From contig JASJFT010000102.1 in assembly GCA_030770425.1 (NCBI GenBank), forward strand, positions 1 to 64,000: DNA of 64,000 nt, read 5' to 3'. Both the position numbers and the translations under genes were made by a program. This document shows positions 1-64,000 of the stretch, one piece after another. The notes under the pieces were generated by a model that searched no databases, had not been told where the DNA came from, and saw nothing but the letters and a program-made list of their open reading frames with translations. Within the stretch, counting starts at the first letter, position 1, and every line of letters begins with the position of its first letter. The stretch comes from Darksidea phi (taxonomy: Eukaryota > Ascomycota > Dothideomycetes > Pleosporales > Lentitheciaceae).

Positions 1-87
1 TGGGTTGTAAAAAAACTAAACATAACCCAAAAATATTCCCCCTTTGTGTCTTTCCCCTGGCTCCAAAAAAAACAATTTAAAAAAAAA

Positions 88-109
88 CCCCCCCCCCCCC
101 CCCCCCCCC
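88..109. repeat. Poly-C homopolymer at window edge
   Basis: A run of 22 C follows A-rich low-complexity sequence. Together with the A/C-rich first 110 bases this looks like a contig end or a poorly resolved stretch. No telomere repeat is seen here. Confidence 0.7.
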
Positions 110-672
110 AAAACAAGATGGAAACTGATTGACTACGTAAAACGACGATAACCTGATATAGAACTCGTGGGGGGTACCTGGATTGTCATTGGCATTCTCC
201 ACATGGAGAGCCATTGACGGGATCCTTGTTTGATTGCGGTCATGCGCTTCATTAAACCCGATAACATGGCCATAGCTGTGGGGCCGATGGTGCGACGAGG
301 CGCATACAGAGATGAAATGCTTCGCTGATTCTTGCTATTCTGCTGCATTGGGATGCGTTGCAAATGCAGGCAATCGTGGCGCCTCGAGTATGGCGACTGA
401 GAGCGCATCTATCGTTTCGATCTGTCATGCGGGGTACAACGAACAACGAAGATCTTATCTAATTCCCGAACAAAAATGGACTTGTGTGTTCGAGGGCGAA
501 ACTTGGCGGTCCGTTCACATCCATTCAAGATACACCGTCGTGTGAACAAGCGAAAAGAGCATGGTGGATGACCATGCAAATTCAGGGCTCGATCGGCACG
601 GTGCGCTGTTGGTTTGTCTTTATATTGTGATGCTGCACTGATTATCCCACCGATGTTCAGGGCTGGTTGGCT
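110..672. other. Gene-free left edge
   Basis: Only short, overlapping, unrecognisable open frames are present. I see no coding, RNA or repeat signal. It lies downstream of the first gene, so part may be its 3' UTR. Confidence 0.5.
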
Positions 673-2886
673 TCAAGTTGCGACCCAGGTGATTCCCGCT
701 TTTGCATTGGGTAGTCTGGTGCCCCTGACTTTCCGATCTGCATCCAGCTCACTGTCAGTGTCACCTAATCTGATATTTTTCCCTCTTGCAAGGCTCAAGG
801 TTTCCTCCGCATGTTCAGCTCTGGCAAGAATGCTTCGAACGGTCGTCAAAAAGCTCGCTGAACTCCGATGTACACCTCTCGCTCTGAAGGACGTAGCACC
901 CACCGGCGGTACGGTCCTTGTTACCCACTGCGCCTCTGTGACTTTGAGACCGTACATTTTTCGCAACTGCAGCTTTCTGAACTTGATGCAGAAGCCTGCG
1001 GCGTAGACAAATCCTTGGGTTTCCTCATTCAGACGACAAATCATCGTTGTGCCTTGCACTCTGTAGTTGATGTCAAGATCATCCAACCCATTCGTGACGG
1101 CTTCCACAAGCCATCTTTGGCTTCTTTTCGTTATATAATGCAGTTCCTTCGCATTGATCAATCCTATAGTGGAAAGTTCACGCCCGCTCAATGGGGTCGT
1201 TGCGGACTCCCGGAAGGCTGGCGCCGCCATGTACTGCTCCATAATGACAGCATCTGTAGGAAGGAAGGTTGAGTCCCATTGTAGTGGCCACCATGACAAT
1301 TCGAACGGTGGTGCATAGAGCATATACTCATCTACACCCCAAGCTGTTAGAGACCGCCATGATATAGGTGTGGTCAACGGACGCTTGTTAAGGATCAGAT
1401 TACGCGAGGAGTTTGCACTCTTTAGTCGACTAACCACAGACTCGATAAGTTTGTGCTTCTCCATGGCATGAGCGGTTATAATTATGTCTGTAGGGTCGAC
1501 ATTGTGCTTCAAAGATTGCTCTAATTGTCGGACAGAATTTAGCCAGTTATTCAGCACAGCAATTTCGTCGAACACGTCCTGAGTGAGATCTCGTTGTTCG
1601 CCATATCGATGAATCAAGCCGGATAGAGCCACACTCCAGGCGAGAGCCGTATTGTAAGGTTCATGAAGGTGGAGACAGGCATCACCTAACCAACGCGCTG
1701 CAGCAATGTCGCCTTCGTCAAAGTCGCCAAAGGTGAAGTTGAGGCCATTCAATATACTGTCGAAGCTTTCTTTGGCTTTGAGAAAATCTCCGGTGTATGA
1801 AGCGCATACGCCGATCAAATGGCGGAGGAGTCGCCTATCAGGCTGAACTGTGCGATTAGCGAGAGTCGAAGTCTCTCCTCGTTCTACCATAGCCAGCTGA
1901 GCCTCAAGGTATTTTCTTGCTGTTGGAAAGTCCCTCTTCCTCCATGCCGCTATGATGCTTCGAGCCGTACGTGTGAGAATGTCCGCTGGAGAATCAGTAT
2001 CTTCGGTTATAGCCAGCGACTCAGTGGTAATCAATAGAGAAACGCTGGGGATTTCCCTGACAGATACTGCTTGGAGCTGTTGGGCGTCCTCAGTGTTTAG
2101 CATCGGATCTTGCACGAGAATTGGATGTGAGATGAGAAGACTATCTTCCAGATCCCGCGAAACAGCCGGAAAGCCTTGTGATTCTGTGTGGTTTTCCATC
2201 AACCTTCCCTCGTTTACTGCTCTGACAAACCAGTCGACAATGAAGTCACGGAACTCGAGGGCGTCTTGGCGTGTGATCCCAACGTCCTCTAGGTCTCTGA
2301 TGATCTGAGCCCAAGCGGCGGCATCGTCTTCAGAACCATCCCCTGCGGACTTGGATGCAATTTGCTGCACCGAAGCGACGCTCTCCTCTCTATGTCCGCC
2401 CCTGTAGTCTCTTTCGAGTCTTCCTAGTGCTTCGAGGATGAGCACCTGGCTGTCATGAATCAGACAGTTGTAGAAGCCATTCAGCATGACAACGCTCGAC
2501 GTGAGTCGCTCGCGTACTGCCTTGGATCTTTCAGGGTCCCACTTCAGTCTATCCCAAGTCCGCTGGCTTCTCGTGTCCAAACTATTGTAGTGCAAGAGTA
2601 TTTTGTCGAGCTCGTGGAGCACATCCACACATGTTTCGAAAGCGTTTAGTAGCTGTTCTTTCTTGTTCTCGGGAATGCTGTCGTACTTGTCGACGATATC
2701 ATCGAGGAGGTTCGTGAGGCTGCGCGTTTCGTTCGTAAGTGTTTTGTATTCTCCTGGGCAATCGCGGCCTCACACACATGAGTACAGTCCATCCTATAGG
2801 AAGCACAGATGCTTACAGTTTTTGTACACCCGCGAAGCTACTTCGCAGAGCTTGACGATATCACCAATCGACACACCGAAGCTCAT
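673..2886 (-). CDS. Protein with fungal STAND-type N-terminal domain, helical repeat-like body
   Basis: Two exons: 2886-2817 and 2768-673, joined over a 48-bp GT-AG intron (2816-2769). The start at 2886 is chosen because the joined N-terminus begins with a short hydrophobic helix (FGVSIGDIVKLCEVASRVYKNC) followed by CPGEYKTLTNETRSL, the pattern of the fungal N-terminal domain found on many NLR/ankyrin proteins. The product is 721 aa. After the N-terminal 100 residues there is no P-loop; the middle (about 260-450) is helical and TPR-like in feel (paired small residues, FLKAKESFDSIL). No transmembrane segment is seen. The family is common near incompatibility and receptor genes, but a precise role cannot be given. 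Domain assignment of the first 100 residues is fairly safe; the rest is unknown. Confidence 0.75.
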
Positions 2887-4449
2887 GATGGCAAGTGAGG
2901 CTCTATAGTTCAATGTCGCTGCTATGAGAACAACCTCGTTTGCCGGTCATAAGGTGTTGAGGGCAAACAGAAATCAATGTCTCTCCTTTTGCTCTCTCGA
3001 GGGGAAGTTGAAGATAAGGCTACAGGATGCGGTAGCAATGCCCCGGTGCTCCGAGCACAGCCCCGCTGGATGGGAACACCATCGTATCTTGGGACCTCGT
3101 GATTGCATGCCAGCGAATTAAACGAACAAAAGATTAAAGAAAGGGACACAAACTGGGATATAAGAGGGATAGAACGCAAGCTCAAATAATTTTACGGGAA
3201 TGCAGTATGACGGAGTGGGGCGATGAGCTCATTCCTTCCACAGAGTGCGCGCTATGCCTCTTTAGGATTTAGTGTTACTAAGAGTACATGCTCTGGGGGT
3301 AGAAGGCTTTGGCGGTTAGGTTGCGTTAGTAGTTTACGTGGTTAGAAAGGGAGTTGAGACAGCGTGGATGTCGTGATGCATCGTGAGAGTCCGAGCAGCG
3401 CTTAATTGAGGCGAAAAGTATAGTGAGAACGTTACTAGGTCACAGTTTGGGTGAAGAGCAACCGCTGGAGATGAGCTGGTAGTAGAAAGGCCGAGGCCTG
3501 AGCTGAAGCTTCTTCGTATTTAATGCACAAGTGCACAGATAAGTCACCTTGTCATGTGTGATAGGCTGCCGTCCTGGGGCGTGAAATAGGCTACCAAGTC
3601 TGCGTGTGCGATCCCTTGGTCTGCGTTGCGAAGAAAGCGGTGTCACACAAAAGGTAAGGGCTAGAGTGGGGCAACCAGGACAGTCAAATCACTGCATGAG
3701 CATTGCCCATTTGAAGATAATCATGGACCCGCAGCGATAGCATCATGGGAAGCCTATCGCGTGCCTTCGTTGCATGTCTCCCAGGCGTATCTCAAAGTAG
3801 AGAGATTACTGTTCGCAGCGTTTTAGTGGGCTTGTTGTCTTGCTTACTTATACTGGCCTCCCAGTTGCGGAAAACCAGTAGAAGTACCATTCACCGAATA
3901 TATTCTAGCTACATCGTTTATCGGATATGCGAAAAGAAGGATAGAACTCTGCGCAAGTGATGATAGCAGGAACTACTCAAGGCAGGTTAGCCCAGTCCAT
4001 GAGGATATCGGAGGAAGCCATCGCAGTTTGACTTCGCGTAGCGACAGCGTTCTCTCAGGGATCTCAGGGGTCTCAGGTGTCTCAAGTATCTTGTCTCCTC
4101 ATCGCTCAGCGAACGCGATGACAACATCGCCATCAAACGCGGGTCGGATAAACGTGCACCCGAGCTCGCTCCGCTCCCGCCAAGGCATGAATCCGTGCTT
4201 TGCGTCCCTCAATTCACAGTTCATTCTTCTGCACAAACCCCGCCCCGCCCTCGATAGCCTTCTCGGATTGCTGCATATACCCATTTTCTTTCTACCTTTC
4301 CTCTCCGTCCACCTGTGAAGCGCGCGCGACGCCCTTCTCATTTTGCACGTCATCAGCCTGGTTTGAAGGGGCAGGAACCCCCTCGCACGACAGCTACCCA
4401 CAACAACCGACACCAGCCCGCCAAACACCAACCCGTGAATACCGCAAAT
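2887..4449. other. Intergenic region between gene 1 and PP2A catalytic subunit
   Basis: No gene recognised. It should hold the divergent promoters of the two flanking genes. A short imperfect tandem array of a TCTCAGG-type unit lies at 4052-4088 and pyrimidine-rich leader sequence follows from about 4160. Confidence 0.45.
4052..4088. repeat. Imperfect short tandem repeat (TCTCAGG unit, about 4 copies)
   Basis: The unit TCTCAGG recurs four times with 1-3 base spacers in the upstream region of the PP2A gene. No function can be read from it. Confidence 0.5.
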
Positions 4450-5689
4450 ATGGATACCAACATGGAGGACGTCAAATCGGAGCCCATGCCCATGTCGTCG
4501 GTCCCGACCACGGAGCCGACCACTATCCCCACGCTGGACGGCTGGATTGAGAGCCTGATGACGTGCAAACAGTTGGCGGAGAGCGATGTACAGAGACTGT
4601 GCGAGAAGGTATGCGCGACTGCAGGAGCTGGTTAGGCGAACACCATGCTGATAGCCTTGTCTTGTAGGCCCGTGAAGTTCTTCAGGAGGAGTCCAACGTA
4701 CAGCCAGTGGTATGTGACATCCAAGTCCGCCCAAGTTTCGCTTGCTTATCGAGGCCTAGAAATGCCCTGTTACGGTTTGCGGCGATATTCACGGCCAGTT
4801 CCACGACCTAATGGAGTTGTTCAAGATCGGCGGTCCCAATCCCGATACCAACTATCTCTTCATGGGTACGCCTGTCTCTTGCGAGCGTGAACTGTTTATT
4901 AACAATATGCAGGAGACTATGTTGATCGAGGCTACTTTTCCGTCGAGACAGTGACCCTTCTAGTCGCCCTCAAGATTCGATATCCCCAGCGCATCACGAT
5001 CCTACGCGGCAATCACGAGTCGCGACAGATTACCCAAGTGTATGGCTTCTACGACGAGTGCCTGCGAAAGTATGGCAACGCCAATGTGTGGAAATACTTC
5101 ACCGACCTCTTTGATTACCTGCCGCTCACCGCTTTGATCGACAACCAAATCTTCTGCTTGCATGGTGGGCTGTCTCCCAGCATCGACACCCTAGACAACA
5201 TCCGCGCTCTAGATCGGATACAAGAAGTGCCGCATGAGGGGCCCATGTGCGATCTTCTCTGGTCCGACCCTGATGACCGATGCGGTTGGGGAATATCCCC
5301 TCGCGGTGCTGGATACACCTTTGGCCAGGACATCTCCGAGGCGTTCAACCACAACAACGGCCTTACGCTAGTAGCAAGGGCACATCAGCTTGTTATGGAA
5401 GGATACAATTGGTCCCAGGATAGGAACGTGGTGACTATATTCTCTGGTATGGCTACATACTCGTTGTCCTGTTACATTCGCTGACCATTCAAGCACCGAA
5501 CTACTGCTACCGATGCGGCAACCAGGCCGCCATCATGGAGATTGACGAACACCTGAAGTATACCTTGTAAGTAGATCCATTTCCTTTCTCTTTTCGCTCG
5601 CTAACTCCATGTGCAGCTTGCAGTTTGACCCTTGCCCGCGCGCTGGAGAACCCATGGTTTCGCGTAGGACTCCGGATTACTTCCTATAA
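4450..5689 (+). CDS. pphA: Serine/threonine protein phosphatase 2A catalytic subunit
   Basis: Six exons: 4450-4608, 4668-4709, 4760-4865, 4913-5446, 5494-5566, 5617-5689; all introns are GT-AG and the sum gives 328 aa. PPP-family signatures are intact: GDIHG (about 75-79), GDYVDRG (about 102-108) and RGNHES, which carry the metal ligands, plus [11 protein letters not shown] near the end. The C-terminus is TPDYFL, the PP2A tail whose last leucine is carboxymethylated and whose tyrosine is phosphorylatable in the family. Methylation and B-subunit binding are family knowledge, not seen here. The first roughly 20 residues ([12 protein letters not shown]...) extend beyond the usual 309-residue length. 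An upstream in-frame ATG at 4315 exists but adds a basic, unlike-family stretch, so 4450 is preferred. Acts in cytosol and nucleus in cell-cycle and morphogenesis control. Confidence 0.95.
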
Positions 5690-6233
5690 TGGATGCAATT
5701 CTTCTTGCCACGTAATACAAGCATCATAGAAGGGAATTGCATTAAGTATATCGATACGTCGCATATTTCCATGCAAGCACATGGCTCCCCGTGCGGAGTG
5801 TTAGGAGGAGAATCGGGGCGGTGATGTGCGTAGAAATCGCCAGATGCAGGCCGTGTCATGAACTTCAGCTGAGAGTCAGCCATGACATGTAATAGACATG
5901 AGAACGAATTGTCCATGAGATTGTGTGCCATGTCGCAACGTGTAGTTTCTCCAAAGCTCGCCTGCCCGAGTACAATAATCGAAAGTCAGAGCTCTATGTA
6001 GTGAATGAATTGGGCACATAAAGAGACATATCAAAGAGACGCGATGAACTTGATTAATCTGGGCACTGCAATGCATGGGTGCGTACGGGTTAGCTTCACT
6101 TTCGTGGGGTTTCCCAGCTGGACTAACTTAATTTAGCGCTTAATGGAATCGCGTCGCGTCGAACGCGCCTTCCCCCGCGGCAATCTCCTAATCTTCAACC
6201 TCTGCACAGCGCAGCAACACATCTACCGTCGCC
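5690..6233. promoter_or_regulatory. Spacer and MCM6 upstream region
   Basis: This 544-bp stretch between two same-strand genes must contain the PP2A 3' UTR and the MCM6 promoter. Around 6149-6170 there are clustered CGCG-containing words (CGCGTCGCGTCGAACGCG), loosely like the MluI cell-cycle box core expected upstream of MCM genes. No exact ACGCGT is present, so this is only suggestive. Confidence 0.3.
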
Positions 6234-9229
6234 ATGTCTTCCCTTCTCGACGTTGCGCTCAATTCAGACGCTGCTCCTACTCCCTCAAGCGATGCTGGCG
6301 CGCCACGGCAGTCGCAGTTCCGTTCTTCCTCCCGCCCGCGCGGACCCCCTTCTGAGAGCGCCGGCGCAAACAGTGATGCCGAGGGATTCCCAGATGACGA
6401 GGTCGTTGGTGCAAGAGTAGCGGGAAGGAGGGTCAATGGGGCGCGGATGGATGTGCCCAAGGTTGTCGACGTGACTGGGGAAACTCTCTCATTGAGATTT
6501 CAGGAATTTCTCGAGAGGTAGGCGCAGCGTCTTTGTCTGCCGCATTGACAGCTAACCCTATGATAGCTATACAGAAGATCCTACGTCGTCGGCATTACCT
6601 CTATCGAGCGTCCCTACCTCGGATAAATACTACATCGCGCAGATTGGGGGTATGCGGCTTTATGGCCTCTCGACACTGTATGTCGATTACACTCATCTGC
6701 AGAGGCACGAAGATGGCGTGTTGGCTGCCGCGATCGCGAGCGAGTACTATCGCTTCCTCCCCTACATGATACGCGCCCTCCACAACTTGATTGCGAAGTA
6801 CGAGCCGCAATACTTTCGCCAGCATCGTCAGCCTACATCGAGCGCTTCCGTGACAGCCGCCTCTCACTCCGACAATGCGACCCAGAACCAGAGCCTCAAC
6901 GAGAAGACTGCTAATCAACAGACGGACAAAATCTTCACTCTCGCCTTCTACAACCTTCCCCTTATCTCACGCATCCGCCACCTGCGGACAGAGTCGATTG
7001 GAAGCTTGATGTCCATCTCCGGCACGGTGACTCGTACCTCGGAAGTCCGACCAGAGCTGTCTATCGCCACCTTTATTTGCGAGGCCTGCAACACCGTCGT
7101 CCCGAACATAGAGCAGACGTTCAAATACACAGAGCCGACACAATGCCCAAATACCACCTGCGGGAACCGAGAAGGGTGGCGGTTGGACATTAGACAATCT
7201 ACCTTCGTTGACTGGCAGAAGGTGCGCATCCAAGAGAACAGCTCTGAGATCCCCACAGGTAGCATGCCCCGCACAATGGACGTCATCCTACGTGGGGAAA
7301 TAGTCGATCGAGCGAAAGCCGGAGAAAAGTGCATCTTTACTGGAACTGTCATTGTCATTCCAGATGTCAGCCAGTTCAGGGTCCCAGGTGTGAAGGCTCA
7401 GGCGACGAGGGACAATTCGAATGCCCCCCGTGGAAATGACGTCGGCGGGTCTGGCGTGAGCGGTTTGAAGGCTCTAGGTGTCCGCGATCTCACATATCGC
7501 ATGTCATTCCTGGCCTGCATGGTGACACCGGACATGTCTACTCCTGGGCAGTCCGCCTCGAATAACCACCACATGACCGGTCAGGCAGGCAATATCCTTG
7601 CGTCACTGAATCAGGTCCAGGCAATGGAGACTACGGCGACCGGCGAAGAAGCACAAGCAGAGTACCTCGCCACGCTCACACCCCAAGAGATCGAAGATCT
7701 CAAGGACATGGTGCACAAGCCGAATATCTTCATGCGACTCGTGGACTCCATTGCGCCTACAGTGTACGGCCACCAGGTCATCAAGAAGGGCCTCCTTCTC
7801 CAGCTCATGAGTGGTGTGTCCAAGCAGACACCAGAGGGCATGGCTCTACGTGGCGATATCAACATTTGTATCGTGGGCGATCCCTCTACCTCAAAATCCC
7901 AGTTCCTGAAATACATCTGCAGCTTCCTGCCGCGTGCTGTTTATACATCAGGCAAAGCCTCATCCGCCGCTGGTCTCACCGCCGCTGTCGTCAAAGACGA
8001 GGAAACCGGCGAGTTCACCATCGAGGCCGGAGCACTCATGCTTGCGGACAACGGAATTTGCGCTATTGACGAGTTCGACAAGATGGATATCGCAGATCAA
8101 GTCGCTATCCACGAAGCCATGGAACAGCAGACCATCTCCATTGCCAAAGCGGGTATCCAAGCTACGCTTAATGCAAGAACTTCAATTCTTGCAGCTGCCA
8201 ACCCTGTCGGCGGCAGGTATAATCGTAAGACAACGTTAAGGGCTAACGTCAATATGTCAGCGCCCATCATGTCTCGTTTTGATCTCTTTTTCGTCGTCCT
8301 AGACGAGTGCGACGAGGACGTTGATCGCCATCTCGCAGAGCACATCGTCAACATTCATAAAGATCGCGACGATGCTATTGTACCGGAATTCAGCACCGAG
8401 CAGCTACAACGCTACATCCGCTTCGCTCGCACATTCAAGCCTGAGTTCACGGACGAGGCGAAAGAGACTCTAGTAGAGAAGTACAAGGAGCTCCGCGCCG
8501 ATGATGCTCAAGGTGGTATTGGAAGGAACAGTTATCGCATCACAGTCCGTCAGCTCGAGAGTATGATACGTCTATCTGAAGCTATCGCGAAAGCCAACTG
8601 CGTTAGCGAAATCACTCCAGACTTTGTGAAAGAAGCGTACAACCTTCTTCGTCAATCCATTATCAGCGTCGAAAAAGACGACGTCGAAATGGAAGACGAA
8701 GACGACGAGGCTGTTTTGGCTGCTGCCGCGGCCGCCGAATCCCAGGAGGCGGATGCGGACATGGCGGCCGAAGGAGATGCACAAGACGGTGAGGCAGCTT
8801 CCAGTGCACGGGCAGCGAGTCGTACTCCTGCTCCGCCGCGCGAGAAGACGAAGATCACGCATGACAAGTACGTCGCTATGCGCAACCTCTTTGTCAAGCG
8901 CGTCAATGAAGACCAAGCATCTACCGAGGACGGCGTAGAGGAAGAAGAGCTGCTTGTGTGGTATCTTGAACAGAAGGAATCAGAGCTAGAGACACAAGAA
9001 GATCTTAACAACGAGAGAGCGCTTGCGAAGAAGGTGTTGAGGAAGATCTGCAAGGTAAGCATCAAGAACCTCGTGTATTCGTACGAGATGAGCAGGGCTA
9101 ATTTTCTTGCAGGAGCAATATCTCATGCAAATCCGCGGTGAAGGCCTCGTAGACGAACAGGGTCAGGCAGATTCTTCGAAGAATATCTACGTTTTGCACC
9201 CGAACTGCCCTGTGGAGGATATTGTCTAA
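6234..9229 (+). CDS. mcm6: DNA replication licensing factor MCM6
   Basis: Three exons: 6234-6517, 6567-9054, 9113-9229, giving 962 aa. It is one of the six subunits of the MCM2-7 replicative helicase. Visible in order: acidic/Ser-rich N-terminus; a zinc site with CEAC and a second cysteine pair in CPNTTC; MCM6-specific wording around VDFQ/W-KVRIQE and LGVRDLTYR; Walker A GDPSTSKSQ near residue 532; Walker B CAIDEFDKM; arginine-finger SRFDL; then an acidic, Ala/Glu-rich linker (about 790-840) and a winged-helix-like C-terminus. The Ser in place of Gly in the Walker A (GDPST) is normal for MCM6. Without the last splice the frame ends early at an in-intron stop, so the third exon is needed to reach the conserved end (YVLHPNCPVEDIV). 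Confidence 0.96.
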
Positions 9230-9898
9230 AGCATGAGTGCACGGAACGAAATGAATTAGAGCATGTTTAATGAGCATCGTTAATTCGCAAAGAATCTTTT
9301 CGTGGCATTGTTGATAGTGCAGACGAAGTCGATCTACTCATAGAGGCCTCGCGCCAAGGACTTGCTATTATACGCGAATCACCTCTGTCGAAAAAGGAGG
9401 AAGTTTGCCATGGATCCGCTTTTAGCTACATGACCGGTTGACCACGATAGGAGGCGCTGCCATTCAACAGATTTCTATAGATGCTTAACGTACACTCGTG
9501 TGTGCTTCAAATCTATACTAGCGAACGGATGACCAAGCGGACTTGTACACAATCCCCATCCATTGGCAATTCACACTCCACAGTCATATGCTACATCGAC
9601 ACGCGGTGTAGTAGTGGCCTTGCTTCACCACTTCACTCTTTTTTCCATCGCAAGGTTGCTCATTTGGCAGAACCGCCACTACTCAAAATTTCATCAATGG
9701 TTGGTATTTGAAAGCAAGAACCACCACATAACCTACAAAGATTTTTTTTGTTTTGGATTTGCGCAGTGGGAATCTCTTTTGTAAGGTCCGCATGAAACAC
9801 AGTAGGAGTTCGTACACAGAAGAGGTGCTATACCCATAACCTACAATGATATCATAACGAATCTCGCAGACGCGCACCAACAATTTTTCGAGCTCTCC
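9230..9898. other. Convergent 3' spacer MCM6 / HET gene
   Basis: No gene recognised. The region lies between two converging genes and contains only short spurious frames; likely both 3' UTRs. Confidence 0.5.
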
Positions 9899-12205
9899 TT
9901 ATACAATATCAATGGTAAAAGGAGGCGGCTGCCCCGCCCTCTCAGCAGAGTTGTAACTAGCCTGAATCGAGCAAAAAGCAAGCAACCAGGCATGATCTGA
10001 ATATCGTTGCCCCGGGGGCGAGAATGCTGCGGCAATGCATGGCCCGACGTAAGTTGCTTTGAGGGGAACAGCGCGCAACGTTTGCCCAACAGCGTCACGT
10101 AAAACTGGTGGCGTTTCCCATGGCTCGTCTGGTATTGTTCGGGAAGGCGCGGTAATGGCGTGTGTTCCGGAGGTTTCAAGCTTTACGACGATCATATTAG
10201 TAAGCGCAGTATCTACTACAAAGGCATTGCGCTTGGGTCGGATGAAAGTCTCGTTCTGGAGTATTTTGCTCCAGGTTGTCTGGTACCCGTGGTCGACGCG
10301 ACCCGGCACACAGCTTTCAAGCGGGATAAGGCGCATACCCTTTTCAAGGCTTGAAGGCCCGATAACGTACTCGAGTTCATCGGATTTATCGATCCGCCAG
10401 CTAAGCGGCTCATACTCCAGTTCGGCAATGGCGAGCTTTGCTGCATGCAGAATAAAGCACATCTCTTTGATAATTGCTTTGACAACTTCGATGGCGTCTT
10501 CTCCACTTTTCTTGAATAATTTCTCCAAGTAAGTGTGAGACGATTGCCCAAGCTTTACATGTTCCATTGCTGTAAAAATGGAATACAGAGCTAGAGCCAC
10601 AAGCACACCGCGCTTCGAGGGTTTCCACTTGGCCAGTGTCTTCGAGCCATATTTTTCCATGATGAATTGAATTACCAGAGCCAGTCGTCCCAAATTATCA
10701 GAAGCGCCACCATGCTTGGCGAAGGAATCCTTGATATGCATGTTTTCTGCAAAGGGGCTGAACCGATGGGCAAGGTTTAACCAATTATCAGCTCCAAGCT
10801 CTTCCTCTGTAATTCTAATGACTTTGGAGATTGCTCCGCCATACGGTCCCACCCATGGATTGACCCACGATACATTTAATTTTTCGTTGCCGCTATCGTG
10901 AGCTCGCGCCGAGAAGATAGTGCAGGGCGGGCCTATGTTGTCTGCATTTCTGGACAGCTGGCTGTTAAGCCACTCCTTCCACTCACGAATTTCTTGAGAG
11001 CAATTATTATTACCGATTTTAGCGTATCCTCGAATCCTACGCCAGGACTCGTATCCTTGCAAAGCCCTTGGGATAAACAATGCCTCTCGATAATGAGGAG
11101 CATCGGGAGGCGTACGCAGATTTGGAAACATAGTATTGCGCTTGTTGGACCAATCCGGTATCCATGAAGGGAATGAAGTATTGCTAGGCGCCTGAACTGG
11201 ACCGAAATTAAATAGATGGAGGATTAGGTCATGCTGAGAAAGACTATTGGCCAGTGATACGGCATGCTGTTTGTAAAGATATTGGTAATCTCTTGTGTAT
11301 TGCAGAGTTAACTGCTTGTTGCGAGGTAGCAATCCATATAGCGCTGCGATTCGATCTCTTTTGTCGCAACAGGCTGATCGATGCAATCTCCAAAGGAGGG
11401 AGTATATATCTCTTTCCGCCTCGGCGAGGGTACTTATCATCTTCACCGCGTACTCTTGCTCTGTTGATTGAGGTTTTCCAAGTCGGTGGCAAGCTGAGGT
11501 GAATCTCGAATACGAAATCGAATGGCTACCGCAGTGCACCGTCCCGTGATACGCGAGTGCCACTTCTTGGAGGATCCAGCGTCTGAAGAACCATGCGCGT
11601 TTGAAGAATAGTCTGATCTGTGAAGCACCCGTTTCATAGTCCTCGAATACCTTAGCGATTGGTACATCGTCCAGAGACACAGCGAGAAGCCGGAAATAAG
11701 CAAAGACGTTGGCAATGTCGCCGCCATCCTCAGTTCCAAGCCAGAAGTGTACCTTGTCGGCCTGCTTATATATCTCACCCATCAAGGGAATTTGCTGCGC
11801 CTTCTCGGTGTCGTCGTTTTGATTCAGACAAATAGCGTCGATCCAGAGATACCGCCGTTTATGGGGTTTACGGAGGTGAACAAGTATGGTTTTGACATTC
11901 TCTGTAATCGACAGATAACACCTGTAGTTCGCGCCATCTTCGTCCTTGACTAAAAGGCTCAGCCTTTCGGAGAAATCAGGGTCTCCCCATGCGTATGACA
12001 CAGCGGAATAACCTTGAGGGTTGTTCACAAGCTTTGCGTATCGGTCAACGTGGATAAGTGATGCTTGGAGAGGATTTGATCGGGCCTCCGCTGGTTCCAA
12101 GCAAAGAATACGAAGCGTATTTGGAGACTTGAGAGAAACATATTTGTAAGGCTGAGGAAGGGTGAAACACGAATCAGACGGAGGTTGGTGCAAAGAGTCA
12201 GCCAT
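9899..12205 (-). CDS. Heterokaryon incompatibility (HET) domain protein
   Basis: One uninterrupted 768-aa frame. The HET domain occupies roughly residues 60-230 with its characteristic blocks: YSAVSYAWGDP (about 66-76), YLWIDAICLNQ (119-129), then MGEIYKQADKVHFWLG (142-157). HET proteins are associated with non-self recognition and programmed cell death on fusion of unlike hyphae; the domain is distantly TIR-like. The remaining 500 residues carry no repeat, P-loop or membrane segment that I recognise, so the recognition partner is unknown. It sits beside an AT-rich, gene-poor block, which fits accessory, fast-evolving HET loci. The start at 12205 is the first ATG upstream of the conserved block. 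The frame is intact, so it is probably functional. Confidence 0.92.
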   Translation of the reverse strand: MADSLHQPPSDSCFTLPQPYKYVSLKSPNTLRILCLEPAEARSNPLQASLIHVDRYAKLVNNPQGYSAVSYAWGDPDFSERLSLLVKDEDGANYRCYLSITENVKTILVHLRKPHKRRYLWIDAICLNQNDDTEKAQQIPLMGEIYKQADKVHFWLGTEDGGDIANVFAYFRLLAVSLDDVPIAKVFEDYETGASQIRLFFKRAWFFRRWILQEVALAYHGTVHCGSHSISYSRFTSACHRLGKPQSTEQEYAVKMISTLAEAERDIYSLLWRLHRSACCDKRDRIAALYGLLPRNKQLTLQYTRDYQYLYKQHAVSLANSLSQHDLILHLFNFGPVQAPSNTSFPSWIPDWSNKRNTMFPNLRTPPDAPHYREALFIPRALQGYESWRRIRGYAKIGNNNCSQEIREWKEWLNSQLSRNADNIGPPCTIFSARAHDSGNEKLNVSWVNPWVGPYGGAISKVIRITEEELGADNWLNLAHRFSPFAENMHIKDSFAKHGGASDNLGRLALVIQFIMEKYGSKTLAKWKPSKRGVLVALALYSIFTAMEHVKLGQSSHTYLEKLFKKSGEDAIEVVKAIIKEMCFILHAAKLAIAELEYEPLSWRIDKSDELEYVIGPSSLEKGMRLIPLESCVPGRVDHGYQTTWSKILQNETFIRPKRNAFVVDTALTNMIVVKLETSGTHAITAPSRTIPDEPWETPPVLRDAVGQTLRAVPLKATYVGPCIAAAFSPPGQRYSDHAWLLAFCSIQASYNSAERAGQPPPFTIDIV

Positions 12206-13365
12206 CTCACTAGGGCTTTATCTTTGTTGGAGGTAACAGGTACGGCGTTACTCGTGTTTGCGTGCTGGCAGATATGTTCAAGCTAAGAGGTGATGAGGCT
12301 GAAGCCGAAGATAAAGTGAGTGGCGCCCGCCATTGTACGCACGTGAACTCCGTATCTTCTAACCAATCAAAACAATCGACGTTAACCTCTACTGTAGTTG
12401 CAGGGTGAAGTGTTATCACGTCGCTAACTTAAGCAAGTGTCATAGTTCACGCTCTAGAAGTCCCTAGAACTTAAACTTTTTGGCTATTTTATACACACAG
12501 ATTCGGATTTTGTTCATTTTAGCTATTGAGACTATACCCAGTATACTATGAGAAACGCATGTGCTACAAAAACAGCGTTTATACAGTACTGATTGAGATT
12601 TCGCTCAACTTGTAAGCATCCAGAGTACTAGCAAGAGCTATATTCCAAACTCCATAATAGAAAGAGTATTTATTTTTGAATATTGTTTTTAGTACGGTGT
12701 CTTTTATATCTACTATTTTATCATTATAATATCATCACTTCGTCGGTACCTCACGATCGACAGTACTGTGTACAGCTCTATAGCTCCATTATCGTGTATA
12801 AGGTGTGGGTATAGCACCTCTACTATGTACAAATTCCTACTATGTTCCGTGCGGACCATACAAAAGAGACTCCCACTGTGCAAATCCAAAACAAATAATT
12901 ATAAATAAAGATTCACTTCTCGCAGCTATCCTTAAAGCGTGGAGAGGGGCAAAGATTACTGGCTATATGAAGGGCGACCACTTCAGTTTTCGCTTTGAAG
13001 TCTAGATTCTTATTGTTACTAGTTGATGTTTCTAGATGTCAGTTTCAACTTCTTGGAGGTGAGCGCAGCACAGCACGTTAACACCGTCCCATATGTTATC
13101 AATGCAGAAAGCCAAGATATTCCTCGGCAGGCATCGCGTAATGCCCGCAACACGGCATTTAAAAGCCAAAACAATGACCTATTGCAAAGAGAAAAAGCGC
13201 CAGTCGTGACGGCGTATTCCTGGTCATTATTCATCACTAAGTGCTACTTGTAGTGATAGATCTACCTATGACTTGCAAGTATCTATGAGTGGGCTGGGTA
13301 TCGTGATAAGCTTCGTTACAAAACTTGTAAAATGGCCGTTGCCGGTAACTGCTCCTGCAACGGTT
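12206..13365. other. AT-rich gene-free block
   Basis: From about 12420 to 13340 the sequence becomes clearly richer in A/T than its neighbours, with many TATA/TACTAT words and no credible frame on either strand. It follows the HET gene promoter and precedes the 3' end of the Gid8 gene. It may be a decayed, RIP-mutated repeat; I could not identify an element. Confidence 0.5.
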
Positions 13366-14564
13366 TTACTGCATCATGATGTCTGCAGCCTCTCCGTTTC
13401 CGTTTGCCTGGCTCGATGTGCTCTCACTTTCCTGCAGACCCAGTGGTAGCGAAGGGGGCAAATCCTTCCCAGCCTCTCTTGCCTTTGTCTCCGCCCAGAG
13501 GCGTAGCCGAACTAGGCGTCGCATTCGTGCCTCGCCCTGCATGCTCATGCTTGTGAGGATAGCTTCGTTGACCTTGCTTGCCACCTGTCGACGAAGTGTC
13601 GGCTGAAGGAGTTCGGCGAGTTGTGGCTGCAGGGTCTCGGTAGGAAGAAAGATGAGTAGAGACATGGTGAGCTCAAGGTCTTTGAGGAATTCTGGGTTCG
13701 TAGCTGCGCGGGGAGCGAGCTGTGAAGAAGCGAAATTAAGGGCGGGCGTGATGTCAGAACTCGGCGAGGAAGTGCATTTGCGGATGAGCTCAATGAGCTG
13801 CAGCCGGAGAAGAGCGAAATGTAGGGCAGGATCAGTGTCGAGAATCTATATTAAGCCGTTAGCCAAGCTCGGAGAAAGATTTGAAATCGGAACAGGGTTG
13901 AGCTGCTCGTAAATCATACTGAGGACTGAAGTTTTGTTTATCAACATGGCATTACTGCTATGAGTGGTGCATGAAACAGTGTATAATCATACGAGAGAAG
14001 AAAATAAAATGGAAAACATACCTGAGGGTTCAGATCGTTGATCTTGTTGATGGCGGCATCGATGTCACCAGCGTGGATAGAACACCGAATCCCCACTCGT
14101 GACTGCATCGACTCCTCTTCAAGAGGTAGCTGGATGTTGGCTTCTTTCGCGAACTTCTCGGCGGCCCGCGGATACCCTTCGGTGATCAGATAATCCATGA
14201 CGACGAAATTGATGTCCCTACGGAGCAGTCAGCAAACATGTCGCTCCCACTCGAACGACATATCGGCACAAGAGATGAGGAAGCAGGTGTGTATGCTTCA
14301 CAATCAGATTCCAAGTTAACTTAGTCTCCACACATTGTTTCGGAGAGATTCCCAACTTGTTTTTGGCGCATCATGTTGAAGGCGGGGATGGACGGGTGTC
14401 CCGAGCAAAAGAGCAGGGCTTACGTCTTCGAAGGTTTAATTTCATCGACCTTCCGCTGAAAGAGATGCTGCGTCGGCGTCGCCGCCGACACAGAGACGGT
14501 GGATGAGCTCTAACACATCGGTTAGTTGTGGTATCGACCACGCGCATGAAGAGAAGCTCACCAT
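13366..14564 (-). CDS. gid8: GID/CTLH E3 ligase complex subunit Gid8 (LisH-CTLH-CRA protein)
   Basis: Four coding exons: 14564-14562, 14509-14424, 14217-14022, 13845-13366; total 254 aa. The first coding exon holds only the ATG; it is followed by a consensus donor GTGAGC and an intron with a CTAAC branch site. Protein order: short Ser/Thr leader, conserved QRKVDEIKPSK, LisH helix pair DINFVVMDYLITEGY (about 30-60), CTLH, then CRA with LHFALLRLQLIELIR and a C-terminal arginine-rich helix. In the GID/CTLH ubiquitin ligase this subunit is scaffold, linked to catabolite degradation of gluconeogenic enzymes. The third intron (176 bp) is longer than its neighbours; a small cassette exon in it would introduce a stop, so I join directly. 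Recognition of the family is strong; the start exon is inferred from splice signals and a good Kozak context. Confidence 0.88.
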
Positions 14565-14903
14565 GGTGGTTGCAAGCTCGGCCTGCGTGAACGACCATCT
14601 CAAGGTACTGAGATGCTGTCCGAGGCGAGTGGCCTCATGCAGAGTTTGCTGCGGATAGAGGAGTGAGGATGAAGTGCGGTGCAGCTTTCGAAAAGCTAAC
14701 AACCAAACTTTAGCGAGACGGCCCGTGCGCACATTACCTAAACTTCGTCCCCTCTCACGACCTACAAATCTTTTGATTCACTGAATCGGATCTTTACTAT
14801 TCACCATCTTTATTCCCGGTATATAGCTAGTTTTTTACTCACTATGAAGTGATTTAGCTAGGAATCCGGCGGCTCTACCATAGTCACCATAATCAGCCGC
14901 AAT
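14565..14903. promoter_or_regulatory. Divergent promoter region gid8 / uridine kinase
   Basis: A 339-bp gap between two head-to-head genes. No recognisable binding site stands out; the only open frames are short and antisense. Confidence 0.5.
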
Positions 14904-16428
14904 ATGTCGACAGACAAGCGAATTCGCTATTCACCGCCATGGGGAAACGCCAGCATCATTGGAGTAGCTGGAAGCTCGGGGTCGGGGAAAACGTCTTTGG
15001 CACTAGCCATTGTGGCGTCTCTTAACCTGCCGTGGGTGGTCATCATGTCTATGGTAAGGTAGACTTTGGAGAAGTGCATTTCATGATCACGTGAGCAACA
15101 TTAACGGCGCTTGCAGGACTCCTTTTACAAGCCTTTGACTCCGGAACAGTCTGCAGCTGCTTTTCGGAACGAGTTTGACTTTGATTCGCCAGAAGCAATT
15201 GATTTCGACATCTTGGTGGATAGGTTGAGAGATATCAAAAACGGGTACGCTTAGCCTTTAGCATGACAGTCGAGGAGCTGATCAGAGACTTAGAAAGGTA
15301 GCTGAAGTACCAGTCTACTCCTTCGAGAAGCATGCTAGGGTAGAGCAGACGACGACCGTATACTCACCACATGTACTAATCTTGGAGGGCATCTTTGCTC
15401 TACACGACCAGCGAGTATTAGACATGCTCGACTTGAAGATATTCGCCGAGGCCGACGCTGACCTTTGTCTCTCAAGAAGATGTGCGGCTTGTTTTTCTTG
15501 AACAGTTCATCCGACCGTTACCGTTACCCCTATGGAACTCAAGCTAACGACTCCAGTGGTCCGAGACCTCAAAGAACGCGGCCGCGACATCGAAGGCTGC
15601 ATAAAGCAATGGTTCTCCTTTGTCAAACCAAACTTCTACAAATATGTCTCTCCCCAGCGCGAAATAGCCGACATAATCATCCCGCGCGGCATCGAAAACT
15701 ACGTCGCCATCCAAATGGTCTCATCCCAGATCAGAGCAACTCTGGCCAGCAAATCAACACAGCACCAACTCGAGCTGACCCGCCTCGGCAAAATCGCAGG
15801 AGACGCCCCGTTGAGTAAGAATGCACTGATACTGCGGCAGACCAACCAGGTCAAGGCCATCCATACGTTGCTTATGGATCCTGCGACTAATAGAGAGGAT
15901 TACATCTTTTACTTCGATCGGCTAGCTTGTTTGATGGTGGAGACGGCAGTGGATGTCATGCCGTTCAAATCAGTCAAGATCACAACGCCCCAGAAATACA
16001 CCTACGCCGGTTTACACCCGACCGGCGAGGTCTCCGCCGTTGTTGTCCTGCGCGGCGGCTCCGCGTTTGAAACTGGACTCAGACGCACCATCCCCGACTG
16101 CCGCACCGGCCGCATACTCATCCAGACGAACTACCGCACTGGCGAACCGGAATTACACTACCGCGCTCTCCCCTCGAATATCGCAGAGCATGGGCTAATC
16201 CTAGTCCTAGACCCCCAAATGAGCAGTGGAGCAGCGGCATTGATGGCAGTGAAAGTGCTTGTGGACCATGGGGTGCCGGAGGAGAGGATTGTGTTTGTCA
16301 CATACATGGCAGGCAAAGTGGGAGTCAACCGAGTGCTAAGGGTGTTCCCGGAGGTGAGATGTGTGATTGCGAGGATGGGTGATGACATGGAGAACCGATG
16401 GGTTGAGACGCGGTATTTGGGCTGCTGA
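14904..16428 (+). CDS. urk1: Uridine kinase with C-terminal uracil phosphoribosyltransferase-like domain
   Basis: Four exons: 14904-15053, 15117-15244, 15294-15481, 15557-16428; 445 aa. N-terminal kinase domain: P-loop GSSGSGKTS at about 23-31, then DSFYKPL, YSPHVLILEGIFAL and SRRLVRDLKERGRDIEG, all typical of uridine/cytidine kinases that phosphorylate uridine and cytidine in pyrimidine salvage. C-terminal half is UPRT-fold: TYAGLHPTGEVSAVVVLRGGS, IPDCRTGRILIQT and DPQMSSGAAA at the position of the PRPP-binding loop. In this bifunctional-looking family the UPRT part is often degenerate, and here the loop departs from the usual DPM.ATGG form, so UPRT activity is doubtful. The third intron restores the kinase frame; without it the frame would break at 15482. 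Converges with the PPG1 gene 111 bp away. Confidence 0.93.
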
Positions 16429-16539
16429 TGTGCTTTGAAAGGCTGGCAAAACCTTGTATATCAGACGTTCGCATATGCATATATCGCATCTTGAAATTCG
16501 TTCTGGTTTCATAGTTACATTGCGGTTATAGGTGGGGTA

Positions 16540-17608
16540 TCATAGGAAGTATTCCGTCGTGACCTCCTTCCCTTGCTGCTGCTGTTGTTCCGCTCGATGG
16601 AGATCATTATCCGGACTCGCGTCAAAAACATTAAAAACTCGTTCCCCAGTGTCGCTGACTTCTAATACACTGGCCATATTTCCGCACCGGTAACAGTAAT
16701 TGGGCGCGCTCCATACTGTGCTTAGTCGGTCGTCGTATAGCACTAAATAGCCCTCCTGACAAAGCTGGTGCGCGCGTAATATGTGAGACATGGCGTTGAC
16801 CTCCAAAAACTTCTTGACCACCTGCGCTCCAAACGTATAGCCAGCTCCTCTCGGACTGAGGGCAAATTCATCTCGCTCGGGATCTGGATCGCTCCACACA
16901 AGATCCGCCATGGGGCCCTCGTGAGGTATCTCCCTGAATCGATCGATTATCTTTATTTGATCGATGGAGTGTATCGACGGCGAGAGACCGCCGTGTACGC
17001 AGAATATTTGGTCGTTGATGACCACAGAGAGAGTAAGGAAGTCGAACATGTCGGTAAAGTAGTGCCATACGTTCGCATTTCCATATTTGCGCGAACATTC
17101 TGTGTAGAAACCATAGGATTGCGTTACGCCGCGCGATTCGTGGTTACCCCGGATGAGGTGGACTCGGTGTGGATAGCGGAGTTTGAGGCATACAAGCAGC
17201 GAAATCGTTTCGACGGAGAAGAGACCACGGTCTACATAGTCGCCTGCGCGGGAAGTCTTGTCAGCGAAAGTCGCGCGCCAGTAGGAGACCGCCGCCTTAC
17301 CTAAAAAAAGGTAATTGGTATCGGGACAGGGCCCGCCAATTTTGAATATCTCGATCAAATCGAAAAACTGGCCATGGATATCACCGACGACGGTCACAGG
17401 CGCTCTGATATGTACGACATTGCTCTCCTTCATAAGCAGCTCCTTCGTCTTTGCGCATATTGCCTCGATGACCGACTCCGCCAGCAGCTCCTTCTTGTAC
17501 AGTCGCGATATGCACTCATCGAGGTCGACGGAAGCTGCGCAGTGAACATGAGCAAATGAGCTTAAGTTATGGAATTCTGGAGGCAGACATACACGGAAGA
17601 CCAGGCAT
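16540..17608 (-). CDS. ppg1: Serine/threonine protein phosphatase PPG1 (PP2A-like)
   Basis: Three exons: 17608-17593 (16 bp), 17534-17301, 17243-16540; 317 aa. The short first exon MPGLP(S) is inferred from a perfect GTATGT donor at 17592 and a CGCAG acceptor; no other in-frame ATG precedes the conserved SVDLDECISRLYKKELL. The 57-bp second intron is a multiple of three with no stop, so retention would insert 19 residues between LFLG and DYVDRG, in the middle of the catalytic core. PPP motifs GDIHG, GDYVDRG and RGNHES are intact. PPG1-specific wording includes VVGDIHGQFFDLIEIF, QIKIIDRFREIPHEGPMADLVW and RAHQLCQEGY, separating it from PP2A and PP4. The C-terminus ends in EYFL after a poly-Gln run. 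In yeast and filamentous fungi PPG1 works with STRIPAK-like scaffold and in glycogen and morphogenesis control (family knowledge). Confidence 0.92.
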
Positions 17609-18373
17609 GGTAGTATTTGTAAGGTGGGCGTGGAGGTGGCTGCATGCGCGGCAGGCTCAGGGAATAGCGTCTGAACTGGACACAAGCAGATGACGATACC
17701 GTACAATCATCCTCGGAGCGGCATCGAAACGTGTGAGGACGGCGGTGGTGGCGGAAGGTTCACGGGCTCGTGAGGCTAAAGTGTGCTGTAGCTCGCCGTC
17801 GTGTATCCCGCGTTTCATGGGCCCGTGCATAAGGTCCGAAATGGCTAGCTCCAAATTTCCCAGCAGACTTCACGTCCCGACTTTTTCCCAGACGTCAGGC
17901 GTTCCGCGGTCGATTCCCATCTCCTCTATCTTTCCGCCGTTTCCTAGCTCTTGATAGTATTCACTTCTCCGTTCTTTGTCGACGTGCTTGGCTTTCTCTC
18001 ATTATATTTTGGAGTCAATCGCGCCTGCTGTGCCTACTTTCCCCTCACATCAGCAGCCTCGCTAGCTCCACCACTTCTCATCAGCCTTTGATATCTCCCC
18101 AACAAGGGACGACTATGCCCCACCCAACCTGGCAAGAATCGACACTGCATTAAGGCAAACCACAAAACTTGACGGATCGTTGGGCACGCTTAGCACCTTG
18201 GCAGCACGTGCATTGGATTGATCTGGGGACCGTACGGCGCCGAAAACCTCGTTTCTTCTCCACTTCTGCCATCTTTCTCATTCCAAACTCTATTTCTCTA
18301 GAATCATTTGATAGAACGCACGTATTACAGCACCTTTCTAGAATCTCCTCATATCACGCTTGCGAGAGGTGGA
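17609..18373. promoter_or_regulatory. Divergent promoter region ppg1 / Pro-Gln-rich gene
   Basis: 765 bp between head-to-head genes; no open frame of interest. Pyrimidine-rich stretches at about 17925-18080 look like fungal core-promoter and 5'-leader sequence. Confidence 0.45.
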
Positions 18374-20582
18374 ATGTCGTGGAGCGGACCTGTGGCAGGT
18401 ACGCCGTACCAGCCGCCACCTTATGTCCATGGACAGCCCGCCTTTGGTCAGCCGCAGCCTTATCAGTATGGACAGCAACCAGGCCATAACCAGCATCAGC
18501 CTGTGTTGTCTCAGTCAAGTGTTCCTACGCGGCCTCCAGACAATAGGTAAGCCGAACTTTTCTTACCTTCCGAAGTTGTTGAGCTTCACAGATGCTCCAA
18601 GCCCGAGCCATGAACGCCCTTCCACGTTGTTTCGTTACTATGTATTGATCAGGTTCCAGGCCACCCAAGAAGAAAGGCAACCCGATAATCACTAAATATC
18701 CCCCACCGCCTGGGTATCGTGGCCCTGCCCAGCCCCAGGGTCCTTATGGAGCGGCTCAGTATCCGGGGCAGTATCAGCAATATCCGCAAGCGCTCCCGGG
18801 GCCTTCTGTCTACCCAAATCAGGCCTATCAAGCTCCACCTACCCCCCAAGGCTATTCACCTCAAAACTATGGCCCGCCTCCGTCTCAGTCTCATCCCCAG
18901 CCATCGGCCTTTCCTCAGTCCGGCTACCAGCCGGCGCCAAACTATCAGTGGCCCCAACAACCGCAACAGGGCTTTCCGCAGCAGCCAGGATTTTCGCAAC
19001 CACCAAACTATCTTAATGGTCAAGGTTACGCCCCATCCCAGAGCACATACCCGGGTTATCCCACCTTACCCACCCCGGTAGAGCAGAATCAGCAGACTTG
19101 GTCTCAGGCTCAGGGCTGGCAACAACCCAGTGCATCTGCACCATACCCAACAACTGCCCATTTCAACTCTTTCGGTGCCCCGCCCGTAAACGGACAACAG
19201 AACCCCGATCACAATGCTCTACCAACTCCTATATCAGCCCACACTACTACATCCCATAACATACCGGTTTCAGCACAGCCACTGAGTGCAACGAGCGAAA
19301 TTGTGCCCGAGGAGAAAGGACCGCTAAACCTTGCTTTATACGACTGGGATTTCGACTTCGAGGGTGCAATTTGGCCTAAGGCCCACGAGCCCGTTGATCC
19401 TGATTTTAGTCTTGGTCAGATTCTTTGGCATCCTGCCAAGGAAGTGACGCGAGCCTTGCCATCGACATTTGCTGAGGCCCAAGAGCAAGCAGACAGTCCA
19501 CCAGCAGAAAAGCTAGGCAATGGAGAATCTGTGTCGATTTACTTCACTCCGGAGAACTCGCACGAGGCATTCTTGGATGTCAGACAGACAGACGAGTGGT
19601 ACAAAATTCAGGATGATCCGGTCTTTGTCGTCTTTACTGACGAGAGCATGGCCAAACTCATACCGATCGAGGAATGTATTGCCTTGCGTGATCGACCTGA
19701 TGAGCCACTGGAAGAGACTAAGCAAGAAGAAGATAAGGAGATGCGTGACTCAAACTGGGATGTTATGGACGATTTGGAACAGGCGTTGTCCAGCACTGCC
19801 GAGGACCAGAAAGCACCCCCGCTTCGCCAGGATACGGCTCCCTCCAGGGATCAGACACAAGAGGACATTCTTGCAAAGCTAGGAGTCACTGGAAACCCCA
19901 AAACACCCTCAGGTGAAGTCATGTCGGTCCCCTTCTCCTTCAATGCCAAGCCACCCGCGTCTTTGCCCCCGAAACCTCCAGCACCACCGGCAACCAAGTA
20001 AGTAAATTTCGCACTCAGGCAACCTCTCCACTAACCCTAATAGTATACCCTCACGTCCCGAGCATCCTTCACACAGAGCTCACTCATACGGTGGACATCG
20101 CAACTCCACATACGGACTACCGCCCCAACGTCCGTACGGCTCCGTTTCGTCTTCCCGACCCCTGCCTCACGATGCGCAAAGCTGCGAATCTCGGAGCCTC
20201 AAAAATTTCCAAAATCAACGCAATGGTCATACCCTCGATGGCGCTCGCGAGAGTCCCGCACGCTCTGAAGGGAGCAATCGAACGATGGCAGGATCGGACT
20301 TCGAATCTGAGCCGATCAACGGGGCTGAACAAACTGCTGGCCCTGTGCCGCAGTTAAAACGAAGCGATAGCTCATTCACGCGAAAGAGGAGTTATGAGGA
20401 CACAGACCATGATGACCAGAAGACGCGTCAACATGACGATCATGCAAAGCGTAAGCGACGCTCACAAGTCGCTTCAGCCTACAGGTAACGATTTTCCCTG
20501 GCTCGACTGTTAGCACCAAGCCGCTAGTAGCGCAGTCATTCCTAAAGGTAGTATCTGACTAACATGTCACAGTCGTCGGTAA
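18374..20582 (+). CDS. Pro/Gln/Tyr-rich conserved fungal protein of unknown function
   Basis: Four exons: 18374-18546, 18660-19997, 20044-20484, 20573-20582; 653 aa. The last exon is 10 bp and gives an end in SRR; if it is skipped, translation stops at 20488 with AYR, two residues shorter. Residues 1-290 are low complexity, dominated by P, Q, Y, G and S (disordered, prion-like composition), with PPKKKGNPIITKYPPPPGY near residue 60. Residues about 300-430 form a compact, conserved-looking globular block starting NLALYDWDFDFEGAIWPK and including YFTPENSHEAFLDVRQT and DDPVFVVF. The tail is Ser/Arg-rich with a basic cluster AKRKRRSQ likely to be a nuclear signal. I do not recognise the globular block as a named domain. 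An upstream in-frame ATG at 18308 would add 22 residues. Confidence 0.8.
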
Positions 20583-22206
20583 CCTTTGCCGCCATACTTC
20601 CTCTTTTCCACTTTTATTTGCTACTAACGCTTTTCACTTGTTCAACGCGGTATTGAAACCTCCCCATCGTTCACCAAGATGTTTGTTCATACGCTCACCG
20701 ATGTTGGCCTTTATTATGCATGGTCACCGTACCTCTCACTGGTATGATGATGGACTTCCCTTCATGTCATTTTTTGCCGGTCACCTAAGACTGAAGTACT
20801 CTTTTCTGTCAGCGTGGGGTATCTGACTTTTCGGCGTCAATCGGCATGAGGCGGTTTTCACTTCATACAAGTTATTCAAGTCTTCACGTCTCCGCGGTTT
20901 TACGCCACATTTTGGGCAGCCCTTTAAGGCCGGTTGGCATCATATTACATTTTTCTCATCATATTGTTGCATCATCCTCACATTCTCGATCTTCTCAATG
21001 TCCATGTCACCTCATACAGTATCATAATAATCCTATTTAACCTCATCTTTCACCGCGCCGTTTGGCAGCGTATGTCATCGACTCGTTTCGCTTTCGTCCT
21101 GTTGTCATTCACCTGAACTAGTTTCACTCCGCTCCTCAAGTTTCCCAAGTCACCCACGTCTCATTCGTCACTTGAGTTTGATGACTAAAGGTTGGGGTAT
21201 GAAGTTGGCAAAGCTAATCCACAGAGGAGTCAGTACCTATCGTTTTATGTTAGTGGCGCGACGCAGTTCATACCCCCGAGTTACGTGAAAGCTCTTTCGC
21301 CGAAGCTTGAACGCTTATCTTACGAATGGCGTACATTGCAACTGGTGAGTAGAGCGCGCAAAGATGTAGTGTTGCATATATATCTTCAAGCGCAGTTCCA
21401 AGATGAAGTTTGGCAAGCATGAAGCGCGTTGATGTCGGGGCGCATCTATCAAGCTATCGAGGGATGGAGACTTCCCTATTTCACCCGAGACTCGCAGACA
21501 CCAACTCAACTCCTTCTTTTCATAGGCTAGGAAGGTTCCGAGTAAGTGATGTGGCAAAGTTTCATGACGTATCATTTGGGACTCAATGTTATAGTATGAG
21601 GCCACTTACGGTGGTACAAAAGTGGTGAAGCATCTCTGGAATGGTGTCAGCTGCTGCTATTCAGGAGTAGAAGCCGCGCTTTCTTACGTTTTACGAGGTA
21701 GATAACGAGATTTAATCTACGTATGTAGTGGCATGGCCCATAGGCTCTTGGCATTAACTACGTGCACGTCCTCTCTTCCAAACGTTCAATGTAGGACACA
21801 CTTAGGTACAGCAAAACAGTTCTGGCTTAATAAAGTGCTGTGTAAACTCAAATTCAGGCGATAGCTGTATATCTCAGGTGCCCGGCGACGTTGTGGTTCG
21901 AAGTCCAAAAGTCTAGAAAGAACTTCGCAGGCCGGTTGAGCACATGACCCAGCCGAATTTCTAGTGTCCGAAACATCATCGAATCGATCAAGTACGGACA
22001 CACGGGGCAACCATATCGATTGGAGGCATTTCGTGATGTTAGACTAATGCTGTATAAAATGGTGTATATGAGATCTACTCGACACCAAAAGAATGCATAT
22101 CACAAAAAGCCCAACACTCTCAAAACGCCGCCCAAATGCCCAACCCATCGACCCCCAACACCCAACCCCCAAACCACACAACGGAAAAAAGCGCCCCGCC
22201 CCCGCC
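20583..22206. other. 1.6 kb convergent gap, no gene seen
   Basis: Lies between two converging genes. The first 500 bp are pyrimidine-rich. All open frames are short, without family resemblance. It may contain long 3' UTRs or a non-coding RNA, but nothing in the sequence demonstrates one. Confidence 0.5.
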
Positions 22207-23656
22207 TCACCAAGCCAACCCTTCATTCAACCCCCCACACTTGACCCCCTCACAAACCTCCTCATCAAGCTCACTCCCCTTCTCCCCCGTCCCAACGACC
22301 TTCTGCCTCGCAGGCCAAATTTCCCTGCCCGCCTCCTTCTCCGCCTCGTAGTGCTTGGTCACGACCTCTCGAGCCGTCTTCTGGAAAAACAAGGGCGCCT
22401 TTTCGTACTTTGGGTGCAGGAGGCCGTTGACGAAGACGCCGCGCTCGAGGTTCTTTTGCGCGTTCGTGCAGAGCACTTTGTCCTCGCGCATGACGCGCTC
22501 GTACATGTCGGCTATGAGGTGGAAGTCGGCGTCTGAGGAGGATTTGTGCCGGTAGATTTCGTAGGACATGGTGGAGTGGAGGGGGCCGGTGGGGAGGAAT
22601 TTTTGGATCATGATGAAGTGCGCGCTTTGGGGGGAGAGGGTTAGGTTGGTTTGTTTATTTTGGATGGTTGTATAGCGTTTTGCGTTGGGGGGAGGGAGGG
22701 GGGTGGGGAGTTTTGTAGGTAGGGAGGTAGGGAGGTAGGTAGGTTGGGTACTTACGAAACCGTCATCGAAGAAGCAGGAAAGTAGTATGTGCTGTGCACA
22801 CTCAATCCCTTTTCTATCTGCTCGGGAGTGGAGATGCAGTGGTGTTGTATATGTCCGTCTTTCAAGTCGCTGTCGAAAGATTCCAGATTGATGAAATCCG
22901 GCACGTCGGGATGAGTAGTCGGGCAATGATAACACTCGTTGAAGTTATCCGCGAGGATCTTCCAGTTGTAGTTGCCCTCAAGCTCGTACGTGTGGTCGAG
23001 TTGGTAGTCGTCGAAGTTATAGCCCTGGTAGCGGTCTTGCTTGTCCACGTTGGCGAAGTGCTCTTCCCACGAGACTTCGGGGGTTTCCTGGGCGGTGGGG
23101 GTTAGTGGGTGGGTGGGTTCGCACTGAGGGAGACGACGGGGGAGATATGTACCTTGGCGTCCATGTTGATCCAGATAAACCCGTTACCGTCGATCTTGAC
23201 GTGGATTCGTAGAAGCCCGTTTTGCTCTTTGTTGAACTCTAAATCTTGATATCCCGGCGCTTTAGCCAACTTGCCATTCAACCCATACGACCAGCCGTGA
23301 TATCTGCACGCCAGAATCTTAGCCTTGCCCTGCTTCTCCTGCTCGATGACGGGATAGGCACGGTGGCGGCAGACGTTGTGGAAGGCGTTAATGGTGCCAT
23401 GACGGTCGCGCGTGAGAATGATATCGAAACCCGCGATGGTGTAGCGAAGCCAGTCGCCCGTCTCAGCGAGTCGGCCTTTGTGTGTGAGGAAGAGCCAGCG
23501 TTTGGAGAAGATGGCGCGACGTTCGAAGTTGTACATGTCCTGGGAGGTGTACCATGATGCAGGGAGAGCGCGAACGGGGGCTTGATTTGCAGGGACAGCG
23601 TCTTTGTTGGAGCCAGCGTTGCTGCCGTAGCGGAAATAATGTAACATAGAAGCCAT
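22207..23656 (-). CDS. Rieske [2Fe-2S] non-haem iron oxygenase (choline-monooxygenase-like)
   Basis: Three exons: 23656-23153, 23087-22756, 22624-22207; 417 aa. Rieske cluster ligands C96-R-H98 and C117-R-Y-H120 sit in CRHRAYP and CRYHGWSYG. The catalytic domain shows the mononuclear-iron site NFNECYHCPTTHPDV (about 216-230) with the paired histidines 222 and 227. This architecture matches the alpha subunit of ring-hydroxylating/Rieske oxygenases and the choline-monooxygenase-like fungal branch; substrate is not readable from sequence. No signal peptide is seen, so it is probably cytosolic. It needs a reductase partner, and none is encoded nearby. The second intron (131 bp) contains a GTAGG/GGAGGTA tandem tract. 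The last exon ends in a Glu/Gly-rich, weakly conserved tail. Confidence 0.92.
22681..22749. repeat. Purine-rich tandem tract in Rieske gene intron
   Basis: On the + strand a GGGAGG block is followed by several GTAGG/GGAGGTA repeats ending in GGTTGGG. It lies wholly inside the 131-bp second intron, so on the sense (-) strand it is a C/T-rich tract before the acceptor. Confidence 0.6.
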
Positions 23657-25950
23657 GTTTGTTAAGAGTTTAGTATAACTTAAGCGACAATGTCAATTGA
23701 AATAATTCTATGTAGAAGCCGTCTGCGCGCCAGAGCAGACTTATATCATAGCAGCATGGTGAACTGTATGTCGGGACCTGATGCACCCATGAGGCAACCG
23801 AACACCGCGATCCTCGTAGCTGCGGGGAATTGAGCATGCAAGCTACGACGGGATTCCATTTCCTATGGGACCAGCAACTGCTCCTCAGACGATAAGCCAG
23901 TATACCTTTTCATGTCGCGACGACCTACGCATTTGGTCGACTATTTTCGTATTCACTTTCCCAAGACGGATGTACTAGTTGACATGGTGCTCGCGATTGG
24001 CCGAAACCGACGGCCAATCGCGTTGCTCTTGAACTATTTTATACGATCAGTAGATGCGTCATGATTATCTGGACTGCTCTTACGGTTGACAGGATGAGCG
24101 GGGAGATTGAAGATGAGCTAGATGGTTGCAATCGACCGATGTCGATGTACGTAGTAGTGATGAAAAAGTGACCGAAACATGACATTGTCAGATTGGCCAG
24201 CGGCAATCCACCCGCAGGTCCAGACAGGCCTGACACCAACACATGTAGTGTAGTCCTAGCACGGAGATAAACAGAGGGTGGTTCGTAATTTCGTCTCTCG
24301 CGCTCATGTCTTTCAAGTGCGTCCTATGTTGTTCGTCCTCTGTTGCCAGATGTTTCATAGTGGAAACATTTGTTCTCCGATAGAAAGGCAGCTGGCATAA
24401 TTCTTGGGGTTGGGACTTTCGTGGTGCAAACCGTGGAACCCGCGTTGCTTGAGGTCCCAATGCGGCGATTCCAAAACCGCGCCTGTCCGCTTCGGCGAGC
24501 TTATCGTCCCCCTCCAACACCTTAAGAGAAGAAATCTATTGGAGAAAGCTCTTTGTAATTGGTCTGTCGAGCGTGTATCAGCCATCCCGTCGAGTGTCAC
24601 CGTCTTATCCACTGCTCACTGCTCTTCACCCGGCCGAGCCATTGGATGTCGTCATCATCTCCATGATCGGCTTCTTCTTTGGCCTGCGCACATGGTCTGA
24701 TTTGAAGTCTTTGACTGCAAAGCCTCAAGTCGCAGACAATGTCGAATGAACGAGAACAGTACCAGGTGGTCGACAAGGGCCATGGGAATAAGATCTTGTT
24801 GTTGGCTTTGCGAGACTCATGCACAACCGAGGTGTTCCAAGCTGTGTTTGCTCCGGCGCAGATGAGTTCAACCACCGGAAGTTGAGCACTGATGGGATGT
24901 GGTTTGCGGGAAAAGCACGTGACAGATTCTGCAAGCGAAACGACCCTGGTCCGGTGGGGTGCGTTCTGGGGTAGATTTCAGCCGCACAATTCCCCAAGCC
25001 GGGGTCGACAGAGATTCATCAATGCCGGTCATCTGTGTTTGTTTCTCACCCTCTAGACGATTGGGATCTGCGCTGTTGAGCCGTGCCGTGCGGACGCCAA
25101 CACACCCGTGCGTGGTATTGATGATGCGTCGACCCCGCTCAGCCGGGACGTGCCCGGACACTCGTATGCGATTCTTCGCTAGTCGTACTGCGTTGAGAAG
25201 GTGATGGAACGCCGGGCTGAGGTGAGCCAGCAAGCTGGACGGTGAAGTAAGAGCCCCAACGAGGGGTGGAGGGCGGGTCAGATGAGGAGGGCAACGAGTT
25301 TTGCATGGCGTGGCGACTGCAAAATAGCAACAGACATGGGAGCGACATGTTTCGTGCGGCGTTTTGAGTCGCTCGGAGTCCAGACGTACGCCGCACCGCA
25401 CCGCACCGGGCCGGCTTACCCAGGCTCCTTTCTTCCATCCCTCAGGCCCCGACGACGCCAGACAACGGTCTTTACGGATTGCATACGGGCGAAGAACATA
25501 GTCGGTGCCGTGGCATTCTACTGAGGAGCCCAGACCGGCGCTAGGAACACCAAGCTTTCCGCCAGATCGACGGCTTATCCACCTCGTCATCGCCCAGTGG
25601 CCGTTTCCGCTACCCGCTCCTCTGCGCCGTGCTTGCGCTGCACTTCCGACGACAACTCACCAAGGCGCGCCGCGCGCTCGCCCGGGAGGCAATCGCCGCG
25701 GGTCGCCCGGCACTTCCGCGCGCACACGGCGTGCAATTGACTCTTTCCGCCGTCTTCGTCTTCCCAGAGCCCTGGGCGAGGAGATGGAGGCCCTCGACGC
25801 TGCGACACCCGTCTCGTGTCACCGTGCCTCAACCAGCCATATCCTAACACACTAGGGCCCCAAGTGCGCCGTATTTCCTGGCGACACCCCTAATTCCACG
25901 CTCGCTGGCCACCTCCGATCTGGCATCGCGAGCCCTCCCTCGCCGGCACC
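23657..25950. other. 2.3 kb gap without a supported gene
   Basis: Divergent region between the Rieske gene and the basic unknown protein. The right part (about 24900-25900) is GC-rich and gives long open frames on both strands, but these overlap each other, are rich in R/P/S/C and match no family I know, as expected for GC-rich non-coding DNA. The last 300 bases should be the promoter and 5' UTR of the next gene. Confidence 0.5.
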
Positions 25951-27459
25951 ATGTCGTGGCTCCTGAGGGGCATCCAATCGGCCGTCTTCCACTATGTCTC
26001 GTGCGCGCCATGTACCGGCTACATGTATAAGAAACAGCGACGGAAACATGCGAAAGAGGCTCGCAAGGCCAGGGCGAAGCTGCAGATGGAGCAGCCCGAG
26101 CTGTACCACCACCCCGAACCGACCGGCACCAATCCCTACTGGCAGGAAGAGATAACCATGGGGCCCGGACCGCCGCCGCGACGAGCGCGAAGGACCAACA
26201 CGGGGAGCACGCGAGCAGCTACCATTGCGGGGACGAGTGCTGCTGTGAGCCAGGTGGGAAGCAGCATCGATGTCGTCCGCGGGGAAGAAGAAGTGCGCCT
26301 GAGCGACGACACGCTCGACGATGACAATTGGAACCGCAAGCGCTACCAGAGGGAGGATGAGGACCTATGGGGCTTGTCCGACACCGTGTTGCCCCTCCAG
26401 CCCACCATGTCCGGCTCGTCCGTCGGCGTTGCTGGTCTGACGCGTCCGGGAACCTCGCGATCAGGAAGCTATTACTCCGCTCGCGCCCCCCCAGTCAACG
26501 ACCTACACCCTCCCGTCGTCAGTCTGCCCTCGCCGCACCCAGCCGACAACAAATGGATGCTCCAGCCTCCCCCCAAAGCTAGCGTCATGAACGGGAAGGA
26601 GCGAGCCACAAACAGAAGTCGCAGCGGAAGCGGCGCAAGCAGTCGCGTGGAATTGAGCCTTCAGCGGCAAGTCTCCAGTAGACAACTGCGCCACAAGCTC
26701 GAGCGTGGAGAGACACCAGAGATTCCATCACTGGCAAGGGGTGACTCGTACAGCACCATGGTCGCAGGACATCGCCATGAACGACCACGTACACCCCAGA
26801 CGCGACCTCCTTCGGCCGCCAGCTCTCGCAAAAAGAAGAAACGCCGCGACACTGTCATGACGCGAACCGACACCATCGAACGCTCCTCAGGCGACTCCAG
26901 TGACACCATTGTCAAGCGCCGCTCCTACTCCCCCAAAGCCCCTCCCATGCCTGGCATCAGTGTCGTCCGAGTACGCACCAGCCGCCAGCAACTTTCTACC
27001 GTCATATCCAGCGGTTCCGGAAACCCAACATGTCCCCCAAACCTCAGCCCCAACTCCGACAACAAAAACGGACTGTCCGACATACCGCCCGCCGTTGCCC
27101 GACGCATGCAATACTCGTCCACACAATCCTCCGATTCCGTCCCCTACTTCTCCAAACATCGCCAACCGCTCGCCTCCTCGGACATAACATCTCTCAACAT
27201 CCTCCAAGACCTCGTCTCGCCTCGCGCACTGCTCAGCTCCCGCTTCGTCTCGGCTCCCCTTATGGAGGCTAGGATCAAGCTTCCTCCTTCTGACTGTGAT
27301 GAGGAGAAGACTCTAGGCGTAGACGCATGGGCTGGTAGCGGGTTTGCCGTCAGTCGTGCCTGGGGCACTGACCGGATTGATGGCGATGCGAGGGTTCCGT
27401 TTGACAGTCTGGGCGTGCCTGAGCGTGATCCGAGGATGCGGTGGAGTGTGGACTTTTGA
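25951..27459 (+). CDS. Basic, disordered conserved fungal protein, probably membrane-anchored
   Basis: A single exon of 502 aa. The first 60 residues look conserved and structured: MSWLLRGIQSAVFHYVSCAP, a short amphipathic/hydrophobic start with two cysteines (CAPC) that could be palmitoylated, followed by a strongly basic helix (KKQRRKHAKEARKARAKL) and YHHPEPTGTNPYWQEE. The rest is disordered: Ser/Pro/Arg-rich, several SRSGS-type runs, a basic patch SSRKKKKRRDT and a short conserved-looking C-terminus (GSGFAVSRAWGTDRIDGDARVP). The sequence suggests a cytosolic protein held at a membrane by its N-terminus and regulated by phosphorylation; this is inference. I recognise it only as a Pezizomycotina-type hypothetical protein. 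The start is the first ATG of the frame and has a CACC context. Confidence 0.8.
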   Translation: MSWLLRGIQSAVFHYVSCAPCTGYMYKKQRRKHAKEARKARAKLQMEQPELYHHPEPTGTNPYWQEEITMGPGPPPRRARRTNTGSTRAATIAGTSAAVSQVGSSIDVVRGEEEVRLSDDTLDDDNWNRKRYQREDEDLWGLSDTVLPLQPTMSGSSVGVAGLTRPGTSRSGSYYSARAPPVNDLHPPVVSLPSPHPADNKWMLQPPPKASVMNGKERATNRSRSGSGASSRVELSLQRQVSSRQLRHKLERGETPEIPSLARGDSYSTMVAGHRHERPRTPQTRPPSAASSRKKKKRRDTVMTRTDTIERSSGDSSDTIVKRRSYSPKAPPMPGISVVRVRTSRQQLSTVISSGSGNPTCPPNLSPNSDNKNGLSDIPPAVARRMQYSSTQSSDSVPYFSKHRQPLASSDITSLNILQDLVSPRALLSSRFVSAPLMEARIKLPPSDCDEEKTLGVDAWAGSGFAVSRAWGTDRIDGDARVPFDSLGVPERDPRMRWSVDF

Positions 27460-28180
27460 CATGGCGCTCCGCTTCCGTCCGCATCGCCGTTCGATCTTGC
27501 CCACTTACCGGCATGTAGTTGCGCTTCTTTCCTATACATCCCCATTGCATACTGATACCTTGCTGAGGCGCCCACCCCTCGTATATACCACCACATCCCT
27601 ACTGCCTATATGCTACAGTACCTAGCACTTTTTGTTGCATTCTCCTTGGTTATACTGCAGCGCTTTGTTCTTGTTTCCTCCTCTGCCCCTTTTTGGCTTT
27701 CCATGCATACCATTCATGCATCGCAGCGACGCGTCCCTTTGGATAGAACGCAGCGCTGAATGAGCTTACGATTCCTTCTGCCCTCCATTTATCTTTGTTT
27801 TTGCAAAACGGCACGGCATACGGTTCTTTTTTCCCCGCGAGCATTCCTCTTTTTAAGCCTCAGATAGTGCATCAGAGGCCTTTCTTTCTCTTTTGCTGCA
27901 TCCGGCTGCATCCAATGCTGGATTTTGATTCTGGGGTTGGGTTGCATGGTTTGTACAGTACGGACGTACGTTTGGATGCTGTGCGAGGGGAAGAGGGTGT
28001 CGCGAGGAAAAGTTGGATGTGGACGAAGATAGCAATACTAGAAAAATCGTCCTACTGAATATTGTGTGTGCTAAAAAATAAAATCTTCCATGGTGGAATG
28101 GCTGAACGCCTAGTGAGACGCTGTCCTAGATCCCTCCCCAACATAATCTTACAAGAAGCATCCAACCTACAAGCCAACCC
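27460..28180. other. Convergent 3' spacer
   Basis: 721 bp between converging genes; T-rich 3'-UTR-like sequence, no supported feature. Confidence 0.5.
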
Positions 28181-31100
28181 TCACCCCGCTTTCTCAGTGT
28201 CTACATTAACATTCCAAATCCTCAACGTCTGCCCCCTACTCCCCCTCTTCTTCCCAGCCTTCGCCTTCCCATCGGCATGCTCCCCAAGCCTGAGCATCGC
28301 CTTCGCAACATGCGCCAACGCGTCGACAAACTCGCTCATGCGACCCGTGTCCAAGAAAACCTTCTGCAACCACGCGCGCTCATTGTCGGCTACCAGCGTA
28401 GCAAGATCCATGGCCTTGGTTGCGGTCTCCCTGTGGATGAAGAAGCTTCCCGACTGCAAGATGGACAGGTAGGCGAAGATGAGGTCGGGGAAGTAAGCGA
28501 GGTACAAAGGCCATATATTGGGAGAGGTGGCGGGATTATACGAGAGGTCGACTAGAGAAGCGAAAGTGGATACGATGGTGGTCAGGAGGTCTTTAACGCG
28601 CTTTGTCGAGATTTGCTGCGAAGCGTCGCGTTGACTGGGGTGAGGGAAGCCAATCAGCCTGCTAGCCTTGAAGAACCCGTACTCGGATAAAGAAAGGGGG
28701 ACTAACGAGATGAGCCATTCCTCCTCCTCGCGCCACTGGCGGAAATACGTGATGAGACGGACGAGCTGACTGAGGTCGTAGTAGGTCTGGCTTGCAGCCC
28801 GCAGGCTGTGGACGTAGTAAGCGTGTTCTTGTGCGCTGGGGATTGCGGACGGGCGCACCGAGTCGTGGCCTGAGCTGAAGTGGCGCATAGCTTCGGCGAC
28901 TTGTTCTTCGTCCTGGTCTTCTGCGCCGGCTTGTGTGAAGTCGAAGGCATAGCCGCACAAGGCGGCTGTTTTGGTAAGAGACATGGTTTCGACACTCATT
29001 TCGGAGACTAGCTTCTCGGCGGCGCCCATACGGCCGTTGACTAGTTTATTAATTTAGTTCATTGCCACACTCAATAAACAAGGAAAGACTTACCCAGGAA
29101 TGTCTTCAGGGCTTTGAACAAAGCTGTGAAAGTGTCTTCGTACTCTGTCTCGAGGTGATTGTACCATTGGAGACACTCAAGGAAAGCCTCTTCCTTGGCC
29201 GAGATATCGAAACCGGATATGTTGTGCTGGATGCGGACTCCAGGCCAGAGATACGCATCCTTTCCGGTCCATTTCTCGACTATCGTGAACCTTGAGATCA
29301 TATTTGCCATCTCCTTACCAGCATAGAGCCCAGAGCCACCAAGTTGAAGCTTGAAGTTTACGTTGACCACCTCAGTCGTGTTAACTCCATACTGCTCCAT
29401 GAGCATGATGCATCGTTTTTGCTCATCGTTGTTCTTGACATCGGGTAGGATGCGAGCCAGACAATGATGAGCTCTCCAACCGCCAAGTTGCGCAGCGTAC
29501 AAGGGTATCAGTTGGAGCCGTTTGGTGACCCGTAGAAACTCAATATAGGCGACGGCGACGTTTTGCATTGCGTACGCTTTCGGGCTCATGTCGTAGTCCA
29601 TCGGATTGAGAACTTCCCGGTAGACGAGAAGAATATGGACTAAGAGGCGGAGGGCGTGCGGATCTCTTGCGATCGTTTGGTAGTATGGCTCGGCGCTTAC
29701 AGCTCGTTGCTCCGTAGCCTTCTTGGACGTCGGATCTTCCGGATTCGTATCAGGGTCGATTATGAGATTTACGAGACGATCATCGTCTTGCAGCATATCG
29801 GCAATAGCTATGCCGACTTTGTACAGGAGATCGGTCATGGTCCCGCTAATGAGTGCCCCTTGAATGAGTTTGATCGGGGTCTTCGCTTGATCTGAGGTTG
29901 CCGCATTCCGCTTCAACAGCTCTATAACCTGCTTGTTTGAAGTCTCCCAGTCGTCGAACTGTGCAACCGCGTCTTGGAAAACAAACTCTAGGACGGTTTT
30001 CTCAGACACCCACGGATGAGGCTTCGGATTCTGCCGAAGATAGCGGTCAAATCTGGATAAGAGGAGAGCGTTGTAATAAGCGTAAAGATGATCATCCCAC
30101 GATCGACAGGTAGCTTGAACCTGCTTATAATCTCCGCTGAGGAGTGCATACACGGCACCCTCATAAGGCATCTTGGCTCCCCGGGCAGCGTAGAAACACA
30201 TTCGTCGGTAAAGGTAACCAAGATCGCTTCCGGCTACATTCGGTCCGCCGTCAGGATGGGAATCGTAGGCAGCACCTAAGCTCACTCCACGCCACGCTTC
30301 GTTTCGTTCCTTGCACCACTCGCTGATCTTGTCCCATGGCTCGCCTCGACGAAGCATTTCGTAGCATACCATCCACAGCGCATTCTCGTAGTACTCATCC
30401 GACTTCTCCAGGGTGCGTTTTTTCTGCCTCAATGGGGCATCGGGGTCTAACCGTGTGATCAAAGGTTGGGCACTGCCGTGGCCCTGTACTATGTGATCCT
30501 TGTCTAACGGTCTTTCCGAGCCCTGCATGCGTTTTGCTTGTTTGATTTTGGCCTTCGTATCTAGCCAGCCGCTTGTCCAGGTGTTGGTGTCTTTACCGGA
30601 AACCTCTCCCCACTGTGCGACAATCGATTCGATATCGCTCTCGGTGTTTCTTGCTGTCTGCTGTAGCCACTTCAAGATGACCTTCTTCTCCCGCGCCGCG
30701 TCATCTTCTATGATGAACCGGTCCCACACTTCGTTCTTCTCGCTGAAGCGACTTGTGCCTCCCGCGTCTGTCAACTGTGCCGCTTTTCTCGCCGCTACAT
30801 CGGTACCAGGCTCGGGATGATGATGATCTATTATTATACGCACGAGCTCCCATGTCGCTAATTCGGCTTGCCAATGTCGTAGCTCTCGTACACTAGTAGA
30901 GTCCGATGCGGCGCTGGGCTCTATCGACGGGACGATAGACAAGGAAGATCGTCCGAACAGGTTCTCGCCGTCCTCATTGGCAATATTTTGGATACGCCCA
31001 CGCACACTCTTGTCCAGCGCGCCCTGGTTTTCCGCGCTGTTCTGCTTCTTCAGTTCCTTGACTGTTGATTCTGCCAGATCCCTGAACTTCCCCACCATCT

Positions 31101-31423
31101 TTACGGTCGTGTGGTATTTCGTCTGCTCACTTTCATTGCCATGGGTATGCCAGTGGTCGACTCTTTCGGCAAACTTTTCCACCTCTTTCCCCACTCTGTC
31201 TGCCATTGCTCGGAGCGGCTGGAGAGGATCGTTTACGGAAAGACTGTTCGCGCTTCGTGAGGCTCCAATTGAGGTCGCATGGTTGCTGTTGGCCTACATA
31301 GTACATTCTCTGTCAGCAGGAATATAGGATACTCTTGGCGATTTGCTGGAGCTCGACTCAATGTCGTAGACTTACCTGAGATGCCATGGACTGCGACCGC
31401 CGCGAAAACGGGAATGCCGCCAT
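28181..31423 (-). CDS. nup84: Nucleoporin Nup84/Nup107
   Basis: Three exons: 31423-31376, 31293-29094, 29040-28181; 1035 aa. The protein is almost entirely alpha-helical, as expected for this ACE1-type scaffold nucleoporin of the Y-shaped (Nup84/Nup107-160) complex. Recognisable stretches: RREPWDKISEWCKERNEAWRGVSLG preceded by ENALWMVCYEMLRRG, then RMCFYAARG, ALLSGDYKQVQATCRSWDDHLYAYYNALL, and the C-terminal MEQYGVNTTEVV. Introns are 82 and 53 bp. The first exon encodes a short Arg/Ser leader (MAAFPFSRRSQSMASQ). The protein acts at the nuclear envelope in pore assembly and mRNA export; the conserved core is complete, so it is almost surely functional. Confidence 0.94.
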
Positions 31424-33215
31424 GGTCGCGAAGAGATAATCCAAGTTGCGCGAAGCTCGCTCGGCGGAGTGCAAAGAACTGCGTTGTCTACCGGAATGGT
31501 TGGAGTGGTCGACGGGTTGTCGGCGACACTCAGCTGTTCACAAAACATCGCGAAGCTCCAGCGAAAGATAGCCGGTCCTAGCGTCCCACTAGCGCGTCGT
31601 CCCGCTTGGCACCGTATAAAATTTCAGTCCTGGCAGCGCTCCGCTACTCTTTTCCTCTTCAATGTCTATAGGCAGTCATTAGAGTCTCGGTTCAACCCGC
31701 TCAGTGTTTGAACAGGCCCTTGAGGTCTCCTTGCGTGCTCACGACCGTCTTAGAACAACGTACTACCTGGTGACTGTCCGGACTTCCTCGCGGAGAGTGA
31801 AGGTCGCAGATATAAAGGTAGTACTACATTTCCATGCTTGGATACTGTCCGTTTTCGACATTTTGTGTATCTTGAGAAGCTCCTAGCTGGTCGCTCCATT
31901 GGTGGAGAGCGTCTCCTTCTGCAGGATATGCCCTTCGCTTTGCTATAAATTCTTTTTGTGTAGTGACGAGCCAACTATGTTTCCAGTATATACAGAGGGT
32001 ACAAGGTTGGAAACTCTATCCAGAGGAGACTCGTATATTGTTACAGACTGGAAGTTGCACACGTGTGTTATGTGATTTGCATCGTAGTTTGCGCGACATG
32101 CGCCAAGACAGACTTCGTACCGCGACATGCGCCGTTGCTCTCTATCATACCCAATTCTATCATGACTCCTGGCTCCTCTGCTCCATCTTTAGCCTGCAGT
32201 TGTAAGACATTGGTCTTGGCTAGCTTCTAGATGACCTACCTGAGAAGGGAGTACTTCGGACAGCTCACGGTGCTGGCGTTTTCGCCCTTTTCTTGGTAGA
32301 AGGCATTGCAGCACTCATACAGGGCATCAACCTATGCTCTGTTAGTCTGACGATAGTAGCTTCGCAGTATGCGCAATAGCGTGGAGAACGAGAAGATAGG
32401 ATGTGTTGGAGCCGGCAAGATATATCCGCAAACCACAGGTTTGGGCGACGCATCCCGCGAGAGATGTATCCGTACCTCTTTTCTGCATTTCTCTTCCTTG
32501 TAGTTGTTCTTCTGTAGACAGTCTGGCCAATTGATTGAGTAAATGCTCTCCATATAGGCCACTCAACATACTCTGAATCGCACATGCCCTAGGATGACAC
32601 GGCGGATCCGTCTGTAAGTCCGCCCTCAATCCCTTGCATACATCGTAAGCCATGCATCTCAAGACGTGGTGACATCAGAAACCCACCATGTTGCGTCACG
32701 TGGACAGGCGAGGAAGCCCCAATTGCAATTTCAGCCGCACGAAGCAGTAATAGCTCAGCTGGAGATAGGAAAGCAATTAGGCAGCAATAAGCTGGAGATA
32801 CGCAAAACTAAGACAAAATTACGTATCGGAATGTGGTGAAGGTGAAAGCACTCGAGACCGGCTTGTCCTCGAAAGCAACCCCACTAGCCACACTCCCGCA
32901 CCGCACTTCTTCTCTCTTCCCACGCACACCCTCGCTTTTCTCCTTCACCTCACCATTCGCCACCGCCCTGTATAAAGCGCTTTGCACGCGTCTCTCAGGG
33001 TTCCTCGCCTCCAATCTCTTCTATTTACGCGCCGGGACTCGCCATCAGCGTCTCGCCCGCACCTGGCGCAGCACAAAAGCACACTTGTTGCCTTTTCCCG
33101 TACGTCCACTCTCCCTCCACCCCTCTTCTGCCTTCTAACGTCTCTCCACAGTCTCTGCGCCCCCCAAGCCTCCCATCTCATCTCAGCGACACGCACTCCT
33201 GACCCCACCAGCATC
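31424..33215. other. 1.8 kb divergent gap nup84 / SUMO gene
   Basis: No gene supported on either strand. The right end (about 32870-33210) is a C/T-rich leader typical of highly expressed fungal genes and should be the SUMO promoter and 5' UTR. The middle holds nothing I can name. Confidence 0.5.
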
Positions 33216-33593
33216 ATGTCTGATAACGGCTCACCAGCGCAGCAGAAGCCAGAGGACAGCGGCAGCGGCCAGACGGAGCACCTTAATATCAAGGTTACAG
33301 ACAACAACAATGAGGTCTTCTTCAAGATCAAGCGGACTACGCAGCTGGGGAAGCTCATGAACGCATTCTGCGACCGCCAAGGCAAAAACATCTCGAGTGT
33401 GCGCTTCTTGTTCGATGGAACACGGGTGCAACCCAACGACAGTCCCGACACGGTACGTCAAGAAACCTTCGTGCATCGCATCTCCCACCTCGTCTACTCG
33501 ATTTTTTCTGAGCAGCATACTAACATACTCTAGCTGGACATGCAGGACGGAGACACGCTCGAAGTCCACCAGGAGCAAATCGGAGGCTGCTAG
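33216..33593 (+). CDS. smt3: Small ubiquitin-like modifier SUMO (Smt3)
   Basis: Two exons, 33216-33452 and 33534-33593; 98 aa. A disordered 20-residue head (SDNGSPAQQKPED) is followed by the ubiquitin fold: HLNIKVTDNNNEVFFKIKR, KLMNAFCDRQGK, VRFLFDGTRVQPNDSP and DGDTLEVHQEQIGGC. The di-glycine is at 96-97, so the SUMO protease (Ulp1 type) needs to remove just one cysteine to mature it. SUMO is conjugated to lysines through the E1/E2 cascade in nucleus and cytosol. Length and motif order match the fungal family exactly. Confidence 0.97.
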
Positions 33594-34292
33594 TCGCGCA
33601 CGGCACAACGGTTGGAGTCGCCTAGAGCATTTCGAGCGGCGCACACAGATGGCGCACAACCATGGGCAACCTCCAGATCACAATTTCCTCTCGACACGAC
33701 TGCAATGACCACGGCAGATGCATTAGCGGGCAGCCCAGGAGACGGAACATTTTTATTTTCACCAGTGGATATGGGTTTTGGGTTTGGGCGTCACCGGGCG
33801 CCATTGAGCGTGTCCGCAGCCGCGCGCCTTGTGCTTCTATGTAGTTTATGACTCCACCTCCCGGAAGGAATGAATTTCGGTTACATCAACCTCTGCGCTC
33901 ACTAGTGCGATCCCGATTAGGTGTTTTTTTCAGAGTATGCACGGAAGTAGGTCCGCTGACAATCTTAGTGCCCAAAGCTCGGACGGCTCAAGCATGCTGA
34001 GGACGATATACACAAAGGAACCGAGAAGGCGCAAGCACCGTCGTTAGTATGAAGAGAAACGACATACCCTTGACTCTTTTCCTCATTCTCCATCTTTTGC
34101 ATCAACCAACAGTGTTGTACCTCGTGCATATACACAGGCTCTTTAAGAGCATAACAGGAAAGTAGAGAGCCCGATCAGATCTTTCACGCGAGTCTCTCTA
34201 CCAACAACTCATCGCATCCTATGTGAAATCAGAGCGACATCGTCTGTCCAAAGCAAGCTGAACATACAAGACCGATCCTGGTACGTCGACAT
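33594..34292. other. Convergent 3' spacer
   Basis: 699 bp between converging genes; no feature identified. Confidence 0.5.
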
Positions 34293-34968
34293 CTAATCCT
34301 CCCAAACACTCCTCTTCCTCTCCTCCGCCGCCTCCTTCTCACGCTTCTCCCGATTCCTCTCCTCATCTCTCCTCTTGCGCTCCTTCTCCCTCATCGCCTT
34401 GTCATATTCGCGCTCTTCTTCCGTTCGCTTGGGCGCTCTTACCCCAAGCGCGCCTGCAATTAACCTCCCCGCCACCGCCGTTGTCTTCTCCGGTCTCTTC
34501 TCCAACGCAGCCCCACTTCCACCCCTTCCTCTCACTCCCGTCCCCGCTCCAATCCCACCTCCCATTCCAACGCCAACGCCAACCCCGTACGGCACATCAT
34601 CCGGAAACTCAAACGGCGTAGGCGACGCAGGTGTAGGCGGTGGTGGATTCGGCAGATCTGCACTGGGGACTGTACTCAACGATATAGACGAGAGAGAATC
34701 GCGCTCCTTTCCATTTCTGGCATTGGGGGACGGTATCTCTTCGGTCTCGGTATCGCTGCCTGAGATGTTTTCTTCGTCCCAGGAGTCGGCTACGGGGCCG
34801 GATTTTGGTTTTGCGGCGGGCTTTTGAGACGTCTTGGTAGAGAGTTTGAGGTGCGAGAGCGTGTCTGCTACTTCTACAGCGTTTTGCGTTAGATGGTGCG
34901 TACTAGTTTAGGGGGTTTGAGAGAGTTGAAATGGTCGTACCGGCTTCTGATGGTGTTCCGCGAGCCAT
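34293..34968 (-). CDS. Small charged, low-complexity hypothetical protein
   Basis: Two exons, 34968-34941 and 34873-34293; 202 aa. The joined start is MARGTPSEAEVADTLSHLKLS. Middle: acidic SWDEENISGSDTETEE, then a Pro-rich and Gly-rich stretch (GVGVGVGMGGGIG). The C-terminal 45 residues are a highly charged helix, probably coiled coil (KRTEEEREYDKAMREKERKRRDEERNREK...), ending KRSVWED. No catalytic motif is present. Conserved features at both ends (LSHLKLS, VWED) suggest a real small protein with disordered linker. Function unknown; composition resembles ribosome- or RNA-associated small proteins, but I do not claim that. Confidence 0.72.
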
Positions 34969-35697
34969 TGTAATTGTGGAATGGGGAATGAGACTTGCGG
35001 ACGCGTGATGTCTGAGCTGAGCTTGCCTTGCGGGGTAGCTTTTATACGGTACACACGACAAACCTTCCTCTAGCGAAAGGCGTTCAGGGCTTGGAATGTA
35101 TTGGCAAAAAAGAGCGAGGGAATATATCTTAAGCGACCATGTTATAACCCTACAGCGTCTTCTTCCCTTTATACATACATGCAGGGGCCCGCTCTTGTCT
35201 ACTGGGCCAGCGGGTCTTTTTCGGAAGCCTGCCTTCCATCCACATCCCACCCAGCACCCCAGCCGGCGAAAATGTGGAGAAGGGCGCCGGCCGTCGTCAT
35301 CAACGCCTCACGTCCCCTTTGTCGCGCAGCTCGTCTATTTCCATCTGCCCCAGTTTTTGTGTGGGTGCGCGTTTCTTAAAATATGTCGACGGATGCTTCC
35401 CTGTTCAGGCACGGCCGGATATGTGCAGATCGGATGCTCGCATGGGCGACGAGGGACAGAGCGGTTCCGAGGCTAACCCGGTCATCTGTGGGGTGGGTTC
35501 GGTTACTTGGTTGTTGCGCGTATAGGCGTGGTACAAAGAGCTTACGGCTTGCTACACCCGCAGCACGTGGAGGAAAAGGTACTTGGAGTCAATTACTTTC
35601 AAGGTTGAGGTTGGCGCATATCTAGTGCCGGTATTCGCATCGTTTTCCTTCTACATCGTTCATACGCGAAGCTCTTCAAACACCTACTTGTTGCACC
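34969..35697. promoter_or_regulatory. Divergent promoter region
   Basis: 729 bp between head-to-head genes; no recognised binding site or frame. Confidence 0.45.
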
Positions 35698-38062
35698 ATG
35701 CTCCCACAGCAATCACGCTTCCTGAGCAGAGGCCTCCGCAGTCAACCTCGGTATCAATGTCTTAACACACGCTCCACGGCCCAATTTTCCTCGTCATTAC
35801 AAAAGAGCAGCTACGACGACACCATTTCCAACCTTAAAATCGGCCCCCACACTCGCGTCATCTTCCAAGGTTTCACCGGCAAACAAGCCACAGCCAATGC
35901 CCAAGAATCCATAGCATGGGGCACCAATATCGTCGGCGGCGTCAAGCCTGGTGGTTTAGGCGAGCATTTGGGATTACCTGTTTTGCCGTCTGTGAGAAAA
36001 GCTATGGAGGAATTGAAGCCGCATGCCACGGGGATCTATGTGGCAGCGCATCAGGCGACGGCTGCGATTGAGGAAGCGATTGAGGCTGAGGTCCCGCTAA
36101 TTGTGGCAGTTGCTGAGCATATTCCACTACATGATATTATGAGAGTGAGTTAAAATGCATGTGGGAACCAGACATTTATGTGTGCAAAGACTAATAAGCT
36201 GAATAGATACATTCAATGCTACAAACGCAGTCTAAATCTCGACTTGTAGGCGCGAATGCTCCCGGGATCATCTCAGCAATCGGCCGGTGTAGAATCGGCT
36301 TCCAACCTCTACCCACTTTCTCTCCAGGCCATATCGGCATTGTGGCGAAATCTGGTACGCTTTCTTACGAGACGGTTGGATCATTGACGAGAGCGGGATT
36401 GGGTCAGAGTCTTTGTATTGGTATGGGTGGAGACGTAATCGCAGGGACGAACTTTGTGGATGCGTTGAAAGTGTTTGAGACCGACGATGATACCGAGGCG
36501 ATTATTATTGTGGGGGAACTAGGTGGTACGAGTGAAGAGGAGGCTGCGGACTGGATTAGGGAGTATAGAAAGAGAACGAAGCATCCAAAGTGAGTACCTT
36601 CTCAAGTAGAAACGGGATGGTATACTGACGGCCATAGACCCATCGCAGCAGTCATCGGTGGGTTCCGAGCAGCACCAGGCCGCATCATGGGACATGCAGG
36701 CGCTTGGACAGGCATTGGTGAAGGGACAGCAGAGTCCAAGTACAAAGCACTGGAAAGCGTAGGAATCACCATGGTAGACCACCCGGCGAAGTTCGGATCC
36801 GTGATGAAGGCCATTCTATCAAAGGCTGGCCGAAGCGTTAAGAAGATTGTAAGAATATTCCATTCTTCTCTTAAACCACTAGAAAGTTGAGGGCTAACTT
36901 CCTCTAGGAACAATCAGCAGCCCAAGCCCAACAACACCGTTCATACCACACAACATCACACTCCCCGCGCCATCCCCTTCTCTCAACTACTTCCCCAAAT
37001 GTCCAGCAAAAGCGCCCTCTACACCTCAACGCCCACCAAACCTCCGCCCTTCTTGAATCCTACAACATAACCACCTCCCCCTGCTCCTCTCCACAACCCT
37101 CCTCCGCCCACCTCCTCGGCATAACAGTATCCCGCTCCGCCCGCTCCCCTAGCATAATCACCTCCCCAACCACCAACCCCACCCAACTCCCGCACCGCGC
37201 CCGCCACTTCCCCTTCGACTACCGCCTCGGTCCCACCCCCGAAGCCATAGCCGCCGCAACAGCTCATCTCCAACTCGACATCGCGCCCCCAAGAGCAAAA
37301 GCGCAGACCACAGGCCTAATATATAAACTGTGGAAACTGTACTACGAAAAAGAAGCTATAACTGCTACCGTCTCGCTAACAATCCCGTCGTCCGCTGACG
37401 AAATTGTAGCGTATGATCCTTATCTCTTCTTCGACGATGCGGCGTTCAAGTCCTGTAAACGACAAGTCGACCTGCACGCCCTCCGCGACTTATCAACCGC
37501 TTCTCCTGTAGAACTCGAAGCAGAGAAAAACGGCATCGTCTACATCCGCCTCGCATCGCCCCAATTTCCAAGCAGCACAACGCGAACACCAGCAGAAGAA
37601 CCCCACAATCTAATAGGCACCCTAGTAAACGGCGCCGGCCTAGCCATGAACACAAACGATGTCCTAGCCCTGCGCCTCTCCTCCCCCTCCTTCTCCTCCT
37701 CCTCCTCCTCCTTCCCAATCTCCACGCCCCCCTACCCAGCAAACTTCCTCGACACAGGCGGCAAAGCCACCGCCGCCACAATATCAACCTCCTTCTCATT
37801 AATCCTGTCCGACCCGCGCGTCGCCGTCGTCTTCGTAAACATATTCGGCGGCCTCACGCTGTGCGACATGATCGCCGAAGGCATCATCTTGGCTTTTAAA
37901 GAAGTCAAGGTGGAGAAACCGGTCGTGGTGAGACTGAGGGGAACGAATGAGGAGAAGGGGTTGCAGGTGCTGAGCAGGGCCGGGTTGCCGATTAGAGCTT
38001 TTGATGGGTTTGAGGACGCGGTGAGGGAGGTGGGGAGGTTGGCGCGTGGGGGAGGATTGTGA
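35698..38062 (+). CDS. Succinyl-CoA synthetase-like alpha-beta fusion, beta ATP-grasp degenerate
   Basis: Four exons: 35698-36144, 36207-36589, 36638-36848, 36908-38062; 731 aa. Residues 1-45 are an Arg/Ser-rich mitochondrial targeting leader. Residues about 50-345 are a full SCS alpha subunit: [44 protein letters not shown] and the phospho-histidine motif GHAGAW (His296). Residues 348-731 correspond to SCS beta, but the ATP-grasp part is shortened: a beta-like start ([12 protein letters not shown]) jumps to [17 protein letters not shown], leaving out the nucleotide-binding lobe, and the usual metal-site segment (IEINP) reads TATVS. The C-terminal CoA-ligase domain is conserved ([44 protein letters not shown]). 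It is therefore an SCS-like enzyme in one chain that is unlikely to bind ATP in the usual way. Reaction unknown. Confidence 0.88.
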
Positions 38063-38767
38063 ATGGGGGGTGTGGATGGGGTGGAGGGGAGATGGGGCTC
38101 GTGATGATGGATTTGTAGAGGGGAGATTGAGGCTGTTGCAGGGAGATGTAAGATAACATTCTTTAATTTCACACGGATAAGCCTGCGATAGACTCTTATC
38201 AATCGATTGAACGAACGAATGAATGGCAGCAACACCCATTTTATTCATTCGGCTACTGAATACCCCGTCCTTTTGGAAAGCCTCGTCTCCTCGTCCCCCC
38301 CAGGTCTCCAATCCTCGTCCCCCCACCTCAACCCAGATCGGAGAGAAAGTACCAAATAAAGAAGCAGTAGGGCAATCGTGAAATTAATATATCTACATCG
38401 TCAAGACCAAGAGGGGAAATATCAACTCCAACCAACATACCTCTGCTTGAAGGAAAAGCCGAGACGCTCCAACGACCCAAGCCAAGCCATCTCACTGCCA
38501 AAAAAACGAGCGAGAGCCTATACCAGGGAAAACAAAACAGGGATGGGGGGATAAAAACGATTGCCAACGCCAGCCCCGCAAGACGCACCGCGAGTGCCAC
38601 AACTCAAAGCCCCACCATAGATGGAAAAAAAAGATCGGAAAGGTGTGTGGTATCTGTAAAGCGAAATCCGGGGAAATAGGAAATGGGCGGAGATTGTTGG
38701 CGAGTTACTAACAGTATCCGCCGTCCCGTGAGGCTGAAGAGAATGGGGTGGAGGTGTGCGGTCACGT
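38063..38767. other. Convergent 3' spacer
   Basis: 705 bp between converging genes; no feature identified. Confidence 0.5.
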
Positions 38768-40282
38768 CTATGCAAGACCCGCGAAGTAACCCACGGCGGA
38801 ACCTGCGAGTTGGGAATTCAGTTAGCAATTGTTTTGGGGGAAAGGGAGTCGTACTCGGGTATGCGTACCGATAGCAGCCATCACGCCGAGGCCAACAAGT
38901 GCTCGCCGGGTGACCTTCTCCTTGGCAAGCTTCTGTTCAGTGGTAGACATGGTCCTTGCCAGCTTCGCTGGGCGCTCTTGTCGAGGCGCTTCGACCTCAT
39001 TCTCGTCTCTGGAAAGATCGTCCGCCTTGCGCTTCGACTTGCCGGCCTTGACTGCTCCACCTTCGAGCAGGTTAGCCTCGTGTACCATCCTCTTCGCTTC
39101 CTCTATCATTTTGGTAGGGTCCTCGGGCTCGGCAATCTCGGGGTGATTTGCAGGCACGTCGATCTTGACATTTGTCGTGGTGGTTTCCACATCGCCATTT
39201 TGCTCCACGGTCTCTTGCACCTCAATCCGCACGGTGTCAGGCTCTTTTACTTCTCCATTGACAGATTCTGACGCAACTGACTCCGACGCAGTGGTGCCGT
39301 TCTCCAGCGCATTCTGCAAAGCGCCGGGCGAGGAAGTCGTCTTGGTTTCAAACATTTCTTCCAAGTGCACCGCTTCTGCCTTTGCTGCCCTTCTTGTACG
39401 TGATTTGCGCGGGCTGGCCATCTTGCGACTAGGTGTAGCGATCTTGCTCGGTGATACAGAACGAGAAGATCGAGCGCGGGTTGAGCGGAGCGCCGAAGTT
39501 GGAGGAAGCACAATCGCAGGCGGGGAAGCCTTTGTGATGTCGTACTTAGGAGGCATTTGGATGTGTGTGTTGGACTTTTCCTTGGAGCCCTTTTCAATCG
39601 GCGCGGGGTCGAGTAGGGCTTCGATCCACACACGTATACCGTATTGCTCGGCCAGAGCAAGCGCTGTGAAGGCCTTGCGTCAGTGCGCTCTTTAGGTGAC
39701 AGAAATAGCGGTCTAGGACATTCACTCACCTTCATCGGGCACTATCCACACACTGCCCGCCTCTTCAGGTCCACCAGACTGGAATGTTTTCTGGTACTTG
39801 CGTTCTGCTTCTTCTTCGGCAAGTGATGCCCAGGGAAAGGCTGCCTTGAACATGCCCGTTGCGCTTACGTACCCATCGCTGCTGCGTCGCTGTCCACCTC
39901 GTTAGTCGATCCGATGCCTTGTCATGATGTGAGTTTCTTCCATCACCATACCATCAGGAAGTACGCTTCAGGGTACGCGGTCGTAGACTTCAGCTTGAAG
40001 ATACCCGATCCACTCAGATCTTTGGGCAAGGGTACCCGCAAATGCGCATAGTCAAAAGTGCCCGAATTCTCCGTCTTCGACGCATTCGTCCCACCGCCGA
40101 TGTCCGGAGTCCCGGGCAGGTTTGTCTGACCTAGTCGCCGACGCTCTATAAGGCTCTCTTCTGCGCGCGATGGTCAGCCGTGGTTCCGCGATGGATGCGA
40201 TGCGCTGGCACGTACTCGAGGGAGAGCTGGCTGGGGCAATCAGAGGGTTCCTCCGCTCCGGCAGTACTCGTTTCGCAACCAT
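38768..40282 (-). CDS. bqt4: Bqt4-like APSES/KilA-N domain protein with C-terminal membrane anchor
   Basis: Five exons: 40282-40216, 40160-39952, 39889-39730, 39663-38869, 38802-38768; 421 aa. The N-terminal 150 residues form a KilA-N/APSES-type fold ([69 protein letters not shown]). It is followed by a disordered Ser/Glu-rich linker with basic [10 protein letters not shown], an AKLARTMS stretch and, across the last splice, a 20-residue hydrophobic end ([23 protein letters not shown]). This layout is that of S. pombe Bqt4, an inner nuclear membrane protein that tethers telomeres and lamin-like partners through Bqt3. The tail anchor only appears if the 35-bp last exon is spliced in; reading through the intron gives a polar end instead. 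DNA binding by the APSES fold is not assured in this family. Confidence 0.85.
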
Positions 40283-41247
40283 TTTCGGATAATTAGTTGG
40301 GATTACAACAGATACAATGTGTGAGATGATGCGCGCAGCGCGATAGTGGTTGGCGACGGCGATGGATGATGTGCTCCACGCGCAACGGGATAGGTAGGAA
40401 CGTGGGATGGGTCGACTAAGTCGAGTACCAGCAGCTGGGCACAGTGAAGTGATTACTGCGACGCGATCTAAGTGATTGTGAAGGCGATGCGCGACCCTTG
40501 GGAAGTGCTGGCGACAAATGTCTGAGAATCGAGGAGAGACTGGAGGAGCGGAGCGTTCGAGGTTCGCTCGGGGGTACCCTGCGAGTACAGGTGGCTGGCG
40601 CACGGGCGAATGACCAGCCTCGTCCCCAGACAGGCATCCTAAGCGCAATTGCAAAAACTCTGCGTCCCTTTCCGGCGCCTGCTATAATTTCAGAATCCCG
40701 ATTGGTCGTGGGGAGATGCCAGCGAAGAACATCGCGTTCGATGCTGGATGACAGACGCGGTTAGCGCAACTGCCGGCATCTCCCAGTGCGTGCGAGGATC
40801 TGAAGCTCATCGCGCTATGGTTTACATAGTAAGCTCGTACGGAATACAAAAGCAAAATATGGCGATCTAGCAAGACACAATACTCCGAGCCTGTTAGCTT
40901 CCCGCCCATCTCATGTACTTCTACAAGTTGATGGTTTCTCGGCGGCCAGGATAAATCAGGTGACGCACGCCAAGCTATGCTTGACCGAGTTTGGACAGAC
41001 GCAGTTGGAGACATTCACCCCGACGAAGCCAGTATCAACTGTTCGACGCACGAGCGCAGCAAGTGACCAATCGAGCTGCATCTCAGGCTTCTTTGAAGCT
41101 TCCGGCTTGCGCTATTACTACGCTCACCAATATCACGACCACCCTCGCGACCAGCCCTGATCTCGGACAAGCATATCATGTGGTCATGATACAGCATCTG
41201 TAAAGCTTGCACCGTCTCCAAAAAGCTGGCTCGGCCAGCTTCTCATT
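40283..41247. other. Divergent gap bqt4 / fig4, carries dispersed repeat
   Basis: 965 bp with no gene. It contains promoter sequence for both genes and one copy of a 91-bp repeat (40786-40876) whose inverted partner lies 9 kb away. Confidence 0.5.
40786..40876 (+). repeat. 91-bp dispersed repeat, copy 1
   Basis: Matches 50012-50102 in reverse complement over 91 bp with two differences. No terminal inverted repeat or target duplication is evident at its ends. It lies in the shared upstream region of bqt4 and fig4. Confidence 0.85.
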
Positions 41248-44200
41248 ATGGAGAGCGCTAAACAAAAGTCATACGTAAATGAGCGGCCAAGCTCAATAGC
41301 TAGCTCGACAAGGGCGGCAGAGTCAAATGAAAGCCTGGACGACAAACTTGAGGATATCGAACAAGCATCCACGACCATTGGAAGTCCAGCACTCACCGCC
41401 AAGAGTGATGTACTGGTTAACGGCTTCAAACCAGAAGCGGATGTGGAGAAGGGGCCGGGGAGACCGCGGAGAGACACGGAGGGTATCAAGTTCGAAGGAG
41501 AAGATGAGGATCCTGCTGTTCCGGTGTCATTCCAAAGGTCGTTGAGTCCGGCAGGTATGCAGAAGGGCAAGGCGTCTGCATATGAAAAAGTTGGGGAAGT
41601 CGGGATCAACAGAATGCACAAGTTCTCTCTTTACGAAACGAGCACACGGTTCTACCTCGTTGGAGCCGACATCATGGAAAAGCGCTACCGAGTACTGAAG
41701 ATTGACCGAACTGCGGCACCTGGGCAACTCACCATCTTTGAGGACGACATCGTATATAACAAGCCGGAGATGAGCCAGCTGCTGAATGCGATCGACGACG
41801 GGAACAAGCACACCGGAGGCATGAAGCTTAAGTGCAGCACATGGGGACTTATGGGCTTTATAAGGTTCACTGAGGCGTATTATATGGTGCTCATAACAAA
41901 GAGAGCGCAGGTGGCAATGATTGGCGGTCACTATGTCTACCAGGTGGATGGCACAGAGCTGATACCGCTTACCACCGGATCCTCGTCACGGTTCGCAAAA
42001 GATCGACACCCTGAAGAGGCAAGATTTCTGAGTATCTTGCACAACCTGGACCTCAATCGCTTCTTCTACTTTAGCTACTCGTACAACATCACACGCAGTC
42101 TCCAGCAAAACATTATCCGTGAGAGGCAAGCGCTAAATGAGGGCGAGGCCCATGCCAAACCCGACTTCCAGGACATGTTTGTCTGGAATCACCACCTCCT
42201 CGAACCCGCTCAAGCAGCAATTAAGAATGTGTACGACTGGTGCCACCCAATAATACACGGCTCCGTCGACCAGTCATCTATTGATGTCTTCGGTCGTAGG
42301 ATCTACATTACGCTTCTCGCAAGGCGGTCAAGATTCTTTGCAGGCGCACGCTTTTTGAAGCGTGGGACCAATGATCTAGGCTACGTCGCGAACGATGTTG
42401 AGACGGAGCAGATTGTGTCCGAAGGGCTTACTACATCGTTCCATGCGCCTGGACCACGACTCTTCGCCAACCCTACATATTCATCATACGTCCAACACCG
42501 TGGCAGTATACCCTTGTACTGGACACAAGACAATACAGGGGTTACACCTAAACCGGACATTGATTTAAACCTGCCAGATCCATTTTTCAGTGCTGCAGCG
42601 CTTCACTTCGATAACCTATTCGAGAGGTATGGTGCGCCAGTATTTGTGCTGAATCTCATCAAGCAGCGAGAACGAACACAAAGAGAAGGGAAGCTTCTCC
42701 ACGAGTACAAGCACGCTCTAGATTACCTCAACCAGTCATTACCAAAGGAGAAGAAGATTCTGTACGAGGCATTCGACATGGCTAGGGCTTCTAAAACCCG
42801 TGGCCAGGATGTCATTGGCACCCTGGAGCTTCTAGCTGAGAAGATCATACAGAAAACAGGATTCTTTCACAACGGCGACGAGGAGTTCGATTCGCCACGT
42901 GTACAAAATGGAGTTGCACGGACAAATTGCATCGACTGTCTCGATCGAACAAATGCTGCGCAGTTCGTTATCGCGAAGCGGGCGCTTGGGCGACAGCTCC
43001 ATGCGCTTGGTGTCATTGCAGGGTATACAGTAGAGTACGATAGCGATTGTGTCGACAGCTTTAATCACATGTTCCATAACCATGGGGATGCGATAGCTAT
43101 GCAGTACGGCGGCTCGCACCTTGTCAACACAATGGCTACTTATCGGAAAATCAACCAGTGGCAGAGCAGTTCGAGAGACATGGTCGAGAGCTTCAAACGC
43201 TACTACCACAACTCGTTCCTCGACTCGCAACGGCAAGAAGCCTACAATTTGTTCCTTGGTAACTACATCTTCACACAGGGTCTACCTTTGCTATGGGATC
43301 TAGTTACCGACTACTATCTACATCACGAAGACCCACGCTCTTTATTCCAGAAACCCCGGAGAGACTACATCAAGTGGTACACCCCGGACAATCTTGAGCC
43401 ACGGTTCCTTCCAGGTTTAAAGAAACAGTTACAACTCACAAACAAGGGCGTAGCACCTCATGACGACTACTGGCTTGAATACTACCGCCCGTTAGCTGTG
43501 ACGTCCTTCCTGAAAGTGTACGCTTTTCGTCTCAATTGTTCACCAAAGGAGCCAAAAGATACTTCTTTCCCTTCGCGCCAACTTGACCATTCTCCATTCA
43601 TCGTTCGCAAGAAACAGCAAGACCAGCACTCGCCAGGCAAAGACAGCAAAAAGACGCGAAAAGAAGTCACTATCCTCGACCCTTCCAGCGAGACCGAATC
43701 CCGTCGAAACAGCATCCTCGCCCGGCGCCGTCAACAAATCCATCTCACCATCCCAGAAGCAGGGTCTCCGGTCAAGCAATCTATCCTCCGAGACCCGCAA
43801 TTCGAAACATACATGCCAGCCTCCGCTCCCGCAGTAACCAGCGCCTTCCCATCTCTCTCTACCTCAACCTCTACAGGCCTATCAACTAGCTACGGCACAA
43901 AGCATTTCAAACCCGCCGACAAAACCCTCATCCACCAATGGACACTCTCCCAATTCCAAGAAAACAGTCTAAACCCCACCGTCACCGCCCTCGAAGAAGC
44001 CGAATACACACGGTACATAGAACACCCATTAAACCTACCCCTCGTCGTCAGCAATGACATCCCCAGCGCAGACGACCCTGGCGCACTCGATTACTACGAG
44101 TACCTCGACATGGCGGAAAGCGGGGCGCAGAAGGTGTCTGAAACGACGCCTATGCGTCCGACAACAGCGAACTTTTGTGGACATGCAGATGCTGATACGG

Positions 44201-44628
44201 CGTCTATACGCTCTTTCAACACATATACCCGTCCTACATCCGCCGCCGGCTACCCTTACACGCCCTTCTCCCATCCATCATCACACCCCCATCAACACCC
44301 CCCTATACCGTCCCACTACAGTCTGTACCCACACCTGCACCAACACCAAAACCCGCACTACCCGCATCAACACCAACACCCGCACTACCCACACCAAGAC
44401 CATGCCATCGAGCAGCCAGCCGCTGTATCGGGAAAATTTGTCACGGCAGAGGAGGATATAGATGAGTTTGAAGAGTTTCTTCAGGTGAAAGAGAATCCGC
44501 TTGATGTGGAGGAAGACGATGGCGCGAAGAAGAGGTATAAGGCGTACCGGCAATGGTTGAAGGGAAAGAGCTTTTTTAAACAGAGTAAGGTGGATCCGGA
44601 GTGGCAAAATCAGTTGCCTGTTAGGTAG
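41248..44628 (+). CDS. fig4: Polyphosphoinositide phosphatase Fig4 (SAC domain)
   Basis: Single exon, 1126 aa. After a 110-residue disordered head, the SAC domain begins at HKFSLYETSTRFYLVG and continues through FIRFTEAYYMVLITKR, FARNPTYSSYVQ-like FANPTYSSYVQHRGSIPLYWTQD, to the catalytic RTNCIDCLDRTN with Cys561 and the CX5R loop complete. Fig4 removes the 5-phosphate of PI(3,5)P2 and also stabilises the Fab1-Vac14 complex on the vacuole or late endosome membrane (family knowledge). C-terminal to the SAC domain there is a basic Ser-rich region and a His/Pro-rich stretch (about 1010-1055), then an acidic end. It is longer than the yeast protein (about 880) because of these tails. The absence of introns over 3.4 kb is unusual beside its intron-containing neighbours. 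Confidence 0.95.
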   Translation: MESAKQKSYVNERPSSIASSTRAAESNESLDDKLEDIEQASTTIGSPALTAKSDVLVNGFKPEADVEKGPGRPRRDTEGIKFEGEDEDPAVPVSFQRSLSPAGMQKGKASAYEKVGEVGINRMHKFSLYETSTRFYLVGADIMEKRYRVLKIDRTAAPGQLTIFEDDIVYNKPEMSQLLNAIDDGNKHTGGMKLKCSTWGLMGFIRFTEAYYMVLITKRAQVAMIGGHYVYQVDGTELIPLTTGSSSRFAKDRHPEEARFLSILHNLDLNRFFYFSYSYNITRSLQQNIIRERQALNEGEAHAKPDFQDMFVWNHHLLEPAQAAIKNVYDWCHPIIHGSVDQSSIDVFGRRIYITLLARRSRFFAGARFLKRGTNDLGYVANDVETEQIVSEGLTTSFHAPGPRLFANPTYSSYVQHRGSIPLYWTQDNTGVTPKPDIDLNLPDPFFSAAALHFDNLFERYGAPVFVLNLIKQRERTQREGKLLHEYKHALDYLNQSLPKEKKILYEAFDMARASKTRGQDVIGTLELLAEKIIQKTGFFHNGDEEFDSPRVQNGVARTNCIDCLDRTNAAQFVIAKRALGRQLHALGVIAGYTVEYDSDCVDSFNHMFHNHGDAIAMQYGGSHLVNTMATYRKINQWQSSSRDMVESFKRYYHNSFLDSQRQEAYNLFLGNYIFTQGLPLLWDLVTDYYLHHEDPRSLFQKPRRDYIKWYTPDNLEPRFLPGLKKQLQLTNKGVAPHDDYWLEYYRPLAVTSFLKVYAFRLNCSPKEPKDTSFPSRQLDHSPFIVRKKQQDQHSPGKDSKKTRKEVTILDPSSETESRRNSILARRRQQIHLTIPEAGSPVKQSILRDPQFETYMPASAPAVTSAFPSLSTSTSTGLSTSYGTKHFKPADKTLIHQWTLSQFQENSLNPTVTALEEAEYTRYIEHPLNLPLVVSNDIPSADDPGALDYYEYLDMAESGAQKVSETTPMRPTTANFCGHADADTASIRSFNTYTRPTSAAGYPYTPFSHPSSHPHQHPPIPSHYSLYPHLHQHQNPHYPHQHQHPHYPHQDHAIEQPAAVSGKFVTAEEDIDEFEEFLQVKENPLDVEEDDGAKKRYKAYRQWLKGKSFFKQSKVDPEWQNQLPVR
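44278..44400 (+). repeat. His/Pro-rich coding repeat in fig4
   Basis: The codons for PHQH, PHYPHQ and HQHPHYPHQ recur in tandem, giving a His-rich patch in the Fig4 tail. DNA level repeats of CACC/CCCGCACTACCC type cause it. Confidence 0.8.
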
Positions 44629-44749
44629 TGTGTAGGGGATGTGGTGAGGGAGGACTGTAGGTATAAACTGAACAGAGAGACGTCTGGCCTAATCGTGTTA
44701 TGCTAGTATTTTAAACAAGCACATCCTGAACGGTACTATCTACTCCAGT
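44629..44749. other. Short convergent spacer fig4 / apl6
   Basis: Only 121 bp separate the two stop codons, so the 3' UTRs probably overlap. Confidence 0.5.
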
Positions 44750-47434
44750 CTATTTGACTAATTGATCCTCCTCCCCCTCATCATCGCTATCAGTCTCATA
44801 CTCGGAACTCTCCTCATCCTCATCCTCCTCTTCTTCGCCGTCCTCCTCATCATCCGTCTCACTCTCTTCATCCAACCACTGATCTAGTGTTTTCTCTTTT
44901 TCCTTCTCTCTTTCCTTCCCGACCCCAGCACCAAACCCATTCGTACCCATTCCTGGCGAAACCATCCTCTCAGGCAAGCTTCGACTACTCCCCGCCGCAT
45001 CCAATTTCTCAGCTGCGCTGACCGTCCTGCCCGACTCATACACCGACTGTGCACCTGAACCGGTCTCTTCTCGTAAAGCAGGGTCAGGTTCATGTCCTTC
45101 TTTCACCCAAGCCGGGATATCTTCATAGCCTCGTAGACCACCTACACCGCCTTCGTCGCCAATGACGAGGCTGGCGCTGCCCAGAGCGTAGGCCTTGCGC
45201 GTCTCGCTCGGGCTCGGGGTTTGCGGTACAGGTTTGGGCGCTAGGAGGAGCAGGGAGGCAAGTTGAGTGGAAGTGGGTGTCGCAAGGAGTGCTTTGTAGA
45301 CGCGTGTGCGATCGCGAAGATCGTAGGATGTGTCGTAGCGGGCGAGGAGAAGAATATAATTCCAGAGCGCTTCAATTGGGTGCGTGCCCCCCTGTGGCTG
45401 GGGAGCTGATGGTTGAGGGGAGGGCGAGGTTTCCATGTGAGGGTCGTGGAACCCGCCTTCTTCTTGGTAATCGTCCATCAACGAGGGCTTAGGCTGTGGC
45501 TCCACAGCTTTGACTGGCTCTGGGGGTGGGTTGGCGTTGATGTGGTGTACGTAGACTTTCGCCGCGAGAAGAACGATTTGGAGTTTTGCAGGCTCTGCCT
45601 CCTCTGCGAATCCCTTGACTAAGATGCGTAGCACGTCGGCAGCGATGTTGTTTTCCGGGTCGATGCCTGAGAACTCGCCCACCAGCCATATGATGCTCGC
45701 ACGCGCCTGTGGACTCGTTGCAGCGTCAAGGTGTTTGGCTAACCGAACAACTGTCGTGCGATGACTATCGGGATCACGCTGGATGAGATGCCGTATCACC
45801 TCAAGCGATTCTGCCACCAGATGGGCGTCTGCAGATCCAATGTGAGCCAGTAGTAATCGCAGACATCTGGCCGAAGTCTGAGGGTTCGTAGTCTGTGAAC
45901 AACGACCGATTGCCCTTACAGCCTCTTTGACAAGCCCCGGGTCCAAGCTGCCAGAGTGCGAGAAATGGCTGAGCTCCGCCAATATCAGACTCTGTAACCT
46001 CGGCTGCGCGTATGGGAAGATCAGAGTCAGGAGTTCCAACTTTAACTGCCATATATGCGGAGCGTCGGTGGAGCGGACGAGGAAGTGGGTGTAATACTGT
46101 ACGAAGGGTTCCGGATGTGATAAGCAAACCTGGACAATGTTATAGAGCGCGATGTGTTGAATGTCGCTCGAAGTGCGTAGGAGAGATATCAGAGGTCCAA
46201 TGGCGGTTGAGAGGTAGGCTGGAGTTCCCAAGTATAGGTACGTCCGCGCCACTGCTATTACCACAGCGGAGTTTCTCGACTGCAACAGCGGCTGGCAAGC
46301 TTTGAGGAGGAGCTCAAGATCCGGATCCAGAACCACCACTTCCTCCGTGTCTTGGTCTACCGACTCTTCTGATTCGCTTTCCGAGTCATAAAATCCTTTC
46401 GTATTCTGCAATTTCGAACTAGTATTAGCATTAGTCGTAGTACGTTTAATCTTCTTCGTCCGTCTAGGGAAGCATTTCCGTGCATAAACCATCATAAGTC
46501 GTAACGTCACCAACTGTCCCCATTCGTCCATGTCGACAAGCTTACGAACCAGCGATCGATAGTGTGGGTGTATCAGGTCGAACCTTTGCGGGCAGAATTC
46601 CAGGAATGCTGCTACCGCTGCACCGCTCACAAAGTACTGCTTGTCTCCGAGTAAAGTGGAAAGGTATTCCAGCAACTGCGGCTCCGTGGTTGGATCTAGC
46701 TTGTAACACTTTGGTATTGCCAGAGCAGCTGCCCTCCTTACGTATGCTGACATGTCTCCGGCCCCCCGTTTGATACCCAGGCTCACAATCTGACTTATGA
46801 CGGGTACCCTTATGCCGGACATGATTCGTAGAGCAAGAGCTCGCAGCTGGGGGTTCGAGTCCGTGAGCGACTTCTGTATCGTATTGATAGAGAGAAGTGC
46901 GGTGTCCGGTTCATGCTCGGCATGCTGGAGGAGGTAGATGTATACAAGCTTCTTGACGGGGAGGGACGGCGAGGCGATGTTCTTGATTACGTGGGTGAAG
47001 AAGGGTAGGGTTTGAGAAGGAGGTTGTCTGTAAGACATCTACTCTCTCACGATCAGCAACTGGGCGTATCCAAGCTTCGTATAAGTTTTATAGATGCTGG
47101 AGCTCATGGCGGGGCACCGTAGAGGAGAGCTAGCCTACCGTGACGACTCGCCGCAGTCCCTCGAGCACATCGCGTTCGGAGCGACTGTCAAGCAGCTTCT
47201 TAACCTGGCCCGAGGGCAGCTCCCGGGTAGAGCTCTTGCGGGCAATGCTAGCATCACGGGCGGCTTCGAGGGTGAGATCGCGGGCTGTGGTGAAAGAGAA
47301 GTGATAAGCGAAGTTGGACGGATGCATAGCAGGCAAAATCACACACGGGAGCCCTCAAGAGCAAGAAAGCGGTATTCGGGGGGGACGGACGCACCCGTGT
47401 CGAGGAAATTGGAGATTCGCGATATCGACTCCAT
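44750..47434 (-). CDS. apl6: AP-3 adaptor complex subunit beta (Apl6)
   Basis: Three exons: 47434-47395, 47284-47139, 47038-44750; 824 aa. The N-terminal start MESISRISNFLDT, the block ARDASIARKSS and the long block LVYIYLLQHAEHEPDTALLSINTIQKSLTD / IMSGIRVPVISQIVSLGIKRG / VRRAAALAIPKCYKLDP match adaptin beta3. HEAT/armadillo-type helices fill about 60-600. The C-terminal 120 residues are a Glu/Asp/Ser-rich hinge (EEDEDEESSEYETDSDDEGEED) without the appendage domain, as in the yeast protein of about 809 aa. The AP-3 complex carries cargo from Golgi or endosome to vacuole. Introns are 110 and 100 bp. Confidence 0.95.
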
Positions 47435-47801
47435 CGCGAGCGGTGCTGGCGCCTTGAAAGGGGACTTTACCCGCGCGCATGTGATGTGAGCCTGAGCTTT
47501 GGGCGAGTGGCAGCTGGCGATCGGCTATGCAGTGATGCGCAAGGGAGGGATTCGTGGTGAGGGTTGGGAATCGTGCTGGAGCTTGCAGCACGCGCAGTGG
47601 TTCCGTGCTTGCTTGTGTCGCTTGCTTGTGTCGCGTAGCGGGGCAAGTCCGGGGAAGAGGAATAGCTTCCGAGAGAAATTCCGCACCATTTGTTCTACTT
47701 CGCACCTACATCACCTGGCCTCGATACTGCGGACTAATGCCGACTTTGCCAGGAATCGAGCACGGCATGACACACAATACGAGGCTGTACCACATCCAGA
47801 T
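47435..47801. promoter_or_regulatory. Divergent promoter apl6 / unknown gene
   Basis: 367 bp between two start codons on opposite strands. The frame of the + gene stays open upstream to 47499, but the family-like start is at 47802. Confidence 0.5.
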
Positions 47802-48551
47802 ATGGCCTCCTCGCCTATTGTCATCTACCCGTTGACGCTACCCGCGTTGCTCACCCACGTCCTTACTCCCCAGTCCAGCACGGCCCCCACGACCCTCATC
47901 ATCTGCTCGAGCCGAAACACCTTCCTACAGGACCTTCTACTCTCTCTCCAGCTACAGCAGGGTCGAGATGAGCAAGGCATGCGCCAGTTGATCGCGCCCA
48001 CGCTTCACAACTTGTTCGCAGCACAGCACGTAAGGGTCACCTTCTGCGCGTCTGTGCAGACGCTGCTCGCTTACCTTGCGGCATATGCTACAGCTGCGCC
48101 CGACCAGAGTGGGGTGAGTAAAAGAGGGGCGAAAGAAAAGATTTATCTGGTCAGCCCGCTTAGGCTGCATGTGCCCACTCCATCGTTCTCCGCCCAAGGG
48201 CTGTCAAGGACATTCGCTGCCGCTGTAGAGGCGGCGTCGAGAGCACATGCAGCGCTGGTGATCGCCGAGTATATCGGTGCAACCCGAGAATCAAATCACG
48301 ACGCCAGAGAGGGAGGGGGAGAGGGAGAAGGAGAGATACCTATGGTGAATGAAGAGCATGCTCAGGGCGAGGATCAGGGCGATCCTTGGGAACAAGAAGT
48401 GTCAATTCTGAATGTGTCGACAAGGAGGTTCGGCTCTGGAAACGCTGATCGAGCCTGGGCTGGACGGACAGTCAAGGCCAAGAGGATTGCCGCCAGATGG
48501 TGTCAGTTCCACAACCTCAGAGAACCCAAGGAGCGTCAGCAACCAGATTGA
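47802..48551 (+). CDS. Conserved fungal hypothetical protein (249 aa)
   Basis: Single exon. The start at 47802 (MASSPIVIYPLTLPALL) is preferred to the longer open frame because the upstream residues look like translated leader. The protein reads as alternating beta strands and helices: TTLIICSSRNTFLQDLLLSL, HVRVTFCASVQTLLAYLAAY, YLVSPLRLHVPTPSFSAQGLSRTFAAAVEAA, then an acidic Gly/Glu-rich linker and a conserved-looking end DPWEQEVSILN, RAWAGRTVKAKRIAARWCQF. It has no clear Walker A motif. The layout is reminiscent of small RecA-fold recombination-mediator proteins, but I do not identify it. It is 248 bp from the convergent RhoGDI gene. Confidence 0.75.
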   Translation: MASSPIVIYPLTLPALLTHVLTPQSSTAPTTLIICSSRNTFLQDLLLSLQLQQGRDEQGMRQLIAPTLHNLFAAQHVRVTFCASVQTLLAYLAAYATAAPDQSGVSKRGAKEKIYLVSPLRLHVPTPSFSAQGLSRTFAAAVEAASRAHAALVIAEYIGATRESNHDAREGGGEGEGEIPMVNEEHAQGEDQGDPWEQEVSILNVSTRRFGSGNADRAWAGRTVKAKRIAARWCQFHNLREPKERQQPD

Positions 48552-48799
48552 ATTTCTTGGAGAACAAAAGCGCCAATGGTACGCGTGAGGACGAAGATTC
48601 AGTCTGATCAGTTGGTATAAGTGGTCCTTCTCAGAGACTAGAGATTTTGCATCATCCCCCACCAAATGCCGTTTTCTCGTCATTTCGTAAACCATAGATC
48701 TCCACCCGAAAGATAAGCCTGCCCAGTGTTCTCATCCTAGCCAAATGCCAGCTCACCAGATCCACAGAGGTGATAATTCGCCATTTTCGCAGTCCACCC

Positions 48800-49591
48800 C
48801 TACCAGTCTTTTTTGATGTCGAAGGACCACTCAAATTGCAAATGGACGTGGTCATCGTCGTCGACGAACTTGGAGATGGCCTTGTAGTGACCTCGGCCGG
48901 TCAAACCGGAGGGCGCTGTCTCGGGCTCGACTGTGAGCACGTTAGCATTGATCTGTCATGGAGCGTGGGGCGGGAGTAGCTTACACTTCTTCTCGTAGAA
49001 AGGCTTCTCTTCAGTATTCGGCCCATACGAACCCTACGTCTTGTCAGAACCGTACATTCCCCATGAATTATATCCACTCACCATCATCTCCTGCATCTTG
49101 TTGCTCAAACCCATGCGTGACACCTTCTGGAGGTACTTGAGCCCTGCCAGAATCTCATGCTGCACCTTGAACTGAGCCTTCATGCGGAACTGGGCGCCCT
49201 CCTTGATTGTGAACGGCTGGTTCTTGAGAGCCTCGACAGCACCGGGGGCCTTGAGGTCGATGATTATGTCCGGGCGGCCTTCGACCTCAAGGCCGAGCGA
49301 GAGGATGATGCATTTGCGCGGGTCGTTGGGGTCCGAGATGTCTTTGCCGGAGCCGAGACCAAGCGACTCTTTCCACTTGCGAAGGGACTCGTCGTTCTGG
49401 TCTGAGGTGGGGTTAGCAGTGGTCATGAACATGCCATTGCGGGCAGCTAAGGAAATATGGCGGGGAGAGGGCATGAGTCGAGGATTGGGCCACATACCAA
49501 GCTTATGGTACTCATCCAGCGTCTTCTTCTCGCCAACCTTGAACCCCTCGGTACGCTCAGCCGTCAAATCATCATCGTGATCACCAGCCAT
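48800..49591 (-). CDS. rdi1: Rho GDP-dissociation inhibitor
   Basis: Four exons: 49591-49498, 49401-49082, 49033-48985, 48930-48800; 197 aa. The N-terminal arm (EGFKVGEKKTLDEYHKLDQNDESLRKWKESLGLG) is the regulatory helix pair that contacts Rho switch regions. The beta-sandwich follows, with IDLKAPGAVEAL, FTIKEGAQFRMKAQFKVQHEILAGLKYLQ, and the end GRGHYKAISKFVDDDDHVHLQFEWSFDIKKDW forms the prenyl pocket. It extracts Rho/Cdc42 GTPases from membranes and controls polarity. The third exon is only 49 bp; the length and ending match the family. Confidence 0.96.
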
Positions 49592-50011
49592 GCTTGCTAC
49601 TACTTTGTTTTGGATCGAGATTGGAGCTGAAAGAGGGTCAGAAAGTGCTGTTAAGAAGATACTAGGGGCTGACGGGAGCGAGTGTGTCGAGGAGGGGTGT
49701 GCGTGGTGGGTTGGCGGGGCAAAAGTTACTGGCGGTGAATGGAGATCGCTAGTGCCCCACCTTCTTATTGGTACCTGGAAACCCCTGGCGCTCCAACGCT
49801 GCGAAACGCCAGAACAGTGGGGGCTATTTGGGACTCTCGTATGTAACCGCTGTGGTCTTGAACGGTGGAGGGGGTTGGTATAGTTGGTGGCCCTGAAACA
49901 ATGCATCATCGCCGGAGAATATTGAGCCTGCTGATGCTGCAGCATCAGAGCAGTCCTGCTTCAGTCCCCAATTGCTCACTACAAGCCCTGCAGACATATT
50001 ACTTCGTGTCC

Positions 50012-50102
50012 GTCTTGCTAGATCGCCATATTTTGCTTTTGTATTCCGTACGAGCTTACTATGTAAACCAAAGCGCGATGAGCTTCAGATACTCGCACGC
50101 AC
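50012..50102 (-). repeat. 91-bp dispersed repeat, copy 2 (inverted)
   Basis: Reverse complement of 40786-40876 over 91 bp with two substitutions. Identity drops at once outside these limits on both sides. Confidence 0.85.
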
Positions 50103-50219
50103 CTCTAGTAATCGTCCCCAACCCCGTGGTAATGCGCTTGTACGCCCAATCTCAGGGACAGATAGGACGGTTATCAGCTAGACAATGTCCTGCGGAAGTT
50201 TGCTGAAATGCTCAAACTG

Positions 50220-50450
50220 ATTTTCATGAGTGTCAAGAGTTTTCGAATCAGCCGTTGTGCAACTTCAGCAGACCGTGCATAATCGCCGCCTATCTATAGG
50301 ATTCGGATAGCTATTTCTCGAGCGCGCGCGTATAAGGGAGGGTGGCCAGCCTTATCCTATTCGAGGATCTAGTCTACTAGGAAGCTCTTCTACTTTAACG
50401 TCAATCGCTGTTAATTCTCGTGGCTGATTCTTCTGGTAGTCGCGCCAGCT
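50220..50450 (-). pseudogene. Possible relic of an ankyrin-repeat gene
   Basis: Read on the minus strand, one frame gives fragments such as DKAGHPPLYARAREIAIRIL followed by IGGDYARSAEVA, resembling an ankyrin helix pair, interrupted by several TAG stops. The stops fit C-to-T decay (RIP). This is a weak, by-eye call and could be chance. Confidence 0.22.
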
Positions 50451-50800
50451 ATTCGACCGCGTAGCGTTGATCGAGGGACGCCGTACGCCTTAGCAGCAGC
50501 GCGCGGGCTCGCATAAACACTAGAATTGAAACTACTAATAGCTGATTATATAGTAAGCTCATGGGCATCTATATTGAAAAGCGTTGTTGATAGATATCGC
50601 GTCTTTTGTGAGGGCGGCCTGTTTTTGTTTGGCTACTAAGCCCGTGCGGCTTTCCCCCCCCCAAGTAGCTTAGAGTATTGAACAAGAATGTGAGCACAAG
50701 AATAGAAAATCATAACTAGGTCACCGAAAAGCGTGCAAATAACCAAAGGAAGACAAGAGATAGTCATTTCGAAGAGCACCGACATCGATTGTGCCTCCAG

Positions 50801-51904
50801 CTACTTCCCGCCTCTTGATTCAGGCTTCAGCACTCCGTTCAAAATCTGCTGAGCTCTCCATGCAGCCCAGCTATCCACGGTCCTTGTATCCTCCTCCTCC
50901 CCGTCTCCCAGTGGCGGAATCACACTATCGCCTTTAAGCCTTTGCATAGTAGCTCCCTTCTCTGCACGAACAAGGTAGGCCAGGCTTTGGCGAGGCAGCT
51001 GAGCCTGAGTTCCTGGGGGGGACACAACACGATGTAGCGAGCTTCGAAGTAATCCACCAGTCCATTCTGTAAGAGTGTCTGCAATATTGATAAGGGCACA
51101 GCCTGGCTGAGGCCTGATATAACGCCAATTCTCATCAACGTTGTCTGATCCAGCGGGTAGAACCTGGAGTCCTCCAGCGACATTAAACAGAAGCGTAATA
51201 ATGCCAATATCTGTGTGACCTCCAAAGTTAATGCGACGAGGATCTTGTACAGACTGCGCTGGGCTTAGTAGCATCCGCAAAGAAGTGGCGGATGGTTTAT
51301 CCAAGGGGCAGCGCGCTGCTAGTGTGCCTGGCTGCAGATCTAGTTGTTTGTCCAAGTGACTCAACAAGACTCTGACGACGGTAAAGGCAGTTTCGAAAAA
51401 GCCACGACAATCATTACGATTTGCTTCAATAGGCTCAGGATTGGACAAAGGTGGGATGTTTCCCATGATGTCATCTTGGCTCAGTGTATAAACCTCGATG
51501 CTGTCCCTTGTGTTGTCGTCAACCCGCATCATGCCTTTGCGCTTGTAACTAGTTCATGTGTGTCAAAGACAGTACTTCTTTGTGTAGTCTAGTTGGACTT
51601 ACCCAATCAAGCTACGCGGAGCATCGCAGGCATATTTCTCCAGGGTGTGTTGATCGAGAGTCAAAGTCTTCTCGACCAGATCAAACATCTTCCCACCATA
51701 TTGTAACAATTTTTCTCCTTGCTGGGACCCACTAAGGTCGAGGAAAATAAAGCCTTCCTTTCTGCACGCCTCGTAGAGTCGCGAAGATTCCTCGTCCGAC
51801 CCGGCCTGAAGCTTACTGAGTGATACCGTAGGAATGTCGGCTATAGGGAATAAAGATTCAGAAGGGAAAACGGGATATCTAGAAAAATGAGTCGCTGTGG
51901 GCAT
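50801..51904 (-). CDS. 2-oxoglutarate/Fe(II) oxygenase, isopenicillin-N-synthase-like
   Basis: Two exons, 51904-51603 and 51548-50801, joined over a 54-bp intron; 349 aa. N-terminal DIOX_N-type block: FPIADIPTVSLSKL and RLYEACRKEGFIFLDLSG. The catalytic jelly roll has the iron triad His212 and Asp214 in GGHTDIG and His272 in SSLHRVV, with the oxoglutarate-binding R286-x-S288 in RQSLAYLV. Such enzymes hydroxylate, desaturate or cyclise small molecules, often in secondary metabolism. It is divergent from the thioesterase-like gene (446 bp between starts), suggesting shared regulation. No targeting signal. The substrate is unknown. Confidence 0.92.
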
Positions 51905-52350
51905 ATCGAAATGATGGATGAGCGGCAGAGTCGAGGCACTATAAGCAGTGGATGTAGGGATGAAGAGAAGTGGGTGAATAGCGACAGCTTACAAGAAATC
52001 GAGGGCATATATCGATCTCCTCGCCCCACTATCGAATGATGGCATGATTGGATTTTGTCTTATCCGGCGTAGCAATGCAGCGCCACCTGCCTACGCCCCA
52101 GCTCTCGTACACCAAAATAACCTGCACGTTAAGAAAGGCCCGTGCAGCCTTACCGTGCCGCTTCCTGCTGCCAAGACCCTAATCTAACCTTCGTACGCGT
52201 GCTGGGGCTCTCGTATACCTCGGGCCGCCACTTACCTACGCCCACTCACCTTCAAAAGTGCACAAGATTGTTGGTTGTGGCTTGAGAACAAAACTTTTCT
52301 ACGTTATAACAAAAGACTCAGCCTCGATCGATCTTGACAGACAACCCCTC
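51905..52350. promoter_or_regulatory. Bidirectional promoter, oxygenase / thioesterase
   Basis: 446 bp between divergent starts. A repeated word CCTACGCCC occurs at about 52089-52097 and 52235-52243 and could be a regulator site; this is only a visual observation. Confidence 0.35.
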
Positions 52351-53553
52351 ATGTCATCCACACTCCAAGTCAGTCCAACGGAGGTGCTAGATCTTGAATC
52401 TTCACCATCCTCGTCATCTTCGAGGGCTATTATACTCCCAACGGATATATGCATTGGCTCCGGTATTTCCTTTGCATCCTACTTGAGGCTCGCGTCGCTA
52501 ACACCAACAAAGGGAGTTCCGGGGGCCTACTGGCGTGCTTGATGACAAAGCATGCTCTCTTGCACGCCGCTCAGAACCCTAAAACCAAGCATCAAACGGA
52601 TGTTCGCTCGGCCCACATTCAATTCTATCGTCCCATATTTCCCAATAAAGACCCACGTGTTCAGCTTCAACTTCGAGAAGTTAGCGTTGGGAAGGGATGG
52701 TCGACCTTTCGCATAGAATTGACTCATGGTTCCAACGCGAAAGTAGCAGCTTCTGCAGATGTCATGCAAGTTCAGATATCGCGGAACTTCCGGATATGCT
52801 TCAACTGACAATCTCCCCAGTCTCAGTAACTTTATGATACCCGGAAAGACGCTGCCAACGAATTGGGAACTTTCGCCTCCCGCCCATAGAGTAGATCTTG
52901 CCAAGCTCGAAACATTGGATGATCCCGACTGGGCGTGCTACCATACTGCTTTCCATCCTAATGGGTTCCGAAGAGGTATGTCTTACATCAAGTATTACAT
53001 TCCGCGCAAGGTCCCGGGTCAGATAAGGTTCGTTGAACAATGGGTTGCGCCGGGCTGGGATTGCACTCCAAGCGGATCCCCGGAGCCTACAACCGTGAAA
53101 GCGAAATGGACAAACGAATTGATCCAGTTCGCAGCGGACTTGAGCCTGCCCGTACAGGAGAACTTTTGGCCACCCCCGGGCGTGGAAACCTCTCTTGGGA
53201 GTATAGTGGCTACACTGGCATTTTCCGCGAGACAAGAACAGGCCCGCAAGAATGGTCAATCCAACTGGAGGGAGCTGGCTGACGATGGTTACCTGCCTGA
53301 GGTGGGACCTGGGCTGTTCAGGAACGCTATGATCAATGTAACGTTAAGCATGTCTACTGAGATGAAGAAACGTTTGCCAAAAGATGGCATTCGGTGGTTA
53401 TACATGCGTAGCGAAGTCAAAAGGCTTGAGGGGAGCCGGATGGACCTGGAAGTTCTTTTGCTCGATGACTCCATGGATCTAGTCGCAATCAGTCATCAGG
53501 TAGCTTGGATTGTCACGGGTGTCGAGAAAACGCAAAGGAGCTCTAGCCTCTAG
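52351..53553 (+). CDS. Acyl-CoA thioesterase-like (double hotdog) protein
   Basis: Three exons: 52351-52462, 52513-52765, 52821-53553; 365 aa. The second intron starts with GC (GCAAGT donor at 52766) and ends CCCCAG at 52820 with a CTGAC branch site; no GT donor near by restores the frame, whereas this one does and gives the family-like join SADVILSNFMIPGKTLPTNW. N-terminal hotdog: GSSGGLLACLMTKHALLHAA, HIQFYRPIF, VSVGKGWSTFRIELTH. C-terminal hotdog: WACYHTAFHPNGF, RFVEQWVAPGWDC, NVTLSMSTEMKKRLPKDGIRWLYMR, GSRMDLEVLLLDDSM. This matches the thioesterase-like family (4HBT_3 type) of fungal acyl-CoA hydrolases; actual hydrolase activity is inferred. Divergent from the 2OG oxygenase and upstream of an MFS permease. 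Confidence 0.88.
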
Positions 53554-53936
53554 AGGGTGCGATCTCTAAACGACTTCTCTAGATGTTCTTTTACTCTGTA
53601 TCAGCCGTATTCGTAGAATGTGTCTTATTTTACTGTTTCTATGTATGCAAGCATTCCATGCGGCATCTTTCTAATCCTCTATACGTGAAGTTTTGCAGCT
53701 GACGTTTTCTCTTGGTCTGTTCTTTGCATTCATGAAGTTGGACGACACTCGTAGGATGATCTGCAGCTGACAGGTCTGTGACATGCAGCTACCCGCCCCT
53801 CATGTTCAATTAACACTTACTCGCTACATATAGCATATGAGGATGCGGGCGCTAGACCGCGAAGCTTGACAAAACAGTCGGCATGCTTGTCTGAATGTTA
53901 ACTGTTCCCATTCCGCATACCGAAGACTGTATGCGC

Positions 53937-54039
53937 TATGCAGCTATTGTGGGGATGTAAGTTGCCTTCATTTTGCAGACTAATCCTTGGATAAAGTATG
54001 CAGCTACTATAGACATGTCAGTTGCCTTGTTTTTGCAGC
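53937..54039. repeat. Direct repeat pair, 60-bp period
   Basis: Copies 53937-53979 and 53997-54039 share TATGCAGCTA, GTTGCCTT and TTTTGCAG at identical spacing; most of the roughly nine differences are transitions (C/T, G/A). Confidence 0.75.
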
Positions 54040-54077
54040 CTCAAGACTGCAACCAACGTCGACATGTTCGCTGAAGT

Positions 54078-54145
54078 CGGGTTAGGGTTGGGTTGGGGTT
54101 GGGGTCTTACGTAAGCCAACCCAACCCCGACCTAACTCCAACCCG
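54078..54145. repeat. Telomere-like imperfect palindrome
   Basis: A left arm made of GGGTTAGGGTTGGGTTGGGG-type units is followed by the perfect centre CTTACGTAAG (54106-54115) and a right arm that is its imperfect reverse complement. About 23 of 28 arm positions pair. It is 108 bp upstream of the MFS start codon. Confidence 0.8.
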
Positions 54146-54253
54146 TTTACCACCCTAGTTTACATCCTGTCTCCAGACCCTACTGTTGCATTATCACCCC
54201 TCACTCCCCATGTGACAACACAACCAACCACTCCTTTCACTGCCATTGGCAAT

Positions 54254-56116
54254 ATGCCGCCCCGGAAACTCAACGCGTCGCCCCGCTCGTCACGTTCCTC
54301 CCCTCGCCCGGACATCGACGGCGACCCCGAAGCTTACGAACTCCGCGAGATAGCCTCAATCGAAGATGGTGCGCGAGATAAGGATGGAGGGCTTGACATT
54401 CCGACAGCAGAACATGAGGGCTTGCTACCCATCCCACGACGCTTCTCGATTAGTAGCGCGCAGAGCTATGAGCTGTACACTCCAGATGAGGACAAGGCGG
54501 TGTTGAGGAAGTTGGATAGGAGGTTGGTTGCCTTTATGGCTCTGCTTTATTGCTTGAGCTTTTTGGATCGGTCGAGTGAGTGGTTTCGGTGTTTGCAACG
54601 GAGGTGGCCGAAGAGAACCGCATATACTGGAAGCCTCGTGGCAGGTCGTGCTGTGGCTCTAGGAAAGAAATGCTGATGCTGGGATAGATATAGGGAATGC
54701 GCGGATAGCTGGGCTTGCGGACGAATTAAAGCTCAGCTCGCGGCAGTATGAGTGGTTGCTTTGGGCTTTCTATATCACATACAGTGAGAGGCACTCGTTT
54801 TCCGTTGATCTGATGCTAACAAGATAAAGTTGCCTTCGAGTGGATGACGCTCATGTACCGCATCGTCCCACCACACATTTACATTTCGATTTGCATAATG
54901 TCCTGGGGCATAATAGCATCTGTCCAAGCAGTTGCAACATCCTTCGGCTTCCTCCTCTTCCTCCGAGCTCTTCTCGGCGTGTCAGAAGCAGCGTTCGGGC
55001 CGGGTGTCCCTTTCTATTTATCATTTTTCTTCCGCCGCGACGAGCTCGCCTTCAGGACTGGCCTCTTCATTTCAGCAAGCCCGCTTTCAGCATCGTTTGC
55101 AGGCGCCCTGGCGTGGCTTATCACAAAGGTCGGCGAACATGGCCCGCTGAGCCCTTGGAGGCTTCTCTTCCTACTCGAGGGGTTTCCGAGCGTGCTGGTC
55201 GCGGTTTGGGCGTGGGACTTCATACCCGACGGTCCTGGTGTGGCGAAGTGGCTGAGTCCGAGGCAGAGGGAAGTTGCGGTCTTGAGACTGAGGTCAGAAA
55301 AGGAGAATGAGGAGGAAGAACAAATTAAGGACAAACATGAATTCGGGATGCGAACTCGAAAGGGTGTCGACTTTCGCGAGGTTGTTCAGACACTCAAAGA
55401 TCCAAAGTGCTATCTTACTGCCGTAGGTCTGTTACCATGTGACGCGAAACTGGCTTGCTGATTGAAGACAGTTCATGTTTTTCAGCTGCAATGTCGCCTT
55501 CAGCAGCATGCCCGTCTTTCTGCCAACCATTCTACACGATATGGGCTACCAATCTATAACGTCGCAAGCCCTCACCGCACCGCCCTATTTCTTTTCCTTC
55601 ATTGTCGTCCTCTTAACAGCGTACTATTCTGACCGTCTTCGATCTCGTTCCACGTTTGTCATATTGCATTCGATCCTCGCAACCGCCGGCTACGGCACCA
55701 TCGCCCTATGCGGCTATTTCCGCTCTCCAAACACTGTGATCCGTTACCTAGCATTGTACCCCGCAGCTGCGGGCTTCTTCTCCGCCATCACGATTATCAT
55801 CACATGGACTATTAACAACAAGGAGAGTGATAGTGGAAAGGGAGCTGGTGTAGCAATCATGAATGTCATAGGGCAAATTGGACCGTTGGTGGGTACTAGT
55901 ATCTTTCCTAAGGAGGATGGACCAGAGTATGTGAGGGGTATGGCAATATGTGCAGGCTTTATGGCGGTTGTAGGCGGGTTGGCTGTAGTTCTGAGGTGGG
56001 TCTTGGTCCGGGAAAATGGAAGGAATGGGGAGGGTGGGGGTGGGGAGTATGCCGGGGTTCCGCTAGAGGAGGGTGGGGCGGCGAGAGAGAAGAAGGTTTT
56101 TGAGTATATGATATGA
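54254..56116 (+). CDS. MFS permease, anion:cation symporter (Dal5/allantoate-like) family
   Basis: Four exons: 54254-54575, 54688-54783, 54830-55422, 55472-56116; 551 aa. A disordered N-terminus of about 85 residues precedes the first membrane helix (LVAFMALLYCLSFLDRSNIGNARIAGL), whose DRxNIGNARIAGL wording is diagnostic for the ACS/Dal5 branch. Further: SEAAFGPGVPFYLSFFFRRDE, WRLLFLLEGFPSVLVAVWAW, then after the central loop FMFFSCNVAFSSMPVFLPTIL, and late helices with TIIITWTINN and FPKEDGPEYVRGM. About 12 membrane segments in total. It takes up organic anions such as nicotinate, allantoate or pantothenate relatives; the substrate is not predictable. Cytoplasmic C-terminus is Gly/Glu-rich. 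Co-oriented with the thioesterase-like gene. Confidence 0.93.
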
Positions 56117-56494
56117 TCAATACTCGAATGAATAAATATAGTTTTAGGTCTTACGCATCAATTGTACGAGTCCATAAATCAAGCTCAAGCCGTTTGCAGT
56201 CCGCACCCTCAACGTCGTCTACAACATGTCCCCATTAAATTCGAGACGCAGAGGCGGTTCTATTTACGCCTTGATCCGCCGCTCAGAAGTTGCTACGACC
56301 ATGTTCTTCTAAACGCTCAACTTGGCACGTAAGGATTCTTCCACATTTGGAACGCAGCACGTTTCAGTTCAAACTTGCTTGTCAAAGCTGTTCATTGCTA
56401 TTATATGGTCTGCCTGATTGACACCAGATCATTTACAGGATAAGAAAAACGATGCACGATGGCGTACCATGCACGCCGTAGGACATCCCATCAC
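56117..56494. other. Convergent spacer MFS / beta-galactosidase
   Basis: 378 bp without other features. Confidence 0.5.
56131..56136 (+). terminator. AATAAA polyadenylation-like signal after MFS gene
   Basis: An exact AATAAA 14 bp after the MFS stop codon. Fungal poly(A) signals are loose, so this is only a candidate. Confidence 0.35.
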
Positions 56495-59140
56495 CTAGTT
56501 GGCTTGAATATCCACCGATCCACCGGTAAGACCATTGGCAGAGGCAGTAACGGTAATCTTGCCAGTAGATCCAGGATTAGCGCGCACGATTGCCAAAGCC
56601 CTGCCATTGAATGCGTTTCGAGTTAGAGACGGGAACACTGTCATATCGGTTGGGTTGCCGTTGTCTGTCGAGACGATTTTGCCGGGACCGGAGATTGAGA
56701 AGGTTATAGAGTTCATTGCCAACGGGGCTACATCACCGGTGTTGTCGGTAACTGCGACGGAAACAAAGGACAGGTCCTTTCCATCCCCCTTTATGGTGGT
56801 TCGGTCGGCCGTCACGTTCAGTTTCGTTGGGCTGTCAACCGTTCGTCGAGAGTCTGTTGCCCATTGCGCGCCATTCTTGTATGCGACTACGCTTATGTTG
56901 CCCGCCTGATATGTGACACTGTCCCATCGAATACGGTATTCGCCCTGGTTCTTCTTCTTTCGGCCTTGCGACTTTCCATTTACAAACACCTCAGCTTCGT
57001 CTCCGGAGGTGTAAACGTGAATGGGAGTGACCTGGCCCACGCGATCAGGCCAGTTCCAGTGAGGCAGAATATGTGCCATGGGCAAATCGGGGCGCCAGCG
57101 CGCTTGGTAGAGGTAGAATCTATCTTTCTTAAAACCTGCCATGTCGATAATTCCAAAGTAGGAGCTTCGCGATTGATCGTATGGTGTAGGCTCGCCGATA
57201 TAATCCCAACCGGTCCACACGAACTCGCCACCTGCATAAGGGTACTTGTCTTGCATCTGGAAAACTTTATCTGGAGATGTGCCCCAGCTAGGTCCGTAAA
57301 GGTCGTAGGCGCTGACGTATCTGCGAGTAGAATCACCGCCTTGCCCATTTCCATTACCAACAACCGCGGCATTGCCACTTGTAACTGGGAAGAGGAATGT
57401 GCCGCGGGTGCTGAGGACGGAAGAAGATTCGGTGGTAAAGACCATCTTGTTGGGAAACTTGCTGTGGAAACCTGGGAATGCGCTGTTCTGGCTGGTACCC
57501 CCACCCTCACCTTGGTAGTTGAGGCCCTCGAGATCCATTACTCCGGCCACACCACTCTCGGGGCCTGCGCCGTTCATTGCCATTGTAACTGGACGAGACG
57601 AGTCTTCAGATTTCGCAAGATTGCGTAGCTCGGTGCCTGTCGAAGTTCCTTGCGCATTGCCTTGTTCGGGGATCTCATTTCCAACGCTCCAAGCGATCAC
57701 AGAGGGGTGGTTACGGTCTCGTCTAACGAAGTTCCGCAAGTCTGGCTCATGCCAGTCCGCGAAGATCAAATGAAAGTCGTGTCCAACTTTGGCGGTATTC
57801 CAGCAGTCGAAGATTTCATCCAGAACGAGCATACCCAAACGATCGGCGGTATCAAGGAATTCGGGAGCAGGAGGGTTGTGCGAAGTCCGGAGAGCATTGC
57901 TCCCCATTTCCTGCAGCATCTCTTGCTGGCGCTCGCCGGCGCGGACATTATAGGCAGCTCCGAGCGATCCTAGGTCGTGGTGATTGCAGGTTCCCTGAAG
58001 ACGCATTGCTTGGCCGTTCACAATAACACCCTTGTTCGGATCGAATACCACCGAGCGTATGCCAAAAGGGGTTTCGTAGGTGTCAATTGCACCAGATGCT
58101 CCCTTGGGAGAAACAGTCGTAACTGCCACGTATTGATTAGGCTTCTGTTTAGGCGGTGGCCCCCAAAGTTGTGGATTTGCCAGCGTCACCGTGCCGTTGA
58201 CGGACTGCTTTTGCCCGACTTTGACACTGACTGTTCCCTTGGGGAATGTTGCCACTGCACTACCCGTGGCTGTTTTAGCGATTGGATCGTATGCATACAC
58301 CGCAGTCACGACATCCACGTCTTGAGTAGTGTTTCCGGAGTTTTCGAGCTGGATAGCGATGTTGATAGTGGCTGATTGGGCGGATACAGTTGGTGTTGTG
58401 ATATGAGTACCGTAGTGGGCAACATGAACTGGGTCGACCTTGACAAGCCAGACATTTCGATAGATCCCACCTCCAGGGTACCAGCGCGATGAGTCTGCAG
58501 CATTATCGAGGCGAATAGCCAATTGATTCTCTCCAGATTTTGCATATGGAGTAAGATCGAGCCGAAACGAGTTGTATCCGTACGGCCACCCGCCAACAAG
58601 AACCCCATTGAGCCAGACGGCCGCGTAGGAGTATGCGCCGTCAATGTCCAAGAAGAGCCGCTTGCTGAGATCATCCGCAGTAAAAGAAACCTTCCGACGG
58701 TACCAGCCAACTCCATTCGAGGGAAGTCGTCCCATGCCGCCGCTGATGTTAGGAGCGTTGAATGGCCCTTTAATGGCCCAGTCATGTGGAAGATCGAGGG
58801 ATTCCCAGGAGGCGTCATTGAAAGTCGCCTGCACATACTGCACACTGCTGCCGGGAGGAGTTCCGGAAGGACGCTGGCGCTTGTTGCCGCCGATGTAGTC
58901 GTTTGCCGAAGGGAGGATCCAAGACTTCATAGAATCGTAGGACAATTGATCTGGATTCGAAGTGAAACGCGAAAACTTCCAACCCGCGTTGAGGCTGCTG
59001 CGTTCGCGGCCTGCTGCCGCGGCCTCTACATCGGCGCGAATGACTGAGCGTGCGTAGGCTGGTTGAAAAGCGAAAAAGAGGAACAGGCCTAATAACAGAA
59101 GCCCGCGCGTACCGTACGCCATATTAATGCGAGATGGCAT
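56495..59140 (-). CDS. Secreted glycoside hydrolase family 2 beta-galactosidase
   Basis: Single exon, 881 aa from the ATG at 59140. The start is set by a clear signal peptide (MAYGTRGLLLLGLFLFFAF, cut expected after PAYA); the longer frame would place 16 polar residues before it and has no ATG there. A second ATG at 59122 is also possible. GH2 layout: sugar-binding domain with LDLPHDWAIKGPF and VGWYRRKVSF, Ig-like domain, TIM barrel with LQGTCNHHDLG, LRTSHNPPAPEFLD, the acid/base SVGNEIPE (Glu about 488) and a likely nucleophile in FTTESSS (about 569), then C-terminal Ig-like domains ending near GKITVTASANGLTGG. It should release terminal beta-galactose (or a related sugar) from plant or fungal polysaccharides outside the cell. 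No intron and no damage seen. Confidence 0.92.
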   Translation of the reverse strand: MPSRINMAYGTRGLLLLGLFLFFAFQPAYARSVIRADVEAAAAGRERSSLNAGWKFSRFTSNPDQLSYDSMKSWILPSANDYIGGNKRQRPSGTPPGSSVQYVQATFNDASWESLDLPHDWAIKGPFNAPNISGGMGRLPSNGVGWYRRKVSFTADDLSKRLFLDIDGAYSYAAVWLNGVLVGGWPYGYNSFRLDLTPYAKSGENQLAIRLDNAADSSRWYPGGGIYRNVWLVKVDPVHVAHYGTHITTPTVSAQSATINIAIQLENSGNTTQDVDVVTAVYAYDPIAKTATGSAVATFPKGTVSVKVGQKQSVNGTVTLANPQLWGPPPKQKPNQYVAVTTVSPKGASGAIDTYETPFGIRSVVFDPNKGVIVNGQAMRLQGTCNHHDLGSLGAAYNVRAGERQQEMLQEMGSNALRTSHNPPAPEFLDTADRLGMLVLDEIFDCWNTAKVGHDFHLIFADWHEPDLRNFVRRDRNHPSVIAWSVGNEIPEQGNAQGTSTGTELRNLAKSEDSSRPVTMAMNGAGPESGVAGVMDLEGLNYQGEGGGTSQNSAFPGFHSKFPNKMVFTTESSSVLSTRGTFLFPVTSGNAAVVGNGNGQGGDSTRRYVSAYDLYGPSWGTSPDKVFQMQDKYPYAGGEFVWTGWDYIGEPTPYDQSRSSYFGIIDMAGFKKDRFYLYQARWRPDLPMAHILPHWNWPDRVGQVTPIHVYTSGDEAEVFVNGKSQGRKKKNQGEYRIRWDSVTYQAGNISVVAYKNGAQWATDSRRTVDSPTKLNVTADRTTIKGDGKDLSFVSVAVTDNTGDVAPLAMNSITFSISGPGKIVSTDNGNPTDMTVFPSLTRNAFNGRALAIVRANPGSTGKITVTASANGLTGGSVDIQAN

Positions 59141-60083
59141 CTTGAGCAAAGGCTCTGAACAAGTGTACCAACGATCCCTCAAAAACAAAAGAGAAAAACC
59201 CCTTCTCCCGGCCTCGACATTTATAGATAGTACCCGACGCCCAGGATTCCACGCGGAGAAAATACCGGGTTTCCAAGAGCAAGAACATCTACATCCTAAT
59301 AGCGAACCGATCGTTGGCTTCTTCCATCAATCATGCATAGCGAATCCAATAAAATTAGCCCTGCTCGTCGGCTTTTACAACCAAAGTGGTTGATCGCGAT
59401 AGGCAGGTAGATTAAACCAATCAATAAAATTTTCCCCCGGAGTAACGTACTTTTGCCTAACATCCTGGTATATCGATATTGTGGGTTCTTGACTGGGTTC
59501 GTCAGCACGTGCTCAGGGGGCTTGCGAGGACGTAGTGCGGGGGCATGGCGGGGTAAGAGACTACCGATGAACGCTAGCACCAAAAGGCGAATTGGACTGG
59601 CAAAATGTCACCCGGCTTAACCTAATCCGGTGTATAGAAAAATTGAACTAGTTCGACCCCCCGTTATCTAAAGCACAATCCGGTTTTCTCGTTGATGTAT
59701 GACTCGTTACACTAAGAACTAGAGGGGAAGGTCGAGGGAAAGTGTCCTCGGAAGGCGGTGAGAGCAAAGACGGGGAGTAAAGCGCAATGGATCAATGAGT
59801 AGAGCGCAATAGATCAATGTGATGTGAGTTCGTTCACATTCCACTGTGCTGTATTGCTATTTGCAAGGGGTATGAGCGAGCGCCCTTTGATGCCCTCCAT
59901 GCATATCTCCCCGTCGCGGCTCGCGAGGAAATGGTCAAGACAAGGATCGAGGATCTGGCGGACAAGCAGGACCATCTCCTACGATGAACTACATTCAATC
60001 CGTCTCTCTATTCATGCACTATTCTCATTTGCCTCTCCAAAATGATGTCTCCATCCGCGAAGTTCTTCCCCCTCAAGTATCTC
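59141..60083. other. Gap between GH2 gene and nuclease-like gene
   Basis: 943 bp: promoter of the GH2 gene on the left and 3' end of the next gene on the right. Contains a 22-bp tandem duplication at 59775-59818; no gene seen. Confidence 0.5.
59775..59818. repeat. 22-bp tandem duplication
   Basis: Two adjacent 22-bp units beginning GAGTA and ending GATCAAT differ at two positions, both A/G. Confidence 0.8.
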
Positions 60084-61520
60084 TCACATTGTGGGCCATA
60101 GCTTACTGGAAGCCATAATAACCACATGATTCAACAAATCAAGTAGGAGAAGTATGCCGTGACGAGTGGAAGTACTAGCCTCCAGTCCGTCGAAAGGGCC
60201 CTGATACATCTGAGGAATAAATTGTTAGTTGAAGTTATGGGGGATCGGAACGGAGAGATATCATAACGTACAATACTGTTGTCTGGCAATAAGCTCGAAA
60301 TATACAATGACCACTTGTGACCGATGACCGTCCACCCTGCCACTGACGGTACCAGCTTTTCAACTTCCTCTTCATCTATTGGTGTTTTCCGTGCCATATT
60401 GATTAGCTCTCGAATTTTCCATAGCATAGCGGCATGATAGACCGCAAGCTGCATCTCCGCCTCCGTGGCTTTCCCTCCTGCCTCTTTCAGCTCGATGGCA
60501 CACGCAAGCGCAATCCCAGAGGTGTATGCATCTGTCATCGGGCTGAGTGTAGCACCCTTATTATTCGACTTGAACTTCTCGTAGGCTCTGCGCACATTGT
60601 CATCATTCTCATCGTCAAATGCAAGTACGAAGTCCGCCGTTTTAGATACGTTGAGCCCCGAAGTACTTAGTGGTAGGAAATCTGAATGTACATTCCGAGA
60701 TTGGCTAGGTAGCTTAAACGTTAATACAACAGATTCAAAACCAAATCTCGCGGTCAAACTCACACACTGTTGATTTCTAGACGAGTCGCGTTATCCTCCC
60801 TTATTACCGTCTCTAAAATGTCCCAGACAACTCTTGCCCAAGCATTTTCGTCTTTATTTTTATCGTTGCATCGTTTCGCTTTTGCATGAATGCTTTGTAC
60901 CCGACTCCAGAAAGACTCCAGCCTATCTATCTCTGCCTGAGCCAATTGTGTCTCGTCTGACCTGTCCAACATGTGAGAGCGTATGTCGTTTCTAAACGCT
61001 ACGGGATCGGCTTCACGGAGGCGCCCCTAGACTAGAAGCCGTTTAGCTTTCAGCGCATGACAGCAAGAGAAAGACCATGACAACACACCTTGAAATATGT
61101 CGGGACGAAACAATCTGAAAAGTCCTCGGAAAGTATGCCTTGAATTTCCTGCGACGAAATAATCTGACTCGTGCTATCTGGTTGTCGGATACGGATTGGA
61201 GGTTTCCCTTGCTCAAGCAACACGCGCTGGGTTCGCTCGGGACTCTGCGAGCCTTTGCGCTTCATCAACGGACTTGTCGGCTTCAATCTCCTTGAGTCGA
61301 GTGAAGTACCGGAAGAGGCGTCGGCATTTGAATCCGTCTCGGAGGAATTGTACGTAGACGATGGCGTCGACGGATCAAGTCTTCGGCGGATTCGTCGAGG
61401 GCGGTTTGGAGAGTGGTGCGTCCGTTTTAGATGCGCTCGAGGGAAATCGTGACTCGTAAGTTCCACAAAGTTCGCTAGGAGTGACGAAATGGTGTCTACC
61501 CAAGCACCGACCTGGTCCAT
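60084..61520 (-). CDS. PD-(D/E)XK nuclease-like domain protein (fungal family)
   Basis: Four exons: 61520-61089, 61026-60764, 60704-60272, 60209-60084; 417 aa. Architecture follows the fungal PD-(D/E)XK nuclease-like family: start DQVGAWVDTISSLL, a disordered basic/Ser-rich segment (RRIRRRLDPSTPSS), a helical part with SFWSRVQSIHAKAK and WARVVWDILETVI, then the core with Asp in TADFVLAFDD and the E-x-K motif in ACAIELKEAGG, a helix MQLAVYHAAMLWKIREL, and the C-terminal YQGPFDGLEASTSTRHGI. All three sites of the fold are present, so it could be catalytic, but proof of nuclease activity for this family is lacking. It is head to head with a STAND receptor 921 bp away. Introns are 62, 59 and 62 bp. 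Confidence 0.82.
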
Positions 61521-62441
61521 AGCGGTGTGGTGGTGATTGTTGGCGTTGATTCTGCACTCTCCGCCTGCATTGCGGGTTGAAGCTGGGAGTATCCGTGCAA
61601 CGGCACCACGCTAAGCCGACGAACACACCAAAAGGGACCAGTTAAATTTAAGGTGAAGGGATCGGGCACAAGGTACGCTGTATAGAAAAACAATCCTTTT
61701 TTGTTCTTGAATGTTCTCACCGGACTTAACGCTCAAGGAACCCTCACGGTTACCTAAGCGAACTGCTCACCTTAACCTACGAAGAACTAGCATTATATGA
61801 GATAACAGACCAATGTCAAGAACTAGTCGTCTCTGCTTAGCAAGTTCGTCAATGCTCAACTGTGACGACATCAGGTACCACAGGCCTGACCACTCAATAA
61901 GTTTTTAACCTCTTAATAGGTCAACACAACGGGAAGGTCGAAAACACTTCTGGAATGATCACTATGCAAGGTGTGCGGAGCAATAGAGGAGTGCGAAGCC
62001 TTTAGCAGACATTGACTGCAATTATTCGACAGCTTATCTTACTGGGAATGGAATCGCAAGCTTATGCTTGCACCGGAATACCTCACCTTGCGCGGTGATC
62101 AACGGTGGTAACGAGGAGCTGCTGCTGCCTCGGCTGTGCGGCGCCAAGCGCGGGGGTCCTCGCGTCTTCGCATCCGCCGGCAGTCTGAGGCTTGTCGAAT
62201 ACTGTTTTGTGTATGTTTGTTGTGCTCTCGCCCGCCGCTTGTCATTCGTCCTACGTTTAACGCAGCCCCGTGTCTTATGTACATGTGTGGCTTGGCACTG
62301 CTGAAAGTCGTGTCGCAGCCTGCTCAGCCTTGCATTCTTATCATCTTAAGACCCCTACCTCGCGCTGTTCGCGTCGTTATAACTTCTCTTTTCTTTCTGC
62401 AAGAGCGGCTCGCCTTGTACTTGAACAGCTCGTGTGACACG
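61521..62441. promoter_or_regulatory. Divergent region nuclease-like / STAND receptor
   Basis: 921 bp between divergent starts; only short frames. The + frame of the receptor stays open upstream to 62136 but that part is unlike any N-terminal domain. Confidence 0.45.
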
Positions 62442-64000
62442 ATGGCGGAAGCGCTAGCCGTGGTTGGCATCGTCGCCAACATAATCCAGCTCGTCGACTT
62501 CGGCTCTCGAGTCCTGAAACGTCTTGAAGAATATCAGTCCGACCTGGGAGACATCCCAGAAGCGTTCCGTCACATCAAAACTCAACTACCCGTACTACTA
62601 GATGCCCTCCGACAGACGAAAGTAGCCATCGAGACCGGATCCGAATCTAAAAAGGCGCTCCTTCCTGCTATTGAAGGGTGTACAGTACAAATACAGGCGC
62701 TAGATAGTATACTTGCAAAGGTACTACCAGCACCAGGCAACTCATGGGCTAGAAGACGTATAAATGCGCTTACGAGCCTTCGGTATGATGCAAAGGTGGA
62801 GAAGATAACTGCGGTGATCCAGGGATATATCCAAACCCTGACATACCACGCCGCCGCCTCAATAAAGCCTTTGGCAGGTATGACCATCCAATGTGCTACG
62901 CAGCCTCCCAATCATCTAATAGTCTGTTGCTAATAGATCGAACCCTACCTCGTCCGGCCCCGTCCTCCACCGTCCCTTTCCGACGTGATCCACACTTTGT
63001 AGAACGCGACATCCTTTCTGACATACATCGCAAGAGCCAGCAGTCTGCGTCCAGAGTAGCACTTGTTGGCCTTGGTGGCGTTGGGTAGGCAGCAAGCCTA
63101 GTGTTCTCCTTGAATGCACGTAACTAACAAGCTCGAAAGAAAGTCGCAGCTTGCCATCGAGTACTCCTATCAAGTACGAGATAAGTCGCCAGCTACCTGG
63201 GTCTTCTGGGTGCATGCAAGCAACAGAGCGAGATTCGAGGAAGGCTACCGGAAGATCGCCGAACGAGGCAAGCTCCCCGGCTGGGATCAGTCGGACGTGG
63301 ACATTCTGGAGTTGGTTCACGACTGGCTGTGCGATGAGGCAAATGGTCGTTGGGTAATGATTATCGACAATGCGGACGATATAGGCGTCTTCCCCCGTTC
63401 GACACAGAGAAGTAATAACGGTAAAGACAATGTTAGCGGCAATGCGGCGGCCTCTTTGCTAGAGTTTCTGCCTCAATCTCCAAACGGATCTATCCTTATC
63501 ACCTCTAGGAGCCGGGACGTTGCCTTCCGGCTAACGGGAAGTCACACAGACATTATGAAAATCCAACCAATGGAGCAAACACATGCTCTGGCCTTACTCC
63601 GAAAAAAGCTTGATAGTAACTTTGAACAAGACGACGCGGCCGCGCTCGCCGAGGCGCTCGACTACATGCCCCTTGCCATCTCGCAAGCTGCCGCTTACAT
63701 TAACCAAAGAGCGCCGCGTGCTACGCTGTCGAAATATCTACAGAATCTCCGGAACGGCCACCGAGACAGAGCGAAGCTCCTGGAAATCGACATTGAGGAC
63801 CCCCGTAGGGACGGCACAGCGTCAAACTCTATCATTACTACCTGGCAGATATCCTTCGAACATATCCTTAGCACGAGGCCTTCAGCGACGCGGCTATTAT
63901 CGCTTATGAGTCTTTTCGATCGACAGGGGATTCCAGAGTCTCTGCTCGGTGGCCACTATCATGAGGACAATGCTAGCACCGACTTTGAGGACGACTTTGA
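62442..64000 (+). CDS. STAND (NLR-like) receptor, NB-ARC type, 3' end outside window
   Basis: Three exons in the window: 62442-62877, 62937-63084, 63140 to the edge; at least 481 aa, open at the right end. Residues 1-145 match the fungal SesA/STAND N-terminal helical domain (MAEALAVVGIVANIIQLVDFG). The NB-ARC follows: P-loop GLGGVGKSQLAIEY (about 190-203) split by the second intron, kinase-2 WVMIIDNADD, GSILITSRSRDVA and GLPLA-like YMPLAISQAAAYI. C-terminal repeats (probably TPR or similar) would lie beyond the edge. Fungal STAND proteins sense non-self or stress and trigger cell death through their N-terminal domain or a partner encoded next door. The P-loop lysine and the kinase-2 aspartate are intact. 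Confidence 0.9.

Follow-up and report, generated by a model that had tools for sequence, protein, structure and literature searches.

A lid-less alpha-beta fusion related to succinyl-CoA synthetase in Darksidea phi and other fungi

Gene model and neighbouring genes

The stretch of Darksidea phi DNA analysed here (64 kb, hereafter the window) carries a four-exon gene (35698-38062, +) encoding a 731-aa fusion of a half that resembles the alpha subunit of succinyl-CoA synthetase (SCS) and a half that resembles the beta subunit. The model was derived from a spliced-frame scan, in which, of the GT-AG junctions examined, a single combination left the frame open, and it bears out the continuous alpha-to-beta frame proposed in an earlier note on this DNA. 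Exon 1 (35698-36144, +) encodes a leader (approximately residues 1-33) and the CoA-binding domain (PF02629 at 35851-36120), exon 2 (36207-36589, +) the flavodoxin-like/CoA-ligase part of the alpha half, exon 3 (36638-36848, +) the phosphohistidine loop and the end of the alpha half, and exon 4 (36908-38062, +) the linker and the entire beta-like half; all four were placed by the splice scan, and exons 1 and 2 by Pfam as well. The protein therefore reads, in order, mitochondrial-type leader, SCS-alpha-like half, linker and SCS-beta-like half, and the leader suggests a mitochondrial location. Pfam searches of the 731-aa protein returned CoA_binding (residues 52-141), Ligase_CoA twice and Succ_CoA_lig; even at E values up to 1, none of the ATP-grasp families matched. 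The CoA-ligase domain of the beta half (37622-38008, +; PF00549, E 1.6e-19) retains the VVFVNIFGG stretch that the earlier note had read there, and each half matches SCS chains of the PDB in sequence.

Nine ORFs of the window were compared with Pfam. Three are housekeeping ORFs, namely MCM6-like (6556-9138, +), Nup84-like (29074-31293, -) and SacI-domain (41161-44625, +), one of 772 aa encodes a HET-domain (heterokaryon incompatibility) protein (9902-12217, -), and five have no match; no CoA-related gene was found among the nine. The 285-aa ORF adjoining the fusion gene (38825-39679, -), without a Pfam match and with a basic middle part, may resemble a Bqt4-like nuclear-envelope protein.

Homologues in fungi

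Homologues were collected using the whole protein as query (best 120 of 1050 matches) and, separately, the beta half of a protein from Patellaria, placed in the Dothideomycetes by a lineage lookup (best 120 of 2993 matches). The best 120 of the 1050 whole-protein matches were 568-795 residues long, the closest one listed being that of Lentithecium fluviatile (Dothideomycetes), with 78% identity over the full length; among the matches listed, the beta-half search added Leotiomycetes (e.g. Xylogone) and Xylariales (e.g. Xylaria). Of the 217 proteins listed, the 151 with 660 aa or more were aligned with the window protein (152 rows, with 66 shorter proteins dropped), together with E. coli SucD and SucC and the canonical alpha and beta of Darksidea phi; counts of rows given below are inflated by shared descent. 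Classes were looked up for Lentithecium, Xylogone, Xylaria, Exophiala, two Teloschistales and Patellaria, and for the other organisms are those that we presume. Three proteins (P0136, P0179, P0189) bear plant names and are presumably contamination. The homologue search proposed earlier thus had a clear outcome: the same fusion, and the same deletion (see below), occur in other fungi, across the 151 listed homologues and the window protein, in Dothideomycetes, Leotiomycetes and Xylariales. GHAGA precedes NIFGGL in 119 of 120 whole-protein rows and in 96 of the 97 new rows of the beta-half search.

Assignment of exon 4 to another transcript, which the earlier note had named as a possible flaw, found no support. 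No methionine precedes residue 247 of the exon, which leaves the beta half in the window without an early start codon, and a separate transcript was rejected there for this reason. The argument is not general, since 61 of the 152 rows do contain a methionine in the stretch that runs from the end of the alpha half to beta residue 118 (91 do not). The GHAGA and beta CoA-ligase motifs are, however, found in one ORF in all 48 metagenome rows newly listed in the beta-half search, and also in 11 whole-protein-search rows without an NCBI source; the metagenome rows are apparently unspliced ORFs.

Canonical genes in the same genome

The assembly (51.35 Mb, 477 contigs) was scanned with PF00549, PF08442 and PF02629. 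The separate canonical genes whose presence the earlier note had asked about were both found: SCS alpha on contig C437 (329 residues, spliced) and SCS beta on contig C135 (443 residues in the form used, one of three possible), the latter being the sole PF08442 match in the genome. Contig C312 matches PF00549 and PF02629 and may carry ATP-citrate lyase. Against NCBIfam SCS-alpha models the canonical alpha scored above the cut-offs (426.9 and 418.4) and the fusion below them (300.4 against a cut-off of 336, 295.7 against 353.2); against SCS-beta (cut-off 370) the canonical beta passed with 496 and the fusion failed with 176.2. With canonical alpha and beta present and passing, and the fusion failing, the claim that the fusion is not a regular enzyme of the TCA cycle is upheld. 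A fragment of ATP-citrate lyase was considered and rejected, as the three Pfam families that match the fusion at E values up to 1 include no citrate-synthase-like/citryl-CoA lyase domain.

Deletion of the lid and decay of the nucleotide site

We take subdomain 3 of E. coli SCS to be approximately beta 21-102, and the E. coli site labels used below to be those of the curated E. coli annotation. In a published account (PMC11494057), the ATP-grasp unit is described as subdomain 4, into which the lid (subdomain 3) is inserted. In the alignment, more than 75% of the 152 rows are gapped across the columns of E. coli beta 25-102, and a single row (P0030, two letters) has any letters within beta 30-98; smaller gaps lie opposite beta 131-136 and 257. 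The scar of the deletion in the window is at 37076-37099 (+), where, by translation and alignment, the N-terminal segment of the beta' half continues through a short Ser/Pro stretch into the next beta' segment. In this alignment the deletion looks like a loss of the lid. The remaining ATP-grasp subdomain (37100-37501, +) is predicted to be well folded (block pLDDT 83-98). Among the 69 rows under 80% identity its mean pairwise identity is 0.45, compared with 0.66 in the CoA-ligase part and 0.76 in the alpha half; the remnant is seen to drift in sequence.

The columns of IEINP read TATVS in the window protein, as had been noted earlier, with T-V-S replacing E197-I-N199 of the metal site (37367-37375, +). 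E197 and N199 occur together in one row, and in none together with D213; individually, E197 is kept in 39 rows, position 199 in 17 and position 213 in 25 of the 152. Each of the ATP positions 46, 53, 54, 55 and 99 is kept in 0/152 rows, and positions 102 and 107 in 3/152 and 2/152; positions 99 and 102 differ in the canonical beta of Darksidea phi as well. A complete ATP-grasp domain of the beta-subunit type, with Lys46, the glycine-rich loop and the metal ligands E, N and D, is thus absent from the fusion. The earlier description, that most of the ATP-grasp lobe had been lost, holds for the lid subdomain and the metal ligands, and needs correction for the base subdomain, which is kept as a predicted folded unit. 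An intact lobe encoded in additional exons, which had also been raised, left no sign and was rejected, since the one PF08442 match of the genome is the canonical beta gene. With the lid removed and the metal site decayed, the fusion should not exchange phosphate with ADP or GDP by itself, and we infer that use of ATP by the protein has been lost.

Residues of the acyl/CoA site

His296, the active-site histidine in GHAGAW that the earlier note had pointed out (36693-36695, +), is present in the translation and in 150 of the 152 rows, the other two (P0072, P0149) having gaps. Two glutamates are found in every row: Glu140 (36115-36117, +), that of ITEGIP, here VAEHIP, and Glu253 (36516-36518, +), the equivalent of E. 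coli alpha E208. By E. coli numbering, the alpha residues kept are T17 (150 of 152), G18 (149), E98 and E208 (152 each), Y159 (151) and S154-G155-T156 (151 each), and beta N264, G265, A266, G267, L268 and G321 are kept in 152/152 rows each. Taken by subunit, the alpha half has CoA-binding and CoA-ligase domains, the active-site histidine and E208, and the beta half has a CoA-ligase domain with NIFGG and VNGAGLAM.

Other positions on the CoA side have been replaced. The original alpha residue is retained at S19 in 0, Q20 in 102, K43 in 53, I96 in 1 and T97 in 0 of 152 rows, and neither beta I322 nor V323 is kept in any row; positions 96, 97, 322 and 323 are uniformly V, A, L and T in 151-152 rows, the last two being Leu663-Thr664 of the window protein (37853-37858, +; 152/152 rows each). 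Further fixed replacements are alpha G99H and P122A and beta V289T and G292K, of which the beta changes appear in TGGK (37754-37765, +), where T630 stands in place of V and K633 in place of G, both among the differences fixed in at least 97% of rows. Replacements that are themselves fixed speak for another substrate or another mode of holding CoA rather than for plain decay. The changes at K43, Q20, S19 and I96-T97 mean, equally, that CoA binding may be altered or lost.

Linker

The halves are joined by a linker (approximately residues 348-391; 36908-37039, +), the larger part of which is predicted to be disordered: pLDDT is below 50 for residues 333-374 of a model of P0132 and for residues 1-35 of a model of the window beta half. 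It evolves fast (mean pairwise identity 0.39) except in two arginine motifs. Motif 1, RSYHT (R-x-hydrophobic-H-T/S; 36938-36952, +), occurs in 140 of the 152 rows; it is found in 64 of the 69 rows under 80% identity, with one match among their other 42,897 residues, and of ten inspected among the 12 rows that lack it, three miss by one letter. Motif 2, RPLHL (37013-37027, +), lies in QQSRALSIHEYRSANLL, which is aligned where the presequence of the canonical beta would end (QQSRALSIHEY). Column frequencies are 0.93 for Q356, 0.99 for R358, 0.97 for H361, 0.93 for T362, 0.88 for both R369 and P370, 0.91 for Q381, 1.00 of 68 rows for R383 and 0.87 for L385, with 0.13-0.46 for columns 371-380. Averaged over 64 rows, the 48 residues starting just before motif 1 include 8.1 that are basic and 1.9 that are acidic, and the canonical alpha of the same genome has RRSYATG near its N-terminus.

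The two near-invariant motifs look like mitochondrial processing sites. According to PMC8835746, mitochondrial presequences have arginine at -2 or -3 and an amphipathic helix; PMC8835746 and PMC10450427 describe internal cutting of the Arg5,6 precursor of fungi by the mitochondrial processing peptidase. In charge, predicted disorder and the place of its arginines, the linker is like such a precursor, being an internal basic segment with R at -2/-3 of a possible cut. Given the basic linker with its predicted disorder, the arginine motifs and the Arg5,6 precedent, the fusion has about an even chance of being a polyprotein precursor, in which the peptidase would cut the linker and the halves would then act as a non-covalent pair. 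Alternatively, the motifs may be a relic of the beta leader that was kept for another reason.

Reverse-order fusions and origin

Long proteins with both canonical halves were searched for (best 120 of 771 matches). Fusions with the beta half first and the alpha half second were found in Exophiala xenobiotica (Eurotiomycetes; P0283, P0286, P0291) and in Teloschistales lichens (Lecanoromycetes; P0310, P0321), all five being database protein models and known at the protein level alone. Their assignment to the architecture of the window fusion was rejected because the order is reversed, and they also differ in having an ATP-grasp; they resemble the window family in the grouping of their halves in trees, in VAEHIP or VAEHVP, and in a basic linker. 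These linkers contain 8-13 basic and 0-3 acidic residues and RAFS, RTFS or RSFS. Methionines number 1 and 3 in the two lichen linkers, where the halves might accordingly be translated separately, and are absent from the three Exophiala linkers. K46, G53, R54, K56, E107, E197, N199 and D213 are all kept in four of the five proteins. The fifth, P0321 from Xanthoria steineri (805 aa, in a cluster of 10 sequences), has K56S, E107D, E197A and D213G, whereas P0310 from a related lichen keeps the residues; an independent loss of nucleotide use in P0321 is possible from these replacements. In the CoA-ligase domain, VNIYGG is missing from the P0310 model and an insert interrupts the same region of P0291, both of which are probably gene-model errors.

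Two further sets of proteins were noted. P0218-P0235 and P0239 (Hymenoptera by name; approximately 850-1010 aa) came from the same search; in P0218, the one looked at, full matches to SCS beta cover both 8-442 and 470-902, as in a tandem SCS-beta chain or a merged model. In 14 fungal rows between P0292 and P0318, a canonical-like SCS alpha is joined to PF00928 (clathrin adaptor AP-2 mu by name), the outcome either of the merging of neighbouring genes by annotation or of read-through.

Maximum-likelihood trees of 55 sequences (model A1) and 44 sequences (model A2) were built, in which 14 of the 152 rows stood for the family. The alpha tree joined the five reverse-order rows and the 14 family rows against the canonical fungal rows (support 100/100); the beta tree set canonical and bacterial rows apart from family and reverse-order rows on a branch supported by 100/99. 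Pairwise identity is undecisive for this grouping, the window alpha half being 50% identical to P0283 and likewise 50% to the canonical alpha of Darksidea phi, and the trees were used instead. As four of the five reverse-order rows retain the ATP-site residues, the lid seems to have been lost from an ATP-competent paralogue. The simplest history consistent with these sequences would be that an SCS-like pair arose by duplication and was fused twice in opposite orders, with the lid being lost in the window lineage and, in the same history, the ATP site being lost again in one lichen line.

Possible function

SCS is the standard example of substrate-level phosphorylation, and the nucleotide lobe is regarded as indispensable to the enzyme. 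NTP phosphorylates the histidine at the ATP-grasp site, and at the other site the phosphohistidine gives an acyl-phosphate and then acyl-CoA. The course of the reaction is outlined in parts of PMC11494057. The first half-reaction is gone from the fusion; for the second, the nucleophile, two glutamates and the phosphate-holding helix starts remain in place, and it could run alone. On this footing the fusion is tentatively read, at somewhat less than an even chance, as a nucleotide-independent phosphohistidine enzyme acting on acyl-CoA and phosphate, most simply a CoA transferase. It would be a paralogue of SCS descended from an ATP-competent SCS-like pair, with its CoA/carboxylate site and phosphorylatable histidine kept and re-tuned. 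Acyl-CoA and phosphate would give an acyl-phosphate, which would phosphorylate His296 and leave as the acid; the phosphohistidine would then activate a second carboxylate, which would take the CoA. The net reaction would be acyl-CoA:carboxylate CoA transfer, with phosphate as a recycled cofactor and no nucleotide.

The anatomy and history of the fusion are well supported by the sequences compared; we infer the reaction steps, the transferase activity and the identity of the acids. Against the transferase stand the losses at K43 (kept in 53 of 152 rows), Q20 (102) and S19 (0), the replacement of I96-T97, and the survival of E197 in 39 rows. A transferase would also need phosphate to be held at the site, of which the sequences give no direct sign. 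Pfam domains of CoA transferases of types I and III are absent from the fusion at E values up to 1, which leaves the proposed mechanism unaffected.

The conserved acyl/CoA-site residues would equally fit a ligand-binding regulator. A pseudoenzyme without turnover, which would bind CoA or succinyl-CoA and tune the canonical SCS or another mitochondrial complex, accords with the loss of nucleotide-site residues from a retained fold, with the several changed CoA contacts (K43 in 53 of 152 rows) and with the presence of canonical alpha and beta genes alongside it in the genome; we nevertheless consider it rather unlikely, since conservation of the histidine, of both glutamates and of the helix starts SGT and GAGL in 150-152 of 152 rows is more than a ligand sensor seems to need. 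No description of a nucleotide-free or pseudoenzyme SCS was found among the titles listed from the openly licensed PMC literature. Improbable, in our estimate, is the charging of His296 by the canonical SCS beta, or in a mixed complex, whereby NTP would be used through a partner: the phosphohistidine loop is kept in the fusion and a canonical beta is at hand as the genome's only PF08442 match, but the fusion's own beta CoA-ligase domain would take the place of the canonical beta and the dead subdomain might obstruct it. Improbable, too, is an acyl-CoA hydrolase or phosphate-driven acyl-phosphate former, in which acyl-CoA (e.g. succinyl-CoA) would be opened with phosphate and the phospho-enzyme hydrolysed; the same kept residues would serve and one acid would suffice, but the thioester would be wasted. 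A gene-model artefact or decaying pseudogene, suggested by the odd architecture and by some database models that look mis-spliced (His loop missing in 2/152 rows, motif 1 in 12/152), is scarcely credible given the open frame, the order of GHAGA and NIFGGL in nearly all rows and the site-selective conservation across 152 rows.

The CoA-transferase reading may finally be joined to the other proposals. That the fusion is a nucleotide-free phosphohistidine CoA transferase with recycled phosphate, is made as a polyprotein split into alpha' and beta', and has a lichen relative (P0321) in which the ATP site is decaying a second time, independently, would all have to hold together, which is unlikely. 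If the fusion is a CoA transferase, fungal mitochondria would have an additional way, free of nucleotide, to connect their acyl-CoA pools, and metabolic models would be misled by names such as 'succinyl-CoA ligase subunit alpha', which occur in the database entries of the homologues listed. A lineage that dropped just the lid and kept the phosphohistidine site in three fungal classes is also a natural experiment on that site alone, and the linker makes the claim of internal processing directly testable.

Comparison with known systems

No description of a lid-less SCS fusion family was found in the openly licensed PMC literature (titles and abstract starts). Compared with SucCD, and with SUCLG1 and its partners SUCLA2 and SUCLG2, the window fusion is a single chain, is without beta 25-102 and has lost the Mg ligands; it also has fixed changes near the acyl/CoA site and scores below the SCS cut-offs. 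The NDP-forming acyl-CoA synthetases of the ACD superfamily (e.g. Nmar_0206) are alike in being single chains of shuffled SCS subdomains with a phosphohistidine swinging loop, as far as described in the relevant parts of PMC11494057, and differ in having both ATP-grasp subdomains 3 and 4, of which the fusion is without the lid (subdomain 3). Other beta-alpha SCS fusions, mostly unnamed (P0254 being labelled Acidobacteria and P0274 coming from EukProt), likewise hold SCS beta and alpha in one chain, but they have the opposite order and form a separate clade, and the ATP-grasp residues are kept in P0254 and P0274, the two compared. The fungal Arg5,6 polyprotein, whose enzymes are unrelated to either half, offers the likeness of one precursor giving two mitochondrial chains by internal processing, here suggested by sequence. 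The parts of the window fusion are thus of known kinds, and what is new is their combination: a lid-less SCS relative with fixed acyl/CoA-site residues, a processing-like linker and ATP-competent relatives in reverse order.
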